Notes under the pieces: model-generated | Database searches by the model: none | The model's input: the letters and a program-made list of their open reading frames with translations, nothing else | What the model was told of the DNA's origin: nothing | Part shown: positions 1-64,000 of the stretch, piece after piece | Position numbering within the stretch: position 1 is the first letter of the stretch | How the letters are laid out: every line of letters starts with the position of its first letter | Made by a program: the position numbers and the translations under genes | Assembly (NCBI GenBank): GCA_020846745.1 | Contig: JADLDI010000096.1 | Span: forward strand, 62,001-126,000 | DNA length: 64,000 nt | Source: Bryobacterales bacterium | Lineage (GTDB): Bacteria > Acidobacteriota > Terriglobia > Bryobacterales > Bryobacteraceae | Direction of reading: 5' to 3'

Positions 1-779
1 CTCGACGCGATCGACCAGGCGAGCGTCCACCCGCCGCTCGCTTTCTTCCAAGCCGTATGCACCGCGAACCGGAACCCCTCAGCGCCCTGCTGTGTATAAC
101 TCTCGAACCCGTCGCCATTTGAAACCTGCGGAGCCGGATACCCTAACTGCGCCAGATCGCCGGCGCCGATTCCGCCCGCCGCCGGATCGTTCACCCGCCC
201 CGAAAACGGCGGCGCCACCAGCTTGATCGCCGGCTGCTCCTTACTCCCGATCCACACCAGCCCCACCGCTTCCGTCGCATGGACAAACGCCCGTACCGAC
301 GCCTTATTCTGAAACTCGATCCGCCCCTCGCCGTCCTCCACGCGTAGCGTCGTCGAGGCGAACCGTGCCCCGTCGGGCAGCGTGATCTCGATCCGCCCCG
401 CCGGGATCTTCGTCGGCGCCGGCCGCCGGTACGGATTGTCCAGCATCCGCTCCAGTTCCTTATGCCGGCCCGCGCGGTGAAGCCTCAGCACATTGCTGAA
501 CGTATATTCCTCTGTTTGAAACTCCGGCACCAGCCGCAAATCCCACAAATCCGCCCGATCGAGCGATATCTTCACCGGCCGCCCATCGCCCCACAGCAAT
601 GCTCCCACCATGCCGTTACCCATTGGCAACGCTTCGTCCCAAGTCGTAACCGGGATCGTGAAGTGCAAGCCGTGCTCGGGCCGTGGCTGCGCCCAAACCG
701 TCGCCGCCACCGCCGCCAACAGCAGAAAGTAACTAACCGTCGATCTTACGAATGCTAAGCCAGAGTGCGCGTGGAACAT
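1..779 (-). CDS. GH95-like glycoside hydrolase, N-terminal part (runs off left edge)
   Basis: Read on the minus strand from an ATG at 779; the frame stays open to the window edge, so about 260 N-terminal residues are visible. Residues about 12-30 form a Sec signal peptide (polar start, hydrophobic core FLLLAAVAATVWA, then Q). Residues 47-66 read WDEALPMGNGMVGALLWGDG, followed shortly by LDRADLWD, which is the pattern of the N-terminal beta-sandwich of GH95 (alpha-L-fucosidase/galactosidase) and related GH65-type enzymes. It would act in the periplasm on plant or microbial glycans; the catalytic (alpha/alpha)6 barrel lies outside the window, so the substrate is not defined. It overlaps the end of the upstream epimerase gene by 47 nt, which suggests translational coupling. 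The family call is from remembered motifs. Confidence 0.75.
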   Translation of the reverse strand, partial: MFHAHSGLAFVRSTVSYFLLLAAVAATVWAQPRPEHGLHFTIPVTTWDEALPMGNGMVGALLWGDGRPVKISLDRADLWDLRLVPEFQTEEYTFSNVLRLHRAGRHKELERMLDNPYRRPAPTKIPAGRIEITLPDGARFASTTLRVEDGEGRIEFQNKASVRAFVHATEAVGLVWIGSKEQPAIKLVAPPFSGRVNDPAAGGIGAGDLAQLGYPAPQVSNGDGFESYTQQGAEGFRFAVHTAWKKASGGWTLAWSIAS

Positions 780-1890
780 GGAAACATCCTTTGTAATTGT
801 TGCCTTTCAACAAATGCGTCGGTTTCCCAGTCCGGTCGCAGTATCCAAACCATTCGCCGTGGACCGTGTCCACAAACGTTGCCCAGCTATACTCCTCAAC
901 CTTCCCCAGCCACCGCGCCCACCGCCGCTCGCCCGTCAACTTCAGCGCGTACACACACGCATACAACGCCTCCGTATGCGGCCACCACAGCTTCATGCCG
1001 GCTTCGAGTTGCAGCATCTCGCGACCCTCGACATCCACAAAATACGTCAACCCGCCATGCTGCTTATCCCAACCCGCCTCTAACGACGCTTCCAATATGT
1101 CCAGCACCTGCCGCTGCCGCTCGGCGTCCGGATGGTATTCGAGCATGTCCAGCAAAAACCAGCACACCTCCACCGAATGCCCCGGACAGAACAGCCGCCC
1201 CTCCGGCATATCGAACCGCTTCCCCCCGTCCGGCGCGACATTCTCGAGCAGCAGGTTCCGCTCCGCATCCAGATGCCTCAACAAAATCGCATCCAGACAC
1301 TCCGCCATCACCTCGCGATAGCGCGGATCCGGATCGGCCGCCGCCAGCTCCAGTGCCGTCGACGCCTGCACCATCCAGTCCGCCAGTTGCGTGAACGCTG
1401 CGGCCCCGGCCAGCTTCGGACGGTCCATCAGCGCCGGATTCGCGATCCACTCCCGCATGCGCCAGAACAAGTCCCGCGCCTCCTTGAGCGCCCACTCCTC
1501 GCCCGTCGCCTTCCAGTATTCGTGATAACCAATGCATAAGAACACCGCCGCATACGGTTTCCGTTGATACCCCGTCGGCTGCCCCTCTCGCGATAACGAG
1601 AAATAGCACCGGCCTTGCGCGTCCCGCGCGTGCTTCCGCAGAAACGCCGCCCCCTTCCGCGCCGCCTCCAGCCACTTCCCGCGCTCCGGATGATCCGGAC
1701 ACTCGTTGTACAGCTTCGCGAGCATCCACAACTCGCGCCCGTTCAGCCACAGGTACTTCCGCGAATCGTACAGCCGCCCGTCCCGCTCCACGCACGTGAA
1801 GTACCCGCCGTGCTCCTCATCGAGCGAGTGCTTCATCCAGAACGGCATCACCGATTCAAACAGGTTGTCCCTATACAGTTTCGAATCCAC
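733..1890 (-). CDS. AGE-family epimerase/isomerase (N-acylglucosamine 2-epimerase-like)
   Basis: A protein of about 385 residues resembling the (alpha/alpha)6-barrel AGE family, which interconverts aldoses, ketoses or N-acylhexosamines (N-acylglucosamine 2-epimerase, cellobiose 2-epimerase, mannose isomerase). Visible signatures are [13 protein letters not shown] near the start, [17 protein letters not shown] in the middle and [12 protein letters not shown] near the end, carrying the conserved His and Trp of the active-site funnel. No signal peptide, so cytoplasmic. I chose a GTG at 1890 because GGGAAG lies 6-9 nt upstream; an in-frame TTG at 1935 would add 15 residues but would lie inside the probable tyrS promoter. 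It is transcribed divergently from tyrS, and its 3' end overlaps the exported GH95-like gene, so the pair may release and then isomerise a sugar. Exact substrate unknown. Confidence 0.85.
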
Positions 1891-1908
1891 CAAAGACTTC
1901 CCAGAGCC

Positions 1909-1936
1909 AATCGTACAATGGCTCGAATCGTACAAT
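1909..1936 (+). promoter_or_regulatory. Divergent promoter region with repeated AATCGTACAAT
   Basis: AATCGTACAAT occurs twice, at 1909-1919 and 1926-1936, 17 bp apart. Each copy ends in TACAAT, a 5/6 match to the -10 consensus. The second copy ends 6 nt before the tyrS GTG at 1943, which is the spacing expected of a leaderless transcript. ACAAT-CGA-ATTGT (1932-1944) is a small inverted repeat over the start. No convincing -35 box is visible. Whether the repeats bind a regulator or are simply tandem -10 elements is inference. Confidence 0.4.
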
Positions 1937-1942
1937 CGAATT

Positions 1943-3151
1943 GTGTCGTTTCCCGCCGTCGACGAGCAGTTGACCTATCTCCGTAAAGGCCTCGCGGAAC
2001 TCATCCGCGAAGAGGACCTGCGCGAACGCCTCACGCAGGCAGCCAAAACCGGACGCCCCCTGCGCGTCAAAGCCGGCTTCGACCCCACCGCGCCCGACCT
2101 CCACCTCGGCCACACCGTCCTGCTCCGCAAAATGAAGCACTTTCAGGATTGCGGACATCAGGTCATCTTCCTGATCGGCGCGATGACCGGCCTGATCGGC
2201 GATCCTACCGGCCGCAACGCCACCCGCCCCCCGATGACCCGCGAAGAGATCGACGCCAACGCCGAAACCTACAAGCAGCAGGTCTTCCACATCCTCGATC
2301 CCGAAAAAACCGAAGTCCGCTTCAACTCCGAATGGCTCGAACCTATGCGGTTTGAAGACGTCATCAAGCTCTGCTCCCACTACACCATCGCCCGCCTGAT
2401 CGAACGTGACGACTTCTCCAAGCGCTTCAAAGACAACGTGCCCATCCTCATGCACGAACTCATCTACCCGCTTGCCCAAGGCTACGATTCCGTGGCGCTC
2501 AAGAGCGATGTCGAGATGGGCGGCACCGATCAGAAGTTCAACCTCCTCGTCGGCCGCGAACTCCAGCGCACCTTCAACCAGCCGCCGCAGATCGTCGCCA
2601 CCGTGCCGCTGCTTGAAGGGCTCGACGGCGTCGAGAAGATGTCGAAATCCAAAGGCAATTACGTCGGCATCACCGAATCGCCTGAAGTAATGGTGAAAAA
2701 ACTGATGTCGATTTCGGACGATTTGATGCAGCGCTATTGGGAGCTGCTCACCGACAAAAGCGTCTCCGATATCAACGCCATCAAAGCGAAGATCGCCGCC
2801 GGCGAACTGCACCCCCGCCAGGCCAAGCTCGACCTTGCCGCCGCCATCGTCACAGACTTCCATTCCGCCGGCGACGCCTCCCGTGCGGTCGACGAGTGGC
2901 TCCGCGTCGTCAGCCAGGGCGAAGTGCCCGCCGACATCGCCACCATCGAACTCACCGGAGCCCCCCTGCGCATCGACAAGGTCCTGGTCCGCGCCACGCT
3001 TGCCGATTCCGGTTCCGACGCCCAGCGCAAAGTGAAAGGCGGCTCCGTCGAAATCGGCGGCGCCCGTGTCGGCGACATCGTCACCCTTCAAAAGGGCGAA
3101 TACATCATCCGTGTCGGAAAGCTGTGGCGCCGCGTCATCCTTCAGGAATGA
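1943..3151 (+). CDS. tyrS: Tyrosine--tRNA ligase
   Basis: Charges tRNA-Tyr with tyrosine in the cytoplasm (class Ic aminoacyl-tRNA synthetase). About 402 residues, normal for bacterial TyrRS of the TyrZ-like type. The HIGH signature appears as HLGH at residues 54-57, the KMSKS loop as KMSKSKGN near residue 232, and the tyrosine pocket region includes [13 protein letters not shown]. The last about 65 residues form an S4 RNA-binding domain. The frame is open far upstream, but homology begins after 1943, so I take the GTG at 1943; there is no Shine-Dalgarno site, and a TACAAT hexamer ends 6 nt upstream, so the mRNA may be leaderless. The next gene starts 5 nt after the stop, so the ABC permeases and folP probably share the transcript. 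Confidence 0.97.
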
Positions 3152-3156
3152 CCTAA

Positions 3157-4371
3157 GTGGGCGACCATCTCGTTCAGACCTTCGCCGCCCTGCGCGCGTA
3201 CAAGCTACGCGCCATCCTCACCATGCTCGGCCTCACCATGGGCGTCGCCACTATCATCACCGTGGTCACGCTCATTCAGGGCGCGAACGTCTACGTCGAA
3301 CAAAAAATCGCCAACCTCGGCGCCAACGTCTTCCAGATCGGCCGCGTCCCCTTTGCCGCCCGCGACTTCCTCACCGTCCTTAAAGCCCTCAAAAACAAAT
3401 ACATCACCCTCGACGATCGCGACTACCTGGCCCAGCACTGCAAGCACTGCTCGGGCGTCGGCGCACGCGCCTCCGTCAGCGGCCGTGTCCGCTACGGCAA
3501 CCAGGAACTCGTCGACACCAACTTCATCGGCCACACGCCCGACATGGGCCGCATCGACACCCGCACCGTCGAACTCGGCCGCTACTTCACTGAGTCCGAA
3601 AACGATCGCGGCGCGATGGTGTGCCTTATCGGCGCGCGCATCCGTGACGACCTCTTCGGCGGCGCGGACCCGCTCCGCAAGATCGTCCGCCTCAACAACC
3701 AGGAATTCACCATCATCGGTGTCTACGAAAAAATCGGCTCCGTCCTTGGCCAGGATCAGGACAACTTCGCCATCGTCCCCATGGGCGCGTACCTCAAGCT
3801 CCGCGGCGGCCGCTTCAGCGTCGTCATCGAAGCGCAAGCCACCTCACGCGCCGACTTCGAACTCGCTCAGGACGAAGCCCGTATGGCCATGCGTGCCCGC
3901 CGCCACATCGCCCCCAACCAGGAAGAGGACTTCTTCATCGGCACCGCCGAAAGCTACATCGCCCTCTGGCAAAGCATCTCCGGCGCTTTCTTCGCCGTCT
4001 TCCTCATGGTCAGCGGCATCTCCGCCGTCGTCGGCGGCATCGTCATCATGAACGTTATGCTCGTCAGCGTCACTGAACGCACCAAAGAGATCGGTGTCCG
4101 CCGCGCCGTCGGCGCGCGCCAGGGCGACATCCTCCGCCAGTTCCTGCTCGAAGCGGTTGCCCTTTGCACCATGGGCGGCATCGTCGGCATCGGCGCCGGT
4201 TTCATCGCCGCCTTGGCGCTACGCCAGTTCACCAGTTTCCCCGCTTCCGTCGAACCGTGGGTCGCCTGGCTCGGCTTCACTCTCAGCGCCGGCATCGGCC
4301 TCTTCTTCGGCATCTACCCGGCCACGCGCGCGGCCAAGCTCGACCCTGTCGTCGCCTTAAGGTCTGAATAA
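3157..4371 (+). CDS. MacB-like ABC transporter permease (first of pair)
   Basis: 404 residues with the MacB/FtsX layout: a short cytoplasmic N-terminus (YKLRAILTMLGLTMGVATI leading into TM1), a large periplasmic MacB_PCD domain (about 45-260), then three C-terminal membrane segments with the FtsX signature VTERTKEIGVRRAVGARQ. Such permeases are not classical channels; they transmit ATP-driven mechanical motion to export lipoproteins, peptides or macrolides, or to regulate envelope enzymes. GTG start at 3157, 5 nt after the tyrS stop. Immediately followed by a paralogue; no ATPase subunit is present in the window, so it must be encoded elsewhere. Substrate unknown. Confidence 0.9.
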   Translation: MGDHLVQTFAALRAYKLRAILTMLGLTMGVATIITVVTLIQGANVYVEQKIANLGANVFQIGRVPFAARDFLTVLKALKNKYITLDDRDYLAQHCKHCSGVGARASVSGRVRYGNQELVDTNFIGHTPDMGRIDTRTVELGRYFTESENDRGAMVCLIGARIRDDLFGGADPLRKIVRLNNQEFTIIGVYEKIGSVLGQDQDNFAIVPMGAYLKLRGGRFSVVIEAQATSRADFELAQDEARMAMRARRHIAPNQEEDFFIGTAESYIALWQSISGAFFAVFLMVSGISAVVGGIVIMNVMLVSVTERTKEIGVRRAVGARQGDILRQFLLEAVALCTMGGIVGIGAGFIAALALRQFTSFPASVEPWVAWLGFTLSAGIGLFFGIYPATRAAKLDPVVALRSE

Positions 4372-4374
4372 GTT

Positions 4375-5646
4375 ATGGCGAACGCTGACATCCGCGAAAA
4401 CCTCATGGTCGCGCTCGACACGCTCCGCGCCCACAAGGTCCGCTCCGCGCTCACGGTGCTCGGCATCGTCATCGGCGTCACCTCCGTCATCTCCGTCGCT
4501 TCGATCATCACCGGGCTCAACGGCTTCATCGCCAAGCGCGTCGAAAAGATGGGCTCGCGCACCTACATGGTCTCCCGCTTCAACTTCGCCGCCGGCTTCG
4601 GCCGCATGCCCGAAAACATTCGCCGCCGCAAGTACATCCAACCCTCCGACGCCGATTACATCCGCACCGCCGCTCCGTTGATCGACGTCATCACGCCTTT
4701 CACCGGACGCCCCATCACGCCCGGCGATATGACCGGCAACCAGGCCAACGTCATCCAGTACGGCGCCGAACGTGTCGAGCGCATCATCCTCCGCGCCTGC
4801 GAACCCGAGTTCGCCCGTGCCATGGCCATGTTCGATGTCGCCAACGGCCGCTTCATCTCGCGCTTCGACCTCGAACACTCCCGCGACGTCGTCGTCATCG
4901 GCGACGCCATCGCCGCTTCGCTCTTCCCCGGCGTCGACCCGCTCGGCAAATGGGTCCGCCTCAACGGCCGCCAGATGGAAGTCATCGGTGTCTTTGAAAA
5001 GGACGAGGGCATGTTCGGCGGACCCGGCGTCGACCAGATCGCCGTCCTCCCGCTCACCACCTTCATCAAGCACTATCCCGAAACCCGCGAGTTCCTGCTC
5101 GCCTTCACCGTCCCTACCGATGTCGACCCGTCCCTTGCCTCCAATCAGGTCATCGAAGCCATGCGCCGCCTCCGCCGCGTCCCCTACACCGCCGAAAACG
5201 ACTTCGAGCTGTTCAGCCCGGACTTCCTCTCTTCCCTCTGGAACCAGCTCACCGGAGCCTTGGTCGTGCTTACCGGAGCCATCAGCTCCATCGGCCTCCT
5301 CATCGGCGGTGTCGGCGTCATGAACATCATGCTCATCTCGGTCACCGAGCGCACCGCCGAGATCGGTATCCGCAAAGCCATCGGCGCGCGCCGCCGCGAC
5401 ATCCGCATTCAATTCCTGCTCGAAGCCATGCTCCTTAGCTTTACAGGCGGCGCACTCGGTATCCTGTTTGGAGGTGTCATTGCGTTCGCCGTGCGGACGC
5501 TGGTGCCCTCAGTGCCGGCTACGCTGTCGCTGTTTTGGATTACGTTGGGCGTTGCGATCTCTATGGGTGTAGGGTTGTTCTTTGGCTACTACCCCGCCAG
5601 CCGCGCCGCCAACCTCGATCCCGTTGTTTGTCTACGATATGAGTAA
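4375..5646 (+). CDS. MacB-like ABC transporter permease (second of pair)
   Basis: 423 residues, same architecture as the preceding gene: TM1 around 22-42 (RSALTVLGIVIGVTSVI), a periplasmic MacB_PCD region, and a C-terminal FtsX domain with ISVTERTAEIGIRKAIGARR before the last two membrane segments. It starts 3 nt after the stop of the first permease, and its own stop overlaps the ATG of the acetyltransferase gene (5639), so the genes are translationally coupled. The two permeases are probably subunits of one heterodimeric transporter. No ATP-binding partner or membrane-fusion protein is adjacent; substrate cannot be inferred. Confidence 0.9.
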   Translation: MANADIRENLMVALDTLRAHKVRSALTVLGIVIGVTSVISVASIITGLNGFIAKRVEKMGSRTYMVSRFNFAAGFGRMPENIRRRKYIQPSDADYIRTAAPLIDVITPFTGRPITPGDMTGNQANVIQYGAERVERIILRACEPEFARAMAMFDVANGRFISRFDLEHSRDVVVIGDAIAASLFPGVDPLGKWVRLNGRQMEVIGVFEKDEGMFGGPGVDQIAVLPLTTFIKHYPETREFLLAFTVPTDVDPSLASNQVIEAMRRLRRVPYTAENDFELFSPDFLSSLWNQLTGALVVLTGAISSIGLLIGGVGVMNIMLISVTERTAEIGIRKAIGARRRDIRIQFLLEAMLLSFTGGALGILFGGVIAFAVRTLVPSVPATLSLFWITLGVAISMGVGLFFGYYPASRAANLDPVVCLRYE

Positions 5647-6469
5647 AATTCGACTGCTCAAAAGTCCGGACATGCCGGACTTGATGGAATTGTCCCGCCG
5701 CGCCGGATGGAATCAAACCACCGCCGATTGGGAACGCACATTAACCCTTTGCCCCGAATCGGCCTTCGGAATCGAAGAGGACGGCCACGTCGTCTCAACC
5801 ACAACGGCTATCCGCTACGCCAACGACCTGGCGTGGATCGGCATGGTGCTCACCCACCCCGAGCATCGCGGCAAAGGCAACGCCAAAAAGCTGATGGACC
5901 ACACCCTCAAGCACGTGGCCGCCACCGGCACCCGCTGGGTTAAGCTCGACGCCACCGCCGAAGGCCGGCCCCTCTACCAGAAGTTCGGCTTCGTCGACGA
6001 GTGCCCTGTCGAGCGCTGGAAGCGCGCCGCCGGCAAAGGTCCCAACGGCGACCGCCATCCCCTCGTCCACGACTATGTAGTCGACCCCTCCTTCGACCGT
6101 GCCTACTTCGGCGCCTATCGCGTGCCATTGCTGAACGCGCTCGCCAAACAAGGCGCAGCCTTCGTCGTCGGCTACGGTTACGCCATGGGCCGCCCCGGCG
6201 AAGTCGCCGCCTATTTCGGACCCTGCGTCGTCGGCACCCGCGAAGCGGCCCGCAAACTCCTCGAATGGTTCCTTTCCCGCTTCCCCAACCAGGACCTCTA
6301 CTGGGACCTCTTCCCCGAAAACTCCGATGCCGTGCAACTGGCCATCGACTATGGCTTCGAGCCCGCACGCCATCTCACACGCATGGGCATGCCCACCCGT
6401 AAGGGCGAAACCCCGCTCCTTAAGAACAACTCCAGCGTCTTCGCCATCGCCGGCTTTGAGTACGGGTAA
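5639..6469 (+). CDS. GNAT-family N-acetyltransferase
   Basis: 276 residues. The N-terminal half is a GNAT fold: residues about 70-90 carry GMVLTHPEHRGKGNAKKLM, the acetyl-CoA pyrophosphate loop (R-G-x-G-x-A-like), followed by LYQKFGFVDE, the usual beta-4/alpha-4 signature. The C-terminal half (about 140-276) resembles the second domain of the YitH/DUF1248 type of two-domain GNATs, ending in ENSDAVQLAIDYGFEPARHL. It would acetylate an amine of unknown identity in the cytoplasm. Start taken at the ATG at 5639, inside the last codons of the upstream permease gene; folP begins 4 nt after its stop. The link to the permeases is operonic only. Confidence 0.85.
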   Translation: MSKIRLLKSPDMPDLMELSRRAGWNQTTADWERTLTLCPESAFGIEEDGHVVSTTTAIRYANDLAWIGMVLTHPEHRGKGNAKKLMDHTLKHVAATGTRWVKLDATAEGRPLYQKFGFVDECPVERWKRAAGKGPNGDRHPLVHDYVVDPSFDRAYFGAYRVPLLNALAKQGAAFVVGYGYAMGRPGEVAAYFGPCVVGTREAARKLLEWFLSRFPNQDLYWDLFPENSDAVQLAIDYGFEPARHLTRMGMPTRKGETPLLKNNSSVFAIAGFEYG

Positions 6470-6473
6470 ATCC

Positions 6474-7319
6474 ATGCCACGGAAACGATTTCTCTGGAAG
6501 GTCCGCGATAACGAAGTCCAGTTGGGCGACCGTACGATTATCGTCGGCATCCTGAACGTCACGCCCGATTCCTTTTCCGACGGTGGCCAGTACAGCGAGC
6601 CCGACCGTGCCTATGCGCGAGCCATGCAATTGGAAGAGCAAGGCGCGGACATCGTCGACATCGGCGCCGAATCCACTCGCCCCAATGCCAAACCCATCAC
6701 GGAAGAGGACGAGTGGCGCCGCCTGGCGCCGGTCCTCAAACGCCTAAGGGGCAAGCTGACGATTCCCATCTCCGTCGATACCTACAAATCGGTGATCGCC
6801 CAGCGGGCGTTCGATCTAGGGGTTCAAATCGTCAACGACCCCACCGGACTCACCTTCGATCCCAATCTCCCGAAAACCGTCACCCAATACGACGGCGGAC
6901 TAATACTCAACCACATGCGCGGCACCCCGGAAACCTGGGCCCGCCTCCCCGGCCTGCCCGACCCCATCACCACCGTGGTGGCGGATCTCCAAGCCTGTGT
7001 CCACCGAGCCAGGCACGGCGGCGTCGACATGCTCAGGATCGTAGTCGATCCCGGCCTGGGCTTCGGCAAACGCAAAGAAGAAAACCACCAGGTCCTGGCC
7101 CACCTCCGCCAACTCGCCAAACTGGATCTCCCCATCCTCTCCGGCCCCTCAAGGAAAGGATTCCTCAACCAATCCACTCCCGAAGGCCTGCTCATGGCCA
7201 CCGCCGCCGCCGTAACCGCCTCCATCCTGGCCGGAGCCCACATGGTTCGCATTCACGACGTAGCGGAGCTAATGCCCGCCATCCAGGTAGCCGACACCAT
7301 TGCCAAGTATCAGGAATAA
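6474..7319 (+). CDS. folP: Dihydropteroate synthase
   Basis: Condenses p-aminobenzoate with 6-hydroxymethyl-7,8-dihydropterin pyrophosphate in folate synthesis; the sulfonamide target. 281 residues, typical length. Family motifs in order: GILNVTPDSFSDGG (pterin and pyrophosphate loop 1), DIGAESTRPNA (loop 2), ISVDTYKS, VNDPTG, a substrate-anchoring DPGLGFGKRKEEN, GPSRKGFL and a final VRIHDVAE. The ATG at 6474 follows the acetyltransferase stop by 4 nt. It is the last gene of the tyrS-permease-GNAT-folP string; the next genes are on the other strand. In many bacteria folP is followed by a diadenylate cyclase gene; here it is not. Confidence 0.96.
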   Translation: MPRKRFLWKVRDNEVQLGDRTIIVGILNVTPDSFSDGGQYSEPDRAYARAMQLEEQGADIVDIGAESTRPNAKPITEEDEWRRLAPVLKRLRGKLTIPISVDTYKSVIAQRAFDLGVQIVNDPTGLTFDPNLPKTVTQYDGGLILNHMRGTPETWARLPGLPDPITTVVADLQACVHRARHGGVDMLRIVVDPGLGFGKRKEENHQVLAHLRQLAKLDLPILSGPSRKGFLNQSTPEGLLMATAAAVTASILAGAHMVRIHDVAELMPAIQVADTIAKYQE

Positions 7320-7369
7320 AGTCTGACACGGCCCGCCGCATTTTCAGACTCCGACCGGACGTGGATGTC

Positions 7370-7558
7370 CTATCGCTGGACCACCACTGAGGAGTGAAAG
7401 GAAGCGCGGGTGAAGCTGTCGCCGAAAGCAACCCAGCAACACGACGCCAGTTTCGATCCCCCCCAGCAGGTCACATTATAGATGTTTTGCGCCATTACCC
7501 CGTCGGAGACGAGTAGCACGAATAGCACTGCCGGAATGAAACGCATTGGGAAGCGCAT
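7370..7558 (-). CDS. Small secreted protein, unknown
   Basis: 62 residues. Residues 1-24 are a clear Sec signal peptide (MRFPMRFIPAVLFVLLVSDG, cleavage likely after VMA), leaving a mature part of about 38 residues with three Cys (CWGG...SCCW). An AAGGAGA site lies about 12 nt before the ATG at 7558, and the frame starts 7 nt after the stop of the upstream secreted gene, so the two are probably co-transcribed. I do not recognise the family. A gene of this size could be spurious, but the signal peptide and ribosome-binding site support it. Confidence 0.5.
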   Translation of the reverse strand: MRFPMRFIPAVLFVLLVSDGVMAQNIYNVTCWGGSKLASCCWVAFGDSFTRASFHSSVVVQR

Positions 7559-7565
7559 GACGACA

Positions 7566-8363
7566 TTAGTCTCCTTTCTTTCGTAGTTTGCCGATTTTCG
7601 GTACCGCCTGTCGGTTGCGGACGACTTGGCGAAGATCAGCTTCCCCAGCAGTACTCAAATGGGCTAAGTATGCTTCCGCGATCTGGCTCTTCTGCCGGTT
7701 GTAAGCGTCGGTGTGCCCAACACCACCTGGGCCAAATTCTGATTTGCTAATCTCTGCAAGATACTGCCGCAAAGCAGGCTCATCGCTGGTAGCGAGCACC
7801 TCGCGGTCGATGTCCTCACGCGCGGCGAGGTAGGAATTAACCGTATCGACCAGGCCCGTCCGGTCAGGTCCGACTGCTATACCGTTCCGAAACGCCACTC
7901 CGTCAACAGAAATCGTGATTGACTCTTGCGATTCAAACAACTCTCGGCTTCGCCACATCAACGGCGCCCCACTAAATAAGACGGCGCTTTCTACTTTGCG
8001 CGACAACCCCGAGCCAGGAAACATCAACACCTGTTGACCAGGGTTGACGAACCCCATAGGATCATGGTCCCAAAGCGTCATCATTGAAAAATGACTGGTG
8101 ATCGGCTTCCCTTGAGCATTCATCAGCCGATAGGCTACTCGAACTGCAACGACCGGCACGGCCGAGTCGTTCCGGATCAAAACACCATAAGGCAGAATCG
8201 GCGCAAGGGCATCGATCGTCTCCTTAGGCCCGAGTGTTTGAATTGTGTGCCGGTAATGTGGAGACTCTGGGGTGAAACAGGAGATTCCTTCACCAGGCGG
8301 AAATTCGTACGTAATTCGCGGCGCTGCGTTTATGCTCATGACAACAGTAAACGGCAAGAGCAC
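7566..8363 (-). CDS. Secreted protein of unknown function; start codon uncertain
   Basis: About 265 residues, not recognised. The mature region has a beta-rich look with LIRNDSAVPVVAVRVAYRL, a proline-glycine turn before VLMFPGSGLSRKV, and ITISVDGVAFRNG followed by GPD. The same layout is seen in the secreted orphan at 33422-34276, so the two are likely distant paralogues. The hydrophobic signal region extends upstream of the GTG used here: a strong AAAAGGAG (8407-8400) sits 6 nt before an AGG codon (8393-8391) where an ATG would be expected, and AGG-initiated reading would give an ideal signal peptide. The first canonical in-frame starts are GTG 8363 and ATG 8339. Possibly a lost start codon. 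Downstream is the 62-residue secreted protein. Confidence 0.6.
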   Translation of the reverse strand: MLLPFTVVMSINAAPRITYEFPPGEGISCFTPESPHYRHTIQTLGPKETIDALAPILPYGVLIRNDSAVPVVAVRVAYRLMNAQGKPITSHFSMMTLWDHDPMGFVNPGQQVLMFPGSGLSRKVESAVLFSGAPLMWRSRELFESQESITISVDGVAFRNGIAVGPDRTGLVDTVNSYLAAREDIDREVLATSDEPALRQYLAEISKSEFGPGGVGHTDAYNRQKSQIAEAYLAHLSTAGEADLRQVVRNRQAVPKIGKLRKKGD

Positions 8364-8408
8364 GCGAACGGCAAGCGAAACAGCTTTTGACCTTGCACGC
8401 TCCTTTTC

Positions 8409-8728
8409 TATCGTTCGACACCAGCGCGATCCACCACCCCCGAACCACCACCCCCGGATCCAGCACGAGCGTAAGCGACGGGTCTCGTCCCACCACAACC
8501 GCGCGAAGCCACCAGACCTCGACGTTGCGCCATCCAGCCCGCCTTTTCAATTCTGGCCAGATAGTCTTTCAGCGTGTTCGGCGACCATACACGCAACCAC
8601 GTTTTCGAATCCCATTTGAGCCCCTCGATACCTAAGACGGCGGCGCCTCCACTTTCCGGGGTGCAAATGGGTATATAATCTGAACCTCTCAGACTCTGAC
8701 ATGAATGTTCGGAAATGGAGGCTTGCGA
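8409..8728. other. Gap between secreted orphan and TonB receptor
   Basis: About 320 bases without a confident gene. The minus strand holds a stretch (about 8518-8640) that reads like protein (WSPNTLKDYLARIEKAGWMA) but lacks a convincing start and runs into glycine-rich low complexity; it may be the remains of a helix-turn-helix or recombinase-like gene. The right end holds the receptor promoter. Repeated CCACCACCCCCG gives local low complexity at 8430-8456. Confidence 0.3.
8674..8679 (+). promoter_or_regulatory. -10 element of TonB-receptor promoter
   Basis: A perfect TATAAT lies 50 nt before the receptor start. Seventeen bases upstream the sequence is ACTTTC, a poor -35 match, so activation or an alternative sigma factor is possible. 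A GGAGG ribosome-binding site follows at 8717-8721. Confidence 0.5.
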
Positions 8729-11700
8729 ATGCCAGTTCGAATCAGGTCACTGATCCTCACAGCGATGATGGCGATGGCGAGTGCCGTCACTCTTTCCGCC
8801 CAAACCGCAACCGGCAGCATTATCGGACACACCTCGGACGCGACGGGAGCAATCGCGCCAGGGGTTGAAGTGACCGTCTTGAACCCGGCCACGGGCATCA
8901 CGACCAAGGTGCTTTCCGACGACCAAGGCATTTACCGCGCGCTTTACCTGGTGCCCGGAACCTATAACCTCACGTTCCAGAAACCCGGATTCAGCACGCT
9001 TCAACAAACGGAGGTCGCTCTCCGGTCGAATGACACGCTGACAATCGACGTGCAATTGCAGTTGGGCAACGTGGTCGAGAAGGTACAGGTGATGGCCACC
9101 ACGCCACTGCTCGAAACAGCAACATCCACGACCGGAACAGTGTTGGCAGGCACGCAAATGAATGCCATCCCGATTATGCAGCGTTACACGTGGATGGCGA
9201 TGTACCTGATGCCGGGAGTCACCAGCATGAACGGCTTCCACATAGCGGGAGCGCGGGACCGGGGCATTGGTTATCAGTCGGATGGTATTCCGGCAACGGA
9301 ACCGGTGCGCAGCGGCGTGGCCACAAACCGGATCATGTCGACCACCAACAACGCGATTGAAGAAGTGAAGATGGTGACGACCGTGTTGCCGGCCGACAGC
9401 GGGCACTCCGCCGGCGGCATGCTGAGCATCACGTATAAGTCGGGCACGAATGATCTGCACGCCGAAGCGGAAGACCGGTATATCAACAATCCGCTTCTTC
9501 ACCGGGCCTATTTCAATCTGCTGCGGCCGACGGCCCCGTTCAGTTATCACGAGTTATCGGGGCTGATTAGCGGACCAGTCTATCTGCCGAAGATTTATAA
9601 CGGAAAGAACCGGACTTTCTTCCTGTTCGGCTGGTCGCGGCACCACGAGAAATACAACCAGCAGGTGTTTGCGGACGTGCCGGACGACGCCATGCTGGGG
9701 GGCGATTTTTCGTTTGGAGGCCTGGGCTTTCCGATCTTCGATCCGGCTACGACGAGGCAGAACGCCGCGGGCCAATGGATTCGCGACGCTTTTCCGAATA
9801 ACGTAATACCGCGCGGCCGGTTCGATCCGGTGGCGGTGAAATTCCTGGCGAATCAGCCATGGAACAAACCGAACAATTTGGGCGGCGCCGGGTTCGTCGA
9901 CCGCACAGGTCCACACCAGAACTTCGGCACGGAATCGAAGTACCGGTCGTACCGGACACGCTGGGACACGAAGATTGACCACGTGTTCAGCGACAAGAAC
10001 CGGATTTTCGGGCGTTACTCGCATGTGCGCAATCGAGCCTGGGGAAACGCGATCGCATTGAATTGGGAGTTACTCGACGGCAACCGCGTGATGACTCCAA
10101 GCGATCAGATCAACACGGTCATCTCAGATACCCATGTGTTTGGTCCGACTGTTATTCTCGAGACGCGCCTCGGCATGAATCGCCGGAAAGAGTCGCGCAC
10201 ACCGCTCGGAATCGGCGAGAATTGGGGCTCGCAGCTTGGTATTCCGGGTATCAGCGGAGAAACGTTCCCCTCATTCTTCAACTCGGGCGGCGGGGCGTTC
10301 TATTCCGCGAGCATGCCCCGCGGATCTTACTATCAGGTGACGGAGAACATGACGTGGCAGGAAAACATGACGATCATCAAAGGCCGCCATGCGATGAAAG
10401 CCGGATATGAGTTTGTAAGAACGCGCGCCAATACGCGGGCGGAATCGCTGCCGGCGGGCGTGTACCGGTTTGGCGGGACGGACATGCCGTTCACGCCGAA
10501 TACGGGCAACGATTTTGCGGCATTCCTGCTGGGCTCGGTGGTCCGCGCCGACTTCAACACGGCGCTGGCGAACTGGCTGCCTCGTTGGACCGCCCACGCC
10601 TTATACTTCCACGACGACTGGACGTTTTCGCCTAAACTGACGTTCAATCTGGGCTTGCGCTGGTCGTATGAATCGCCGTTCACGACCAAGTACGGACAAC
10701 ATAGCCAGTTCGATCCCACCGCCACAGACCCCTTGACCGGCAGGCTCGGCGCGATCGTTCACCCGGGGACGGCGCTGGCCAAACGCGATCTGAACAATTT
10801 CCAACCGCGCGTCGGCGTGGCCTACAAGATCAACAACAAAATGGTTTTCCGCGGCGGTTTCGGGCTGACGACGGTGGATCTGTACACCGTCGGGCTCGAT
10901 CAGAACTTCGAAGAGTATTTCACCGCCGTGACGCGTGAAGCTCCGGCAGGAGATCCGCGGCCCATCTTCAGGATCAGTCAGGGTCCGGGACCGATCCAGT
11001 ACCCCGTGTTATCCAACGGCACCTCCCCGTTTGTCGGCGCCAACTTAGGTTCGCGAGGCGCCACCATGTACGACCCGAAGATGCGGATGCCTTACACAAT
11101 GAACTGGAACTCCACTTATCAGTATCAGTTTGCGGGCACCTGGCTGGCGGAGTTAAGCTATCAGGGGTCGTCGGGCGTAGGACTGCTGAACGCCTGGAAT
11201 ATTAACGCAATTCCCCTGAATATCTCGACCGACAGGGCGACGCTCGACCAGATCTTCGTCAATCAGCAGCCCTACCGGCCTTACACCAACTTCGGTACAG
11301 TCAACCTGTATAGTAACTTCGGTCATTCGAGCTTCCACTCGGGAACCTTCAAAGTTGAGAAACGGTTCTCCAAGGGGTTGACCATGACGTCCTTCTATAC
11401 CTATAGCAAGGCCATCGATGAAGCCGATAACGACGGCGGCGCATCAGGGGTGACTTACTATAACCGGCGCCTCGAAAAGGCGCGCGCGGGCTTCGACGTC
11501 CGGCATCGCCAGGTAACTTATGTTACCTACGACTTGCCATTCGGCAAGGGTAAGAAATGGATGAGCGGCGGCGGAATTAAAGACTACGTTCTCGGAGGTT
11601 GGAAGATCGGCTGGATCCAAACATTCCAGAGCGGGACACCAGTGGATTTCGTCATCTCCGGCAGCCCCAACCGCTACCTGCCCGGTACGGTGCGGCCGAA

Positions 11701-12094
11701 CATCAGCGGCAGCTACGACAACATCGCTGTTTCGGATTGGACCATCGGCGACCGGTTCAACAACAGTCTAAAGAACCCGATGTGGAACATTGGAGTGTTT
11801 GCGAATCCGGCCGCCTATACGCCGGGCGCGATGGGTCGAAACGTAATCGATGGCCCGGCGCTGATGTGGTCGCAGGGAAACCTCGCGAAGACGATTACCC
11901 TCAAAGAGCGCTACAACTTCGACATTCGCTTCGACATCAATAACGTTTTCAAATCGCCTAACTTCACCAACCCCACCTCCGCAGTCAATATCGTCAATCC
12001 CGGGCTTTTCGGGAAACCGACGGGTACAGTGGGTGGCTGGTGCTGCCTGGGTGGACAGTTTGCCGGCCTGTTGGTGCTGAAGTTACACTTCTGA
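8729..12094 (+). CDS. TonB-dependent receptor, Oar-like, with carboxypeptidase-regulatory-like domain
   Basis: 1121 residues, outer membrane. After a signal peptide (about 1-26, ending SAQ), residues about 27-110 form a carboxypeptidase-regulatory-like beta-sandwich (GSIIGHTSDATGAIAPGVEV ... LVPGTYNLTFQKPGF), then a plug domain (about 115-230) and a long beta-barrel ending in the C-terminal aromatic LVLKLHF that BamA recognises. These large receptors are expanded in Acidobacteriota and are thought to import glycans or peptides with TonB energy. Start chosen at ATG 8729 because GGAGG (8717-8721) is 7 nt upstream; the in-frame ATG at 8705 lacks one. The gene stands alone; its ligand is not indicated by its neighbours. 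Confidence 0.93.
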   Translation: MPVRIRSLILTAMMAMASAVTLSAQTATGSIIGHTSDATGAIAPGVEVTVLNPATGITTKVLSDDQGIYRALYLVPGTYNLTFQKPGFSTLQQTEVALRSNDTLTIDVQLQLGNVVEKVQVMATTPLLETATSTTGTVLAGTQMNAIPIMQRYTWMAMYLMPGVTSMNGFHIAGARDRGIGYQSDGIPATEPVRSGVATNRIMSTTNNAIEEVKMVTTVLPADSGHSAGGMLSITYKSGTNDLHAEAEDRYINNPLLHRAYFNLLRPTAPFSYHELSGLISGPVYLPKIYNGKNRTFFLFGWSRHHEKYNQQVFADVPDDAMLGGDFSFGGLGFPIFDPATTRQNAAGQWIRDAFPNNVIPRGRFDPVAVKFLANQPWNKPNNLGGAGFVDRTGPHQNFGTESKYRSYRTRWDTKIDHVFSDKNRIFGRYSHVRNRAWGNAIALNWELLDGNRVMTPSDQINTVISDTHVFGPTVILETRLGMNRRKESRTPLGIGENWGSQLGIPGISGETFPSFFNSGGGAFYSASMPRGSYYQVTENMTWQENMTIIKGRHAMKAGYEFVRTRANTRAESLPAGVYRFGGTDMPFTPNTGNDFAAFLLGSVVRADFNTALANWLPRWTAHALYFHDDWTFSPKLTFNLGLRWSYESPFTTKYGQHSQFDPTATDPLTGRLGAIVHPGTALAKRDLNNFQPRVGVAYKINNKMVFRGGFGLTTVDLYTVGLDQNFEEYFTAVTREAPAGDPRPIFRISQGPGPIQYPVLSNGTSPFVGANLGSRGATMYDPKMRMPYTMNWNSTYQYQFAGTWLAELSYQGSSGVGLLNAWNINAIPLNISTDRATLDQIFVNQQPYRPYTNFGTVNLYSNFGHSSFHSGTFKVEKRFSKGLTMTSFYTYSKAIDEADNDGGASGVTYYNRRLEKARAGFDVRHRQVTYVTYDLPFGKGKKWMSGGGIKDYVLGGWKIGWIQTFQSGTPVDFVISGSPNRYLPGTVRPNISGSYDNIAVSDWTIGDRFNNSLKNPMWNIGVFANPAAYTPGAMGRNVIDGPALMWSQGNLAKTITLKERYNFDIRFDINNVFKSPNFTNPTSAVNIVNPGLFGKPTGTVGGWCCLGGQFAGLLVLKLHF

Positions 12095-12127
12095 GGGCGA
12101 GCGGAAGTTATTAGAGTTTGGGAACGC

Positions 12128-13591
12128 TCACCTGCGAAGGTGCAGGGCCAACCCGGTGAAGGGGAGGTCCGAAGTGGCAAAGTCTCTTACCAAGGGGCGA
12201 AGCTGACCGGCCGATTCGCCCACGAAGTAATAAGTCATGCTCTTCGATTGCCTGGGTTGCGCATAAACAAAAGCGAAGCGCTGGGCGGCCAGTTCGCGCA
12301 GCGCCAGCAAGGTTTGACTGGTGGCGAGGTGTTTAAATTCTTCAGAGAGCAGGTCCTGCGGGGTCGCGAACACTACCGCGTTCAGGTTGGGGAACCGGTC
12401 CAGCGCGTCGGTCCCGGCGACGGTCGCAACTGCCGGGATAGGAGCGAGCAGCGGGCCGAGAGCGGTCATCATTTCGCGGTTCCCTTGTACTGTGCGATGG
12501 GCGAGAAGGAACCTGGGGCTGGCAGCCGCGGAGCCTAACGCCAAGCGGCCGGCTTGCAGGTAAGGTTCCGCTATTTCGCTGAGTAATGAGCTGTGTTCGG
12601 CGAGCCGTTCGCGCACAAGCGGCGTCAGCGCGGCGCCCAACCTTGCGATGTAGGGGTGGGCGTAGTTGACGTTGCGTCCGCGGACGCGGCTGGCTTCTTC
12701 GCCAAGAACACGCTCGTCGATGGTGGCGCCCACCGCGGTCGCCAAAGCCTCATTGAAATACGCGTAGAACGACAGCGCGGCCGGGTCGGGGTTGTTCAGG
12801 AACTCCTCCAGCAGGTGCTGGTGACGCTCGCGCGGCGCCGTGTCATAGAGCAGGTGAAACAATTCGTGGGCCAGGGGACCGATCAGTTCGGCGGGTTTAT
12901 CTTCTTCGCCCACCTCCATCACCGCCTCGTCGCCGACCTGTGTGGCGTAGGAACTGTGCATCGGGTGCGGGGGACGCGCGATCAGGTGAATGCGCACAGG
13001 ACGGGCATCGAGAGGACGCGCGCCGAGCATCGAGGCAAAGTCTGAAGCCGTGCCAAGCACATCGTGCTTCAGGGTGAGTTCGCGAAGCTCGGCGGGAGCC
13101 TTCTTGAGTAGTGCCGAGCCTTCCTGCTTCCACCACCTACGGAATCGCGGCTCGAAGTGCGCCACCACCTCGGCCATATCTTGAGCGGCTTCCTTATCCA
13201 CTACCGGTGTCAGGCGCTTGCGGGCGTCGTCCGCATCGTCCGCCCCGAGCATGGCGGCCTTGAGCCGGTGCAGTTTGACCACCGACGGGTAGTAGCTGGG
13301 ATAGTTGAGCGGTAGCGGAGCGGGTTGTTCGTAATCGGCAGGTAAGGCGCGCAGGACCGCACGGAAGTGCGTAATCTGCCGGTCGTCCGCATCCGACCAT
13401 TCCAGCCGGTCGCGCCATAGCTGGCGGTACGCATCGGCCGCGCAGGGGATCTGATCTGCCAGGCACAGGACGTGAAAAGCCAGGTTTGAAAACTCACCGG
13501 TTTCAAAGCGCAGGGCCATGGTCCGTCCGCGTGCGATTTCCGCCCCGTTCAGCGGCACCAGCAGACACACCAGCAGAGCCCAGCGTCTCAC
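12128..13591 (-). CDS. Exported HExxH protein, putative gluzincin metallopeptidase
   Basis: 487 residues. The GTG at 13591 overlaps the stop of the upstream gene (GTGA), and a signal peptide follows (RRWALLVCLLVPLNGAEI). Residues 242-246 are HELFH, a zinc-binding HExxH motif, and E281 in FNEALATAVGA is well placed as third ligand, as in gluzincins. Most of the remainder is helical with no recognised domain. It probably acts in the periplasm, perhaps as a peptidase; whether it is catalytic is not shown. The coupled upstream gene encodes a heavy-metal-binding-domain protein, so metal handling is a shared theme. Convergent with the receptor gene, 33 nt apart. Confidence 0.7.
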   Translation of the reverse strand: MRRWALLVCLLVPLNGAEIARGRTMALRFETGEFSNLAFHVLCLADQIPCAADAYRQLWRDRLEWSDADDRQITHFRAVLRALPADYEQPAPLPLNYPSYYPSVVKLHRLKAAMLGADDADDARKRLTPVVDKEAAQDMAEVVAHFEPRFRRWWKQEGSALLKKAPAELRELTLKHDVLGTASDFASMLGARPLDARPVRIHLIARPPHPMHSSYATQVGDEAVMEVGEEDKPAELIGPLAHELFHLLYDTAPRERHQHLLEEFLNNPDPAALSFYAYFNEALATAVGATIDERVLGEEASRVRGRNVNYAHPYIARLGAALTPLVRERLAEHSSLLSEIAEPYLQAGRLALGSAAASPRFLLAHRTVQGNREMMTALGPLLAPIPAVATVAGTDALDRFPNLNAVVFATPQDLLSEEFKHLATSQTLLALRELAAQRFAFVYAQPRQSKSMTYYFVGESAGQLRPLVRDFATSDLPFTGLALHLRR

Positions 13592-14493
13592 CCGAGCGTC
13601 CTCACGGGAACAGTGAACGCCGCCGTGTTCACCACTCCTTTCCGCTGGAATTGGACCCATACCCTGTAGACGCTCGCTCGCGGAAAAATGATGTTGAATT
13701 GCACCTGCGAGGGGCTCGGCGCTTTCAGGTCGGGTGGTGCAACACCATCCACATAGAGGGGATGGTCGTGCACGATATCGATCAGATCGTCGCTCGCCAC
13801 CAGCATATGACCCCATGCGGCCAGGTACTGTTCGATCGCCTCAGGCGGGTCCAGTTTAAAGAAAAGCAACGTCTCCTGTCCCGCAATGGGCTGCGCCGGC
13901 TCCATCGTCAACGCGACCTTCAGGTTCTTGGCCTGCTGAGGAAAGACGTTCCCCACGAGTTGCGGTTTCGTCTTTAGTCTCGCTCCAACGGTGAAGATCG
14001 TTTCCGTCAGAAACTGGGGAGTTCCGCCTTTGGGGAAAAAATCGGCTACCACGCGGTAACTTGCGACAAACGGCAGCTTTAACGCCAAGCAGAACGATCC
14101 GTCCAATTGCTGCTCCGGATGCTCGTGTGCGAAAAATCGCAGATCGTCGCTGATGACGAATAAATGGAAAATACGCTCGTGTATGAGTTCGAAGTCGCGG
14201 ACCGTCTGGTTGGTTGCGGGATGGCGCACCGTAAACCTCATCGCTGCGGGAACGCCGGCCTTCACCAGTCGCGGTTCGGTGGCGATCTGCAGGTTGTAGT
14301 CGACGTGCTTAGGCAGGTCCGCAACCAGCTTCATGCCGCATCGCGGACACTTGCCCGGACCCTTCTGCCGCACCTCTTTGTCCATCGGACAGGTGAAATC
14401 GTCCGCAGGCACACCAGGCGGCTTCGGTGCCGGGGGCTGGCTAAGCCCCGGGCGCACGGTTGCGAGAAGTTGAACCAGCGTGCGCCGTGTCAT
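13588..14493 (-). CDS. Exported protein with heavy-metal-binding domain
   Basis: 301 residues. A short N-terminal export region (TRRTLVQLLATV) is followed at about 34-56 by CPMDKEVRQKGPGKCPRCGM, the CPM...CPxCGM signature of the heavy-metal-binding domain seen in CusB/CzcB-type efflux proteins and P-type ATPases. The rest consists of two beta-sandwich-like segments with His-rich loops (FFAHEHPEQQ, DIVHDHPLYVDG), resembling FixH/YtkA-like or copper-chaperone modules. It is likely a periplasmic metal-binding protein. Its stop overlaps the start of the HExxH gene. The SDR gene upstream ends 17 nt before its start and may be co-transcribed. Confidence 0.7.
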   Translation of the reverse strand: MTRRTLVQLLATVRPGLSQPPAPKPPGVPADDFTCPMDKEVRQKGPGKCPRCGMKLVADLPKHVDYNLQIATEPRLVKAGVPAAMRFTVRHPATNQTVRDFELIHERIFHLFVISDDLRFFAHEHPEQQLDGSFCLALKLPFVASYRVVADFFPKGGTPQFLTETIFTVGARLKTKPQLVGNVFPQQAKNLKVALTMEPAQPIAGQETLLFFKLDPPEAIEQYLAAWGHMLVASDDLIDIVHDHPLYVDGVAPPDLKAPSPSQVQFNIIFPRASVYRVWVQFQRKGVVNTAAFTVPVRTLG

Positions 14494-14510
14494 TTCAGGT
14501 TCGATTTCAA

Positions 14511-15293
14511 CTAAGCCGGTTCAAACGGCCAGATGCGAGTGGTGGAGTAGCCCCCGTCGACAGCGATGCACTGTCCGGTGATGTAGTTCGAGCCGGGGCT
14601 TGACAGGAAGACGGCCGTGGCGGCGCAGTCTTCGGGCGTGCCCGGAGTGGAGTTGGCCTGCGCGCCCACCAGCCAGTCCGTCATCTCCTTCGCTTGCCAC
14701 ATTTTGCGGTTCAGGTCCGTGATGATAAAGCCCGGGGCGATGCAGTTGACCTGAATGTTATGCCGGCCCCATTCGGCCGCCAGTACCCGGGTCAGTCCCC
14801 ACAGGGCCGACTTGGTCATGGCATACACGGCGAGATACGGCAACCCGAGAATCGACATGAGCGAACCGATGTTCACCACCTTGCCCCCCTGGCCGCGCTC
14901 GATCATTTTCTGGCCGATGCCGCGGGTCAGCCGGACAATTCCATGCAGGTTGGTTTGCATGATCCGGTCATACTCTTCCTGCGTGAAATCCTGCAGCCGT
15001 TTCCGCACATTTGTGCCCGAAACATTGATGAGAATGTCCACTGCTCCGACGGTCTCGACGCAACGGTCGATCGAAGCGTCGTCCGCAACGTCCAGCGGCA
15101 AGGCCTTCGCGGAGCAACCTTCCGAAATAAGCGCAGATGCTTCCTTTTCAAGCGCTTCCATGTTACGCGACGCGAGGATCGTGTGCGCTCCGGCGGCTGC
15201 CGCTTCCTTGGCGATGGCAAGGCCGATGCCGCGCGAGGCGCCGGCGATGAGAGCCGTCTTTCCGGCTAATGAAAAAGGACTGGTTTTTGCCAT
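14511..15293 (-). CDS. SDR-family NAD(P)-dependent oxidoreductase
   Basis: 260 residues, a classical short-chain dehydrogenase. Residues 17-24 are AGASRGIG (dinucleotide-binding TGxxxGIG), NVSG follows at the end of beta-4, the catalytic Ser is in NIGSLMS and the active pair is YAMTK (YxxxK). The closing part has GTPEDCAATAVFLSSPGSNYITGQCIAVDGGYS, typical of gluconate 5-dehydrogenase / 2-deoxy-D-gluconate 3-dehydrogenase-like members. It oxidises or reduces a secondary alcohol, probably of a sugar acid; the exact substrate is not deducible. Divergent from the phosphoesterase gene with only 47 nt between starts; TAGAAT with GAGG close behind it precedes the ATG. Confidence 0.9.
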   Translation of the reverse strand: MAKTSPFSLAGKTALIAGASRGIGLAIAKEAAAAGAHTILASRNMEALEKEASALISEGCSAKALPLDVADDASIDRCVETVGAVDILINVSGTNVRKRLQDFTQEEYDRIMQTNLHGIVRLTRGIGQKMIERGQGGKVVNIGSLMSILGLPYLAVYAMTKSALWGLTRVLAAEWGRHNIQVNCIAPGFIITDLNRKMWQAKEMTDWLVGAQANSTPGTPEDCAATAVFLSSPGSNYITGQCIAVDGGYSTTRIWPFEPA

Positions 15294-15340
15294 GAACGCC
15301 TCATTCTATCAAGGGCACGAAAATGTTATGCTTGTCCGCT

Positions 15341-16738
15341 ATGCGGGAAACTGTGTTCGTAATTTCAGACCTGCACCTCGGCGGCGACGACCAGTTCGCG
15401 ATCTGTACCGGCGAAGGGCAGCGGTTGCTGGCCGAGTTTCTCCAGTGGGTCGCCACGCGCCATTCGGCTGAGAATCCAGTGCACCTGGTGGTGAACGGAG
15501 ACTCAGTCGACTTTTTGGCAGAGCGGGAGTTCGCCGCGTTCACCGTACCCGATTCGGCCGCTACGGCCAAACTGAACAGCATCTTCAACCGCACGAAAGC
15601 GGTTTGGGATGGCTTCCGGGCGGTCCTCGCGGCCGGCGCCAAGGTTACGTTCACGCTCGGCAATCACGATCTGGAACTTTCGCTGCCCGGCCCGCGCCGG
15701 CTTTTAAAAGAGCGGCTGGGCAAGGGCGAATTCGAGTTCATTTACGATAACCAGGCGCTCGCGATCGGCGATGTGCTGATCGAGCACGGCAACCGCTACG
15801 ACCGTTGGAACGTCATCAACCACGATGCGCTGCGGCATGCGCGCGTCCAGGCCTCACTCGGGCGTGAACTCGACGAGTTCGACTCGCCGCCCGGAAGCCG
15901 CCTGGTGATCGACGTGATGAACGGCCTCAAAGAGCGATATTCGTTCGTCAACCTGCTGAAGCCGGAAAACGAAGCCGCCGTGCCTATGCTGGCCGTGCTC
16001 GATCCGGGCGTCTTCGAGAACTTTCCGGCCTTGGCCGCTTTGAACATACAAGCGAGTGAAAAGCGGCGGCAACGGGACGAGATCGCTGCGCATATCGACC
16101 TCGAAACTACCGCCTTGCATCCCGACGATCAACGCGCCATCGATGTCGCTCGCGATCTCGCATTCGGCACCGGCAAGGATCAGATCTCTTCCGGCGTATT
16201 CGCCGATCTGTTCGCCCGCTTGAAGGCGAGCGTCAGCGAGGCCTATCGCGAACAGCAGATCGACAAAATCTACAAGGCGTTCCGCTACTGGCTGGGTCCG
16301 CAGTTGACCACCTTCGATACGGGTCAGGAAGCCAAGGAATACCACAACTCCGCTGTTGCCAGTGCACGCAATGGATTTAAAATGATTCTCTACGGGCACA
16401 CGCACCTGGCCAAGCGCATGCCCCTGCCCATCAACAGCGCCACCTACCTAAACACCGGCACGTTCGCGGATCTGATTTGTGTGCCCCATTCCATTCTGCT
16501 GAGCGATTCCGAGGCGCAGGCGAAGAAGGACCTGGACGTCTTTGTGCGCGACCTCGAAAACAACCGCCTCGACAAGTGGACCAGCCGCATTCCGACATTC
16601 GCTCAAATCGAGATGGCCGACGGGCACGCTCAGTCTGGCGACCTGTTTGTGTTCCATAGTAAGGACAAGATTGCGCGGCTGAAGGACGGCGTACTGTCCA
16701 GCTTGCTGGTGCCGGCGCAGACAGGGGCCAACGCTTAA
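15341..16738 (+). CDS. Calcineurin-like metallophosphoesterase
   Basis: 465 residues. The five metal-binding blocks of the calcineurin-like phosphoesterase fold are present in order: DLHLGGDD at residues 10-17, GDSVDF, LGNHD, an H in IEHGNRYDRWN and YGHTH near the C-terminus. The LpxH-like spacing suggests hydrolysis of a phosphodiester or phosphomonoester with two divalent metals. The middle (about 200-300) holds a helical insert without obvious homology. No signal peptide. I start at ATG 15341; an in-frame ATG at 15323 is possible. It is followed after 46 nt by the protease-TIR protein on the same strand; the pairing suggests a two-gene system in which the esterase could act on a nucleotide signal or product. 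Confidence 0.88.
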   Translation: MRETVFVISDLHLGGDDQFAICTGEGQRLLAEFLQWVATRHSAENPVHLVVNGDSVDFLAEREFAAFTVPDSAATAKLNSIFNRTKAVWDGFRAVLAAGAKVTFTLGNHDLELSLPGPRRLLKERLGKGEFEFIYDNQALAIGDVLIEHGNRYDRWNVINHDALRHARVQASLGRELDEFDSPPGSRLVIDVMNGLKERYSFVNLLKPENEAAVPMLAVLDPGVFENFPALAALNIQASEKRRQRDEIAAHIDLETTALHPDDQRAIDVARDLAFGTGKDQISSGVFADLFARLKASVSEAYREQQIDKIYKAFRYWLGPQLTTFDTGQEAKEYHNSAVASARNGFKMILYGHTHLAKRMPLPINSATYLNTGTFADLICVPHSILLSDSEAQAKKDLDVFVRDLENNRLDKWTSRIPTFAQIEMADGHAQSGDLFVFHSKDKIARLKDGVLSSLLVPAQTGANA

Positions 16739-16784
16739 TTGCCGAAAAATAAGACCAGAAAGCAACACCAGGAAATAGTAAAAG

Positions 16785-19115
16785 ATGCCCAGAGACCTTG
16801 AATCGATCAAATCGGCCATTGCGCGCGTGATCTGCGGCGCTGAGCAGGGGACGGCATACCTGGTCAGTCCTACGCGCCTCGTCACCTGTTATCACGTGGT
16901 GTCGCAGGGCGGCGCCGTGGCCGTTACCATGGGCGGCGCGAAGCTGACCGCCAAGGTGGTCTTCCCAACAGACGATGCCGAGATGGCGCTGGCCGATGCC
17001 GCCGACACCGCGGTGTTGGAATTAAGCCAGCCGGTGACAGCTACGCCGTTCGATGTGGCGCCCTATGGGCAGGAAGGGCGCTGGCGCACCTACGGCTTCC
17101 CCGCTTTGGCCGACGGTACCGGATTGCCGCTCGAAGGAAGCGTGCTCGATTCGAATGGGCTCGACGTGAACCAGCAGTCCGCCATGGTGCTCTATTCCGA
17201 CCAGATCGCCGCGGGAATGGCGGCGCCGGTGGGCGGGTTCTCGGGCAGTCCCGTGCTGGTCGACGGCATCGTCGTGGGGCACCTCAAGCGCGTACTCTCG
17301 GAGCGCGATAAGCCGGGCCGGCCCGTTTTGGGTTTGTTATTCGCCACGCCCGCGAAAGACATCGCGAAGCTCGCCAATCTGACAATCGCCGCGGTCGCCG
17401 CTCCCGCGCCGCCGGCAGGCGCCAACCTGAAGGGCGGGCGCATCTTCATCAGTTACCGCTCGAAAGTGCGCCAGTGGGCGCGCGACTTGGCCGACGCGAT
17501 GGAGCATCGCGGCATCGAGGTCTGGCTCGACCAGGAGCAGATCAAGCCGGGCGACGTGCTGGCCAATACCATCCAGCAGGGCCTGACCAACGCCCGCGGA
17601 GCCGTGGCGCTCATTACCAAAGAATGGCTCGACTCTCCCTGGTGCCAGGAAGAGGCCAACGCGCTGCTGCAGCGCGATGTCGAAGACAAGAACTTCCGCC
17701 TCGTTCCCGTGCTGCTCGAAGATGTGAAGCTCCCCGCGATGTGGGCAGGCCGCATCTGGATCGATTTCCGCGGCCAATCCGGTCCGAAGGGCGCGGCGCT
17801 CGAACGTTTGTTGCTGGCCTTGAGCGGCGAGAATTCGCCCGCGATGGACGCCGAAAAGGCCGTACAGTCGATGATCGAAGAGATTCAGTCGGCTGTTACG
17901 GCAGACCGTGTGTACCGGCTTTGGACCAAGCTGCGCCGCACCAGCATGGTCGACAACCGTGTTTCTGAGGCGGCCGCGGATGTGCTGATCGGATTTGGCC
18001 GCGCGGATTACGCGCTCGAAGTCATTGGGACCGCCGGTGATGGAATTCGCGCCCGCCAACTGCGCGGCCTCGCGCTGGCCAAGACCGATCGCTTGGAAGA
18101 TGCCATCGAGGTGCTCCGCAAGCTGGAAGCCGAAACCGAAGATGACATGGACTCCGAGACCGGCGGCATCCTCGCCGGCCGCTACCGCCAGATGTGGGAA
18201 AAGACCAACGACCCTACCTGGCTGATCAACGCGCGCGACACCTACAAAAAGTATTTCCAGAAAAGCAACGATCCGTACTGCGGAATCAACGCCGCGTCGC
18301 TGGCGCTGCTGGACGGAGACCGTCCGGAAGCCCGCAAACTCGCCGGTCAACTGGTTTCCGCGCTTGAGAACCGGCAGGATCTGGACCGCTGGAACCTCGC
18401 GACCCTCGGCGAAGCCAACCTGATCCTCGAAGACCTCGACAAGGCGAAGGAGTGGTATCGTCGGGCGGCGGGCGCGGCCGCGGGCCGCCATCAGGACATC
18501 GTCGTGATGCGGCGCACCGCCCGGAAAACGCTCGAAGCAATCCAGCAGCCCAAAAACCTGCTCGACAAAGTGCTATCCGTGCCGGCGGCGGTCGCCTTCT
18601 TCGGCCATTCCGTCGATGCTCCCAATCGCGAAACGCCACGATTCCCGGTATCGCAGGTGCGCAAGGTGCGCGATGAAATCGAGGCCATGCTCAAAACCAT
18701 GCGGGCAGGCTATGGCGCGAGTTCCGCAAGCGCCGGTAGCGATCTGCTGTTCCTGGTGGAGTTGCTCGATATGGGCGGCCAGGCCACCGTGGTGCTGCCC
18801 ACCGACGTCGACAACTTCCGCGAGACGTTCCTCTATGGCAGTTGGGTCGACCGCTTCAACGACGTCGTTGCGAAAGCGAACGTCAAAGTCATTCAACCCA
18901 ACCCGAAAGAAGACGTGTGGGACGCGTGCCGCCGCGAGATTCGCAACATCGTCTGCGATCGCGCCAAGATGCTTGAAAGTGACGCGAACCTGTTGGTCGT
19001 ATGGGACGGGGATTCGAAGAATTACGTGTACCGGGCCATCGAGTATTGGGAAGAAGAAGGCGATCCGATCACGAAAATTATGTTAGGCAACGCGGCAGCG
19101 GCCAAGCAGCCATAG
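16785..19115 (+). CDS. Trypsin-like protease - TIR - helical repeat - Rossmann-like fusion protein
   Basis: 776 residues without signal peptide. (1) Residues about 8-200: trypsin-like serine protease with triad His37 (TCYHVV), Asp74 (ADTAVLEL) and Ser153 (GGFSGSPV). (2) About 218-350: TIR domain beginning GGRIFISYRSK, with VWLDQEQIKPGD (BB loop) and SPWCQEEAN, in which Glu290 aligns with the NADase glutamate. (3) About 365-590: helical TPR-like region similar to the TRAFs-binding/DUF4071 class. (4) About 600-720: a Rossmann-like part starting AVAFFGHSVDAPNRETPRFP and containing GSDLLFL and VVLPTDVDNFRETF, recalling SLOG-like modules found after such repeats. Protease and TIR are both typical effectors of conflict systems. 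The preceding phosphoesterase gene is 46 nt upstream. Function is inference; the domain calls are well supported for parts 1 and 2, less for 3 and 4. Confidence 0.88.
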   Translation: MPRDLESIKSAIARVICGAEQGTAYLVSPTRLVTCYHVVSQGGAVAVTMGGAKLTAKVVFPTDDAEMALADAADTAVLELSQPVTATPFDVAPYGQEGRWRTYGFPALADGTGLPLEGSVLDSNGLDVNQQSAMVLYSDQIAAGMAAPVGGFSGSPVLVDGIVVGHLKRVLSERDKPGRPVLGLLFATPAKDIAKLANLTIAAVAAPAPPAGANLKGGRIFISYRSKVRQWARDLADAMEHRGIEVWLDQEQIKPGDVLANTIQQGLTNARGAVALITKEWLDSPWCQEEANALLQRDVEDKNFRLVPVLLEDVKLPAMWAGRIWIDFRGQSGPKGAALERLLLALSGENSPAMDAEKAVQSMIEEIQSAVTADRVYRLWTKLRRTSMVDNRVSEAAADVLIGFGRADYALEVIGTAGDGIRARQLRGLALAKTDRLEDAIEVLRKLEAETEDDMDSETGGILAGRYRQMWEKTNDPTWLINARDTYKKYFQKSNDPYCGINAASLALLDGDRPEARKLAGQLVSALENRQDLDRWNLATLGEANLILEDLDKAKEWYRRAAGAAAGRHQDIVVMRRTARKTLEAIQQPKNLLDKVLSVPAAVAFFGHSVDAPNRETPRFPVSQVRKVRDEIEAMLKTMRAGYGASSASAGSDLLFLVELLDMGGQATVVLPTDVDNFRETFLYGSWVDRFNDVVAKANVKVIQPNPKEDVWDACRREIRNIVCDRAKMLESDANLLVVWDGDSKNYVYRAIEYWEEEGDPITKIMLGNAAAAKQP

Positions 19116-19233
19116 TCTTCGTGGACGGCATCGGAGAAGCCGTATGCCGATGGCCGGCCGGCTCCCAACTGACGTGTCGGCCCCGTAACCTTTCGCCCGC
19201 CATCGGTAGCCTTACAATACACTGAGAACAACT

Positions 19234-21396
19234 ATGCGGATGCGAGTCGCACTCTTTACGCTGGTGGCCTTACCGCTTTTGGCGGTGGATTGGCCGGACT
19301 TCCGCGGTCCTAACCGCGACGGACGTTCTCCCGAGAAAGATCTCGTCGGCAAGTGGTCTCCCACGGGCGAAAACCTGCTTTGGAAAGCGCCCTACGGCGG
19401 CCGCTCGACGCCGGTGATCCTCAATAACAAAGTGTATCTGTTGAACCCCGCGGGTACAGGCGAAACGTTGCAGGAGCGCGTCATGTGCCTCGACGCCGAC
19501 ACGGGCAAACTGGTTTGGGAATACAAATACAACGTCTATCACTCCGACGTTCCGCCGCACCGCGTTGCATGGTCTTCGCCGGCCGCCGATCCGGAAACGG
19601 GGAATATCTACGTGCTCGGCGTTGGCGGTACGGTGCTCGCGCTCGACGGCAAGACCGGCAAAAAGATCTGGGAACGCACGATGGTCGAAGACTTCGGCAT
19701 CGTCACCACCCACGGCGGCCGCACGGCATCGCCCATCGTCGAAGGCGATCTCGTCGTAGTCAGCGCCATCACCACCGGTTGGGGCGAGCTGGCTCGCGCG
19801 GCGCACCGGTTTATCGCGTTCGACAAGCGTACCGGCGAAACCATCTATGTATCGACGCCGGGCGGACGTCCCTTCGATACCACCTATTCGCCGCCGATCG
19901 TCGTCACCAACAACGGCGTGCGCACGCTCATCGCCGGCGGCGGCGACGGCACCATCCACGCCATCAAGTTCTTCACCGGCGAGCCGATCTGGAAGTACTT
20001 CATGAGCAAGCGCGGCGTCAACACGGGCGTCGTCGTCGGCAACGGCATGGCGTATGTGTCGCATTCGGAAGAAAACCTCGACAGCGTTGAAATGGGCCTC
20101 CTCGCCGCCGTCGACGTCAACTCGAAAGGCGACGTCACCAGGCAGCAACTCAAATGGTCCGACCTGGGCTTCCAGGGCGGCTTCTCTTCCCCTGTCATCG
20201 ACGGCGATGTCCTCTACCAGGTGGACAACGGCAGTAACCTGTTCGCCTTCGACGCGATCAGCGGTAAGCAGCTTTGGAAGAAAAACCTGGGGACCATCCA
20301 AAAAGCGTCGCCCGTGCTCGCCGATGGCAAAATCTACGTCGGCAACGAAAACGGCCGCTTCTTCGTCCTCAAGGTCGGTAAGCAGGGCGCGGACGTGCTG
20401 TCGCAGGTGCAACTGGGGACGTCGGATCAGATCGAAGAGATCACCGCATCGCCCGCGATTTCCGACGGGCGCGTGTTCGTCGTTTCGCAGCGCGGCATGT
20501 ATGTTTTCGGCAGGAAGAATGTGTCCAAAGCCCCGATAGCCAAACCCGCGAAGCCAACGCCCGGCGATCCGGCCTATGTGCTAGTAACCCCGACCGAGCT
20601 GGTGCTGAAACCGGGTCAGTCCATCGCCTTGAACGCACGCGTGTTCGATGCCAACGGCAATTTCATCAAGATCGACAAGACCGCACAGTGGGCGCTGAAA
20701 GGGCTGAAAGGCGATATCGGTGCCGATGGCAAGCTGACGGTCCCCGCCAATAGCGGACCGCAGGCAGGCCTGATCGTCGCGACTGTCGGCTCGCTCACCG
20801 GCCGCGGACGCGCGCGTGTACTGCCCGGCTTCCCCTTGTCCCAGGACTTCGAGTCGCTCCCGCCCGGTCCGCCGCCCGCTTATTGGATCAACACCACCGG
20901 CAAGTATCAGGTGCGCGACCTGGAGGGCAAGAGGGTGCTGGCCAAGCTCGCCGATAATCCATTCACCAAACGTGCGCGATCGTTCTTCGGCCAGAACTCC
21001 GAACACGATTACACCATCGAAGCAGACGTGATGGCGCTCGAAAAACGCCGCCAAATGGGCGATGGCGGCGTTGTGGGACAACGCTACCAGTTGGTGCTCT
21101 ACGGCAACCATCAACGGCTGGAACTGCAACCCTGGCAACCCGAAACCAAGCGCACCGCGGCAGTCCCGTTCCCGTGGAAGAAAGACACCTGGTATCGCGT
21201 AAAGCTCCGGGTGGAAAACATGCCCGACGGCAAAGTGAAAGCAATGGGCAAAGCGTGGGCGGTGTCCGACCCTGAGCCGGACAAGTGGCTGATCGAACGC
21301 GTTGATCCCATCGGAAACCACCATGGTGCTCCCGGCATCTATGCCGATGCGCCCTTCGAAGTCTACTTCGATAACATCAAAGTGTCCGCGAACTGA
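19234..21396 (+). CDS. Exported PQQ-type beta-propeller protein with C-terminal jelly-roll domain
   Basis: 720 residues. Signal peptide at 1-18 (VALFTLVALPLLA). Residues about 20-430 form a PQQ_2/quinoprotein-like propeller: the opening WPDFRGPNRDGRSPE and repeated blades such as DADTGKLVWEYKY, DGKTGKKIWE and DAISGKQLWKKNL. A linker with an Ig-like part (about 445-540) leads to a C-terminal domain (about 550-720, from YTIEADVMAL to FEVYFDNIKVS) like the 3-keto-disaccharide hydrolase/LamG sandwich. Dehydrogenase PQQ ligands are not evident, so it is more likely a binding or scaffold protein than a quinoprotein enzyme. TACAAT at 19213-19218 is a possible -10. Followed closely by a shorter paralogue. 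Confidence 0.85.
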   Translation: MRMRVALFTLVALPLLAVDWPDFRGPNRDGRSPEKDLVGKWSPTGENLLWKAPYGGRSTPVILNNKVYLLNPAGTGETLQERVMCLDADTGKLVWEYKYNVYHSDVPPHRVAWSSPAADPETGNIYVLGVGGTVLALDGKTGKKIWERTMVEDFGIVTTHGGRTASPIVEGDLVVVSAITTGWGELARAAHRFIAFDKRTGETIYVSTPGGRPFDTTYSPPIVVTNNGVRTLIAGGGDGTIHAIKFFTGEPIWKYFMSKRGVNTGVVVGNGMAYVSHSEENLDSVEMGLLAAVDVNSKGDVTRQQLKWSDLGFQGGFSSPVIDGDVLYQVDNGSNLFAFDAISGKQLWKKNLGTIQKASPVLADGKIYVGNENGRFFVLKVGKQGADVLSQVQLGTSDQIEEITASPAISDGRVFVVSQRGMYVFGRKNVSKAPIAKPAKPTPGDPAYVLVTPTELVLKPGQSIALNARVFDANGNFIKIDKTAQWALKGLKGDIGADGKLTVPANSGPQAGLIVATVGSLTGRGRARVLPGFPLSQDFESLPPGPPPAYWINTTGKYQVRDLEGKRVLAKLADNPFTKRARSFFGQNSEHDYTIEADVMALEKRRQMGDGGVVGQRYQLVLYGNHQRLELQPWQPETKRTAAVPFPWKKDTWYRVKLRVENMPDGKVKAMGKAWAVSDPEPDKWLIERVDPIGNHHGAPGIYADAPFEVYFDNIKVSAN

Positions 21397-21419
21397 ATTG
21401 ATTGAGGAGCATCCAAAAG

Positions 21420-22850
21420 ATGGAAATGCGCCAATTGCTAGCGGCCTTTGCTGCCGCGCTTTTACTACCCGCGAGCATCCCCGCCGGCGATCCTGGTTCC
21501 GGCGACTGGCCGATGTGGGGCGGTTCGCCGGACCGCAACATGGTCTCGTCCATGAAGAACGCGCCCAAGTCGTGGGACATCAACACAAAGCGGAACATCA
21601 AGTGGATCGCTACCCTTGGTTCGCAAACCTACGGCAATCCGACCGTAGCGGGCGGCAAAGTCTTTGTCGGCACCAATAACGAGTCTCTGCGAGACCCGAA
21701 GCAGCCCGGCGACCGTGGCGTGCTGATGGCCTTTCGCGAGTCCGATGGCCAGTTCCTGTGGCAGCACACCAACGAGAAACTGGCCGCCGGCCGTGTGAAC
21801 GACTGGCCGTTCCAGGGCGTCGCTTCCTCCCCCCTGGTTGAAGGCGACCGCCTCTACTATGTGACCAATCGCGCCGAACTCGTTTGTCTCGACACAGAAG
21901 GTTTCCGCGACAACGGTGAGAACGACGGTCCCTATAAGGACGAGAAGCTGACGGGACCCGAGAACGCCGATATCATCTGGAAGCTCGACATGATGGACGA
22001 ACTCGGCGTGTTTCCGCACAACCTCGCCAACGCCTCGCCGGTAGTCTATGGCAACACAATTTATTTGATGACCGCGAATGGCCACGACGAAAGCCACGTT
22101 CACATCCCATCGCCGCGCGCACCGGCCATTATTGCCGTCGATAAGAAAACCGGCAAAGTGAGCTGGGAAGACAACTCGGTGGGCGAACGGATTCTGCATG
22201 GCCAATGGTCCTCGCCCGCGGTGGGCAAAATCGCCGGCGTGCTGCAGGTGGTCTCCGCCCAAGGCGACGGCTGGGTCCGTGGCTACGAGGCCGATACCGG
22301 CAAGAAGTTGTGGGAGTTCGATACCAATCCCAAAGATTCCGTCTGGCCGAAGACTCGCAATGAGGTGATCTCGACCCCCATTATCGTGAACGACAAGGTC
22401 TACATCGCCAACGGCCAGGATCCGGAACACGGCGAAGGGGTGGGCCACCTCTACTGCATCGACGGCTCCAAGCGCGGCGATATCACCAAAACGGGCCTGG
22501 TGTGGCACTATGGCGACATCCGCCGGTCAATTTCCACCGGCGCTCTCTACGACGGCATTCTCTATTACGCCGACTTCTCCGGCTTCCTCCACGCCATCGA
22601 CGCCGCCACCGGCAAGCCCTACTGGAAGCACGACATGCTCGCCGCCGTGTGGGCCTCGCCCATCGTAATCGACGGCAACGTCTACCTCGGCGATGAAGAC
22701 GGCGACGTGGTCGTAATCAAGACCGGCAAAACCAAAGAAGTGCTGTTCGAAGGCAACATGGGCTCATCCGTGTACGGCACCGTAGTAGCCGCAAACGGCG
22801 CCCTCTTCATCACCAACCGCAACCAGTTGATCGCCATCGCGAATAAGTAA
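21420..22850 (+). CDS. Exported PQQ-type beta-propeller protein
   Basis: 476 residues; signal peptide at 1-22 (LLAAFAAALLLPASIPA). The mature protein is a single propeller with blades of the form DKKTGKVSWEDNSVG, EADTGKKLWEFDTN and DAATGKPYWKHDM, beginning with DWPMWGGSPDRNM. Start at ATG 21420 preceded by GAGGAG (21404-21409). It lies 23 nt after the longer propeller gene and is probably co-transcribed. As in its neighbour, no catalytic residues for PQQ chemistry are recognisable; a periplasmic binding or assembly role is the most that can be said. Confidence 0.85.
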   Translation: MEMRQLLAAFAAALLLPASIPAGDPGSGDWPMWGGSPDRNMVSSMKNAPKSWDINTKRNIKWIATLGSQTYGNPTVAGGKVFVGTNNESLRDPKQPGDRGVLMAFRESDGQFLWQHTNEKLAAGRVNDWPFQGVASSPLVEGDRLYYVTNRAELVCLDTEGFRDNGENDGPYKDEKLTGPENADIIWKLDMMDELGVFPHNLANASPVVYGNTIYLMTANGHDESHVHIPSPRAPAIIAVDKKTGKVSWEDNSVGERILHGQWSSPAVGKIAGVLQVVSAQGDGWVRGYEADTGKKLWEFDTNPKDSVWPKTRNEVISTPIIVNDKVYIANGQDPEHGEGVGHLYCIDGSKRGDITKTGLVWHYGDIRRSISTGALYDGILYYADFSGFLHAIDAATGKPYWKHDMLAAVWASPIVIDGNVYLGDEDGDVVVIKTGKTKEVLFEGNMGSSVYGTVVAANGALFITNRNQLIAIANK

Positions 22851-22903
22851 GCCAAACCAGCAAGCTTCGGAGCCCGTCCGCGAAAGCGCTATCGCTTCTC
22901 AAC

Positions 22904-23227
22904 TTAGGCAACGCGAAGTTTCGCTCCCGCTCGGGAGCGGGCTTTCGCCTTCACGACGATATCAACGTCTTGCCCCAGTAAGAGCAAAAATCGAAGCAGG
23001 CGTTCAATGGAGAACGGCCGGAGCTTTCCCTGTTGCAGGTTAGAGACTTTCGGTTGGTCGACGCGGAGTATCTCGGCTGTTTGCAATTGCGTCAGCCGCC
23101 GCCGCTTGATTTCTGCCAGGATCTTGGACGTTAGCTCGGCTTTGACGAGCAGGTCGCCGGCGTCGGCGAGTTGCAGGTCCGCGAATACGTTACCTGTGCT
23201 GGTTTCGAATAGTTTGTTAGCCACCAC
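22904..23227 (-). CDS. HigA-type (XRE) antitoxin
   Basis: 107 residues with a helix-turn-helix of the XRE type at about 40-75 (RRLTQLQTAEILRVDQPKVS), followed by FSIERLLRFLLLLGQDVDI, the usual tail of COG5606/HigA2-like antitoxins. It should bind and neutralise the RelE-fold toxin encoded just upstream and repress the pair's promoter. Its start overlaps the toxin stop by 11 nt, giving the toxin-first order of HigBA. The end converges on the propeller gene; the palindromic CGCTCCCGCTCGGGAGCGG region (around 22925-22944) lies within its last codons. Confidence 0.88.
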   Translation of the reverse strand: MVANKLFETSTGNVFADLQLADAGDLLVKAELTSKILAEIKRRRLTQLQTAEILRVDQPKVSNLQQGKLRPFSIERLLRFLLLLGQDVDIVVKAKARSRAGAKLRVA

Positions 23228-23585
23228 TACTTACCTCCCCGTCGATTTGCGTTGCCAGCTTCAACCGCTGCCGGATTAACTGTATCTCTCGTTGTGGAGT
23301 CTCTATTCCGGATTTGGCCTTCTTCTGAAACACGTGCAGCACATATACGGCATTCTTCAAATGGACGACATATACTGCCCGATAAGTCCCACCCACTCCG
23401 TCAGCCCTAAGCTCCCATATTGGAGCACCAAATCCAACGAGCCGCTTTGCCGTCTCCTGTTTCTCGCCAACCTGCGCCCGGAACAAGCCAAAGCCAAGCT
23501 TCGTTCGCACATCGGATGGAAACTGCCTAAGGACCCCGAGCGTGTCGACCAGCCAAATCAAGGGCCGCGGCGCGAGGTCCACCAT
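23217..23585 (-). CDS. RelE/HigB-type toxin
   Basis: 122 residues. ELRADGVGGTYRAVYVVHL, then VYVLHVFQKKAKS and TPQREIQLIRQRL, is the signature of the phage-derived Gp49-like/HigB2 branch of the RelE superfamily, ribosome-dependent mRNA endonucleases. Length and the conserved Arg and Lys of the active face look intact. It is the first gene of a toxin-first operon with the XRE antitoxin. The two genes are flanked by gene debris, so the pair is probably a mobile addition. Confidence 0.87.
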   Translation of the reverse strand: MVDLAPRPLIWLVDTLGVLRQFPSDVRTKLGFGLFRAQVGEKQETAKRLVGFGAPIWELRADGVGGTYRAVYVVHLKNAVYVLHVFQKKAKSGIETPQREIQLIRQRLKLATQIDGEVSSGG

Positions 23586-23727
23586 TTAAGTATATGCTAA
23601 TAGTGGCATGCCAGTCGGAGTCGGAGAACCTGGGTCCCAAAAAGAGATAGGCGGCACGAATGCCGTCCTCCGGGGCATCGGTGAGAAGATTGAATGGTCC
23701 CGAACGTAAGATCTAATATAAGAAACG

Positions 23728-24108
23728 ATGGGTCGCGGACGATTCAAGAAGTTCAAGCCGCTTTCAGTGAAACCACTTGTCGATTTGCCGGTTCTCGATC
23801 CGGCGCTCGACGAATTTGTTATGTACTTGGCTGCGCAGTACAACCGGTCAACGATCTTCCTTCACAACGCGGCATTTGGTGAGCTAGTCGGGGCTATCGG
23901 TGCAGCCAACAAAGTGATTCCGAACAGTGTTTCTGGCATAACTGAGATGCGTGGACACGTCCTAATAGTCTGTCACCAGGCGTTCTACTCTGCTGCTTCA
24001 TGCATTGCCCGCGGAACACCGATGGATGCCGCGTCCGCGTCGCGGCGAACTCTTGAAGCCGCACGAACGGCCTTGGCAGTCAAGTTGGATGCTCGCAATG
24101 TGCTCTAA
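23728..24108 (+). CDS. Hypothetical protein, probably truncated
   Basis: 126 residues, not recognised. The frame shows a plausible conserved core (EMRGHVLIVCHQAFYSAASC, then an alanine-rich helix SRRTLEAARTALAVKLD) and stops abruptly after DARNVL, where related-looking proteins would be expected to continue; the 3' part may be lost. TAATAT at 23714-23719 ends 8 nt before the ATG and could be a -10 of a leaderless transcript. Composition is less GC-rich than the flanks. It may be a vestige next to the toxin-antitoxin pair. Confidence 0.4.
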   Translation: MGRGRFKKFKPLSVKPLVDLPVLDPALDEFVMYLAAQYNRSTIFLHNAAFGELVGAIGAANKVIPNSVSGITEMRGHVLIVCHQAFYSAASCIARGTPMDAASASRRTLEAARTALAVKLDARNVL

Positions 24109-24136
24109 AGTGTTCTTACGGGACCTACGCAAAGAC

Positions 24137-24292
24137 CTACTTCTTTTTGATTTCCTCACGACTGATGATCGTGTCCTGAAAGAAACCGACTTCCTTCTCC
24201 ACGATAACCTTCTTATCTTCCGTTTCGGTGGTTTCGCGCCGCCAGTTTACGCCCTTTTCAGGATCGCGTTCGACCTTCACGCTTTTTTCCAT
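24137..24292 (-). CDS. Small highly charged protein, unknown
   Basis: 51 residues from an ATG at 24292 preceded by GAGAGGG about 6 nt upstream. Nearly half of the residues are Lys, Arg, Glu or Asp (MEKSVKVERDPEKGVNWRR at the start, EEIKKK at the end); no Cys, no signal peptide. Such proteins can be small nucleic-acid- or protein-binding factors, but I recognise no family. The frame opposes the larger reading frames here, and could be chance. Confidence 0.35.
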   Translation of the reverse strand: MEKSVKVERDPEKGVNWRRETTETEDKKVIVEKEVGFFQDTIISREEIKKK

Positions 24293-24554
24293 GTGTATGG
24301 CCCTCTCAATACCAACTCGACGATGGCAGTATACCACCTCGGAATGTTGCTGTTTCGGATGCTGATTACCTGATGATGGCAAGCGGTGAACCTTGAAACA
24401 TGGCTGCTTGCCTGGGTGACGAGTCAGACCGCGCCGAGAAACTCATTCAAAGACGAGGATAGACGGGACGGAGCGGCTGCACAGAAAGGGGCCGGCAGAG
24501 TCGGGAGATCGCAGCAACACCGTACACGTGCCAATCGTCCGATCATCCAGCATT

Positions 24555-24594
24555 GGGCGCGGGGGTGAGTGTAACTTAAGTGACCCCCGCGCCC
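24555..24594. terminator. Strong hairpin after DegT gene
   Basis: GGGCGCGGGGGT (24555-24566) and ACCCCCGCGCCC (24583-24594) form a perfect 12-bp stem with a 16-nt loop. It lies 11 nt beyond the stop of the leftward aminotransferase gene. There is no U-run right after it on the minus strand, so it may be a termination or 3'-end stabilising structure, or a repeat, rather than a classical intrinsic terminator. Confidence 0.5.
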
Positions 24595-24604
24595 GGCAAA
24601 TTTC

Positions 24605-25915
24605 TTAACTCAACTCCTTCCGGTGCGCCCAAACCTTCTCGAACGCCGCCACATACTGATCCACCAACTCCGGCACCTCTTCATAGAACAGCGGCACGAA
24701 CAAATGCGTATTGTTGATGTGATCGTCACCCGGCATCGACTTCGGAATCGGTGGCGGATGGTGCCACCACTTCGCTTCCGAGTAGATCGCGAACTTGTGC
24801 TGTTCGGGATACACCCACGTCGTCGCCCGCACGCCTTCCGCCTTCAGCGCTTTCACCAGTGCATCGCGCTTCATGCCGGCTTTCTTCTCGTCGAGCAGCA
24901 GCATGTTCGCGTAATAATAGACGCGCTTCTGGTCGGCGCGCTGGCGCGGCTCCATCAGCCCCGGCAGCGCCGTCAACCGATCGTTCAGCTTCCGGACCTG
25001 CGAAATCACCCGCGCATTCCGCTCGTCCAACGTCATCAACTGCTGCCGCGCCAACGCCGCGCCCATGGGATGGATGCGGAACTTCAGCCCGAAGCCTGTG
25101 CCGTCGTACTTCCGCACCGGACTATCGGCGGCGAACTTGGGCGGATCTTCGTAGTGGCCCAGCGCCGCGGCGCGTTCGAAATACTCGCGCGTCTGGTACA
25201 TGCCCATGCCGCCTTCGATCGCCGGCATCACCTTGCTCGCCTGAAAGCTGTAGGCGCCGATCGCTCCCCACGTGCCCATGAACTTGCCCTGCATCGTTGC
25301 GCCGTGGGCGTGGGCCGCGTCTTCTAAAAGGATCAGTCCCTTCTCCTTCGCGAAATCGGAGATCTTGTCCATCTCGCAAGGCAGCCCCCACGAGTGCATC
25401 ACGCACAGCGCTTTCGTATGCTTCGACAGTTTCTTCTTCGCATCGTCCAGATCGAAGCAAGCGGTCTTCGGGTCGATATCCACGAACACCGGCACGTACC
25501 CAAAGAACCGCATCGGCGCCGCGGTCGCGAAAAACGTGTACGACGGGACCAGGATCTCGCTGCCGGGCGGCAGGTCCAACGCGAAGAACATCGACGTCAG
25601 CGCGCTGGTGCCGTTGCAGTGCGTCTTGCAATAGGGCGTCTTCGTGTACGCCTTCCACTCTTTCTCAAGCTGCGGAGCCTCATCGTAGAACGTGTTCTTA
25701 TCGATGACGGCGTGGAGCGCTTCTTTCTCCTTTACCCCGTACCGCGGCCACTTCGTGATGTAGGTGTGCCGGTTGGCGGGGAACGTCACCGTGGCAGCGC
25801 CGCCGCTCATCGCCAGTGGCGTCGCCGCATGGGCCGCGAATGAGGCGGCTGCCAGCGCGCCCCCACTCGCCTTTACAAACGTCCGCCGGGTCGAGTCCGG
25901 CTTTGGAGTATTCAT
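24605..25915 (-). CDS. Tat-exported DegT/DnrJ/EryC1/StrS-family aminotransferase (1)
   Basis: 436 residues. The N-terminus has a twin-arginine signal (STRRTFVKASGGALAAASFA), so the folded, PLP-loaded enzyme is predicted to be exported. The rest is a complete type-I-fold sugar aminotransferase of the DegT family: NGTSALTSMFFAL, ILLEDAAHAHGA with the PLP-ring Asp, and AYSFQASKVMPAIEGG with the Schiff-base Lys. Cytoplasmic relatives aminate keto-sugars with glutamate. AGGAGG lies 8 nt before the ATG. It is the last gene of a five-gene leftward operon that holds a second Tat-tagged member. What amino donor it meets outside the cytoplasm is unknown; a binding or altered catalytic role is possible. 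Confidence 0.9.
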   Translation of the reverse strand: MNTPKPDSTRRTFVKASGGALAAASFAAHAATPLAMSGGAATVTFPANRHTYITKWPRYGVKEKEALHAVIDKNTFYDEAPQLEKEWKAYTKTPYCKTHCNGTSALTSMFFALDLPPGSEILVPSYTFFATAAPMRFFGYVPVFVDIDPKTACFDLDDAKKKLSKHTKALCVMHSWGLPCEMDKISDFAKEKGLILLEDAAHAHGATMQGKFMGTWGAIGAYSFQASKVMPAIEGGMGMYQTREYFERAAALGHYEDPPKFAADSPVRKYDGTGFGLKFRIHPMGAALARQQLMTLDERNARVISQVRKLNDRLTALPGLMEPRQRADQKRVYYYANMLLLDEKKAGMKRDALVKALKAEGVRATTWVYPEQHKFAIYSEAKWWHHPPPIPKSMPGDDHINNTHLFVPLFYEEVPELVDQYVAAFEKVWAHRKELS

Positions 25916-25966
25916 TACCAGGACCTCCTGCCGCCGGGTCTGGCGGCGCGTTAATCGCTCGCCGCG

Positions 25967-27349
25967 TTATGGTTTCACGCTGATCAAATCGGTCAGTGTC
26001 TTCCCGTTTCGCGAAACGCGCGACAGTGTGTACACTCGGCCGTCTTTGCCGACGGCGATGGAATTCACGTACGCGGGCCGCTCGCCGTTTTCGAAAAAGA
26101 TCGGGCCATGGTCCGTGTATTTGGAGTCGGGGATGTCATACGTGATGAGATGCAAATTCTCAACACCCTTGGCTTCCCCTTTGGCGGTACTGCTTTTGCC
26201 GGCGACGCGCTTCCCGTTTTCATACACGGGGCCGCCCGTCAGGTAGTACAACGTCCGGCCGTCGGCGCCGAGCGTAAAGCCCAGATACCCATAACTGAAC
26301 TGGTCGAACATGCCGCTCCGCTGGGAAGGTTCAGAAGTAATGCGGTCTAGGACATCGATGCGGATATCGCGGGGGTCGAACCGGAACAGGTAGCCGGAGT
26401 TGCCATGAACGCCATAGAACAGCTTGTCGGCCGGGCGGTAAACCACCTGCCGCCAGTTGTACGCCATATGGCCCGCCGAGGTGATGTCGTAAAGACCGAA
26501 GTAGTCTTTCTTCAACTCGTCGGCCGATACGGTTTCGATGGCGTCTTTGTTGAAATCGTAGCGATGGATTGCTCCCTCGCCGCTGCTGAAGAAAACTGAG
26601 CCGTCGTCCGGATTGATGGCGAGCGAGCGGCAAATAGTGCGATACGTGTTCCCCTTGCCGTTCTCGCCCTTCTCGAAATACGAACCGAGCGTTTTCATTT
26701 CCTTCTTGGCAAGGTCGTAACGGATGAAATATCCGGTGGGCCAGCTCAACGCGTAAATACGGTTGCGCTGTGTGTCCATGTTCATGGTCAGGAAGCCTTC
26801 TTTGTGGGGTTCCACGCCGAGGTCCTCATACTTACCGGACTTCATGTCGAACGCGAGCAGATGCCCGCCCAGGTAAGCCTGCATGCCCGCCGGAGGAATG
26901 CCCATCTTTTCCATGCCGTCGATAATCGAGTAAAAACCGATATGAGTGGCGAAATAGAGCTTCCCGTTCGACTCGACAAACTGCACGTGGCTCTTACCCT
27001 GCGAGATGGCCTTCTTGTCCTTCTCGCCGCTGGCTTCCGTCAGGTCGCCCAAGTGCGCGATCTTGTCCGTCGCCGGATCGTAGGCGTACATCTGCCCGCC
27101 CACGTCGGGCTTCTCGGAGCACAGCACGTAGTAGATGCGGCCGTCTGACCCCGTGCCCATGCCGTTGTACGTGTCATGGGCGTTGGCAAAACCGGAATCG
27201 TGAATTTTCGCGATCAGTTTCTTTTCGGCGGGCGTCTTGGCGGGCGTCTGGGCGACGGCGCTGGTGGTCTTCGTTTCGGTTGGCGCGTTGGCACAGCTCA
27301 TCGCAACCAATATGGCTGCTGCCGGAACCAATCGCAAGTGCGTTTGCAC
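25967..27349 (-). CDS. Beta-propeller lipoprotein
   Basis: 460 residues from a GTG at 27349 with AAGGAGG 10 nt upstream. The N-terminus is a lipoprotein signal with the lipobox ending at Cys19 (AAAILVAMSC), so it is anchored to a membrane face. The body shows propeller-like repeats (GSDGRIYYVL, DPATDKIAHLGDL, NPDDGSVFFSSG, GADGRTLYYLTGG, GKDGRVYTLSR), similar to SMP-30/YncE-like folds. It lies between the exported Gfo/Idh-like gene and the Tat-exported aminotransferase; it may bind a sugar or hold the exported enzymes at the membrane. No catalytic residues recognised. Confidence 0.75.
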   Translation of the reverse strand: MQTHLRLVPAAAILVAMSCANAPTETKTTSAVAQTPAKTPAEKKLIAKIHDSGFANAHDTYNGMGTGSDGRIYYVLCSEKPDVGGQMYAYDPATDKIAHLGDLTEASGEKDKKAISQGKSHVQFVESNGKLYFATHIGFYSIIDGMEKMGIPPAGMQAYLGGHLLAFDMKSGKYEDLGVEPHKEGFLTMNMDTQRNRIYALSWPTGYFIRYDLAKKEMKTLGSYFEKGENGKGNTYRTICRSLAINPDDGSVFFSSGEGAIHRYDFNKDAIETVSADELKKDYFGLYDITSAGHMAYNWRQVVYRPADKLFYGVHGNSGYLFRFDPRDIRIDVLDRITSEPSQRSGMFDQFSYGYLGFTLGADGRTLYYLTGGPVYENGKRVAGKSSTAKGEAKGVENLHLITYDIPDSKYTDHGPIFFENGERPAYVNSIAVGKDGRVYTLSRVSRNGKTLTDLISVKP

Positions 27350-27367
27350 GTTGTTGTGACCTCCTTT

Positions 27368-28732
27368 TTATTCAGTCCCCTTGCCGCTCCCGTTGCGGCG
27401 GGCGAGCGCCACTCCCTGCGTCGTGACGTAATACTTCGCCAGCATGTAGGGCGTTTCCCATGCCGGCATCGTGGCGGGCGACTTCGCGTAACTCAGGAAC
27501 TTTTGGGCCAGCACCGCGAAATGCGCTTCATGTCCAATGCGGAGCTTATCCGGAATATTGATCTGCAACTCCGCGCCTTTGTCGGTGGCGGTCAAACCGG
27601 GCCACTCGCCGCCGATCGCCTTCAGCTTCCGATCAAGCGCCGCGGCAATCCGCGCCTTATCCTCGGCTCTGTTCGGAACCACGAACACTTCGGGCCGGAA
27701 GTTCTCGGCCTTGCCCTGCCGCAGTTCCACCCGCGCCAGCGACCCGCGGAATATCGCGAGTTCCGTATCGCCGGTTCCCGGTGCCGCTTCGTAATCCCAC
27801 TTCACGTCGAGTTTCACGTGCACGCCGCGCAACTTGTAGTTCACACGGTTATTGCAGAAGTAGTTGAGGCCATTCGGCTTCACCCATTCCGACAGCGAAT
27901 CGGGGAACGGCTCGACCCCGGTCACCTTTTGGAACTGTGCCGGCGTCAGCACCGTCGGCCACCGCTCCCCGCTCAACATTTCGATGTCCTTGCGGTAGTC
28001 GATCGCCTGGTTCGGCGCCAGTGTCCACTGCACCAGGTCCACCACGTGCGTCCCCACGTCGGTCAAACCCTCGCCCTGCTGGCGTATATCGAAGAACCAC
28101 GCCGGGCGCAGATTCGGATTGCCCGCCACCAGCTTCAGCAGAAAGTGGACGCTTTCCATATACACGCCCGGATTTTCGAGCGACCCTTTGAGGGCGGTCC
28201 CGAACACATCTTCGGTAATGACCAGTTCCTTTTGCAGCGCGCACGATACCTCATACCGCTGCGTCATGCCGTCGAACAGCGCCACCTGCTTCTCTTTGGC
28301 ATGAGCGAGGGCGGCTTCGATCTTCGGCATGTCTTCGGGCTCGATAATCCACGGCTTGTCGCCCAGCACATGCATACCCAACTGCGCCGCCTGGTCGATC
28401 TTATCGATCTTGCCGCGATTGCGACCCGAGAATACGACAACCTGGCCCGGATGTTCGGCCACGAAGCGCTCCCAGTAGTCCGCTCCGGCATACACGCGTG
28501 TGCGCCACTGGGTGGGGTTGTCTTTCCTCGTGTTGAACCCGGCAATCCGGTTCAGGTGCGCCGTCAGATCCGTGCTCAAAGGCGCATAGACGAAGGCTTC
28601 CGGAGCCAGCTCCGGAAGCGCTTCTTTCTGAAACAACCCGGCATGAAAATGCCCCGGATCGACAGTCACGATCCGCCATTGCGCGGCGGCGGGAAGAGCC
28701 ATTAGCAGTACCCCCACAATCGGGAAGCGCAT
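27368..28732 (-). CDS. Exported Gfo/Idh/MocA-like protein (putative oxidoreductase C-terminal domain family)
   Basis: 454 residues. A Sec-type signal (VGVLLMALPAAAQ) precedes an N-terminal Rossmann-like part and a C-terminal part of the 'putative oxidoreductase C-terminal' type. DKPW (HVLGDKPWIIEPED) matches the EKP motif of Gfo/Idh/MocA dehydrogenases, and GEGLTDVGTHVVDLVQW matches their HxxD region. Where the dinucleotide-binding GxGxxG should be, the sequence reads VDPGHFHAGL, so NAD(P) binding is doubtful. Sec export would also separate it from the cofactor pool. It may be a sugar-binding or cofactor-independent lyase-like descendant. It starts 4 nt after the upstream aminotransferase gene. 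Confidence 0.8.
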   Translation of the reverse strand: MRFPIVGVLLMALPAAAQWRIVTVDPGHFHAGLFQKEALPELAPEAFVYAPLSTDLTAHLNRIAGFNTRKDNPTQWRTRVYAGADYWERFVAEHPGQVVVFSGRNRGKIDKIDQAAQLGMHVLGDKPWIIEPEDMPKIEAALAHAKEKQVALFDGMTQRYEVSCALQKELVITEDVFGTALKGSLENPGVYMESVHFLLKLVAGNPNLRPAWFFDIRQQGEGLTDVGTHVVDLVQWTLAPNQAIDYRKDIEMLSGERWPTVLTPAQFQKVTGVEPFPDSLSEWVKPNGLNYFCNNRVNYKLRGVHVKLDVKWDYEAAPGTGDTELAIFRGSLARVELRQGKAENFRPEVFVVPNRAEDKARIAAALDRKLKAIGGEWPGLTATDKGAELQINIPDKLRIGHEAHFAVLAQKFLSYAKSPATMPAWETPYMLAKYYVTTQGVALARRNGSGKGTE

Positions 28733-28736
28733 GCCT

Positions 28737-30050
28737 TCAGGCCCTCATCAATGCGGCGGCATGCGCGTGTATCTTCCGCACTGCTTCGGCGATCTGGTCC
28801 ATGTCGGAGCGTTCGCCGATCAGCATGTTCTGCGTCAGCCACACCGCCTCCGTGCAGAGTTTGTCGTTCTGCGGACAACGGCTGCGCTCTTCCCAACGCC
28901 CGATTTCCTTCTGGCTGTAAATCCGCTGGTAACCGCGCGTTTGGAGCGTGTGCTTGAGGAACGGCTCCTTGTTCAGCGGCCCGTAGCCCGGCGAGCACGG
29001 AATCCCTTCCGCCGACATCGCCTTCAAAAACTTACTACGGTCCAGTCCGCCGAACTTCTCCCTATCGTACCGGAACATGTACAGGTGATAGGCATTCCGC
29101 GTGCAGCCGTCGTACATCTTCGCGGGCATCACGCCCGGAATCTCTTTGAGCAGCGACGTCAAATAGGCTGCATTCTGTTCGCGCCGCTTCGACTGTTCTT
29201 CCAGTCGCGTCATCTGCGCCAGCAGCAATCCGCCCTGGAACTCCGTCATGCGCAGATTCGCGCCCCGGGCCACATAAGCGAAGTCGTAACCCGTGTTTTT
29301 CCGCCCGCGCGAGTTGTTGTGGAACGCGTACGCTTTCTCAAGCAGATCGTCGCTCTGCGTCAGAATCGCGCCGCCTTCGCCCGAGTTCAGGTTCTTCGAC
29401 GCCTGGAACGAGAAGCATCCGGCCGCGCCCCACGTGCCGACCTTCTTGCCGCGCCATTCGCCCAAGTGCGCCTGGCAGGCATCTTCGAGAACGGGGATGT
29501 TCCGTTTCGCCGCGATCTTCAGAATGGCGTCCAAATCCGCCGAACTGCCGCCCAGGTGAACCGGCATGATGCACGTGGTCCGGTCCGTAATCGCCGCTTC
29601 GATCTTTTTCGCGTCAATCTGGAACGTCTCCGGGTCCGTATCCACAAACACCGGCATCGCGTTCATCATCAGCACCACGTTGATCGTCGCCACAAACGTG
29701 TAGGGCGGGACGATCACTTCGTCACCCGCGCCGACGCCTAGGGCGCCCAACGAAGTGATCAGCGCGCTGGTCCCGTTCGCCGTTGCGAGGCACCCTTTCG
29801 AACCGGTCAACTGCGCGTACTGCGCCTCAAACGCGGCGACATTCTTGCCGTTCCCGCGGAACCAGTTGCCGCTCAGCAGCGTGTTCCGCACCGAGTCTTC
29901 TTCGCGTTTATCGAATACCGGCCACTTCGGCCAGCCCTTCGTCCTCACCTTGTTCCCGCCGAGGACTGCGGGTTTTTCCACTGCGGCATGGGCGGCGGCG
30001 CCTCCGGCGGCGGTCGCTGCCATAAACGTACGGCGAGTCACTGAATCCAT
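28737..30050 (-). CDS. Tat-exported DegT/DnrJ/EryC1/StrS-family aminotransferase (2)
   Basis: 437 residues. The ATG at 30050 has AAGGAG 9 nt upstream and begins [20 protein letters not shown], a twin-arginine signal. All DegT-family marks are present: [35 protein letters not shown] (PLP Asp), and [15 protein letters not shown] (Schiff-base Lys), with the C-terminal [10 protein letters not shown] substrate loop. It resembles AHBA synthase/StrS-type enzymes acting on inosose or keto-sugars. Being the second Tat-exported member in one operon, it argues that export is functional rather than a chance signal. The Gfo/Idh-like gene follows after 4 nt, and in cytoplasmic pathways such a dehydrogenase often supplies the keto-sugar to a DegT enzyme. 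Confidence 0.9.
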
Positions 30051-30090
30051 TTTCGGCATCTCCTTAGCTAGCTCTCTTTCCTGTGCAGCT

Positions 30091-32226
30091 TCACTCGATG
30101 ACGAGCACCTCATATTCATCCACGCGCGGCACGGTCACCTCCGCCGCCCCCTCGGGCGTGCGCGTTACCTTCAGCTGCGCCGGACGCATTAGCGTTCGAA
30201 CGGTTTTCGGGTTGACGCCGGCATCGAACCGGACCTTCAGGTCCCGTAATGGAACAATAGCACCAATCGGCCGCGTCATTTCGCCCGTGAAGTTCACAAC
30301 GTGAAGCATTCTCCGTCTACCATTCTCCTGCGAACGCCACGTCAACTCCACCGAGGTGGGGGCGTTCCCAAGACTCACCGGCGGCGTCGAGTACTGCCGG
30401 GCGGCGTTGTAGACAAGCGACATCAACTCCGGCGTGTGGAATTGGGCAATGGCCGCGCCGAAATCGCCGGAGATGTAGACCGCCGTTCCCTTGCCCACCC
30501 GGTTCACCAGCAAAGCCGGATCTTCCGACACCGGCGGCACACCGTCGTACCGGCCTTTCAGCGGCACCGTGTACATCCACAGCGGCTTCGCGGTCGTGGC
30601 CTTCGTCATCACCCGGTAGTGCGACGTGGGGACCAGTTCGCGCCCGATCCCGTTCGTCAACCGGTCCTTCGCCACCGGCTTCATAAAGTCCCACTGCGTC
30701 GGACCAATAATCCTGTTCGCCGAATGGACACCAAACACATCCGCCAGCGCGAAGTCCGGTCGATGAACACCCGTATCGTCGTAATGCGACGTTTCGAATG
30801 TCGCAACCAGATTGCCGCCCTGCTCGACATACTGGCGCAGCCGCGCGGCGGTTTTGTCGTTCATGCACGCCACATTCGGCAGAAAAATCGCCTGATACCG
30901 CGCGAGCGGTTCGCTTTCAAGCGACGTATCGTCCAAAACATCGAACGGCGCCTGCGACCGTACCAGCGCGTCCGCCATCCCGTTGAACTCGGCATCCAGA
31001 TTCCCCACCGCGCTCCGGTTCGGAATCTTGTTGATATCGATCATCTGCGCGTCCGCCCCGGCGTAGAAGTTCGCGGTAGTGTCCGACCAGACAATCGCCA
31101 CCCGGGCCTCTGACTTCGTCTTCCGGTAATACGCCGCGTTCTTCTCCACAAACCGGTTCATCTCGGTCAGCGTCGCCATCTCCGGCTGATCGAACTCAAA
31201 CGGCGTGATCCCCATCCAAACGCTGGCGGCATTGGCGATCGTATCGGCATAGAGCAACCGCAACTCCGGCGCCGGCAGCAGCGAAAACGTCCACGGCTTG
31301 TGACTTGCCGCCGAAAAGATCACCGTCGGCTTGCCGCCCGCCTGCGTCTCGAGCAACCGCGCCGTCAACCCCGGCTTCCATAGCGGCGTCCGCGTCAGGT
31401 CGCCCGAAATGAACCCGCCCTCGCTGCCGAGTATGTCCTGCTCTTTCACCAGCACCCGGTTCAGCCGTGCCGTCGCCCAATTGCCTCCGCGCACGCCGCC
31501 GTTCATATATAAGGCTGCGTTCGGATTGGCTTTCTTCAGCACCGCCTGCGTGTCCCGCAGAAAATCGGTGAGACTATCGGCCTGAAACTGGATCAGGTCG
31601 CGAAACTCTTTCCCCTGCCGTACAGCCTTCGACGGCAGCGGCCGCCCATACTTCGCCTGAAACTTCGCCTGGCAGTACTTGCAGTAACAAGACTCCGCCC
31701 GGTAAATCGGGCCATCGTAGAAAATCCCATCGACGCCATAATCGGCCAAATCTTTAACAATCTGGAAGCACCACTTCCGCCAAGGCGTGTTCACGCACAT
31801 GTCCGTCCCCGTCTCATACACCCCATCGACGGGTTTCCCATCTTCCCGGATCTGCCGCCAATCCGGATGTTCCAAGGCAAACGCGGTCGTGTACCAGTGG
31901 ACATTAAAATAGATCAGGATGCGAATGCCGTTTTTCTTTGCCTCCGGCACGTATCGTCTCAAATAGTCCGGCATATTCGCCGGCGCCACCGTCGATCGAA
32001 AGTAGAAATACTTGTCATCCAACCCGGCCGGCATCCCCATCGCATCCAGATGCTCAGCGTTATACCCCAGCGCCGCCTTCTGCTTCGCCAGCACCGCCGG
32101 ATCGCGGTAATCCACCCGCGTGATCGAGGTGGTCAGGTCCAGGATGCGCAATGGATCGGCAACCCACCAAGGCTCCGCGGCGGCAACAGGGATAGCGATA
32201 CCCAGCCAAACTAACGATAGACGCAT
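30091..32226 (-). CDS. Exported glycoside-hydrolase-like protein (GHL6-type barrel with trimerisation-like domain)
   Basis: 711 residues; signal peptide at 1-17 ([17 protein letters not shown]). Residues about 20-380 form a TIM barrel of the hypothetical glycosyl hydrolase 6/GH42-like type: [27 protein letters not shown] and [10 protein letters not shown], with acidic residues at strand ends as candidates for catalysis. About 400-600 is a class-I glutamine-amidotransferase-like beta-galactosidase trimerisation domain ([33 protein letters not shown]). It should attack a glycoside outside the cytoplasm. It is the first gene of the leftward operon with the exported aminotransferases and Gfo/Idh-like protein, so it may supply their sugar substrate. 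Specific activity unknown. Confidence 0.8.
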
Positions 32227-32344
32227 CTGCCCGCGGATCTAAGCACGTAACCGGCCACTCTATAAGCTCTTTAAATCCTTTTACGTGCCCCCCAACGCGC
32301 TTTTTCACCCAGCGTTAATTAGCCCTGTTGCGATCCTGCCCATC

Positions 32345-32629
32345 TTAAAGTTTCTTCGGCCACTTCTGCCGTCCATGGAACACGGCTATCACTTCCAAGC
32401 CGTCCCTCCCGAATCCGGTACGGAATCACGTAGGGCGTCTCCGGAACCACCAGTTCGCGCGTACCCACCACCCGACCTGGCCGGCCATCTCAGGTTGCGC
32501 CTCCAGCAGATCCACCGCGCCAAGAATCCGCTTCGCCACAAGCGCGGCACTCCGCTCGGAATCCCTTGCGATGTATTCCCGGAGCGCGGTCAGGTGCTGG
32601 ATCGCCCGTCGTGACCACACCACCTTCAT
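32345..32629 (-). pseudogene. ParE-type toxin, broken by two frameshifts
   Basis: The ATG at 32629 overlaps the antitoxin stop (ATGA). Frame 1 reads MKVVWSRRAIQHLTALREYI...LLEAQPEM and then derails; the family-like continuation GRPGRVVGTRELVVPETPYV lies in another frame, and the ending VIAVFHGRQKWPKKL is again in frame 1. A lost G near 32486 (ATGGGC read as ATGGC) and an extra G near 32395 (CTTGAAG read as CTTGGAAG) explain this; between them frame 1 meets a TGA. Intact, it would be a RelE/ParE toxin of about 94 residues. Both indels lie in G runs, so sequencing error must be excluded. Confidence 0.8.
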
Positions 32630-32883
32630 CGTGGAGCCTTGGTCTCGCCCTTCTTGCCCCACGACTTCAGCCAGTCTGATACCTTATCGTTCGAAACTGA
32701 CTTCCCGGAATCGAGTTCCGCCATGCCCACGCGAATCTCCCCCAGTTGCCACTCTTCGGATTCGACGTAAGCGGCTATCGCCTCCGCGGCCAGAAAAGAC
32801 TTCGAACGGCGTGCCCGTTTTGACAGTGCGTCCAAGCGCCTCTTTGTTTCTGAGTCGATACGAATGGAAAGGGTCTCTGTCAT
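32626..32883 (-). CDS. ParD/CopG-type ribbon-helix-helix antitoxin
   Basis: 85 residues. The N-terminus ETLSIRIDSETKRRLDALS is the beta-strand and first helix of a ribbon-helix-helix DNA-binding domain, followed by SFLAAEAIAAYVESEEWQ and an unstructured, charged C-terminus that would wrap the toxin. It should dimerise on its own promoter and neutralise the ParE-type toxin that overlaps its stop. The toxin is frameshifted, so the antitoxin may now be an orphan that still represses or counteracts related toxins. Confidence 0.88.
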   Translation of the reverse strand: MTETLSIRIDSETKRRLDALSKRARRSKSFLAAEAIAAYVESEEWQLGEIRVGMAELDSGKSVSNDKVSDWLKSWGKKGETKAPR

Positions 32884-32918
32884 CGGTTGTGCTCGCCTGT
32901 ATACATCATCGCCCGAAA

Positions 32919-32943
32919 CGGAGGGGGAGCGTCAGCGACCCGG
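32919..32943. repeat. REP-like repeat, copy A
   Basis: Inverted relative to the copy at 38393-38417; the two match at 24 of 25 positions when one is reverse-complemented. Core: GAGCGTCAGCGACCCGG. It lies directly upstream of the ParD-type gene and marks the left part of the accessory island. Confidence 0.7.
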
Positions 32944-32996
32944 GGGTGCGCGACGTAGAAATGGACATCGGTTCTATCCACCCACCAAACAAATCG

Positions 32997-33029
32997 AAAA
33001 GGACCGCCATTCGCGCGGTCCTTTTTTTT
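32997..33029. terminator. Bidirectional intrinsic terminator
   Basis: AAAAGGACCGC (32997-33007) and GCGGTCCTTTT (33015-33025) form a perfect 11-bp stem with a 7-nt loop, followed by a further run of T to 33029. The A-run on the left makes it usable in both directions. It is placed between the toxin-antitoxin genes and a gene fragment, where no intact gene now ends, and so may be left from a lost gene. Confidence 0.8.
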
Positions 33030-33117
33030 CGCACTACCTCCGGTCGGAAGCCCGACCCGTCGGCGTTAATCCGCGTTAATCGGCGGCCGATTCAAAAAAT
33101 TTCGCAAAAAGGAGCAC

Positions 33118-33360
33118 GACCGAACTCATCGCGTTCCGCCGCCTCATCACGGCTAACTGGCAAATCGAAAAATGCCGCCAACGCGAAGCCCTCCTCATCG
33201 CCGAAGAACCAAATGAGCGAAACGAAGCCAATTTAGACAAGGTCCGCTGCTACTACCAGCGATGGGAAGGGGCCTACAACTCTGCCTTCCGTCGACTTGT
33301 CCGGGGCATCGATTCGGTAGACGGCGCTTGCCGTAGCGCGAGGAGTAGACTGATTCCGTG
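33118..33360 (+). pseudogene. C-terminal fragment of a repeated acidobacterial hypothetical protein
   Basis: An open stretch without a start codon reads ELIAFRRLITANWQIEKCRQ, then LDKVRCYYQRWEGAYNSAF, and ends at TGA (33358-33360). Its codon pattern and helical heptads look like real protein. It recalls from memory the C-terminal half of a hypothetical family that is multiplied in Solibacter-like genomes, in which a Trp-Arg-rich helix precedes a KxxRYxxxxxRxFxRAL segment. AAAAAGGAG precedes it by a few bases but only an ACG follows. I take it as a remnant; family assignment is inference. Confidence 0.45.
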
Positions 33361-33421
33361 ATGGGACGATAAGACCGCCTTCTACACGAGTCGAAGCAAC
33401 GTATCAACCCAGGAGGGGAAT

Positions 33422-34276
33422 ATGTTTTCTGTTAGATTCTGCACGATCTTGATTTGTCTTGGGCTCATCCCCGCGCAGGGGGCAACCGCACAGCAGCTAA
33501 GTTATGCCTCGAATTCCGATGACTATGCCGCTTACGGCGTTGAAATTAAATACCCGTCTAGCAAAGATTTCGCGGCTTCCGTCCAATCGCTCATCGGTCC
33601 GGAGAATCTCGGGCGATTACGATACCTGCTCCAGTTCTGTCTTTTGTTGAAGAACAATGGCTCCAAAGAGATCATGATGACTACACTGCGATTCCAGTCA
33701 ACTCGGGGTGATGAGCCGCCTGCGCACCAGGTCATCCAACTGAATGGCGGGACCGCTTCCGATGGCACTCAGAAAAATATAACGCCCGGATCCACTTATA
33801 TACTGGGGCCAACCACGCTGGTCACGCGGGCGATGGCTGTCGCCATGACGCGAGCCATGCCGTCAGCCGAGGCCACGCCCACCATCACCGATGTGGCGAA
33901 TCGGTTTCAAACCTTCGACAAGAGCGCGATGTCCCTGGATTCGATAGTTTTTTCCGACGGTACTGTCGTCGGGCCGGATCTTTTTGGCGTTGTTCACCAG
34001 AACGCGGAACAAACAAGAGCGAAGCGCGATGTGCTACAGCTTGCGAAGACTCTATGGGACGATCCTCCGGCGCTCGAAACGGCTCTGCGGCCCCTGGCTA
34101 ACCTGTCACGGGGTGGCGACGTTACGGCTGGAGTCAGGCAGCACTATCGCATTACCCAGCGGGCTATGGCTGAGTTTGTCTTGTTCCGAAGGACCAATAG
34201 CCCAAGCTTGTCTTTCGAAACGGTAGAGAAGTCAGTGCCGCTTGGCCCGGCTTATCAAAGGGCGAGCGGAAGGTAG
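33422..34276 (+). CDS. Secreted protein of unknown function
   Basis: 284 residues. A near-perfect AGGAGGGGA ends 2-3 nt short of optimal distance before the ATG at 33422. Signal peptide at 1-24 (FCTILICLGLIPAQGATA, then QQ). The mature part has LQFCLLLKNNGSKEIMMTTL, a turn NITPGSTYILGPTTLVTR and SIVFSDGTVVGPDLFG, matching in order LIRNDSAVPVVAVRVAYRL, NPGQQVLMFPGSGLSRK and GVAFRNGIAVGPD of the secreted orphan at 7566-8363. The two are likely paralogues of an acidobacterial secreted family whose role is unknown. Its last 45 bases overlap the end of the convergent TacA-like gene. Confidence 0.7.
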   Translation: MFSVRFCTILICLGLIPAQGATAQQLSYASNSDDYAAYGVEIKYPSSKDFAASVQSLIGPENLGRLRYLLQFCLLLKNNGSKEIMMTTLRFQSTRGDEPPAHQVIQLNGGTASDGTQKNITPGSTYILGPTTLVTRAMAVAMTRAMPSAEATPTITDVANRFQTFDKSAMSLDSIVFSDGTVVGPDLFGVVHQNAEQTRAKRDVLQLAKTLWDDPPALETALRPLANLSRGGDVTAGVRQHYRITQRAMAEFVLFRRTNSPSLSFETVEKSVPLGPAYQRASGR

Positions 34277-34540
34277 CAATTCGCGCCGCCGCCGTGCCGC
34301 TTTCGCCAGCGCGGCATTCGGTGCGGGTGGATCGAGGAGCGCTTCGGCAAGAATCCTTTGAGATTCGACTGACAGTCGGACGATTTCGTTCGCTTCTATA
34401 GTCCGCAACGCCGCTTCCAGAGCGGCCGTGACGACGAAATCAGTAAGCGTGCGCCCCTCAATTTCGGCTGCGCGCTTCAGCAAAGAGCTAACCTCTGCCG
34501 GTAAGCGCGCTTCAAGACGAGCTACGTTTGGCCTGCTCAC
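34232..34540 (-). CDS. TacA-type (DUF1778) antitoxin, orphan
   Basis: 102 residues: ARLEARLPAEVSSLLKRAAE, EGRTLTDFVVTAALEAA and ESQRILAEALLDPPAPNAAL form the ribbon-helix-helix plus toxin-binding tail of DUF1778/TacA antitoxins, which normally neutralise a GNAT toxin that acetylates aminoacyl-tRNA. No GNAT gene lies downstream; instead its last 45 bases overlap the convergent secreted gene, so the toxin was probably lost. The last 15 residues (after RRRELL) look like fortuitous extension into the neighbour. It stands 11 nt from the M56 3' scar. Confidence 0.82.
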   Translation of the reverse strand: MSRPNVARLEARLPAEVSSLLKRAAEIEGRTLTDFVVTAALEAALRTIEANEIVRLSVESQRILAEALLDPPAPNAALAKAARRRRELLPSARPLISRAKRH

Positions 34541-34550
34541 TCCATCAGTA

Positions 34551-34594
34551 GGACGTGAACTTCACGTGCACCCTTAGTTTGGCTAGTTGTTTTT
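34551..34594 (+). repeat. Scar: duplicated 3' end of the M56-TonB gene
   Basis: GGACGTGAACTTCAC followed by GCACCCTTAGTTTGGC matches 38028-38058, the last codons (DVNFTLHP-stop) and trailer of the M56-TonB gene, with GT for TTT at the junction; similarity continues weakly to about TGTTAGC. Twenty-seven or more identical bases in order are not chance. One base is missing, so it would not be in frame. It is either the stump of a deleted tandem M56 copy or one end of a duplicated 3.5-kb segment. Confidence 0.7.
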
Positions 34595-34604
34595 GTTAGC
34601 GCAT

Positions 34605-34633
34605 TTGCCAATATTAACCAACTAGGTTAATCT
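34605..34633 (+). promoter_or_regulatory. mqsRA promoter and MqsA operator
   Basis: ATTAACC (34613-34619) and GGTTAAT (34625-34631) form perfect 7-bp arms around a 5-nt spacer; the core AACCA-ACT-AGGTT differs by one base from the AACCT-N-AGGTT site known to be bound by E. coli MqsA. It sits between TTGCCA (34605-34610, 5/6 match to -35) and TAATCT (34628-34633, weak -10, spacing 17), as expected of autorepression. Confidence 0.75.
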
Positions 34634-34644
34634 GAATTGTATCG

Positions 34645-34941
34645 ATGGAGAAGCGGACGCCGCATTGCAGGCTGGCCCTGATGAAGAGCCTGGTTGCGGC
34701 GGGCAAGGTCCGGGCGACGGTTTCGGCACTTTCCGGCGGGGCGGCGCTGGGCTTCGGCTTCGAAGAGATAGTTGCTATAGTTGCGGCGCTTACGCCGCGC
34801 GATTTCTACAAGAGCATGACAACGCACTCAGACCATCGCGTCTGGCAGGATGTGTATCGCCCGAGAACGCCGGCGGGCGATGTTTACGTGAAGCTGACGG
34901 TTATCGACGATGTGCTGATCGTGTCATTTAAGGAACTCTGA
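34645..34941 (+). CDS. mqsR: MqsR-type mRNA interferase toxin
   Basis: 98 residues, the same length as E. coli MqsR, and remarkably similar to it as remembered: it starts MEKRTPH, contains DFYKSMTTHSDH, WQDVYRPR and ends DVLIVSFKE. The catalytic Lys (FYKS), Gln (WQD) and Tyr (VYVKL) are present. MqsR is a ribosome-independent RNase that cleaves mRNA at GCU/GCA. Toxin-first order, with the antitoxin 17 nt downstream and an MqsA-type operator upstream, completes the module. High similarity to a gammaproteobacterial protein suggests horizontal transfer. Confidence 0.93.
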   Translation: MEKRTPHCRLALMKSLVAAGKVRATVSALSGGAALGFGFEEIVAIVAALTPRDFYKSMTTHSDHRVWQDVYRPRTPAGDVYVKLTVIDDVLIVSFKEL

Positions 34942-34958
34942 GGAAAGGGAGCGATGTC

Positions 34959-35363
34959 ATGAAATGCCCATCGTGCGGTGCGGGGAAGTTGGTGCGGGAC
35001 ACGCGCGATATTCCTTACAGCTACAAAGGTGAAGCAACGACGATTTCGGCGGTGCGTGGCGAGTTCTGTCCGGCGTGCGGCGAAAATGTGCTGGGAGCGG
35101 CGGAAGCGAGACGGGTGAGCGGGGCGATGCTGGAGTTCAATAAGCAGGTGAACGCGGCCATTGTTGATCCCGGTTTCATCGCGCGCGTCCGCAAGAAGCT
35201 TGCGCTCGATCAGAGGCAAGCAGCGGCGATCTTCGGCGGGGGTCCCAATGCATTTTCGCGTTACGAGAATGGCAAGACCAAACCTCCGCTCGCGCTCGTG
35301 AAATTGCTGATGCTACTTGACCGTCACCCCGACCTGCTGGATGAGGTCCACTCCGGGCAATAG
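34959..35363 (+). CDS. mqsA: MqsA-type antitoxin/regulator
   Basis: 134 residues in two domains. The N-terminal zinc domain has CPSCG at 3-7 and CPACGE near 36 (four Cys ligands) and binds MqsR. The C-terminal XRE helix-turn-helix (about 70-125: ARVRKKLALDQRQAAAIFGG, then GPNAFSRYENGKTKPP) binds the operator; the Asn and Arg in NAFSRYE correspond to the base-reading residues of E. coli MqsA. ATG at 34959 with GGAAAGGGAG upstream. It represses mqsRA through the palindrome at 34613-34631. Confidence 0.94.
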   Translation: MKCPSCGAGKLVRDTRDIPYSYKGEATTISAVRGEFCPACGENVLGAAEARRVSGAMLEFNKQVNAAIVDPGFIARVRKKLALDQRQAAAIFGGGPNAFSRYENGKTKPPLALVKLLMLLDRHPDLLDEVHSGQ

Positions 35364-35417
35364 GGCTTTGTGCGGCATTGGGTTGACCACGCCCGGTCAG
35401 CGGGTGTGGCGCTTCGC

Positions 35418-35470
35418 TTGACAGACTCGACGAAATAGGTTACAACTTGTAACGTTACTATGCGTAACGT
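35418..35470 (+). promoter_or_regulatory. blaI promoter with two operator palindromes
   Basis: TTGACA (35418-35423) and TACAAC (35441-35446) are -35 and -10 boxes 17 bp apart. GTTACAACTTGTAAC (35439-35453) is a perfect palindrome over the -10. ACGTTAC (35452-35458) and GTAACGT (35464-35470) form a second perfect inverted repeat that covers the ATG at 35460. Both contain GTAAC/GTTAC half-sites, the usual form for BlaI/MecI operators (TACA/TGTA). Predicted transcription start is only about 7 nt before the ATG. Confidence 0.8.
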
Positions 35471-35873
35471 TCTCCGCGCCCGACCACGTAAGAAACCCCT
35501 CAGCGAACTCGAGTCCCTTGTCATGCGTTTCCTCTGGGCCCACGGTCCCTCCACTTCCGACCAGATTCGTGAGGGCCTCGCGGCGGCGCATCCGATGAAG
35601 GACGCCACGGCGCGTACGATCCTGCGCCGGCTCGAGGAAAAAGGCTACGTGACGCACGACCTGGACGGTCGCACGTTCGTTTACCGCGGTGTGGAGCGCC
35701 CCGAGAACGTCGCCGCGGGCGCGATTCGACAATTGCTCGACCGGTTTTGCGGCGGGTCGGTGGAACAACTGCTCGTCGGGATGGTGGACCAGGAGGTGAT
35801 CACGCCCGGCGAACTCGCGGACCTTGCGGCTAAGATCCAACAACAACGAAAGCAGAAAGGTGGTTTGTCATGA
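35460..35873 (+). CDS. BlaI/MecI/CopY-family transcriptional repressor
   Basis: 137 residues. Winged helix at about 13-75: LSELESLVMRFLWAHGPSTS, TARTILRRLEEKGYVTHDLD and FVYRGV are the family's standard sequence; the C-terminal helices (about 85-130) form the dimer. In the classical system the partner membrane peptidase triggers cleavage of BlaI on antibiotic or envelope stress, derepressing target genes. It overlaps the M56 gene by 4 nt and has two palindromes in its own promoter. There is no beta-lactamase gene nearby, so the pair probably controls itself and distant genes. Confidence 0.94.
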   Translation: MRNVLRARPRKKPLSELESLVMRFLWAHGPSTSDQIREGLAAAHPMKDATARTILRRLEEKGYVTHDLDGRTFVYRGVERPENVAAGAIRQLLDRFCGGSVEQLLVGMVDQEVITPGELADLAAKIQQQRKQKGGLS

Positions 35874-38053
35874 TGGCACTCGACGCGCTGATTCGTCCGG
35901 CGCTGGAACTATTGGCGTCGGCCTCGATCCGTGCGCTTTGTTTGGCGCTCCTGGTGGCCCTGCTGATCGTGGTGTTCCGGCTGCGGACCGCGCCTCTACA
36001 GCACGCGCTGTGGACCGTGGTGCTGGCGTTCATGCTCCTATTCCCGGTAACCGCGTACTTCCTGCCGCCCCTGCGTATTCCCGTTCCGCTACCTCAACTT
36101 GGAGCGGTGACAAGACTTTCGAAGCCGGTGGTTCGCGCCCGGCCGATTGTGATTGACGCGGCCAGGGGGACTGTTTCCGATCCGGGGGCCAAGCCCGCGG
36201 CCGCGGCATCTTCGAGTAGCTGGCTGCGTGGCCTCGCGGTCATCTATTTAAGCGGTGTCCTCTTCTCTTTGCTCCGTCTGGCACTTGGGATTCTTCTCGC
36301 TCACCGCCTCATTGCACGCAGCGCCTCATTGCGGGACACACCGGCCAATCAGACGCTCCAGGACATTGCCACCGAGTATCCGCTGCCGGGACTGTATGAA
36401 TCCGCTGAGGTGGCCGTCCCGGTCGTGGTGAGCGGCGACCAGCCTGCGATCGTCCTTCCTATTCAGTGGACCTCTTGGGACGAGTGGAACCTGCGGGCGG
36501 TGCTGGCGCATGAGCTCGCCCATGTCCGCCGCGGCGACTCTACCGTCGTCTCCATCGCCGCTTTGAACCGGTGCCTCTTCTGGTTCCACCCGCTGGCGTG
36601 GTGGCTTGAGAAACGCCTGGCCGCGCTCGCCGAGTCTGCCAGCGACGATGCCGCCATCCGAGCCACAGGCGACCGCAGCCGGTACGCCGAGCTTCTGCTC
36701 GAAATTTCCGTCGCGGCCGCGGGCCGGCGATTGCTGCCGGGGCCCATCGCACACCTTTCGATGGCGGGAACGACGCCCATGGGCAGCCGCATCCACCGCG
36801 TTCTCGACAGTTCCCGAACCTCCACCGGGCTGCTCTCCCGCCGCTCGTGGATGTTCCTTATCGGTTGCGCATTCCCGGTTCTCGCCACGTTCGCCGTTGC
36901 CCAGGTGGGCCAAACCGTTCCGACGCCGATCTCGCCGGCGCTGGCGGACGTGCCCACGGAATGGAACTGGGTTGTGGACGGCCATCGAACGTCCGCTGCG
37001 GACGCCGAACGTCTCGAACAGCAACTGGCCGTCAACCCCCACGAAGTGAATGCCCGCGCCAGGCTCATCGCTCATTACCTTTACAACGCGCAGCCGGAGC
37101 CGCTCACCAAACACGTCCTCTGGGTAATCGAGAACCGTCCCGATACCGCGCTCGCCGGCTCCGACCCGATTTGGAGTTACCCCCGGCCCGACCCGAGCTT
37201 TGAACGGAAGCGCGAACTCTGGTTAGCGCAAGCCGCCCGGTTCCCGTCGAACCCACAGGTGCTCGCGAACGCGGCCCGGTTCCTCTCCTACTCCGACCAG
37301 TCTGCCGCCGAGCGATTGTTCCAACAGGCCCTCACGCTACAACCCGGCAACCGCATGTACAGCCGCCGCCTGGCTCAACTCTATTCCTCGTCGATCCAGG
37401 TAGCCGCTTACGTCCGGGTGGGCCTCCAACCGGCAGGGCCTTGGATCCGAGTGGAGGAACAGTTCGCGTTCAGCGCCGCCGACCGGTTGCGGCAGTCCTC
37501 TGACGGTGCGCTCGCCGGAGCGGTGGGCGCGGACCTGGCCGCCGTCATCGCCTACTCCACGGAAAGCAGAGCGAACCAGCAGAATCAGGTAGACGAGGCG
37601 CGCCGTCAGATCGCGACGGAAGCCGAAGCGCTGCTCGGCCGCGCCCAGTCCCTGCAGCCGGAAAATCCGCAATGGGAAGCCGCGCTGAAGCTGCTGCACA
37701 ATCCTCCGCGGGCCGCTCAACCGGCAACGGCCCCGGTCGACGGTGCACCCGGATCCTCCAATGCGCGGATCCGCGTTTCCGCGAAAGACCAGGCCAATCA
37801 GCTAATCGAAAGCCCCGCTCCCGAATACCCGGCGTTGGCCCGCCAGGCCAGGATCCAAGGCACGGTTCGGCTGAGCGTCGTGATTGGAACCGACGGCCGC
37901 ATCCGCACGGCGCAACTGATCGCCGGGCACCCCATGCTGGCGCCGGCGGCGCTCGAGGCGATCAAGCACTGGTCGTACAAGCCCGCGCTCGCCGATGGGC
38001 GCCTGACGGAGGTCGAGACACAGGTGGATGTGAACTTCACTTTGCACCCTTAG
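35870..38053 (+). CDS. BlaR1-type M56 membrane peptidase with TPR-like region and TonB C-terminus
   Basis: 727 residues. About 1-125 has three membrane segments (CLALLVALLIVVF, WTVVLAFMLLFPV, GLAVIYLSGVLFSLL); HELAH at 214-218 is the gluzincin zinc site of M56 peptidases, with E in AESASDDAAI as likely third ligand. A fourth segment near 325 leads to a periplasmic helical repeat region (about 360-620) in place of a penicillin sensor, and residues about 640-727 form a TonB_C domain (PEYPALARQARIQGTVRLSV, HWSYKPA). A signal-transducing peptidase is likely; what it senses is unknown. The fusion to TonB is common in Acidobacteriota as far as I recall. The gene's 3' end recurs as a scar at 34551. 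Confidence 0.93.
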   Translation: MMALDALIRPALELLASASIRALCLALLVALLIVVFRLRTAPLQHALWTVVLAFMLLFPVTAYFLPPLRIPVPLPQLGAVTRLSKPVVRARPIVIDAARGTVSDPGAKPAAAASSSSWLRGLAVIYLSGVLFSLLRLALGILLAHRLIARSASLRDTPANQTLQDIATEYPLPGLYESAEVAVPVVVSGDQPAIVLPIQWTSWDEWNLRAVLAHELAHVRRGDSTVVSIAALNRCLFWFHPLAWWLEKRLAALAESASDDAAIRATGDRSRYAELLLEISVAAAGRRLLPGPIAHLSMAGTTPMGSRIHRVLDSSRTSTGLLSRRSWMFLIGCAFPVLATFAVAQVGQTVPTPISPALADVPTEWNWVVDGHRTSAADAERLEQQLAVNPHEVNARARLIAHYLYNAQPEPLTKHVLWVIENRPDTALAGSDPIWSYPRPDPSFERKRELWLAQAARFPSNPQVLANAARFLSYSDQSAAERLFQQALTLQPGNRMYSRRLAQLYSSSIQVAAYVRVGLQPAGPWIRVEEQFAFSAADRLRQSSDGALAGAVGADLAAVIAYSTESRANQQNQVDEARRQIATEAEALLGRAQSLQPENPQWEAALKLLHNPPRAAQPATAPVDGAPGSSNARIRVSAKDQANQLIESPAPEYPALARQARIQGTVRLSVVIGTDGRIRTAQLIAGHPMLAPAALEAIKHWSYKPALADGRLTEVETQVDVNFTLHP

Positions 38054-38130
38054 TTTGGCGAGGTGTTTGGCTAACTGGCCTTGGGCTAGCCCTCCCGCCG
38101 GCTAGGGCCGGATGCCACCCTCGCACCTCC

Positions 38131-38165
38131 CCGGAAACGGAACCGCAACCGTCACGGCGCGGGCC
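38131..38165 (+). repeat. Dispersed intergenic repeat, copy 1
   Basis: Begins CCGGAAACGGAACCGCAACC and ends GGCGCGGGCC; the second copy is at 60219-60253 with three mismatches. Both copies lie between genes next to TGAGAAAAA or its complement TTTTTCTCA. Confidence 0.65.
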
Positions 38166-38392
38166 TGAGAAAAATCCCCTGCAAGCGATCCGAGGGTGCA
38201 TTCGGGGCTCTGTAAGTCATCACAAACAAGCACCCAATGCCGTAACCGAACCACGGCGCGTGAGCCCGTGGTCCTTATCGCCCTCGAAGAATCCGTGCGG
38301 AACGAACCCAATTACGACCCCAATTGGCGACCCCACTTACGACAGGGCTAAACGTTAATTAAGATTGCGCTTCGGGCGGTTCGGTGCGCCGG

Positions 38393-38417
38393 CCGGGTCG
38401 CTGACGCTCCCGCTCCG
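38393..38417. repeat. REP-like repeat, copy B
   Basis: CCGGGTCGCTGACGCTCCC plus GCTCCG; reverse complement of the copy at 32919-32943 except for one base. It lies between the BlaI/M56 pair and the DUF305 gene. The two inverted copies are 5.5 kb apart and enclose most of the toxin-antitoxin and BlaI genes. Confidence 0.7.
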
Positions 38418-38469
38418 TTACAGCAACGAGCGAGTTGACCACCGAAAATTGGCGGTTGTATCGTAGCTC

Positions 38470-41106
38470 ATGGCTTTTCGCTATCTTGTAGCGCTGGGTT
38501 TGGGGCTGGCCGCTGGTTTACTCGGCCAGAAGTTGAAACCGTCGAACGGGCAACCAAACGGGCGTGTGACCATCGTCCAGCCAGGGGCGGTGGGGAAACC
38601 GGTGAAGGTGTTGTCCGCGGCCGAGGCGACCAAGGCCGGGCGGCTTCCGACCGACGCCGATGTCCTGTTTATGCAGGGGATGATCCATCATCATGCCCAA
38701 GCCGTGGAAATGGTGGATTTGCTGCGGACGCGCGGGCTCAGGAAGGATCTGCAGGCGTTTGGGGAGCGGATCACGATTTCGCAGAGCGATGAAATCGACT
38801 ATATGAAACGCTGGCTGGAGCATTACGGCAAGCCGGCCGCTCCAGCGCACGATCATGCCGCACATAGCGCGGCGGCGCAGGGTGCGGGAGCGGCCATGGC
38901 GCCGATGCCACTGATGCCGGGCATGCTGACACCGCAGCAGATGGCGGAACTGGCCGCGGCGCAAGGCGGCGCGTTCGACCGGTTGTTTCTCACGGGCATG
39001 ATCCAGCATCACGATGGGGCGCTGGTGATGGTGAAGCAACTTCTCGAAACGCCAGGGGCCGGGCAAGATCCGGCGCTGTACGATTTCGCCACCGATATCG
39101 ACAATACGCAGCGGGCCGAGATCGGCCTGATGCGCCGGATGCTGAACAACGAACCCGTGGAAGTTGGGAGCAAGTCGGCGGAAGAAAAGAAGGCCAAGGC
39201 TCCGGCGAAGGCTGCGGGCGTTTACGTAAACGCCCGCGCCGGCTCGAGCGATCCAAGGGTTGGGTTAAAAGCCGGTTTGAAAGATGCCGGCCAAGCGGCA
39301 TTCGGACTTCAGTTCGTCGCAACGCTGCCGAAGCCGGCCGGCTTTGCACCCGGCGATGCGGTTACGCGGCAGGCTCCGGCCCCTCCCTCGCCTGGGCGCA
39401 AGGAGCGCCCGCGGGAGCCAAACTTGGAATTTGGGGCGGTGAACTCGGACCTGGCTTTCCACGGGAACCACCTGTTTGTGGGCAACTATAACGGGATCAA
39501 CTTTTACGACATCGACAATCCGGGCAAGATCAAGCTGCGGACTTCCGTGCTGTGTCCCGGGGGGCAAGGCGACGTCTCTGTGTACGGGAACCTGCTGTTC
39601 ATGTCGGCGGAGGCAATGAACGGGCGCATCGATTGCGGAACGGAGGGGATCGGGATTCCGGCGGGCTACAAGCCGCCGCCTCCTCCGGAGAAGGCGGAGG
39701 AGAAGAAAGACGGCAAGGCTTCAGACAAAGCTGCGGACAAAGCTGCGGACAAAGCTGCGGACAAAGCTCCGCCGCGGCCTCCGCCGCCGCCGAGTAAGGA
39801 GCGGTTCCGCGGTGTGCGTATCTTCGATATCAGCGACCTGTCGCGGCCTAGGCAGATAGCCGCCGTGCAGACCTGCCGGGGGTCGCACACGCACACGCTG
39901 GTGATAGATCGAAAGGACAAAGAGAACGTTTATATCTACGTTTCAGGAATCGGAGGCGTACGGCAGAAAGAGGAACTGGGCGAATGTTCCGGCGGGGAAC
40001 CGGAGAAGAACCCGGCGACCGCGCTGTTCCGGATCGACATCATCCAGGTGCCGCTGGCGCATCCCGATCAGGCGAGGATCGTGAACAGCCCGCGGATTTT
40101 CGCCGATGACAAGAGCGGAGCGGCGAACGCCCTGTGGAAGGGCGGCTCGCACGGCGAAGGAACCCAGGAGACCTCCAAGACGGATAAGTGCCACGACATT
40201 ACCGTCTATTCGGAACTGGGCCTGGCGGCCGGAGCGTGTTCCGGGAACGGCATTCTGCTCGAGATTTCCGATCCCGTCCATCCCAAGCGGATCGACGCCG
40301 TTACGGACCCGAACTTCGCCTTCTGGCATTCGGCGAGTTTCAACAACGACGGCACGAAGGTGCTGTTCACGGATGAATGGGGCGGCGGGGCGCAGCCGCG
40401 CTGCCGGGAGTCGGACCCCATGCACTGGGGCGCCGATGCGATCTTCACGCTGGAAAAGGGGAAGATGACGCTGGCCTCCTATTTCAAAATGCCGGCATCG
40501 CAGACTGAGACTGAAAATTGCGTCGCCCATAACGGATCGCTGATTCCGGTTCCCGGGCGGGACCTCATGGTGCAAGCCTGGTATCAGGGCGGGATTTCGA
40601 TTCTGGATTTTACCGACGCTTCGCATCCGTTCGAGGTGGCGTACTTCGACCGCGGGCCGACGGACAGCAAGAAGAAGGGACTGGGCGGGCACTGGTCGGC
40701 TTACTGGTACAACGGGTATATCTATGGCGCGGAGATCGCGCGAGGCGTCGACGTATTGAAGCTGGTACCCACTCGGTTTCTGACGCAGAACGAGATCGAT
40801 GCGGCGAACCAGGTCCATTTCGACGAACTAAATGTCCAGAACCAGCCGAAGATCGCCTGGCCTTCGAATTTCATCGTGGGCCGGGCGTACGTGGATCAAC
40901 TAGAGCGGAGCGCGGCCCTGAGCGCCGAACGTACGGGAGCATTGCGGGCGTTGATGCAGGCGGCTGAAGGGCCGCGGCCGGACCGCAAGCGGCGGGGGGA
41001 ACTGCTCACCTCGGCCGATAGCTTGGAGAAAGAGGCGGCGCAGGCGAAGAGCGCCGCAGACGGGCAACGTATGCGCGCGCTGGCGGCGATCTTCAAGGAG
41101 CGTTAA
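38470..41106 (+). CDS. Exported DUF305 (twice) - beta-propeller fusion protein
   Basis: 878 residues. Signal-like N-terminus (AFRYLVALGLGLAAGLLGQ). Two DUF305 modules follow: residues about 55-120 with LFMQGMIHHHAQAVEMVDLL and about 170-230 with LFLTGMIQHHDGALVMVKQLL; DUF305 is a four-helix, ferritin-like His/Met-rich fold suspected of binding copper or other metals. The region from about 310 onward is a LVIVD-type propeller (HLFVGNYNGINFYDI, RGVRIFDISDLSRPRQI, SILDFTDASHPFEVAYFD). A low-complexity linker near 415-440 has tandem DKAA units from a 12-bp repeat and then a proline run. It is probably periplasmic or surface-bound; function unknown. Confidence 0.85.
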   Translation: MAFRYLVALGLGLAAGLLGQKLKPSNGQPNGRVTIVQPGAVGKPVKVLSAAEATKAGRLPTDADVLFMQGMIHHHAQAVEMVDLLRTRGLRKDLQAFGERITISQSDEIDYMKRWLEHYGKPAAPAHDHAAHSAAAQGAGAAMAPMPLMPGMLTPQQMAELAAAQGGAFDRLFLTGMIQHHDGALVMVKQLLETPGAGQDPALYDFATDIDNTQRAEIGLMRRMLNNEPVEVGSKSAEEKKAKAPAKAAGVYVNARAGSSDPRVGLKAGLKDAGQAAFGLQFVATLPKPAGFAPGDAVTRQAPAPPSPGRKERPREPNLEFGAVNSDLAFHGNHLFVGNYNGINFYDIDNPGKIKLRTSVLCPGGQGDVSVYGNLLFMSAEAMNGRIDCGTEGIGIPAGYKPPPPPEKAEEKKDGKASDKAADKAADKAADKAPPRPPPPPSKERFRGVRIFDISDLSRPRQIAAVQTCRGSHTHTLVIDRKDKENVYIYVSGIGGVRQKEELGECSGGEPEKNPATALFRIDIIQVPLAHPDQARIVNSPRIFADDKSGAANALWKGGSHGEGTQETSKTDKCHDITVYSELGLAAGACSGNGILLEISDPVHPKRIDAVTDPNFAFWHSASFNNDGTKVLFTDEWGGGAQPRCRESDPMHWGADAIFTLEKGKMTLASYFKMPASQTETENCVAHNGSLIPVPGRDLMVQAWYQGGISILDFTDASHPFEVAYFDRGPTDSKKKGLGGHWSAYWYNGYIYGAEIARGVDVLKLVPTRFLTQNEIDAANQVHFDELNVQNQPKIAWPSNFIVGRAYVDQLERSAALSAERTGALRALMQAAEGPRPDRKRRGELLTSADSLEKEAAQAKSAADGQRMRALAAIFKER
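39719..39771 (+). repeat. 12-bp tandem repeat in coding sequence
   Basis: Four units close to GACAAAGCTGCG encode (DKAA)n in the propeller protein's linker. Length variation here would keep the frame, giving a hinge of variable length. Confidence 0.7.
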
Positions 41107-41112
41107 CTATAG

Positions 41113-42351
41113 CTAGACAGGGCGCTCGCGCATGTAACGCCTCACTCCCCAGAACATCAGGACGCTAAACGACGCGTAGATGACTGAGGTCGCGCTGAGA
41201 CATGCACTCATTCCGTAAACCTGCGAGGCCCAGGCGATGGCGACCGGGGCCATGCCGCCGCCGAGCCAGCCGATGGAGTTCATCAAGCCGCAAGCCGTCG
41301 CGCGGCGCTCCGGAGGCACAACGTCATAGAGCGACGCCCAGATGTTGGAGTCGTAGAGACCCTTGAAGAAACCGAAGGCGGACATGGCGATTACTAGAAC
41401 CGGCACGGAGAGGGTCCACCCGGTGAGAAAAAGAAACGGCACGCCCAGTAGCAGGCCAAGTCCCTGGGTGATCATGCGGCCGCCTGGATGTTTACGGACG
41501 AGTTTGTCGGCCAGAATGCCGCCGCCGATCACGCCGAGCACGGAAGCGATCTGCAGCCACGCGGTACCGTTCAACCCGGCCATGGAGAGGCTCATGTTGA
41601 ACTTGCGGAACAGGAACGATGGCAGCCAGGTGAGGAAGATCATGGCCACAAAGTTCGCGCCAATGAACACGCCCATCAGGACGACGGCCATCGGCGTGCG
41701 GAAGATGGCCGCCACCGAGGGCCACACCGTTCCGCTCGACCAGTCGAGCGTGTGGGTTTCGACCGTTCCGGCCTCGGATTCGCCGCGCGCCGGTTCGCGC
41801 AGGAACACCAACAGCGCGAAGCCGAGCACGACGCCCAGGCTGCCGAACAGATAGAACCCGCTGCGCCAGCCGTAGTGCTGGCCCAGGAAGCCCGCCACCG
41901 TTCCACCCGCGATGGTTCCCGCGTACACGCTTGACTGGTGCAGCGCCAGCGCGCGTGAGCGTGTCTCTTTGCCGTGATAATCGCTCACCAGCGACATGGA
42001 GGCGGGGAAATAGAACGCTTCACCGAATCCTTCCAGCGCGCGGAACAGAACCAGGTGCCAGTACTGGGTGGAGATTGCCGTGGCCAGCGTGATGAGGGAC
42101 CAGAAAATGAGGCCGCCCAGGATGAGCGTCTTGCGCGATACGCGGTCGCCGACGATCCCCGCCAGGGGAGCGGCCAACGCATACACCCACATGAACGACG
42201 CGCCGACTATACCCAACTGAACGTCGGTCAACCCCATCTCGGCTTTCAGCAGCGGAAACACCGAAAATATCGCCTGCCGGTCGGCATAGTTGAACAGGCA
42301 TACAAACCACAGCATGCCCACAACAACCCATTTATAGCTGTTCTTGTTCAC
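41113..42351 (-). CDS. MFS transporter
   Basis: 412 residues with about 12 hydrophobic segments. The cytoplasmic loop between TM2 and TM3 is GIVGDRVSRKTLIL (MFS motif A, G-x-x-x-D-R-x-x-R), and the first helix holds FNYADRQAIFSVFPLLKAEM, typical of the anion:cation symporter/spinster-like families (hexuronate, phthalate, organic anions). Substrate probably an organic anion or sugar acid, not deducible here. It converges on the DUF305-propeller gene with only 6 nt between stops, and is divergent from the CBS-domain gene. Confidence 0.9.
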   Translation of the reverse strand: MNKNSYKWVVVGMLWFVCLFNYADRQAIFSVFPLLKAEMGLTDVQLGIVGASFMWVYALAAPLAGIVGDRVSRKTLILGGLIFWSLITLATAISTQYWHLVLFRALEGFGEAFYFPASMSLVSDYHGKETRSRALALHQSSVYAGTIAGGTVAGFLGQHYGWRSGFYLFGSLGVVLGFALLVFLREPARGESEAGTVETHTLDWSSGTVWPSVAAIFRTPMAVVLMGVFIGANFVAMIFLTWLPSFLFRKFNMSLSMAGLNGTAWLQIASVLGVIGGGILADKLVRKHPGGRMITQGLGLLLGVPFLFLTGWTLSVPVLVIAMSAFGFFKGLYDSNIWASLYDVVPPERRATACGLMNSIGWLGGGMAPVAIAWASQVYGMSACLSATSVIYASFSVLMFWGVRRYMRERPV

Positions 42352-42423
42352 AGACCCTTACTGGCACGGCAGTGTAGCACGCCTGAACACCGCGGCGCCT
42401 CTCTCGTGCCTTTCCGGCGTGGT

Positions 42424-42429
42424 TACAAT
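42424..42429 (+). promoter_or_regulatory. -10 element of CBS gene, leaderless spacing
   Basis: TACAAT (5/6 match) ends 7 nt before the ATG at 42437, and there is no Shine-Dalgarno sequence, so transcription should begin at or within a base of the start codon. No clear -35. Confidence 0.45.
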
Positions 42430-42436
42430 ACCCAAA

Positions 42437-42877
42437 ATGACTAAACGCGTGAAGGATGTCATGCGCACTCATGTCGTCACGGTTCGGCCGGACGACTCGG
42501 TTCGTCACGCACTGGGATTGATGAACACGCATCATGTCCGGCAACTGCCCGTGGTCGAGGCTGGATACCTTGTGGGCATTCTCACCGATCGCGATATTCG
42601 TCTACATGTCGAATTCATGGGCGATCGCGTGGAAACCGAGGGTGACTTCAACCGCGGTCTCGATGTCCTCGTAGAGGGCGTCATGACCATTGATGTCGAC
42701 GTATTACACCCCGAGCAAACCCTGGATGATGCCGCCGCGCTGTTCATTCAGCAGAAGTTTGGCGGCGCGCCGGTGGTGGACCGGTCTGTAAGCCACAACG
42801 GGGAGGCGCCCGTCGTAGGTATCGTGACTTACATCGATTTGCTGGAAGAATTCCGCCGTCTCATGACAAAACATTAA
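42437..42877 (+). CDS. CBS-domain-pair protein
   Basis: 146 residues consisting of two CBS motifs in tandem (a Bateman module): VKDVMRTHVVTVRPDDSVRH ... VVEAGYLVGILTDRDIRLH, and VEGVMTIDVDVLHPEQTLDD ... PVVGIVTYIDLLEEF. Such stand-alone modules bind adenine nucleotides (AMP, ATP, SAM) and regulate partners; the partner is not indicated. I start at ATG 42437, since upstream codons overlap the divergent transporter and lack homology. No ribosome-binding site. Confidence 0.9.
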   Translation: MTKRVKDVMRTHVVTVRPDDSVRHALGLMNTHHVRQLPVVEAGYLVGILTDRDIRLHVEFMGDRVETEGDFNRGLDVLVEGVMTIDVDVLHPEQTLDDAAALFIQQKFGGAPVVDRSVSHNGEAPVVGIVTYIDLLEEFRRLMTKH

Positions 42878-43006
42878 CATTTCTGCGTTTTACTGAAACG
42901 CAGTGAGATGTTCATACGTCCGAAACCACAGGATTGATAGGTTATTTTTGGGCGGGACTACGAAGTTTTCGCCAAAATAGCCGATCAGAGAAGTGGGGAG
43001 GTAGAA

Positions 43007-43078
43007 ATGACGCGTAGGAGACGGCAACGTCGCGCACTGCAGCGCAAACGGAATCTTCGGCGCCGCGCGGTGCGATAG
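43007..43078 (+). CDS. 23-residue arginine-rich mini-protein
   Basis: ATG at 43007 is preceded by GGGGAGG (42996-43002), an excellent ribosome-binding site 4 nt away. The product is MTRRRRQRRALQRKRNLRRR and AVR, with 13 of 23 residues Arg or Lys. It lies in the 234-bp gap between the CBS gene and the mscS-like gene, and the next start is 34 nt downstream. It could be a small RNA-binding or ribosome-associated peptide, or a leader peptide whose translation affects the channel gene. I do not recognise it; the strong site argues it is translated. Confidence 0.5.
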   Translation: MTRRRRQRRALQRKRNLRRRAVR

Positions 43079-43111
43079 GCGGCCTAGCCGCAAAAAGGCG
43101 GAGCGAGCACA

Positions 43112-44932
43112 ATGGGGGGTGCTCATCCGGATGAATTAGGTAAAACTAAGAGAGTGCGAGCCTCGTTGAGGACTTGGTGTCTGTGTGTGTGCGCGGCGCT
43201 TGGCGCGGCCGGCCTGGGCATCGCTCAGATTCCGGTCATCAACAAGCCGGCGGCGCCCGCCGAGCCCGCCGTGGTCGATCCGCTCGGACGTATCACTCCC
43301 CGCGGAACAGTGGTGGGGTTCCTGCAAGCGGCACAGAGCGGGCGCTACGGCGAGGCGGCGCGATACCTTCAACTGTCCCCGGCTCAACCAGAGAACGCCT
43401 CCCGGTTAGCGCGCGAACTGAAGACGATCATGGACGACGGGTATTTCACATCGCTCGATTCGCTCAGTACGCGGCCGGAGGGGTCGTTTGACGACGGATT
43501 GCCCGCCAACATGGAGCGCGCGGGAACAATCCACGCCACCACACCGCTCGATCTGGTTCTGGTCCGCACACAGGATTCGCAAGCAGGGCAGATCTGGCTG
43601 ATCTCGTCGGAAACGCTACGGTTGGTGCCGCAGACGTACCGGAATGTCGGCGCGGTGTGGGTGGAGCAGTGGCTGCCGGAGTGGATGGCGGAACGCGAAA
43701 TCGTCGGCGTTTCCATTTGGAAATGGCTGGCGGTGATCGTGTTGTTTCCACTGCTGGCCGGCGTGGCGTGGCTACTCATCGAGTTGCTGCGTGTGCCCGG
43801 GCGGATTTGGGGACGCCGGAACGGCCATCCGGTGGTGGCCGACACGTGGCGGACATCGGCGAAAGGCCCGGCGATCCTGCTGCTCGCGATGGTGCTGCAC
43901 CGGGTGGCGATTTCGCTGCTCGGCGTACCGGTGCTCTACCGCTACTACTACGGGCTGGTGATCTGGATCTCGGTGCTGCTGGTGCTGGCGTGGCTCGCCT
44001 GGCGGCTGATCGATCGTGGATCGCGGCTGGCGTTGCAGCGCTATCAGCAGGAGGCGCTCCCCGTAGCGACATCGCTGCTGATGCTGGGGCGCCGCATTCT
44101 GAAAGTCCTGGTAATTCTGGTGGCCGCCGGCGGCGTGCTCTCGGTGTTGGGCTTCGAGATGAAAACCCTGCTGGCCGGCGTCGGAATCGGCGGTATCGCG
44201 GTGGCGCTGGCGGCACAGAAGACGCTCGAAAACGTCTTCGGTGGACTCTCGCTGCTGGGCGACCGTGTGATGCACATCGGCGACGCCATCACCATCGACG
44301 GCAAGGTAGGCATTGTCGAAGACATCGGCTTGCGATCGACACGGCTCCGCACGCTCGACCGCGCGGAGCTTTCCGTACCCAACGGCGCGCTATCGCAAGT
44401 GAACCTCGAAAACCTGTCGCGGCGCGATAAGTTTTTCTTCAATCCCACACTGCTGTTGCGGATGGAGACAACCACCGACCAGTTACTGTATGTGCTGGCC
44501 GAGTTCCGGCGCTTGCTCTATCAGCACTCGAAGGTAGAACGCGAAACGGTCCGCGTGCGCCTGATTGGGTTCGATGCGAGCGGTTTCCGCGTGGAGTTCT
44601 TCAGTTACATCCTGACGCGCGACTTCAACGAGTTCGCGGCCATTCGTGAGGACCTGCTGATCCGCTGCCTCCAAATCATGGAAGAAGCGGGCACGGGCAT
44701 GGCGTATCCTTCGCAGACGTTGTATTTGTCGAAAGACAGCGTGGCCGATCCCGCGCGCTCCGGCGAGTTGCAGCAGCGCGCGGCCGAGGTGCAGAAGCGG
44801 GTGGCCGAGTGGAAAGATCAGGGCGCGCTCCCGTTCCCCGATTTCAAGCCCGAAGATATTGAGCGGATGCGCGGGACGATCGTATACCCGCCGGACACCT
44901 CAGCGGTTCGCGGTAAAGACGGCGCCGCCTAG
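43112..44932 (+). CDS. MscS-family mechanosensitive ion channel
   Basis: 606 residues. A signal region (RASLRTWCLCVCAALGAAGL) is followed by a periplasmic domain (about 50-185), membrane segments near 195-220, 245-265, 280-305 and 325-350, and the pore helix with GVGIGGIAVALAAQKTLENVFGG, the Gly/Ala-rich TM3 of MscS. IGDAITIDGKVGIVEDIGLRSTRLRT starts the conserved beta domain. It opens on membrane tension in hypo-osmotic shock. ATG 43112 has GGAG 8 nt upstream; a GTG at 43154 would place the signal peptide directly at the start and is an alternative. It is followed by wall-modifying genes. Confidence 0.93.
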   Translation: MGGAHPDELGKTKRVRASLRTWCLCVCAALGAAGLGIAQIPVINKPAAPAEPAVVDPLGRITPRGTVVGFLQAAQSGRYGEAARYLQLSPAQPENASRLARELKTIMDDGYFTSLDSLSTRPEGSFDDGLPANMERAGTIHATTPLDLVLVRTQDSQAGQIWLISSETLRLVPQTYRNVGAVWVEQWLPEWMAEREIVGVSIWKWLAVIVLFPLLAGVAWLLIELLRVPGRIWGRRNGHPVVADTWRTSAKGPAILLLAMVLHRVAISLLGVPVLYRYYYGLVIWISVLLVLAWLAWRLIDRGSRLALQRYQQEALPVATSLLMLGRRILKVLVILVAAGGVLSVLGFEMKTLLAGVGIGGIAVALAAQKTLENVFGGLSLLGDRVMHIGDAITIDGKVGIVEDIGLRSTRLRTLDRAELSVPNGALSQVNLENLSRRDKFFFNPTLLLRMETTTDQLLYVLAEFRRLLYQHSKVERETVRVRLIGFDASGFRVEFFSYILTRDFNEFAAIREDLLIRCLQIMEEAGTGMAYPSQTLYLSKDSVADPARSGELQQRAAEVQKRVAEWKDQGALPFPDFKPEDIERMRGTIVYPPDTSAVRGKDGAA

Positions 44933-44978
44933 TCCTCGGTTGGAATCCGCATTGCAAATTCCCAGGCGGGAAGGTGCG

Positions 44979-45997
44979 ATGCGGCTATCTATATTGCTGG
45001 CTTTGGTGGCAATGGCCACTCCGCTCGACGCAGCGCGGGTGGCTCGGGCTAAGCCTCGCAACGCGGCTAAACATAGCCAGCCACAGAACATACAAGCCTT
45101 TATCGCCAAGGTGAACGACGCGGCGACGGTGGCAGATGTGGGTCCGCATAGCCGTGGAGCGGCTGTGTTGCGGGCGCAGATCCTGCTTGATCGTGTCAAC
45201 TTTTCAGTGGGAGAAATCGACGGCGGCGCGGGGCCGGTGACCGAGCGTGCGGTGGCGGCGTTTCAGCGCAGCCGTAATTTGCGGCCTACAGGCACAGTAG
45301 ACGCCGGCACTTGGAAAGCGCTCAATGAGAAATCCGCGCCCGCGCTGACAGACTACACCATAGCCGAAGAGGACGTCGCTGGACCTTTCGAGAAGACGCC
45401 CGAAGACATGATGGAGAAGGCGCAATTGAAGTCGCTGGGGTACGAGTCAGCCGCTGAACTGCTGGGCGAGAAGTTCCATGTGAGCCCACGATTGCTGGTG
45501 CGGTTGAATCCACACAAATCGCTCGACAAAGCCGGTGAGGCTATTCTCGTTCCGAACGTCGAAATCGGGCAGGAGAAGCACCCGGCCGCGAAGCTCGAAA
45601 TCGTGAAAGCCGACCGGATGTTATTTGCTTACAACGCCGAGGGGCAGTTACTCGCGGCTTATCCGGTCACTTATGGAACCGATGAGCACGATCCGCTGCC
45701 GCTCGGGACGTGGAAGGTGACCGGGGTGTTCCCCAATCCAGTCTTCCAGTACAATCCGGCGCTGTTCTGGGATGCCGATCCAACCCACGCGAAGGCGAAG
45801 ATTGCGCCGGGTCGAATAACCCCGTGGGCGTCGTTTGGATCGACTTATCGAAAGATCACTACGGCATCCATGGGACACCCGAGCCTTCCACCATCGGCAA
45901 GACCGAGTCGCACGGGTGTGTGCGGCTGACGAACTGGGATGCCCTGGAGTTGTCGCACATGGTGAAAAAGGGCGTGGACGTCCTGATGCGGGAGTAA
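44979..45997 (+). pseudogene. L,D-transpeptidase (YkuD) with PG-binding domain, single frameshift
   Basis: Start ATG 44979 with GGGAAGG upstream and a signal peptide (LSILLALVAMATPLDAA). Frame 0 reads a PG_binding_1 domain (AQILLDRVNFSVGEIDG, AVAAFQRSRNLRPTGTVDAG), a LysM-like part and the first half of a YkuD domain up to KAKIAPG at 45812. The catalytic half, [20 protein letters not shown] and [14 protein letters not shown] with the active-site Cys, lies in another frame to 45997. One missing base (GGTCCG read as GGTCG at about 45812) explains it. Intact it would cross-link peptidoglycan or attach protein to it. Translation of frame 0 ends at 45929 without the Cys. A real mutation or an assembly error; the rest is well conserved, so decay would be recent. 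Confidence 0.88.
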
Positions 45998-46003
45998 CTT
46001 ATC

Positions 46004-46606
46004 ATGCGAAAAATCGTCTTAGCCTCTGCGATAGCGACTCTGGTAGGGCTTTCTGTAATCGTGTTGCTCGTCAATGCCTACACCGAGGTGCGCGGCCGGC
46101 GCGTGAGCCTGTTGCCCGAGGTCCCGGCGGTTAGCGCTGCTCCGGTTCGCCATGGAGTGCTCGAGAGCGTTGGGCTGCCGATTGCCGGGCTGACCGCGAA
46201 GGACATTCTGGATACGTTTGAACAAGGCCGCGGCGAAGGCCGGAAACACGAAGCCACTGATATTCTGGCGCCCATGGGAACGCCGGTTATGGCGGTGGCC
46301 GATGGGGTGATCAAAAAGCTGTTTCTCAGCAAGCCGGGCGGGATCACTGTTTATCAGTACGATCCTAGTGAAACTTACTGCTTCTATTACGCACACCTGA
46401 ATGGTTACGTAGAGGGCCTGGCGGAGGGGCAAAGGGTGAAGAAAGGCGAGGTGATCGGATACGTAGGCGTTTCGGGCAACGCGCCCAAGAACACCCCTCA
46501 CCTGCATTTCGCCGTGTTCCGGTTGGGCGAAGAGAAGCTTTGGTACAAGGATCTCGACCCGGTGAATCCGTATCCCTACCTCCAGGATGCGCTCGGCAGG
46601 CAGTAG
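46004..46606 (+). CDS. M23-family (LytM) metallopeptidase
   Basis: 200 residues with one N-terminal membrane segment (VLASAIATLVGLSVIVLLV). The LytM zinc site is complete: H and D in RKHEATDILAP (HxxxD), and HLHF in NTPHLHFAVF, with the third region YAHLNGYVEGLAEGQRVKKG. Family members cleave peptidoglycan cross-bridges or, when degenerate, activate amidases; here the ligands are intact, so it may be active. It starts 6 nt after the L,D-transpeptidase gene, forming an envelope-remodelling group with the mscS-like gene. Confidence 0.92.
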   Translation: MRKIVLASAIATLVGLSVIVLLVNAYTEVRGRRVSLLPEVPAVSAAPVRHGVLESVGLPIAGLTAKDILDTFEQGRGEGRKHEATDILAPMGTPVMAVADGVIKKLFLSKPGGITVYQYDPSETYCFYYAHLNGYVEGLAEGQRVKKGEVIGYVGVSGNAPKNTPHLHFAVFRLGEEKLWYKDLDPVNPYPYLQDALGRQ

Positions 46607-46638
46607 CCCCGCCCGTTATCCTGAAACTTCACCCAACG

Positions 46639-47970
46639 ATGGCATCGAATGATTCGCTCGACCTGAAGACCGCGCGGCGGCTGCTCAACACCACGGAAGA
46701 TCTGCACGCCAAAGGCTGGTATCACAGCCTGGCGCTGCCCGACGGCAGCGTCATCCAAGGTACGCAATCGCTGGAACGGCTGGAGCGGCGCCTGGCCGCG
46801 CTGCCTATTCCGCTGGACCTTCGCGGCAAGCGTGTGCTCGATATCGGCGCGTGGGACGGCTGGTTCAGCTTCGCCATGGAGCGGCGCGGCGCTGAGGTGC
46901 TGGCGGTCGACTGCGTCGAAATCGAGAACTTCCGCTACGCCCACCGCAAGCTTGGTTCCAAGGTCGACTACCGGATCATGGACATCTACGACATCACGCC
47001 CGAACGCGTCGGGCGGTTCGATATTGTCCTGTGCCTGGGCGTCATCTACCACTTGAAACATCCCCTGCTCGCCATCGAACGCGTTTGCGATCTCACCCGC
47101 GGCCTCGCCATCATCGAGTCGTTCGTGGCCGACGAGAACCACACGCACACCGAATACCCGTGGATGGAATTCTACGAATCGGACGAGTTAGGCGGACAGG
47201 CGGACAACTGGAGCGGACCGAACGAGGAGTGCTTCCTTGCCTTCTGCCGCACCGCCGGATTCGCGCGCGTGACGATGCTCGAACACACCACCGACCATCG
47301 TATGTCGATCGCCTGCTACCGCCGTTGGGAGCCCGCCGATTCCTCCACTGCGCCCGCCCCCACCCTGCAACTCGCGCTCCACAGCCAGAACAACGGCATC
47401 AACTTCAGCACGCGCCACGACGAGTATGTCTCCGCGTGGCTCCTTTCCAGCCGTCACGATCTCAATCGCGACAACGTGTATCCCGAAATCTGCGGCTATG
47501 GTGTCCGGCCGATCTACGTCGCGCTGGTCGGCGAAAATCGCTGGCAAATCAATTTCAAGCTCCCGCCGGGGCTCCCGGCCGGTTGGCAGGACCTTCGCGT
47601 TCGCCTCAACGACACGCCCTTCTCAAACCCCGTCGCGCTTGCGGTCGACGTGCCGGCCACCGCGTCGAACCTGCACCTCAAAAGCGCCTGCGACGGCGTC
47701 GACTGGACAACCGGCCGGGTCCTCTACGAGCACGGCCGGGTAACTTTGTGGGTTTCGGGCCTGCCTGCAAACGCCGACCTTCATAACGTTCGTGTCTATC
47801 TGGGTGCGGCGCGTTTGACGCCCGACTATCTGCAGCCCGAGCCCGATCGCGAAGGCTACCGCCAAATCAACGCGCGGTTCCCACGCACGCTCGAACCGGG
47901 TGCGGCGGACCTCACGGTCTGCCTCGGCGAAACCGGGTCGAATCATTTCCCGATGGTTGTCGCCGGCTGA
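46639..47970 (+). CDS. CmoB-like SAM-dependent methyltransferase with extra C-terminal domains
   Basis: 443 residues. Residues about 5-240 are a class I methyltransferase of the DUF1698/CmoB-like type: WYHSLALPDGSVIQG, the SAM-binding VLDIGAWDGWFSFAMERRGA (motif I), then FDIVLCLGVIYHLKHPLLAI (motif IV). CmoB itself carboxymethylates uridine 34 of tRNA; homologues in biosynthesis loci methylate other acceptors. The C-terminal about 200 residues contain two beta-sandwich-like repeats (PIYVALVGENRWQINFKLPPGLPAGWQDL and similarly near the end) not present in CmoB, perhaps for binding. Start at ATG 46639. Its end overlaps a convergent gene by 28 bp. Confidence 0.82.
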   Translation: MASNDSLDLKTARRLLNTTEDLHAKGWYHSLALPDGSVIQGTQSLERLERRLAALPIPLDLRGKRVLDIGAWDGWFSFAMERRGAEVLAVDCVEIENFRYAHRKLGSKVDYRIMDIYDITPERVGRFDIVLCLGVIYHLKHPLLAIERVCDLTRGLAIIESFVADENHTHTEYPWMEFYESDELGGQADNWSGPNEECFLAFCRTAGFARVTMLEHTTDHRMSIACYRRWEPADSSTAPAPTLQLALHSQNNGINFSTRHDEYVSAWLLSSRHDLNRDNVYPEICGYGVRPIYVALVGENRWQINFKLPPGLPAGWQDLRVRLNDTPFSNPVALAVDVPATASNLHLKSACDGVDWTTGRVLYEHGRVTLWVSGLPANADLHNVRVYLGAARLTPDYLQPEPDREGYRQINARFPRTLEPGAADLTVCLGETGSNHFPMVVAG

Positions 47971-48983
47971 GCGGCGGCGGCCACCCGCAGCCGTTGCACC
48001 TTGAGGACGGCCGGTTCGGCCACTTTCATTGACTGGTGCGGATCGCTTTTGACGATACCGGCGGTGTAGTACCCCTTGTGCCCGGGCCTGGCGAGTTCCG
48101 CGATCGGGAACCAGTTGCCGCCCGAGACGTTGGGGTCGACCGTCATCGCCGGAACTATCTGTTTGCCGTCACGCGGGTCTACCACGCGCACGCGGAACTT
48201 CCACCGTTTGTCCGTGTCCTTAAACAGCCACGTTTGATAGCGGTACATGCGGTGCTGCGGCACCGGGATTGCGCAGCCATGTACGCGCGTGAGCGGCGGC
48301 GGGCCGGTGGCGCCGTTTTCATAGAGCGGCTTGCCGCCATTGCGCTCGGTGCGGCAGATCGACGGCTGATACCCACAGTTCGAGTTAGTCGACCAGTAGA
48401 AGACAAGCCGCGCCGGATAGTATTTGCCCGCGCCATCCCACCCCGGTGTCAGTTCGTAGTAGAAGCCATACTCCGCGCCGCCGAAATACAGCGGATTCTC
48501 GTGGAAGAAGACCGACTGCACCAGCATCGACCCTGGCTTGTAGGTGGGCGCGAGTTGTCCGCCGAACGATCCGGTGAACTCAAACCCACGGGCGGAGTTG
48601 TGGAGGGCGCTGCGCAGGTAGCGTCCGGGATTCCGCGGAATGCGGTGGCCGGAGCAATCGGCGCCGGCAGGCGCGTCCGGACAAACCGATGGCGCGGTGG
48701 GGTTGAAAGCCCAAGGCGGACCTTGGGGATAAACGGAGGTCGAGAGCGCGCCTTGCGCGCTGGCCGGATAGGGCAGTAAAACGCGTTGGGCCAGGGTGAT
48801 CGGTTCCGTGATGCGCTCAGAGCCATCCTCCACATCTACCCGTACGCCCGGCAGCGCCGCCGTGAACGCATCGTGCCATTGAGCGGGCGCCGGTATCGGG
48901 CGCGGATCGGGCGCGCAGTTCTGGCCGAACGCCAGAATCGCCGGCCAGCAGAGATACGCGGCAAATTCTCGCACGGAGACCAT
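47943..48983 (-). CDS. Secreted protein of unknown function
   Basis: 346 residues; the N-terminus (VREFAAYLCWPAILAFGQNC) is a signal peptide or lipoprotein-like export signal. The mature protein is rich in aromatic and Cys residues (SNCGYQPSICRTERNGG, VHGCAIPVPQHRMYRYQTW) with the look of a carbohydrate-binding or beta-sandwich fold; I recognise no family. It is convergent with the methyltransferase gene and precedes dnaE on the same strand by more than 500 bases in the other sense, so context does not suggest a role. Confidence 0.65.
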   Translation of the reverse strand: MVSVREFAAYLCWPAILAFGQNCAPDPRPIPAPAQWHDAFTAALPGVRVDVEDGSERITEPITLAQRVLLPYPASAQGALSTSVYPQGPPWAFNPTAPSVCPDAPAGADCSGHRIPRNPGRYLRSALHNSARGFEFTGSFGGQLAPTYKPGSMLVQSVFFHENPLYFGGAEYGFYYELTPGWDGAGKYYPARLVFYWSTNSNCGYQPSICRTERNGGKPLYENGATGPPPLTRVHGCAIPVPQHRMYRYQTWLFKDTDKRWKFRVRVVDPRDGKQIVPAMTVDPNVSGGNWFPIAELARPGHKGYYTAGIVKSDPHQSMKVAEPAVLKVQRLRVAAAAQPATTIGK

Positions 48984-49008
48984 CCTTGGCTAGGATACGT
49001 TAGCCGCT

Positions 49009-52000
49009 CTAACTGGCCAGCACTTCCAACGCCTGCGGACCGCAGATCCGCTCGACTTCCGCGACGAACTCTTTGTCGGGGCGGACCTTCGGTTCGACAT
49101 CCATGACCAGCGAAAAGTCGCGCGGCTTCTCGAGCCGCAGGCGCACCTCAGCCTCGCCGCGTTTACGCTCGAACAGCTTCGTAAGTTCTGCCGCGAGGTC
49201 GCGTTCGGAACTCTTGCCGTTCAACATCACTTTGATCGAGATCAGGCGCGGCAACTGGATGCCGGCTTTCTCCAGCGGGACGGCTTCTTTGACGGAGATA
49301 CGAGCCGGGGCGTTTTCTTCGGGCAAAGCCAGGCCGCGGATCAGCATCGCGCGATCCTCAACGAGTTCCGGGCTGATCTGATCGTAAACACTCGCGAAGG
49401 CCATGCATTCGGCGGCGCCGAACCAGTCTTCCAGTTGGAACGAAGCCCAGGGCTTGCCTTCTTTGTTGCGCCGTCGCTGGAGTCCGGTAATCACGCCGCA
49501 AATGGCGATTTCGGCGCCGCGTTCGAGGTTTTCGAGCTTCGACGAGTCGAACGTGGCAAGGTCGGCGACCTTCTCCCGGAATTCGTCCAACGGATGACCG
49601 GTGACATAAAAGCCGATCATTTCCTTTTCGCCGGACAGTTTCTCTTTGGGTGTCCAGTCGTTCACCTTCGGCAGCGGGACCTCCGGTGTCGTGTGGTCGT
49701 CAAAGCCGCCGAACAGGCCCGCCTGGCCGCTTTCGCGGTCGCGCGCGGCGCGCAGGCCGGCTTCCATGGCGGATTCAAGGACGGCGAACAGTTGGGCGCG
49801 ATTGCCTTCGAGCGAATCCATTGCGCCGGCCTTGATAAGGCTTTCGAGAATGCGGCGATTCACCGCCGTCATGTCCACTTCTTCGCAGAACTGGGCGAGC
49901 GTCTTGAACTTACCGACGCGTTCGCGGGCGTTGACCATTGCTTCCACCGCGCCGACGCCGACGTTCTTAATCGCGCCCAGCCCGAATCGAATGGCGTCCT
50001 TGTCCGGGGTGAAGTGGAGCGAACTGGCGTTGACGTCGGGCGGCAGCACCTTGATGCCCATGTCGCGGCATTCGTTGATGTACTTCACCACCTTGGTGGT
50101 GTTGCCCGTTTCCGACGTGAGCAACGCGCTCATGAACTCGACGGGATAGTGGGCCTTGAGATAGGCCGTAATGTAGGCGAGATAGGCGTAAGCCGCGGAG
50201 TGCGACTTATTAAAGCCGTACTTGGCGAACTCGGCCATCAGGTCGAATATCTTCTCGGCCTTCTTGTCGGGAATGTTCTTTTCGCGCGCGCCTTTCAGGA
50301 ACCGGATGCGCTGGGCGTCCATTTCCTCCTGCTTCTTTTTGCCCATGGCGCGGCGAAGCATGTCGGCTTCACCGAGCGAGTAACCGGCCACGCGGTTCGA
50401 AATCTGCATGACCTGTTCCTGGTAAACGATAACGCCGAACGTTTCCTCAAGGATCGGTTTGACTTCAGGAAGCTCGTAAGTAACCTGTTTGCGGCCGTGT
50501 TTGCGATCGATGTAATCGTCGATCATCTTCATCGGGCCGGGGCGGTAGAGCGCGTTCAACGCGATCAGGTCGGTAAGCTGATCGGGTTCGTACCGCCGCA
50601 AAATGTCCTTCATGCCGGCGGATTCAAACTGGAACACGCCGCTGGTATAGCCCTTCGAGAAGATCTGATAGGTTTTGGCGTCGTCGAGCGGAATCTCATC
50701 GATCGCGATCTTCTCGCCGCGATGCTTAAGGATCAGGTTTGAAGCGTCGTGAATGATGGTGAGCGTCGTCAGGCCCAGAAAGTCCATCTTCAACAGGTTG
50801 AGTTTTTCCAAACCCATCATGTCGAATTGGGTCACAACTTCGTCGCGGTTCGTCTTGTAGAGCGGAACGAGTTCTTTGAGCGGTGTGGATGAGATGACAA
50901 CGCCCGCCGCGTGCATGCCGGCGTTGCGCGCCATGCCTTCCAAGCGCGTGGCGATCGAGAGAAGCTGATCGATCTTTTCGTCCTTCTTCCGAAGTTCGTT
51001 GAAGGTCGGTTCGAGTTCGAAGGCTTCCTTTAGCTTGATATTGAGCGGCTGGGCGGGAACGAGCTTGGTCAGCTTTTCCACTTCGCCAAAGCTCATATCG
51101 AGTACGCGGCCCACGTCTTTGATCGCGGCGCGCGCGGCCAGTGTGCCGAACGTGATGATCTGCGCCACGTAATCGCGGCCGTATTTCTCGGTGACGTACT
51201 GAATGACTTCGCCGCGGCGATTGGTGCAGAAGTCGATGTCGATATCGGGCATCGAGATGCGTTCGGGATTCAGAAAGCGCTCAAACAGCAGATCGTACTG
51301 CAGCGGATCGACATCGGTGATGCCCATCGCGTAGGCCACCAGCGATCCGGCCGCCGAACCACGGCCGGGTCCGACGGGAATGCCCTTCGATTTGGCGTGG
51401 CGGATGAAGTCCCAAACGATCAGGAAGTATCCGGAGAACTTCATGTGCTGGATCATCCGGATTTCGTTTTCGAGCCGCTCGCCGTATTCCTCCATGCGGT
51501 GTTTCAGGCGGCCTTGCGCGGCCATCGCTTCCAGTTTCGGGCGGCGGTGTTCGAAGCCCTGCTTGGTTACGTAGGTGAAGTAGCTGTCGATCGAGTGTTC
51601 GCCCGGCACTTCGAACCGCGGGAAGGGTTCTTTTACTTTTTCGAGCTTGACCTGGCAGCGTTGCGCGATATCCCAGGTACGGTCGAGCGCGTGCTCCACG
51701 TCGCCGAACAGTTCCATCATCTCCGCGCGGCTCTTGATGTAGAACGCCGGATGCGAGAACTTCATCCGGTTGGGGTCCGACAGCGATTTGCCGGTGTTGA
51801 TGCAGACCAGCACTTCCTGCGCGAGCGCGTCGTCTTTGCGGAGGTAGTGCGAATCGTTGGTGGCGACAAGCGGAATGCCCGTTTCCTGCGACATGCGGTA
51901 GACGGCGGGCAGCAGGATCCGGTCCTGGTCGAGCCCGTGGTCCTGTATTTCGAGGAAGAAGTTGTCGCGCCCAAACAGGTCGGAGTATTCGTAGGCGAGC

Positions 52001-52500
52001 CGGCGCGCGTCGTCGTAGCGTTCGTTGAGGATCGTCTCATTAATGTCGCCGCGCAGGCAGGCGGACATCGCGATCAGCCCCTTGGAGTGCTGGGCCAGCA
52101 GGTCCTTATCGATGCGCGGCTTGTAGTAGAAACCGTCGAGGAACGCCGAGGAGACCAGCCGGGTAAGGTTACGATAGCCTTCCTGGTTTTCGCACAACAG
52201 CACCAGATGGTTGTAGCGGTTCTGCTCGTTCTTGACGGTGTGCGGCTGCTGCGTAACGTACACTTCGCAACCGATCACCGGGTGGACGCCCTTATCTTTC
52301 GCGTAGTTGTAGAACTCGACCGCGCCGAAGAGATTGCCATGATCGGTCATCGCCACGGCGGGCTGACCCTGCTCCGCGACGATCTTCATCAATTGGCTGA
52401 TCTCGCAAGCGCCGTCGAGCAGCGAGTAATCGGTGTGGCAGTGTAGGTGTACGAACGGTTTTTCCGGCATAGAAACGCGCGCGGGGGGAGGTGCTTCCAT
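49009..52500 (-). CDS. dnaE: DNA polymerase III subunit alpha
   Basis: 1163 residues, normal for DnaE1. N-terminal PHP domain starts HLHCHTDYSLLDGACEI; the polymerase core has GPGRGSAAGSLVAYAMGITD and the catalytic aspartates in MPDIDIDFCTNRRGEVI; the finger region includes HAAGVVIS and GVFQFESAGM; a helix-hairpin-helix and an OB domain (AICGVITGLQRRRNKEGKPW) follow near the C-terminus. It is the replicative polymerase. Start at ATG 52500; ATG 52470 (MPEKPFVHLH) is an alternative and neither has a strong ribosome-binding site. The CehA/McbA gene lies 25 nt upstream, possibly in one transcript. Confidence 0.97.
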   Translation of the reverse strand: MEAPPPARVSMPEKPFVHLHCHTDYSLLDGACEISQLMKIVAEQGQPAVAMTDHGNLFGAVEFYNYAKDKGVHPVIGCEVYVTQQPHTVKNEQNRYNHLVLLCENQEGYRNLTRLVSSAFLDGFYYKPRIDKDLLAQHSKGLIAMSACLRGDINETILNERYDDARRLAYEYSDLFGRDNFFLEIQDHGLDQDRILLPAVYRMSQETGIPLVATNDSHYLRKDDALAQEVLVCINTGKSLSDPNRMKFSHPAFYIKSRAEMMELFGDVEHALDRTWDIAQRCQVKLEKVKEPFPRFEVPGEHSIDSYFTYVTKQGFEHRRPKLEAMAAQGRLKHRMEEYGERLENEIRMIQHMKFSGYFLIVWDFIRHAKSKGIPVGPGRGSAAGSLVAYAMGITDVDPLQYDLLFERFLNPERISMPDIDIDFCTNRRGEVIQYVTEKYGRDYVAQIITFGTLAARAAIKDVGRVLDMSFGEVEKLTKLVPAQPLNIKLKEAFELEPTFNELRKKDEKIDQLLSIATRLEGMARNAGMHAAGVVISSTPLKELVPLYKTNRDEVVTQFDMMGLEKLNLLKMDFLGLTTLTIIHDASNLILKHRGEKIAIDEIPLDDAKTYQIFSKGYTSGVFQFESAGMKDILRRYEPDQLTDLIALNALYRPGPMKMIDDYIDRKHGRKQVTYELPEVKPILEETFGVIVYQEQVMQISNRVAGYSLGEADMLRRAMGKKKQEEMDAQRIRFLKGAREKNIPDKKAEKIFDLMAEFAKYGFNKSHSAAYAYLAYITAYLKAHYPVEFMSALLTSETGNTTKVVKYINECRDMGIKVLPPDVNASSLHFTPDKDAIRFGLGAIKNVGVGAVEAMVNARERVGKFKTLAQFCEEVDMTAVNRRILESLIKAGAMDSLEGNRAQLFAVLESAMEAGLRAARDRESGQAGLFGGFDDHTTPEVPLPKVNDWTPKEKLSGEKEMIGFYVTGHPLDEFREKVADLATFDSSKLENLERGAEIAICGVITGLQRRRNKEGKPWASFQLEDWFGAAECMAFASVYDQISPELVEDRAMLIRGLALPEENAPARISVKEAVPLEKAGIQLPRLISIKVMLNGKSSERDLAAELTKLFERKRGEAEVRLRLEKPRDFSLVMDVEPKVRPDKEFVAEVERICGPQALEVLAS

Positions 52501-52525
52501 TATCCCATTGGAGCGGTTGCCCTCG

Positions 52526-54682
52526 CTAACGCGATTCGCCGGTCGCGCGGCGCAGTAGATCGCGATAGTAGTCGCGGGACGTGCGGATGCGGTCGCGAAG
52601 CTGGTCCGCCGATGCTTTGAATAACTCCGGATTATCCCAGTTGCCGTACTGCCCGATGGGTACTCCGCGGCGGATTTGCTCTTCGATATCGTCCAGTTGC
52701 CGCATGCGGCGGGACACAAGTTCCCGCGCCTGGTCTACACGCCAGAACGGTGCGCCGTTGACGGTGACATAAACAGGTGTCGTATGAGCGCCCTGGGCGC
52801 GCACGGCGATCCAGGTGCTGTGCTCGACAGGGATGGTGAATTCCACTTCGAGCGCGTCGCGATTCGCGTCTTCAACACGGCGAAGCGCCTTCCCTTGCTC
52901 GACAACTTCCAGATACTGTGGACGCACAATCGGACTTTCGGCTTTCGCGCGAATCCGGAGCGTGTCGCCGCGGCGAGCTTCGATTGTGGAGCCGGGAAGT
53001 TCGCCGTTAACCGTCAACTCGAGCATCGGCCCGGTCGTAACGAAGGTGCGTCCGGCGCGAACGGCGGCGTACCAGGCATCCGGATCGAACCGCGGTCCGG
53101 TATAGCAGTACACCCGCGATGTGCCGATGCTGTTGCCCCATGGCACGTCGCTTCCGGCTGAAGCTGTCAGCGCGAAACCGAGGTTCAGGAATTCATAGAA
53201 CAGGCGCGAGTCGATATCGCCAAACTCGCTGATTTCCAGAAAGTCGATCCGCTTGGCGGGGATGTTCATGGTCATGTTGCGGCGCACATAGAACGAGAAA
53301 GCCGCGGGCTGGTAGACGTGTGCATAGCCGCTCAATCCGCCCTGTTTGCGGACGGCGTCGAAGATCACATCGTACAGGTAGTATTGGTCCGGCGCGCGGA
53401 CCGGCGCTTGCAGGTTCATGTGTAAGGTGTGGCCAAGGAAGTTGGTGCGCGGATCTTCCTGCCCGGGCACGAGGGCGTAGTTACCTTCGGTCGCGCGGCC
53501 GGACTTACCGTAGGCGTACTGCTCGAAGTAAGTGCGCGAGGCATCGCCCATGCGCATGATGTTGGCGACGTGGACGTCTTCCGCCTGGGTCCAGAGCAGC
53601 AGCGTATCGTTCTCTGTCTTGCCGCGGCGGCCATAATGGACGTGGCCGTCGCCGGAATACCAGCCGCGGGCGGGCATGTCGATCCAACGGCGGATCGCGA
53701 TCGTCGCGGACGTAGTCGCGCCTGGTTTGATAGCCACCTGACGCGTAACTGGAAGATACTCCAATCCACGCCCCGCGATAACCCGGTAGTTACCGGCGGG
53801 AACTTTCAGCGAGAAGCTTCCGCGCACAAAGAATACTTGTGATTCCCCGGCCGTGTGACCGGGCCAGTAATGCGCTTCGCGATAGGCGCGTGCGCGGCCG
53901 GGAACATAGAAGTCTCCGTCAAGGTGGATAGCTTCGTCCGGTACGATCAGGCGGTGATCCGCGGCATACACACCGGCGACGGCAGCGGCAGGTGTGCCGT
54001 CTTGATTCACCAGGCTGACTTTGAGTTCACCGCCGGGCGGCGTGGTGACGTTCAGGTAGATGGCGGCCATTGCTTTGCCCGCGCTGCGCAGGCGGATGGC
54101 GACCTGTCCGCCCGCTTCAGGAACGTTCTGGAACGTGACCAATAAATAGGTGAGGGGAGCCGCCGGAACGTCGATCGCGACAGTGGCGCCCACCGCAAGG
54201 TCGGCTGTGTGGCGGACAAAGGCGGGTTGTTCGTCGTCGAGCAGGTCGGGCCTGGTGAGTCTTAACAGCAGCGCGCCACGCCTGTATGGCCAGTGGCGGG
54301 TGAGCGCCATCGGAGCCGTAAGTGGCAAGGCGGCGCGTTCTGTAATGGGCAGCCGGTCGAGCGCCTTCGTAAGGCGGACGACGGAGTTCCCCGAAATCTC
54401 TTTGGCCACTCGTAGCAACGCGAGGTCCTGTTCAGAGGCATAGCCCCAGAACGTGGTCGCAAACTCAATGGATTGGCTCGCGTTGTTGAGATCGGCGCGA
54501 TCGGTCTCGTTAATGGTCAAGTCCGGGTCGCCCAAAAGTGTGCGCACCAGTCCGCTCACCGCGCGGTACCGTCGCAACTCGTCTTCGTCGGGCGGCGCGG
54601 GCGTGCTTTGCGAACCGCCGAAACGGTAGGCAACGAGCAGCAGGACGAGCAAGGCGCCAAGAGTAACCGATCGCCTGATCAT
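52526..54682 (-). CDS. CehA/McbA-family metallohydrolase (PHP-like), exported
   Basis: 718 residues with an N-terminal membrane anchor or signal (VTLGALLVLLLVAYRFG). The first 330 residues are beta-rich without recognised motifs. The PHP-like hydrolase begins at about 345 (RGWYSGDGHVHYGRR, an HxH metal site), with DFLEISEFGD and TASAGSDVPWGN further on, in the order seen in CehA/McbA carbamate and related hydrolases of the amidohydrolase-like PHP class. The C-terminus has Ig-like strands and a helical tail. A periplasmic metal-dependent hydrolase of unknown substrate is likely. Confidence 0.82.
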   Translation of the reverse strand: MIRRSVTLGALLVLLLVAYRFGGSQSTPAPPDEDELRRYRAVSGLVRTLLGDPDLTINETDRADLNNASQSIEFATTFWGYASEQDLALLRVAKEISGNSVVRLTKALDRLPITERAALPLTAPMALTRHWPYRRGALLLRLTRPDLLDDEQPAFVRHTADLAVGATVAIDVPAAPLTYLLVTFQNVPEAGGQVAIRLRSAGKAMAAIYLNVTTPPGGELKVSLVNQDGTPAAAVAGVYAADHRLIVPDEAIHLDGDFYVPGRARAYREAHYWPGHTAGESQVFFVRGSFSLKVPAGNYRVIAGRGLEYLPVTRQVAIKPGATTSATIAIRRWIDMPARGWYSGDGHVHYGRRGKTENDTLLLWTQAEDVHVANIMRMGDASRTYFEQYAYGKSGRATEGNYALVPGQEDPRTNFLGHTLHMNLQAPVRAPDQYYLYDVIFDAVRKQGGLSGYAHVYQPAAFSFYVRRNMTMNIPAKRIDFLEISEFGDIDSRLFYEFLNLGFALTASAGSDVPWGNSIGTSRVYCYTGPRFDPDAWYAAVRAGRTFVTTGPMLELTVNGELPGSTIEARRGDTLRIRAKAESPIVRPQYLEVVEQGKALRRVEDANRDALEVEFTIPVEHSTWIAVRAQGAHTTPVYVTVNGAPFWRVDQARELVSRRMRQLDDIEEQIRRGVPIGQYGNWDNPELFKASADQLRDRIRTSRDYYRDLLRRATGESR

Positions 54683-54776
54683 TTGGCGGGTAGCGTAGCA
54701 CGGCCGGAGTAGGGCGACCGTCTACGTTCGCGACCGCCCTCCGGAGGATGCAATCGCTTTCCCAACGTCCCCGCCG

Positions 54777-57700
54777 TCAGAAAGCCAGCCGCAAACCAAG
54801 TTGAATGACACGCGGGCTGAAAATATCGCCCTTATCCCCGTTCACCGGCAGCAGCGAACCGAAGTTAGGCGCCGTAGCGTTGTTATTCGGGAACCTCGGG
54901 GAATAGCGGTAGCTGGCCAGCAAGTTATAGAATTCGGCGCGGAACTGGACCTTTACCGATTCCGTGATGCGGAACGACTTTGAGGCCGATGCGTCGCCGG
55001 CGCGCTGTCCCGTAGAGAGTACCGTATTGCGGCCGCTGGTGCCGAGCATGCCCAATGCAGGTGTAACAAAGGCGGTAGTATCGAACTGCCGAGTAAGCGT
55101 AGGTTCAAACGAGTCCGGAATCGGATCCTTCACCTGATCCATGCGGTGGACATTGAAGGTATTGCCGATCTGCGCCCGATCGCCGCAGAAGCATCCGACC
55201 GTAAGCGGTGTGCCGTCAGCGAGCATTACGATACCGGCCACTTGCCAGCCGCCGAAAACAGCATCAAGCGGGCGGTTCAGGCCGCCGAATAACGCCTTTC
55301 CGCGGCCGATGGGCAACTCGTAAACCCAATTCATCACCAGGCGTCGCCGTTGGTCGTAATTCGCCAGCGCGCGCTCCAGATCGAAACGGCGGCCATATTG
55401 CGCGATAGACGAGATAGCGCCTCCGACGTTCTGAATTTCGGAAAACTGGTCGATCGCTTTGCCGTAAGTGAAGGAAGCGAGCATCTGCAGGCCGTTCGAG
55501 AAGCGGTGCTCCACTTTCGCCGTCATCGCGTGATAAACGGCTTGCAGGATGTTCGCATTGGTGGCCGAGTTACGCGCGAAATTCAGGTAAGGCACGCGGT
55601 CCTGAATCGGGGAGCAGCGCGTCGGGTATGTGCCGGCCGGGCAATCGGAACGGAAGGTGGCGCTGTTATTAGCGTTGCCGGTCTCGGTGGGCAGGTCCGC
55701 CATGTTGTAGACCCACTGGATCGGCTGTCGCAGCGAGTGCGAACCCTGGTAACCGAGTTCGACCAGCATGCCTTGCCGCGCCTGCCATTGCAGGTTGAAG
55801 CCCCACTGCTGCGTATAAGGTGTCCTGTTGCTCGAAAGCTGCCCGCCGCCGCCGGGGCAGAAGTTACGGACCTCCGTATTTATCCCCGTAATAGGATCGA
55901 TCACGTTGCTGGACGGCGCCTGGCAGTATGGCGTGGGGAACTTACGTTGCGCGATGGAGTAAGGAGCGGGGAACAGGTTGCGAATATCCAGTGGCGGCGT
56001 AACTTCAGCGCCCGTTGGATTGGGCAGCGTGGGCGTCAGGAAAGGAACGTTCTCCGAAATGGAACCGGTCGGATAGTAGTTATGCAGAACGTCGTAGAAG
56101 ATACCATAGCCGCCGCGCACCACCAGGCGGTTGTTGGCAAGCGGGCGCCAGGCGAACCCGATGCGAGGCGCGAAGGCCTTGTAATCGGTGGGAATCAGCG
56201 TGTCCGGCGCACAGCAGGCTGCAAGAATCGGGTTATTCACCAGTTCGGTGTAGCCTTTGTCGCGGTAGAGGATTCGCCCGCCGGGATAAGTAAGATCGGC
56301 CAGACTCCCTCCGCGGTTGATGTCTTTAAACGGAGTGTGCAGTTCCCAGCGCAGGCCGATGTTAAGCGTCAGGTTGGCCGTAACGCGGAAATCGTCCTGA
56401 AAGTACGGCATAAAGTCGGTGCTGCGCAGGCGGGCGACGGGATTATCGTAGCCGCGAAACATGGCGGCAGTGGCCCCCGAGAAATTGAGATACCCGAGTA
56501 ACAGGTCGGCCATGCCGTTGCCCGTGTCCACTCGGCCTGCCGCTTGGGGCAGCAGCGGATTGCGCGCGGTGTACGATCCGTTGAACCACATCAGGCCGGG
56601 ACCACCTTGGCCGCCGCTCGCGCGGTGGTAACGGTTGCGCCTGATATCGGCGCCGATCTTGATCGAGTGCCGCCCCATTGTGATCGACAATCCGTCCACC
56701 CAATGGAATGTATTGGTCACCGTGTAGAACGGCGCCGTGCCGGTAAATCCGATCGAGGTGTAGTTCGTCCCGGGAACAAAGCCGGGCAACGCGTAGTATT
56801 CGGGTTTGTCGACCAGGTTATTAAGTCCGATTTCCTTCCAGTAGTTCACGCCGCCGAAAGCCGTCTCATACCCTTGGAAGAACCACTGGCGGGCGAAGCC
56901 GGCGCGGAACTCGTTGATCACTCGCGGGCTGAAGATGTGATTCCATTGCAGACCCACCAACCGGCCGCGCTGCTGAACGTCGTTGCCCGACAGCGGGATG
57001 ATCGATTTCTGCGGCGCCTGCTCGTCCTGAAAGAGAAACTGGCCGAAGATACGGTCCTTCGTACCGAGGTTATGGTCGACGCGCAGGCTATATCCGTCGA
57101 TAGTAACGGGATTTGTAACTTGAGTGAGCAAGTTAGTGCAGGGGAAAGCCGGACAGGCGACATTTGCGGTTGGGAAGTATTTCAGCGCATTCACGCTTTG
57201 CGGCGCAAACCGCGACGTCGGAATGCGGTTTTGCGCAAACGGAGACCGCGTGACGGCAGGCGTTTGCCCCGGCGCGGCCACCGATGTAAGTGGATCGAAT
57301 AACTGCGTCGGCCAGTCGGAGAAGTCTCCATTGCGCTGCTTCTCGCTCGGCACTTGTGTCTGTCCTGTCGACGTCGTGCGCCGCCGGCCGCCCTGATAAC
57401 TGCCGAAGAAGAACGTTTTGTCCTTACCTCTGTAAATCTTCGGAATCTCGATCGGACCGCCAAAAGCGAAGCCGAATTGGTTCTGCTTGAGCGGCGATTT
57501 GATGTGCAGCTTCGGATTGGCCGGCTGCAGCGCGTCGTTTCGCAGAAACTCCCAAGCCGACCCGTGATACGCATTTGCGCCGGACTTCAAGGCCACGTTC
57601 ACCTGCCCCGCGCCCATGCCGAACTCCGCCGAATAGAGCGCATTCTGCAGTTTGAATTCTTCGATGATGTCGACCGGCGGCGTCACCACCGGCGTCTGGA

Positions 57701-58322
57701 AAAGCCCGTCGTTCGACGAAACGCCGTCGATCAGGTAACTGATGGAAGCGGGCCGCGCGCCGTTCACGCTGACGTTGCGGAAAGCGTCGTTCAACCCGTG
57801 GCGGCGAATCGTCGTGGCAGTGGTGATTCCGCCCTGCACCTCAGTAACGCCGGTGTTAAGGCGTAGCAGCGACGTAAAGTCACGGCCGTTCAACGGTAAC
57901 TCGGTAACTGCGCGGTTGTTAACCACCTGTCCGAGCGTCGCCTGATCGGTCTGGATCAGCGGAGCTTCGCCGACCACACTCACCGATTCGGCGACATCGC
58001 CCACCGGCATCGTGAGGTCCACGCGAAGGGTCTGGCTCACCGCCACCACCAGGCTTTCCGCCGTTACCTTCTTAAAGCCCTGCTTCTCGGCTTCCACCCG
58101 ATAAGTGCCCGGTATTAGCGCCGGCACGAAGTAGTCGCCCGTTGTTTGCGTTGCCGTCCGGAAGGCGACGTTGGTGCCGGTATTGGTGACAACAATGCGT
58201 GCATCCGGAATTGTGCCGCCGGTTGGATCTCGAACAACGCCGACAATGGCGCCGGCCGAAGTTTGCGCATACGCAATCGCGCTCAAGAGGGCGAATGCCA
58301 GAAGTCCTAAGCAAAACCGCAT
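54777..58322 (-). CDS. TonB-dependent receptor, Oar-like, with carboxypeptidase-regulatory-like domain
   Basis: 1181 residues. Signal peptide at 1-19 (CLGLLAFALLSAIAYA). Residues about 22-110 are a carboxypeptidase-regulatory-like domain (IVGVVRDPTGGTIPDARIVV ... LIPGTYRVEAEKQGFKKV); the plug follows (VVNNRAVTELPLNGRDFTS) and the barrel ends in IQLGLRLAF, the BamA signal. GGGAGG lies 6 nt before the ATG. Same family as the receptor at 8729 but not closely similar in sequence. Divergent from metX; with only 76 nt between starts, the two promoters must be close, and a TACAAT on the minus strand (about 58348-58343) may be this gene's -10. Confidence 0.94.
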   Translation of the reverse strand: MRFCLGLLAFALLSAIAYAQTSAGAIVGVVRDPTGGTIPDARIVVTNTGTNVAFRTATQTTGDYFVPALIPGTYRVEAEKQGFKKVTAESLVVAVSQTLRVDLTMPVGDVAESVSVVGEAPLIQTDQATLGQVVNNRAVTELPLNGRDFTSLLRLNTGVTEVQGGITTATTIRRHGLNDAFRNVSVNGARPASISYLIDGVSSNDGLFQTPVVTPPVDIIEEFKLQNALYSAEFGMGAGQVNVALKSGANAYHGSAWEFLRNDALQPANPKLHIKSPLKQNQFGFAFGGPIEIPKIYRGKDKTFFFGSYQGGRRRTTSTGQTQVPSEKQRNGDFSDWPTQLFDPLTSVAAPGQTPAVTRSPFAQNRIPTSRFAPQSVNALKYFPTANVACPAFPCTNLLTQVTNPVTIDGYSLRVDHNLGTKDRIFGQFLFQDEQAPQKSIIPLSGNDVQQRGRLVGLQWNHIFSPRVINEFRAGFARQWFFQGYETAFGGVNYWKEIGLNNLVDKPEYYALPGFVPGTNYTSIGFTGTAPFYTVTNTFHWVDGLSITMGRHSIKIGADIRRNRYHRASGGQGGPGLMWFNGSYTARNPLLPQAAGRVDTGNGMADLLLGYLNFSGATAAMFRGYDNPVARLRSTDFMPYFQDDFRVTANLTLNIGLRWELHTPFKDINRGGSLADLTYPGGRILYRDKGYTELVNNPILAACCAPDTLIPTDYKAFAPRIGFAWRPLANNRLVVRGGYGIFYDVLHNYYPTGSISENVPFLTPTLPNPTGAEVTPPLDIRNLFPAPYSIAQRKFPTPYCQAPSSNVIDPITGINTEVRNFCPGGGGQLSSNRTPYTQQWGFNLQWQARQGMLVELGYQGSHSLRQPIQWVYNMADLPTETGNANNSATFRSDCPAGTYPTRCSPIQDRVPYLNFARNSATNANILQAVYHAMTAKVEHRFSNGLQMLASFTYGKAIDQFSEIQNVGGAISSIAQYGRRFDLERALANYDQRRRLVMNWVYELPIGRGKALFGGLNRPLDAVFGGWQVAGIVMLADGTPLTVGCFCGDRAQIGNTFNVHRMDQVKDPIPDSFEPTLTRQFDTTAFVTPALGMLGTSGRNTVLSTGQRAGDASASKSFRITESVKVQFRAEFYNLLASYRYSPRFPNNNATAPNFGSLLPVNGDKGDIFSPRVIQLGLRLAF

Positions 58323-58398
58323 AAAACCTCCCGATTATGATGAATTGTATCAGGGAGAGAGCGGCGGCGGATTGGCTGGTATGATTGGTTAAACCGCT

Positions 58399-59508
58399 TT
58401 GATCATTGAGACGCAATCCGTTCGTTTCGACTCTTTCACGGTAGAGACCGGCGCAACGCTTGCGCCCGTGGACGTGGCCTACCAGACGTACGGCCAACTG
58501 AATGACGACCGGTCGAACGCCATCCTCATCCTGCACGCATTCTCCGGCGACGCCCATGCGGCCGGCATTTCGCGCGACGGCAAACCGGGCTGGTGGGATA
58601 ACATGATCGGTCCCGGCAAAGGCTTCGATACCGACAAATACTTTGTCATCTCCTCGAACGTCATCGGCGGATGCAAAGGAACCACCGGACCGTCGTCCAT
58701 CAACCCCGCCACCGGGCAGCCCTATGCGATGACGTTCCCCGGTATCACGATTCGCGACATGGTGCGGCTCCAATGCAAGCTGATCGACTATTTGGGAATT
58801 TCCAAACTGCTCGCCGTCGCCGGCGGATCCATGGGCGGGATGCAGGCGCTCGAATGGGCTGTCACCTTTCCCGATCGCACGGCGGCGTGTCTGCCCATCG
58901 CCTCCACGGCGCGTCACTCCGCTATGCAGATCGCTTTCAACGAGGTGGGCCGGCAGGCCGTGATGGCCGACCCCGATTGGAACGCCGGTAACTATTACGG
59001 AACCAAGCCGCCGGGCCGCGGCCTGAGTGTCGCGCGCATGGTCGGCCACATCACGTACATGTCCGATGAGTCGATGCGCGAAAAGTTCGGCCGCAAGCTG
59101 CGCGAACGCGAAGTGCCTTCATACGACTTTTCCGCCGATTTCGAAGTGGAAAGCTACCTCCGCTATCGCGGCAGCCAGTTTGTCGACCGCTTCGACGCCA
59201 ACTCCTATCTCTATATTACGAAGGCGATGGATTACTTCGACCTGTCGCTCGGCTACCCGTCGCTCGCGACTTCGCTTGAGCGCGCGCAGTGCCGGTTCCT
59301 GGTCATCAGCTTTACTTCCGACTGGCTGTATCCCACCTATCAATCGCTTGAGACCGTGAATGCGCTGCGCTCGCGCAACCGCGACGTGGCCTACTGCGAG
59401 CTGCCTTCTAACTACGGGCACGACGCCTTTCTGGTAGAAGTAGGGGAACAGACGGAGTTAGTCCGCGGATTCCTGAGCCAGACATTGAAGGAGATTCGAC
59501 GCCGATGA
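58399..59508 (+). CDS. metX: Homoserine O-acetyltransferase (MetX)
   Basis: 369 residues, alpha/beta-hydrolase fold. Transfers acetyl (or succinyl) from its CoA ester to homoserine, the first committed step of methionine synthesis. Nucleophile Ser144 in VAGGSMGGMQALEW; substrate-loop SNVIGGCKGTTGPSS; Asp in FTSDWLYP and His in YGHDAFLVE. The start is TTG at 58399, the only one consistent with the MetX N-terminus (IIETQSVRFDSF), preceded by TATGAT at 58380-58385. The metW start overlaps its stop by ATGA, so the pair is coupled, as in other metXW operons. Confidence 0.94.
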   Translation: MIIETQSVRFDSFTVETGATLAPVDVAYQTYGQLNDDRSNAILILHAFSGDAHAAGISRDGKPGWWDNMIGPGKGFDTDKYFVISSNVIGGCKGTTGPSSINPATGQPYAMTFPGITIRDMVRLQCKLIDYLGISKLLAVAGGSMGGMQALEWAVTFPDRTAACLPIASTARHSAMQIAFNEVGRQAVMADPDWNAGNYYGTKPPGRGLSVARMVGHITYMSDESMREKFGRKLREREVPSYDFSADFEVESYLRYRGSQFVDRFDANSYLYITKAMDYFDLSLGYPSLATSLERAQCRFLVISFTSDWLYPTYQSLETVNALRSRNRDVAYCELPSNYGHDAFLVEVGEQTELVRGFLSQTLKEIRRR

Positions 59509-60140
59509 CGCTAGTGGCCGACGAACCGCGCCGCCGTTCGCCGCTCGTCCACGAAATACTCGGACGCTCGGACTACGCGATTATTTCCGAAATCGTTGCG
59601 CCCGGCTCGCTGGTGCTCGACTTGGGCTGCGGCGAAGCCGAACTGCTGGCCTGGCTGGTGGAGAACAAGCAGGTCCGCGCCCGCGGCGTCGAGATCAATC
59701 CAGGTAAGGTGCAGAAGGCGATCGCCCGCGGAGTTCTCGCCTATCAGGGCGACCTCGAAGCTTCCCTGAAAGACTACCCGGACCAGACCTTCGACTACAT
59801 ACTGCTCTCGCAAACGCTCCAGCAAACCGCGCGCCCGCTTCAGGTGCTGCGCGAAATGCTTAGGGTGGGCCGCAAGATCGTCGTCGCATTCCCCAACTTC
59901 GGCCATTGGCGCGTCAGGTGGACCCACATGGTCTCCGGCCGCTCGCCCCGAACGCCGCTATTCCCTTACGAGTGGTACAACTCCCCGAACATCCACTTCT
60001 TCACGATCGACGATTTCGAGGAACTGGTGCGCGATCAAAAGTGGACGATCGACAAGCGAATCTACCTGTCCGGCGCACGCGAGATCACCTTTATGCCGAA
60101 CCTGCTCGGCGAGGTCGCGGTATATCTGATCCGCGCGTAA
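59505..60140 (+). CDS. metW: Methionine biosynthesis protein MetW
   Basis: 211 residues, a class I SAM-methyltransferase-like fold: VLDLGCGEAELLAWLVE (motif I), GVEINPGKVQKAIARGV, and YILLSQTLQQTARPLQVLRE, followed by FPNFGHWRVRWTHMVSGRSP, all typical of MetW. In several bacteria MetW is needed together with MetX for activity of the acetyl- or succinyltransferase. The ATG at 59505 overlaps the metX stop. No terminator is seen immediately after it; repeats begin within 10 nt of the stop. Confidence 0.95.
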   Translation: MTLVADEPRRRSPLVHEILGRSDYAIISEIVAPGSLVLDLGCGEAELLAWLVENKQVRARGVEINPGKVQKAIARGVLAYQGDLEASLKDYPDQTFDYILLSQTLQQTARPLQVLREMLRVGRKIVVAFPNFGHWRVRWTHMVSGRSPRTPLFPYEWYNSPNIHFFTIDDFEELVRDQKWTIDKRIYLSGAREITFMPNLLGEVAVYLIRA

Positions 60141-60383
60141 GGGCGTGAGAAAAAATCCGCTGAATGCGATTTAGCACCGCGCCCCGGATCCGGTAAACCA
60201 CTGCAAACACGCATTGCACCGGAAACAGAACCGCAACCGTAAGGGCGCGGGCCGCATTTTTCTCAGTCCCGTAAGGGCGCGGGCCGCATTTTTTCTCAAT
60301 CCCGCAATGGAGCGGTGTTCCGGATTCCTGCACGCGCCCCAAGCGAGCAGTGCCACCACGTCCTCACCGGAATCCCGATCTAA
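60141..60383. repeat. Intergenic repeat cluster
   Basis: 60219-60253 is the second copy of the repeat at 38131-38165. Overlapping its end, a 32-33-bp unit starting GTAAGGGCGCGGGCCGC is present twice in direct tandem at 60239-60270 and 60271-60303, with one extra T and one G-to-A change. TGAGAAAAAATCC at about 60148 is the complement of TTTTTCTCA inside the units, so transcripts could fold. Too few units for CRISPR and no spacers. Confidence 0.65.
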
Positions 60384-61064
60384 TCAATCCGACTTCCGGG
60401 ATGCCGCCGACCGCTGTACAACACTATCGATATCCGCAACAGCCTTCCGCAAAGCCCGGCGATGCCGCCACGCGGTCACATCGGGCCAAAACTCCTGCCA
60501 CGCGTTCGATCCGGCTTTAGCCGCAAACGGGATGCTGCTGTTGATCGTGAAACTACGCAGGTTCCGCTGATCCGCGGGATTCCAGATTAGCGACGCGGCC
60601 GTAGCGCCGTAGACACCCGCGATCCGGCCGAGCGCGATCGTCCGCCCGCCCTTGTCGTCCCGAACCACAAACACGCTGGCCAGAGAGTGCTTCACGCGCC
60701 GGCCGAATGGGTGGCCGTTCAATCGGTGATAGCGTGGGTCTTCACGATGAACGGCCGCCACGCCCAACTCGATTGTTTCCGAAACCACAAATTGCCCGTA
60801 CTGCGAGCCAAACCGCTTCGCGATACCGCTGAAGCCGCGCCCCCACTCGTGCGGGAAATTGCGGGCTTCGTCAAACGCCAGGCCGGGCATGGTTTCCCAA
60901 ACTGCATTCGGGCCGAACAGCCTGCGGAAAAACACTTTCCGCCGCAGCGTCCAATCGATGGGAGTGCTGTCAGACCTCGACGTCACGCTATTCGATGGCA
61001 CGGCAGCCGTCGACTGCCCCAGACACACGCCCGCCGCCGCCAGTAGAATAGGCGCAACTCGCAC
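60384..61064 (-). CDS. Secreted protein of unknown function
   Basis: 226 residues; signal peptide at 1-16 (VAPILLAAAGVCLGQ). The mature part has a helical region (RRKVFFRRLFGPNAVWETMP), a conserved-looking AVHREDPRYHRLNGHPFGRR with HREDPRYHR, and a probable amphipathic glycine/alanine segment (GRIAGVYGATAASLIWNP). It resembles from memory a family of secreted acidobacterial proteins without a known function. It converges on metW across the repeat cluster and is preceded by serA on the same strand (73 nt gap), so it may be co-transcribed with serine genes only by proximity. Confidence 0.7.
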   Translation of the reverse strand: MRVAPILLAAAGVCLGQSTAAVPSNSVTSRSDSTPIDWTLRRKVFFRRLFGPNAVWETMPGLAFDEARNFPHEWGRGFSGIAKRFGSQYGQFVVSETIELGVAAVHREDPRYHRLNGHPFGRRVKHSLASVFVVRDDKGGRTIALGRIAGVYGATAASLIWNPADQRNLRSFTINSSIPFAAKAGSNAWQEFWPDVTAWRHRRALRKAVADIDSVVQRSAASRKSD

Positions 61065-61136
61065 CGGAAATCGCCGCCGCGACTGGATGTTGGGGAACCT
61101 CAGAGTTTCGATTGTCTCACAGCAGCCCGGTTCGCT

Positions 61137-62723
61137 TTACGCCGGGAATTCGACCGTCCGCGCCACCAGTACCGCGGGGTGCGTCTTCAATTCGCCCAGT
61201 ACCGATTCGGGCACCCGCTCGTCCGTTTCCACCAGGGCGATCGCGTAACGTTCGGCGCCGTCGACCGCTTCGTTACGGCCCAGCGCGAAGTTCGCAATGT
61301 TCACGGAGTTGCGGCCCATCACGGTGCCGACGTGGCCGATCACGCCGGGAACGTCGCGATTCTTCATGTACACGATGTGTCCGGCCAACCCGGCTTCGCA
61401 GGTGATGCCTTCCGCCTGGATCAGCCGCGGCTTGCCGAGCACCAGCGTACCCTCGACAGCCGTGCAGCCCTTATCGGTTTCGAGTTCAAGAAGAATGGAA
61501 TCGCTCGACCCCGTGCGCGACTCGTAGGTTTCCGTAATCGCCAATCCGCGTTCCTTCGCGATGATCACGGCGTTGACGATATTGGCCTTCTGTTCGAGTG
61601 ACCGGTTGAGAATACCCGCCAACCCGGCATAGCCCATCAGCGACGTGTTCATGCTGGCGATCTTGCCGCGATAGGTGATCCGTACCGCCTTCGGATTGCC
61701 TTCGGCCACATAGGAAGCGAACAGTCCCAGGCGTTCGGCCACGCTCAGCCAAGGCTCGACGGCTTTGAACTGCTCCGGCGATAGCGCCGGCATGTTCACC
61801 GCGTTGATCGCGACACCGTTTTGCAGATATTCCACCATCTGCTTCACGATCCGGATACCGACAATTTCCTGGGCCTCTTCCGTCGATCCGCCGATGTGCG
61901 GCGTAGCGATCAGGTTCGCGGCCGCCAGCAGCCGTTCGCCTTCCTTCGGCGGCTCCGGATCGAACACGTCCAACCCGGCGCCGGCCACCTTGCCGGAGTT
62001 AAGCGCATCGAGCAGCGCCGCCTGGTCGATCAGTTCGCCGCGCGCGCAGTTGATGATCCGCACGCCGTCTTTCATCTTCGCGATGGTTGCGGCGTTGATC
62101 ATCCCGCGAGTCTCTTCCGTCACGCCGACGTGCAGCGAGATATAGTCGCTCTGGGCGTACAACTCATCCAACGAAACCAGTTCGGCGCCGAGATCGGCGG
62201 CCACCTGCGGGTTCACATACGGGTCCGTCCCGATGATGCGCATTTCAAACGCACGGGCGCGGATCACAAGTTCGCGGCCGATGTTACCCAAACCCACCAC
62301 CCCCAGCGTCTTGCCGCGTAGTTCGTTCCCCAGAAACTTCTTCTTTTCCCACTTGCCGGATTTCGTCGACGCACTGGCGCCAATCACATTGCGCGCCAGC
62401 GAGAGCATCATCGCCAGCGTGTGCTCCGCCACCGACACCGCGTTGCCGCCCGGCGTGTTCATCACCAGCACACCTGCCGCGGTGGCGGCCTTCATGTCGA
62501 CGTTGTCCACGCCCACGCCCGCGCGGCCGATCACGCGCAGCTTGGGCGCTTTCGACAACACATCCGCGTTTACCTTCACCGCACTGCGAACCACCAGCGC
62601 ATCGCAATCGGCAAGGTGCGGCTGATAAGTCTTGGGATCGGCGACCACCACATCCCAGCCTTCCACAGACCGGAACAGATCAATAGCGGCCGGAGCCATC
62701 GGCTCCGCGATCAGAATCTTCAT
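61137..62723 (-). CDS. serA: D-3-phosphoglycerate dehydrogenase
   Basis: 528 residues, the long SerA form. Oxidises 3-phosphoglycerate to 3-phosphohydroxypyruvate, first step of serine synthesis. NAD-binding GVVGLGNIGRELVIRARAFE (GxGxxG), substrate residues in NCARGELIDQ, and the catalytic pair with His in TPHIGGSTEEAQ. About 315-450 is the intervening domain and 455-528 the ACT domain (NRDVPGVIGHVGTVMGRNSV), which allows feedback by serine. ATG at 62723 follows the aminotransferase gene by 18 nt, with GAGGG upstream. Confidence 0.95.
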   Translation of the reverse strand: MKILIAEPMAPAAIDLFRSVEGWDVVVADPKTYQPHLADCDALVVRSAVKVNADVLSKAPKLRVIGRAGVGVDNVDMKAATAAGVLVMNTPGGNAVSVAEHTLAMMLSLARNVIGASASTKSGKWEKKKFLGNELRGKTLGVVGLGNIGRELVIRARAFEMRIIGTDPYVNPQVAADLGAELVSLDELYAQSDYISLHVGVTEETRGMINAATIAKMKDGVRIINCARGELIDQAALLDALNSGKVAGAGLDVFDPEPPKEGERLLAAANLIATPHIGGSTEEAQEIVGIRIVKQMVEYLQNGVAINAVNMPALSPEQFKAVEPWLSVAERLGLFASYVAEGNPKAVRITYRGKIASMNTSLMGYAGLAGILNRSLEQKANIVNAVIIAKERGLAITETYESRTGSSDSILLELETDKGCTAVEGTLVLGKPRLIQAEGITCEAGLAGHIVYMKNRDVPGVIGHVGTVMGRNSVNIANFALGRNEAVDGAERYAIALVETDERVPESVLGELKTHPAVLVARTVEFPA

Positions 62724-62741
62724 GGTTTCTGGTAATCCCTC

Positions 62742-63914
62742 TTAAGCCGTTACGGGCTGGCGGATGCCGGCGGCTTCCGCGTAAACTTCCTGCACGGCAG
62801 TAACACCTTTGCCGTAGGTGACAGGGTAGCCGTTGGCCGCCAGGATCAACTCCAGGCTGCCGATGACGGCAAACAGGTCCGCGAAATCGAAGTAGCCCAG
62901 ATGCGCGATGCGGAAAATCTGACCCTTCATCGAACCCTGGCCATTCGCGATGATCATCCCGAAGCGCTCGCGGAAGCCCTTCACGATCTTGCCCGAATCC
63001 ATCCCGGCCGGAGCCTTGATTGCCGTGACAGACGAGCCCGGCGACGACGGCGAGAACAGTTCCAATCCAAGCTCGACCGCGGCCTTCCGCGTTGCCGCTG
63101 CCAGCAGTTGCGCGTTCTCGATCAGCTTTTCCATGCCGATCGACTTGATGTACTTCAACGCTTCGGCCAGCGCGAGAATCAACGAGGTAGCCGGCGTCCA
63201 CGAGCTTTCACCCGCGGCCGCGTTCTTCGCTTCCTTCTTCAGATTGAAGTAGAAGTGCGGCAGGGTCGACTTCGCCTCAAACGCCCACGCTTTGGGCGAG
63301 ATCGACAGAAACGCCAGGCCCGGCGGGATCATGAACGCCTTCTGCGACCCGCCGATCACCACATCTAAGCCCCACTCTTCGATCTTCAACGGCATCGTGC
63401 CCAACCCGGTGATCGCGTCCACCACAAAAATCGCATCGGTCGCCGCGATGGCCTTTCCCATCCCTTCGACATTGTGCGCCGCACCGGTTGAAGTTTCCGA
63501 AGCCTGCACGAACACGCCGCGGGCATCGGGATTCGCTTTCAGCGCGCTTTCCACTTCGTCCGGCGTCACCGCTTCGCCGTATTCTTTCTTGATCACCACC
63601 GGATTCAGCCCGTGGCCCTTCGTGATGTCCACCCACCGTTCGCCGAACTTCCCGGCCGAACACACGATTACTTTATCCCCTTGACAGAACAGGTTCGAGA
63701 CCGAAGCCTCCATGGCCCCCGAGCCCGACGCTACCAGCGGCACGACGTCATACGACGTGCCCATCACTGCTTTCAAATCCGTTATGGCTGCCTGATACAC
63801 CTTCCGGAAATCTTCCGTACGATGGTGTAGATCGGACGCCATCATGGCGTGTAGAGCCGGCGGGAAAAGAGGCGTCGGCCCTGGGGTCAATAAACGCTGC
63901 TTTTTAATGTGCAT
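62742..63914 (-). CDS. Class V aminotransferase (serine-pyruvate/alanine-glyoxylate type)
   Basis: 390 residues of the type-I PLP fold, class V: N-terminal RLLTPGPTPLFPPALHAMMA, LVASGSGAMEASVSNLF (phosphate loop), DAITGLGTMPLKIEEWGLDV with the PLP-ring Asp, and GGSQKAFMIPPGL with the Schiff-base Lys192. Such enzymes interconvert serine or alanine and glyoxylate or pyruvate; in some lineages a member of this class next to serA acts as the phosphoserine aminotransferase. The adjacency to serA (18 nt) makes the latter role likely here. Starts at ATG 63914; TAGGAT precedes it by 9 nt and no Shine-Dalgarno is seen. Confidence 0.92.
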   Translation of the reverse strand: MHIKKQRLLTPGPTPLFPPALHAMMASDLHHRTEDFRKVYQAAITDLKAVMGTSYDVVPLVASGSGAMEASVSNLFCQGDKVIVCSAGKFGERWVDITKGHGLNPVVIKKEYGEAVTPDEVESALKANPDARGVFVQASETSTGAAHNVEGMGKAIAATDAIFVVDAITGLGTMPLKIEEWGLDVVIGGSQKAFMIPPGLAFLSISPKAWAFEAKSTLPHFYFNLKKEAKNAAAGESSWTPATSLILALAEALKYIKSIGMEKLIENAQLLAAATRKAAVELGLELFSPSSPGSSVTAIKAPAGMDSGKIVKGFRERFGMIIANGQGSMKGQIFRIAHLGYFDFADLFAVIGSLELILAANGYPVTYGKGVTAVQEVYAEAAGIRQPVTA

Positions 63915-63961
63915 TAGGGGTTGATCCTACAGATGAACTGACTGCCGAGGGATTAAGTATT

Positions 63962-63967
63962 TAGAAT
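63962..63967 (+). promoter_or_regulatory. -10 element before the last gene, leaderless spacing
   Basis: TAGAAT (5/6 match) ends 7 nt before the ATG at 63975, with no Shine-Dalgarno site; the same arrangement as upstream of the CBS gene and close to that of tyrS. Confidence 0.4.
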
Positions 63968-63974
63968 AGCAGAC

Positions 63975-64000
63975 ATGCCCCTTCTCGACCGCGTGCAGAA
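63975..64000 (+). CDS. Start of a rightward gene, cut by window edge
   Basis: ATG at 63975 begins MPLLDRVQ and runs off the end of the window. The call rests on the -10-like TAGAAT just upstream, on its position divergent from the aminotransferase gene, and on the open frame; eight codons are too few to name it. Confidence 0.4.

Follow-up and report, generated by a model that had tools for sequence, protein, structure and literature searches.

The question raised by this locus is why a non-coding stretch in front of the toxin-antitoxin genes mqsRA repeats the end of a peptidase gene located 3.5 kb further on. The window, that is, the whole stretch of 64,000 nucleotides of the Bryobacterales contig JADLDI010000096.1 that was analysed, displays the following features at this place:

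34232–34540, minus strand: orphan tacA-like antitoxin gene (PF08681, TacA1, E 4e-24), its start 10 nt from the left copy of the repeat
34551–34592, plus strand: left copy, non-coding, which reproduces the last 8 codons of the M56-TonB gene (one base fewer) together with its stop codon and a 15-nt trailer
34605–35363, plus strand: mqsRA module, with mqsR at 34645–34941 and mqsA at 34959–35363 (PF15723, E 4.5e-34; PF15731, E 3.1e-61)
35460–35873, plus strand: blaI-like repressor gene (PF03965, E 4.8e-27)
35870–38053, plus strand: gene of an M56 (BlaR1-type) peptidase with a TonB C-terminal domain (PF05569, E 4.6e-33; PF03544, E 7.9e-19)
38026–38068, plus strand: right copy, being the M56-TonB gene's own, native 3' end and trailer (stop codon 38051–38053)
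38119–38419, plus strand: non-coding dispersed repeat a short way to the right of the right copy, with edges at 38119 and 38419

A sequence-only reading had placed the repeat at 34551–34582 and 38028–38058. It is present at these positions, and its true extent is slightly longer: local alignment of 34551–34592 with 38026–38068 displays 38 identical columns out of 43, the remainder being 4 mismatches and a single 1-nt gap, and looser scoring extends the match by 5 nt leftward, to 34546/38021. The stretches GTGAACTTCAC and GCACCCTTAGTTTGGC have the same letters in the left and the right copy. The right copy consists of the final 8 codons (DVNFTLHP) of the M56-TonB ORF, its stop codon and 15 nt of trailer. 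The left copy has tacA on one side, starting at 34540 on the minus strand, and mqsR on the other, starting at 34645. As direct repeats the two enclose exactly four genes, namely mqsR, mqsA, blaI and M56. When the 64 kb are compared with themselves by blastn (word 11, low-complexity filter on), the pair reaches E 1.06e-6 and is among three repeat pairs at E ≤ 1e-4. Its score of 59 compares with a single score of 55 among 502 other segments used as control, which was traced to a different dispersed repeat inside the control query (38131–38165 and 60219–60253), not to the trailer; with 38020–38100 alone, the best control score is 27. An argument from synonymous changes, according to which the left copy would stem from a working gene, was given no weight: GAT/GAC is the one clear third-position difference between the copies and alone fits the argument, and the ACT-TTG/ACG-TG difference can be aligned in two ways.

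That the trailer might be a common dispersed repeat unrelated to M56 genes was considered and rejected. Apart from the segment itself, a search with 34541–34612 against the 7.83-Mb genome returns the right copy at E 7.7e-8 and a match of 14 nt at E 5.94, and hence no third copy of the trailer. In the window, TGCACCCTTAGTTTGGC with up to 3 mismatches matches at the two copies only (over 100 shuffles the mean was 0.11, with 2 matches in one of them). The 21-base pattern TTCACN{1,3}TGCACCCTTAGTTTGG, common to both copies, is found in 1 of 237 family genomes, which is the genome of the window itself, twice; it is absent from the 236 others in an exact search, by which diverged relatives would be missed. 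With the final C added, the resulting 22-base pattern matched 0 stretches of a wider contig collection (exact search, own genome possibly excluded). In two relatives with a homologous M56 3' end (L081, L083), no DNA match is found at that end. Because the trailer is not dispersed, and because the copy spans coding end, stop codon and trailer alike, the left copy derives from the 3' end of the M56-TonB gene, as the sequence-only reading had proposed, and is a copy of a gene end instead of a conserved protein motif. It is a significant second copy of part of the gene and not a dispersed repeat.

Based on these observations, we hypothesize that the left copy is a passive scar of a duplicated M56 3' end, most likely of a tandem blaI-M56 pair that was mostly deleted, and that mqsRA landed in the gap. 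We assign a probability of roughly one half to this reading. The analysis shows the repeat, the uniqueness of the repeat, the edges of the modules and the stripped state of tacA (frames read); we infer that the lost copy was a whole gene, and in which order things happened. A second copy of the blaI-M56-TonB 3' end, most likely within a tandem duplicate pair, would have been located left of the present pair. Nearly the whole duplicate would have been deleted, one edge of the deletion falling just within the last codons and the other just before the start codon of tacA. By this deletion tacA would have lost its promoter, and a toxin gene would have been lost on its other side. The mobile mqsRA pair would have settled between the scar and blaI.

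The spacing may support such a course of events. When mqsRA (34605–35363) is removed, the scar is found about 85 nt ahead of the blaI promoter (homology from 35438), which is the spot expected for the end of a preceding pair, and a tandem duplicate is therefore favoured. Furthermore, tacA is cut at the scar, and clusters of M56 genes occur in the family: contig C105 of genome G031 holds three M56 matches in a 6-kb span, two sharing a strand and the third on the opposite one, as the one clear case among the matches listed for 61 genomes. However, the rarity of neighbouring M56 genes would argue against a tandem duplicate, as two separate M56 genes within 10 kb on one contig were found in none of 41 genomes, mostly drafts. 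The same may be said of the lack of any other trace of a second gene in the window, where no further M56 or BlaI piece was found (tblastn, E ≤ 1), together with the lack of a further trailer copy in the genome. The abrupt length of 42 nt fits a short copied segment equally well. Tandem gene duplication with subsequent deletion is the ordinary course of bacterial gene amplification and loss. The locus resembles it in that the surviving gene is accompanied by a short direct copy of its end, and in the M56 cluster of the one relative; it differs in that neither an intact second copy nor a sister state was found among the genomes searched. The scar is ordinary genome wear, not a new kind of element.

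The tacA gene resembles TacAT modules in its TacA1 domain. It differs from them in two respects. No GNAT-like frame is found behind it (frames read by eye), whereas such a frame follows tacA in 7 of 7 other tacA loci printed (also by eye; the comparison covers 8 of 12 tacA loci, the window's included, and 4 of 12 are unread). In addition, a promoter scan found no sigma-70-type promoter in front of it, the DNA upstream being the scar. The tacA gene of the window thus seems to be a remnant stripped of its toxin and of a promoter-like site. An ORF at 33422–34276 has no Pfam match and a weak relative at 7656–8288 on the other strand of the window (20% over 220 aa, E 6e-6). A ParE-like toxin and RHH antitoxin pair at 32426–32883, in a stretch of mildly lower G+C, lies less than 3 kb from tacA and mqsRA and adds a third type of toxin-antitoxin system to these two.

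The blaI and M56-TonB genes correspond to BlaI/BlaR1-type M56 pairs in their BlaI and M56 domains, in their overlap, and in the palindrome GTTACAACTTGTAAC at 35439–35453 in front of blaI, which we take to resemble a BlaI box. They differ by the TonB C-terminal domain of the peptidase (PF03544, residues 649–725 of the ORF); matches in two relatives (G036, G034) reach the same end. DNA homology to the sole same-genus genome (G001) starts at 35438, ahead of blaI. Among the matches listed, this genome is the closest relative, with an M56 protein that is 48% identical and a contig that ends inside the gene. Its blaI-M56 genes have different upstream neighbours, with no match to mqsRA or tacA. A close sister genome with the undeleted state was not found among the genomes searched, and a scan of the wider contig collection for related loci gave 14 stretches matching the pattern, of which 0 were confirmed.

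A possible, though less likely, alternative is a short templated copy, in which about 42 nt of the M56 3' end, 3.5 kb away, would have been pasted in during repair of a break at tacA/mqsRA, a second M56 gene never having been present. It would account for the sharp ends of a match of only 42–43 nt and for the missing further M56 or BlaI piece in the window, and two adjacent Ku-type matches in the genome make an end-joining pathway plausible. However, the piece spans a gene end with its trailer, runs in the sense direction and has a spacing that suits a tandem pair, and no precedent was found among the papers searched. A tandem gene and a short templated copy are indistinguishable here, as the sole genome of the same genus is both too diverged and too fragmented.

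The mqsRA module agrees with MqsRA type II toxin-antitoxin systems in the toxin gene placed before the antitoxin gene, in near full-length Pfam matches and in a palindrome in front; it shows no difference from them and merely adjoins the scar. The palindrome in question, TTAACCAACTAGGTTAA, is presumably operator-like. DNA homology to relatives begins at 34602–34605 in 5 of 8 loci (L066–L069, L071) and ends at 35363 in 5 of 8 (L066–L070), the others matching less far. These edges suggest that the module consists of mqsRA and the operator-like palindrome, and of little else. MqsA relatives are present on 91 of 72,556 plasmid records.

Besides collapsed tandem genes, the sequence-only reading had offered a 3.5-kb unit carrying mqsRA, blaI and M56, which would have arrived whole, with the two copies as its terminal or target repeats. 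Direct repeats that bound exactly these four genes are what such a unit might leave. We nevertheless consider it unlikely, and this part of the earlier reading is not supported. Among 13 related loci read (8 of 14 mqsA loci and 5 of at least 29 M56 loci listed), none contains mqsRA together with blaI-M56: a blaI or M56 match is found in 0 of 8 mqsA loci (about 0.9–1.5 kb of flank; E 1e-4), and an mqsRA match in 0 of 5 blaI-M56 loci (E 1e-4), where no tacA match is found either. The homology of mqsRA stops at the module's own edges, and no recombinase or transposase is found among 29 ORFs of the window scanned with Pfam (9 + 10 + 10, all four genes between the repeats included). In addition, 5 of 43 columns distinguish the two repeats, and the right one sits in a coding end. 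Since the modules are separate in the relatives read, the 3.5-kb stretch looks assembled on site and not like a travelling unit. A mobile element integrated at the M56 3' end, with this end rebuilt, was set aside, as the repeats flank M56 itself and no recombinase was found among the ORFs scanned; an integron cassette was considered by eye only.

It may further be asked whether the scar was put to use as an operator, which appears improbable. The left copy contains a perfect 15-nt palindrome, ACGTGAACTTCACGT, at 34553–34567, directly before tacA; the right copy has the inner 11 nt of it only, and the changes in the left copy lengthen the palindrome. Given 17 perfect palindromes of at least 14 nt in 64 kb, the 104 nt that separate tacA from mqsR would be expected to contain about 0.03. 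The palindrome is suggestive as a candidate control site beside tacA. However, a perfect palindrome of at least 11 nt is absent before 7 of 7 other tacA loci printed, the tacA gene of the window seems to have lost its toxin, and no sigma-70-type promoter was found there by scan. An exaptation by which a dead sensor-gene end would have become a shared control site of the orphan tacA and the newly landed mqsRA, its palindrome growing from 11 to 15 nt, appears highly improbable from these letters. A misjoin of the draft contig at the left copy is hardly to be expected either: the draft consists of 157 contigs with an estimated contamination of 5.42%, and the nearby dispersed repeat sits near several contig ends, but the copies, unlike at 5 of 43 columns, are not the result of assembling a single sequence twice, and a repeat of 42 nt would be short to force a misjoin.

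The locus shows that the stretch is pieced together from separately inherited modules, namely the tacA remnant, mqsRA and blaI-M56, with a left seam that can be located with a precision of a few bases. Its wider importance is small, since large bacterial genomes commonly undergo duplication, deletion and the insertion of toxin-antitoxin genes. Paralogs, mobile elements and repeat-mediated recombination are treated, in the portion of the text available, in a study of the large genome of Ca. Solibacter usitatus (PMC3174227); neither "BlaR" nor "peptidase M56" occurs in that portion. A literature search found no description of such a gene-end scar in the opening parts of the abstracts.

On the right flank, 38119–38419 is a copy of a mosaic repeat family, short pieces of which are found at 32917–32943 (inverted) and 60219–60253. 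With 38060–38470 as query, 60 matches were obtained in the own genome at E ≤ 0.01, self included and some being pieces of one copy; a number of them are located near contig ends. The segment 37900–38300, which covers the first part of the dispersed repeat only, has no match in G001, and a search of the window against Rfam gave no match. Ahead of the DUF305 gene, G001 has a hydrolase-like gene (label by eye) with a 75% identical counterpart on contig C54 of the genome of the window. No copy of the dispersed repeat is found at this C54 locus, and this argues against a simple exchange mediated by the repeat at this point. That the M56-DUF305 neighbourhood is not seen in G001 would fit a reshuffled region and neither proves nor dates the scar.

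Some minor observations concern other parts of the window and the relatives of mqsRA. PADLOC gave no match for 8 proteins. A protein encoded at 16785–19115 combines trypsin-like, TIR and TPR-S domains, an architecture reminiscent of effectors in bacterial conflict or defence. In the gene of the DUF305 protein, 12-nt tandem repeats at 39714–39773 give rise to a repeated DKAA stretch. Among eight mqsA relatives (L066–L073), MqsR is unbroken over 98 aa in 2, broken or partial in 5 and without match in 1, and MqsA is continuous over 134 aa in 6; unless these are frameshifts of draft genomes, the pattern is one of toxin decay with the antitoxin kept.
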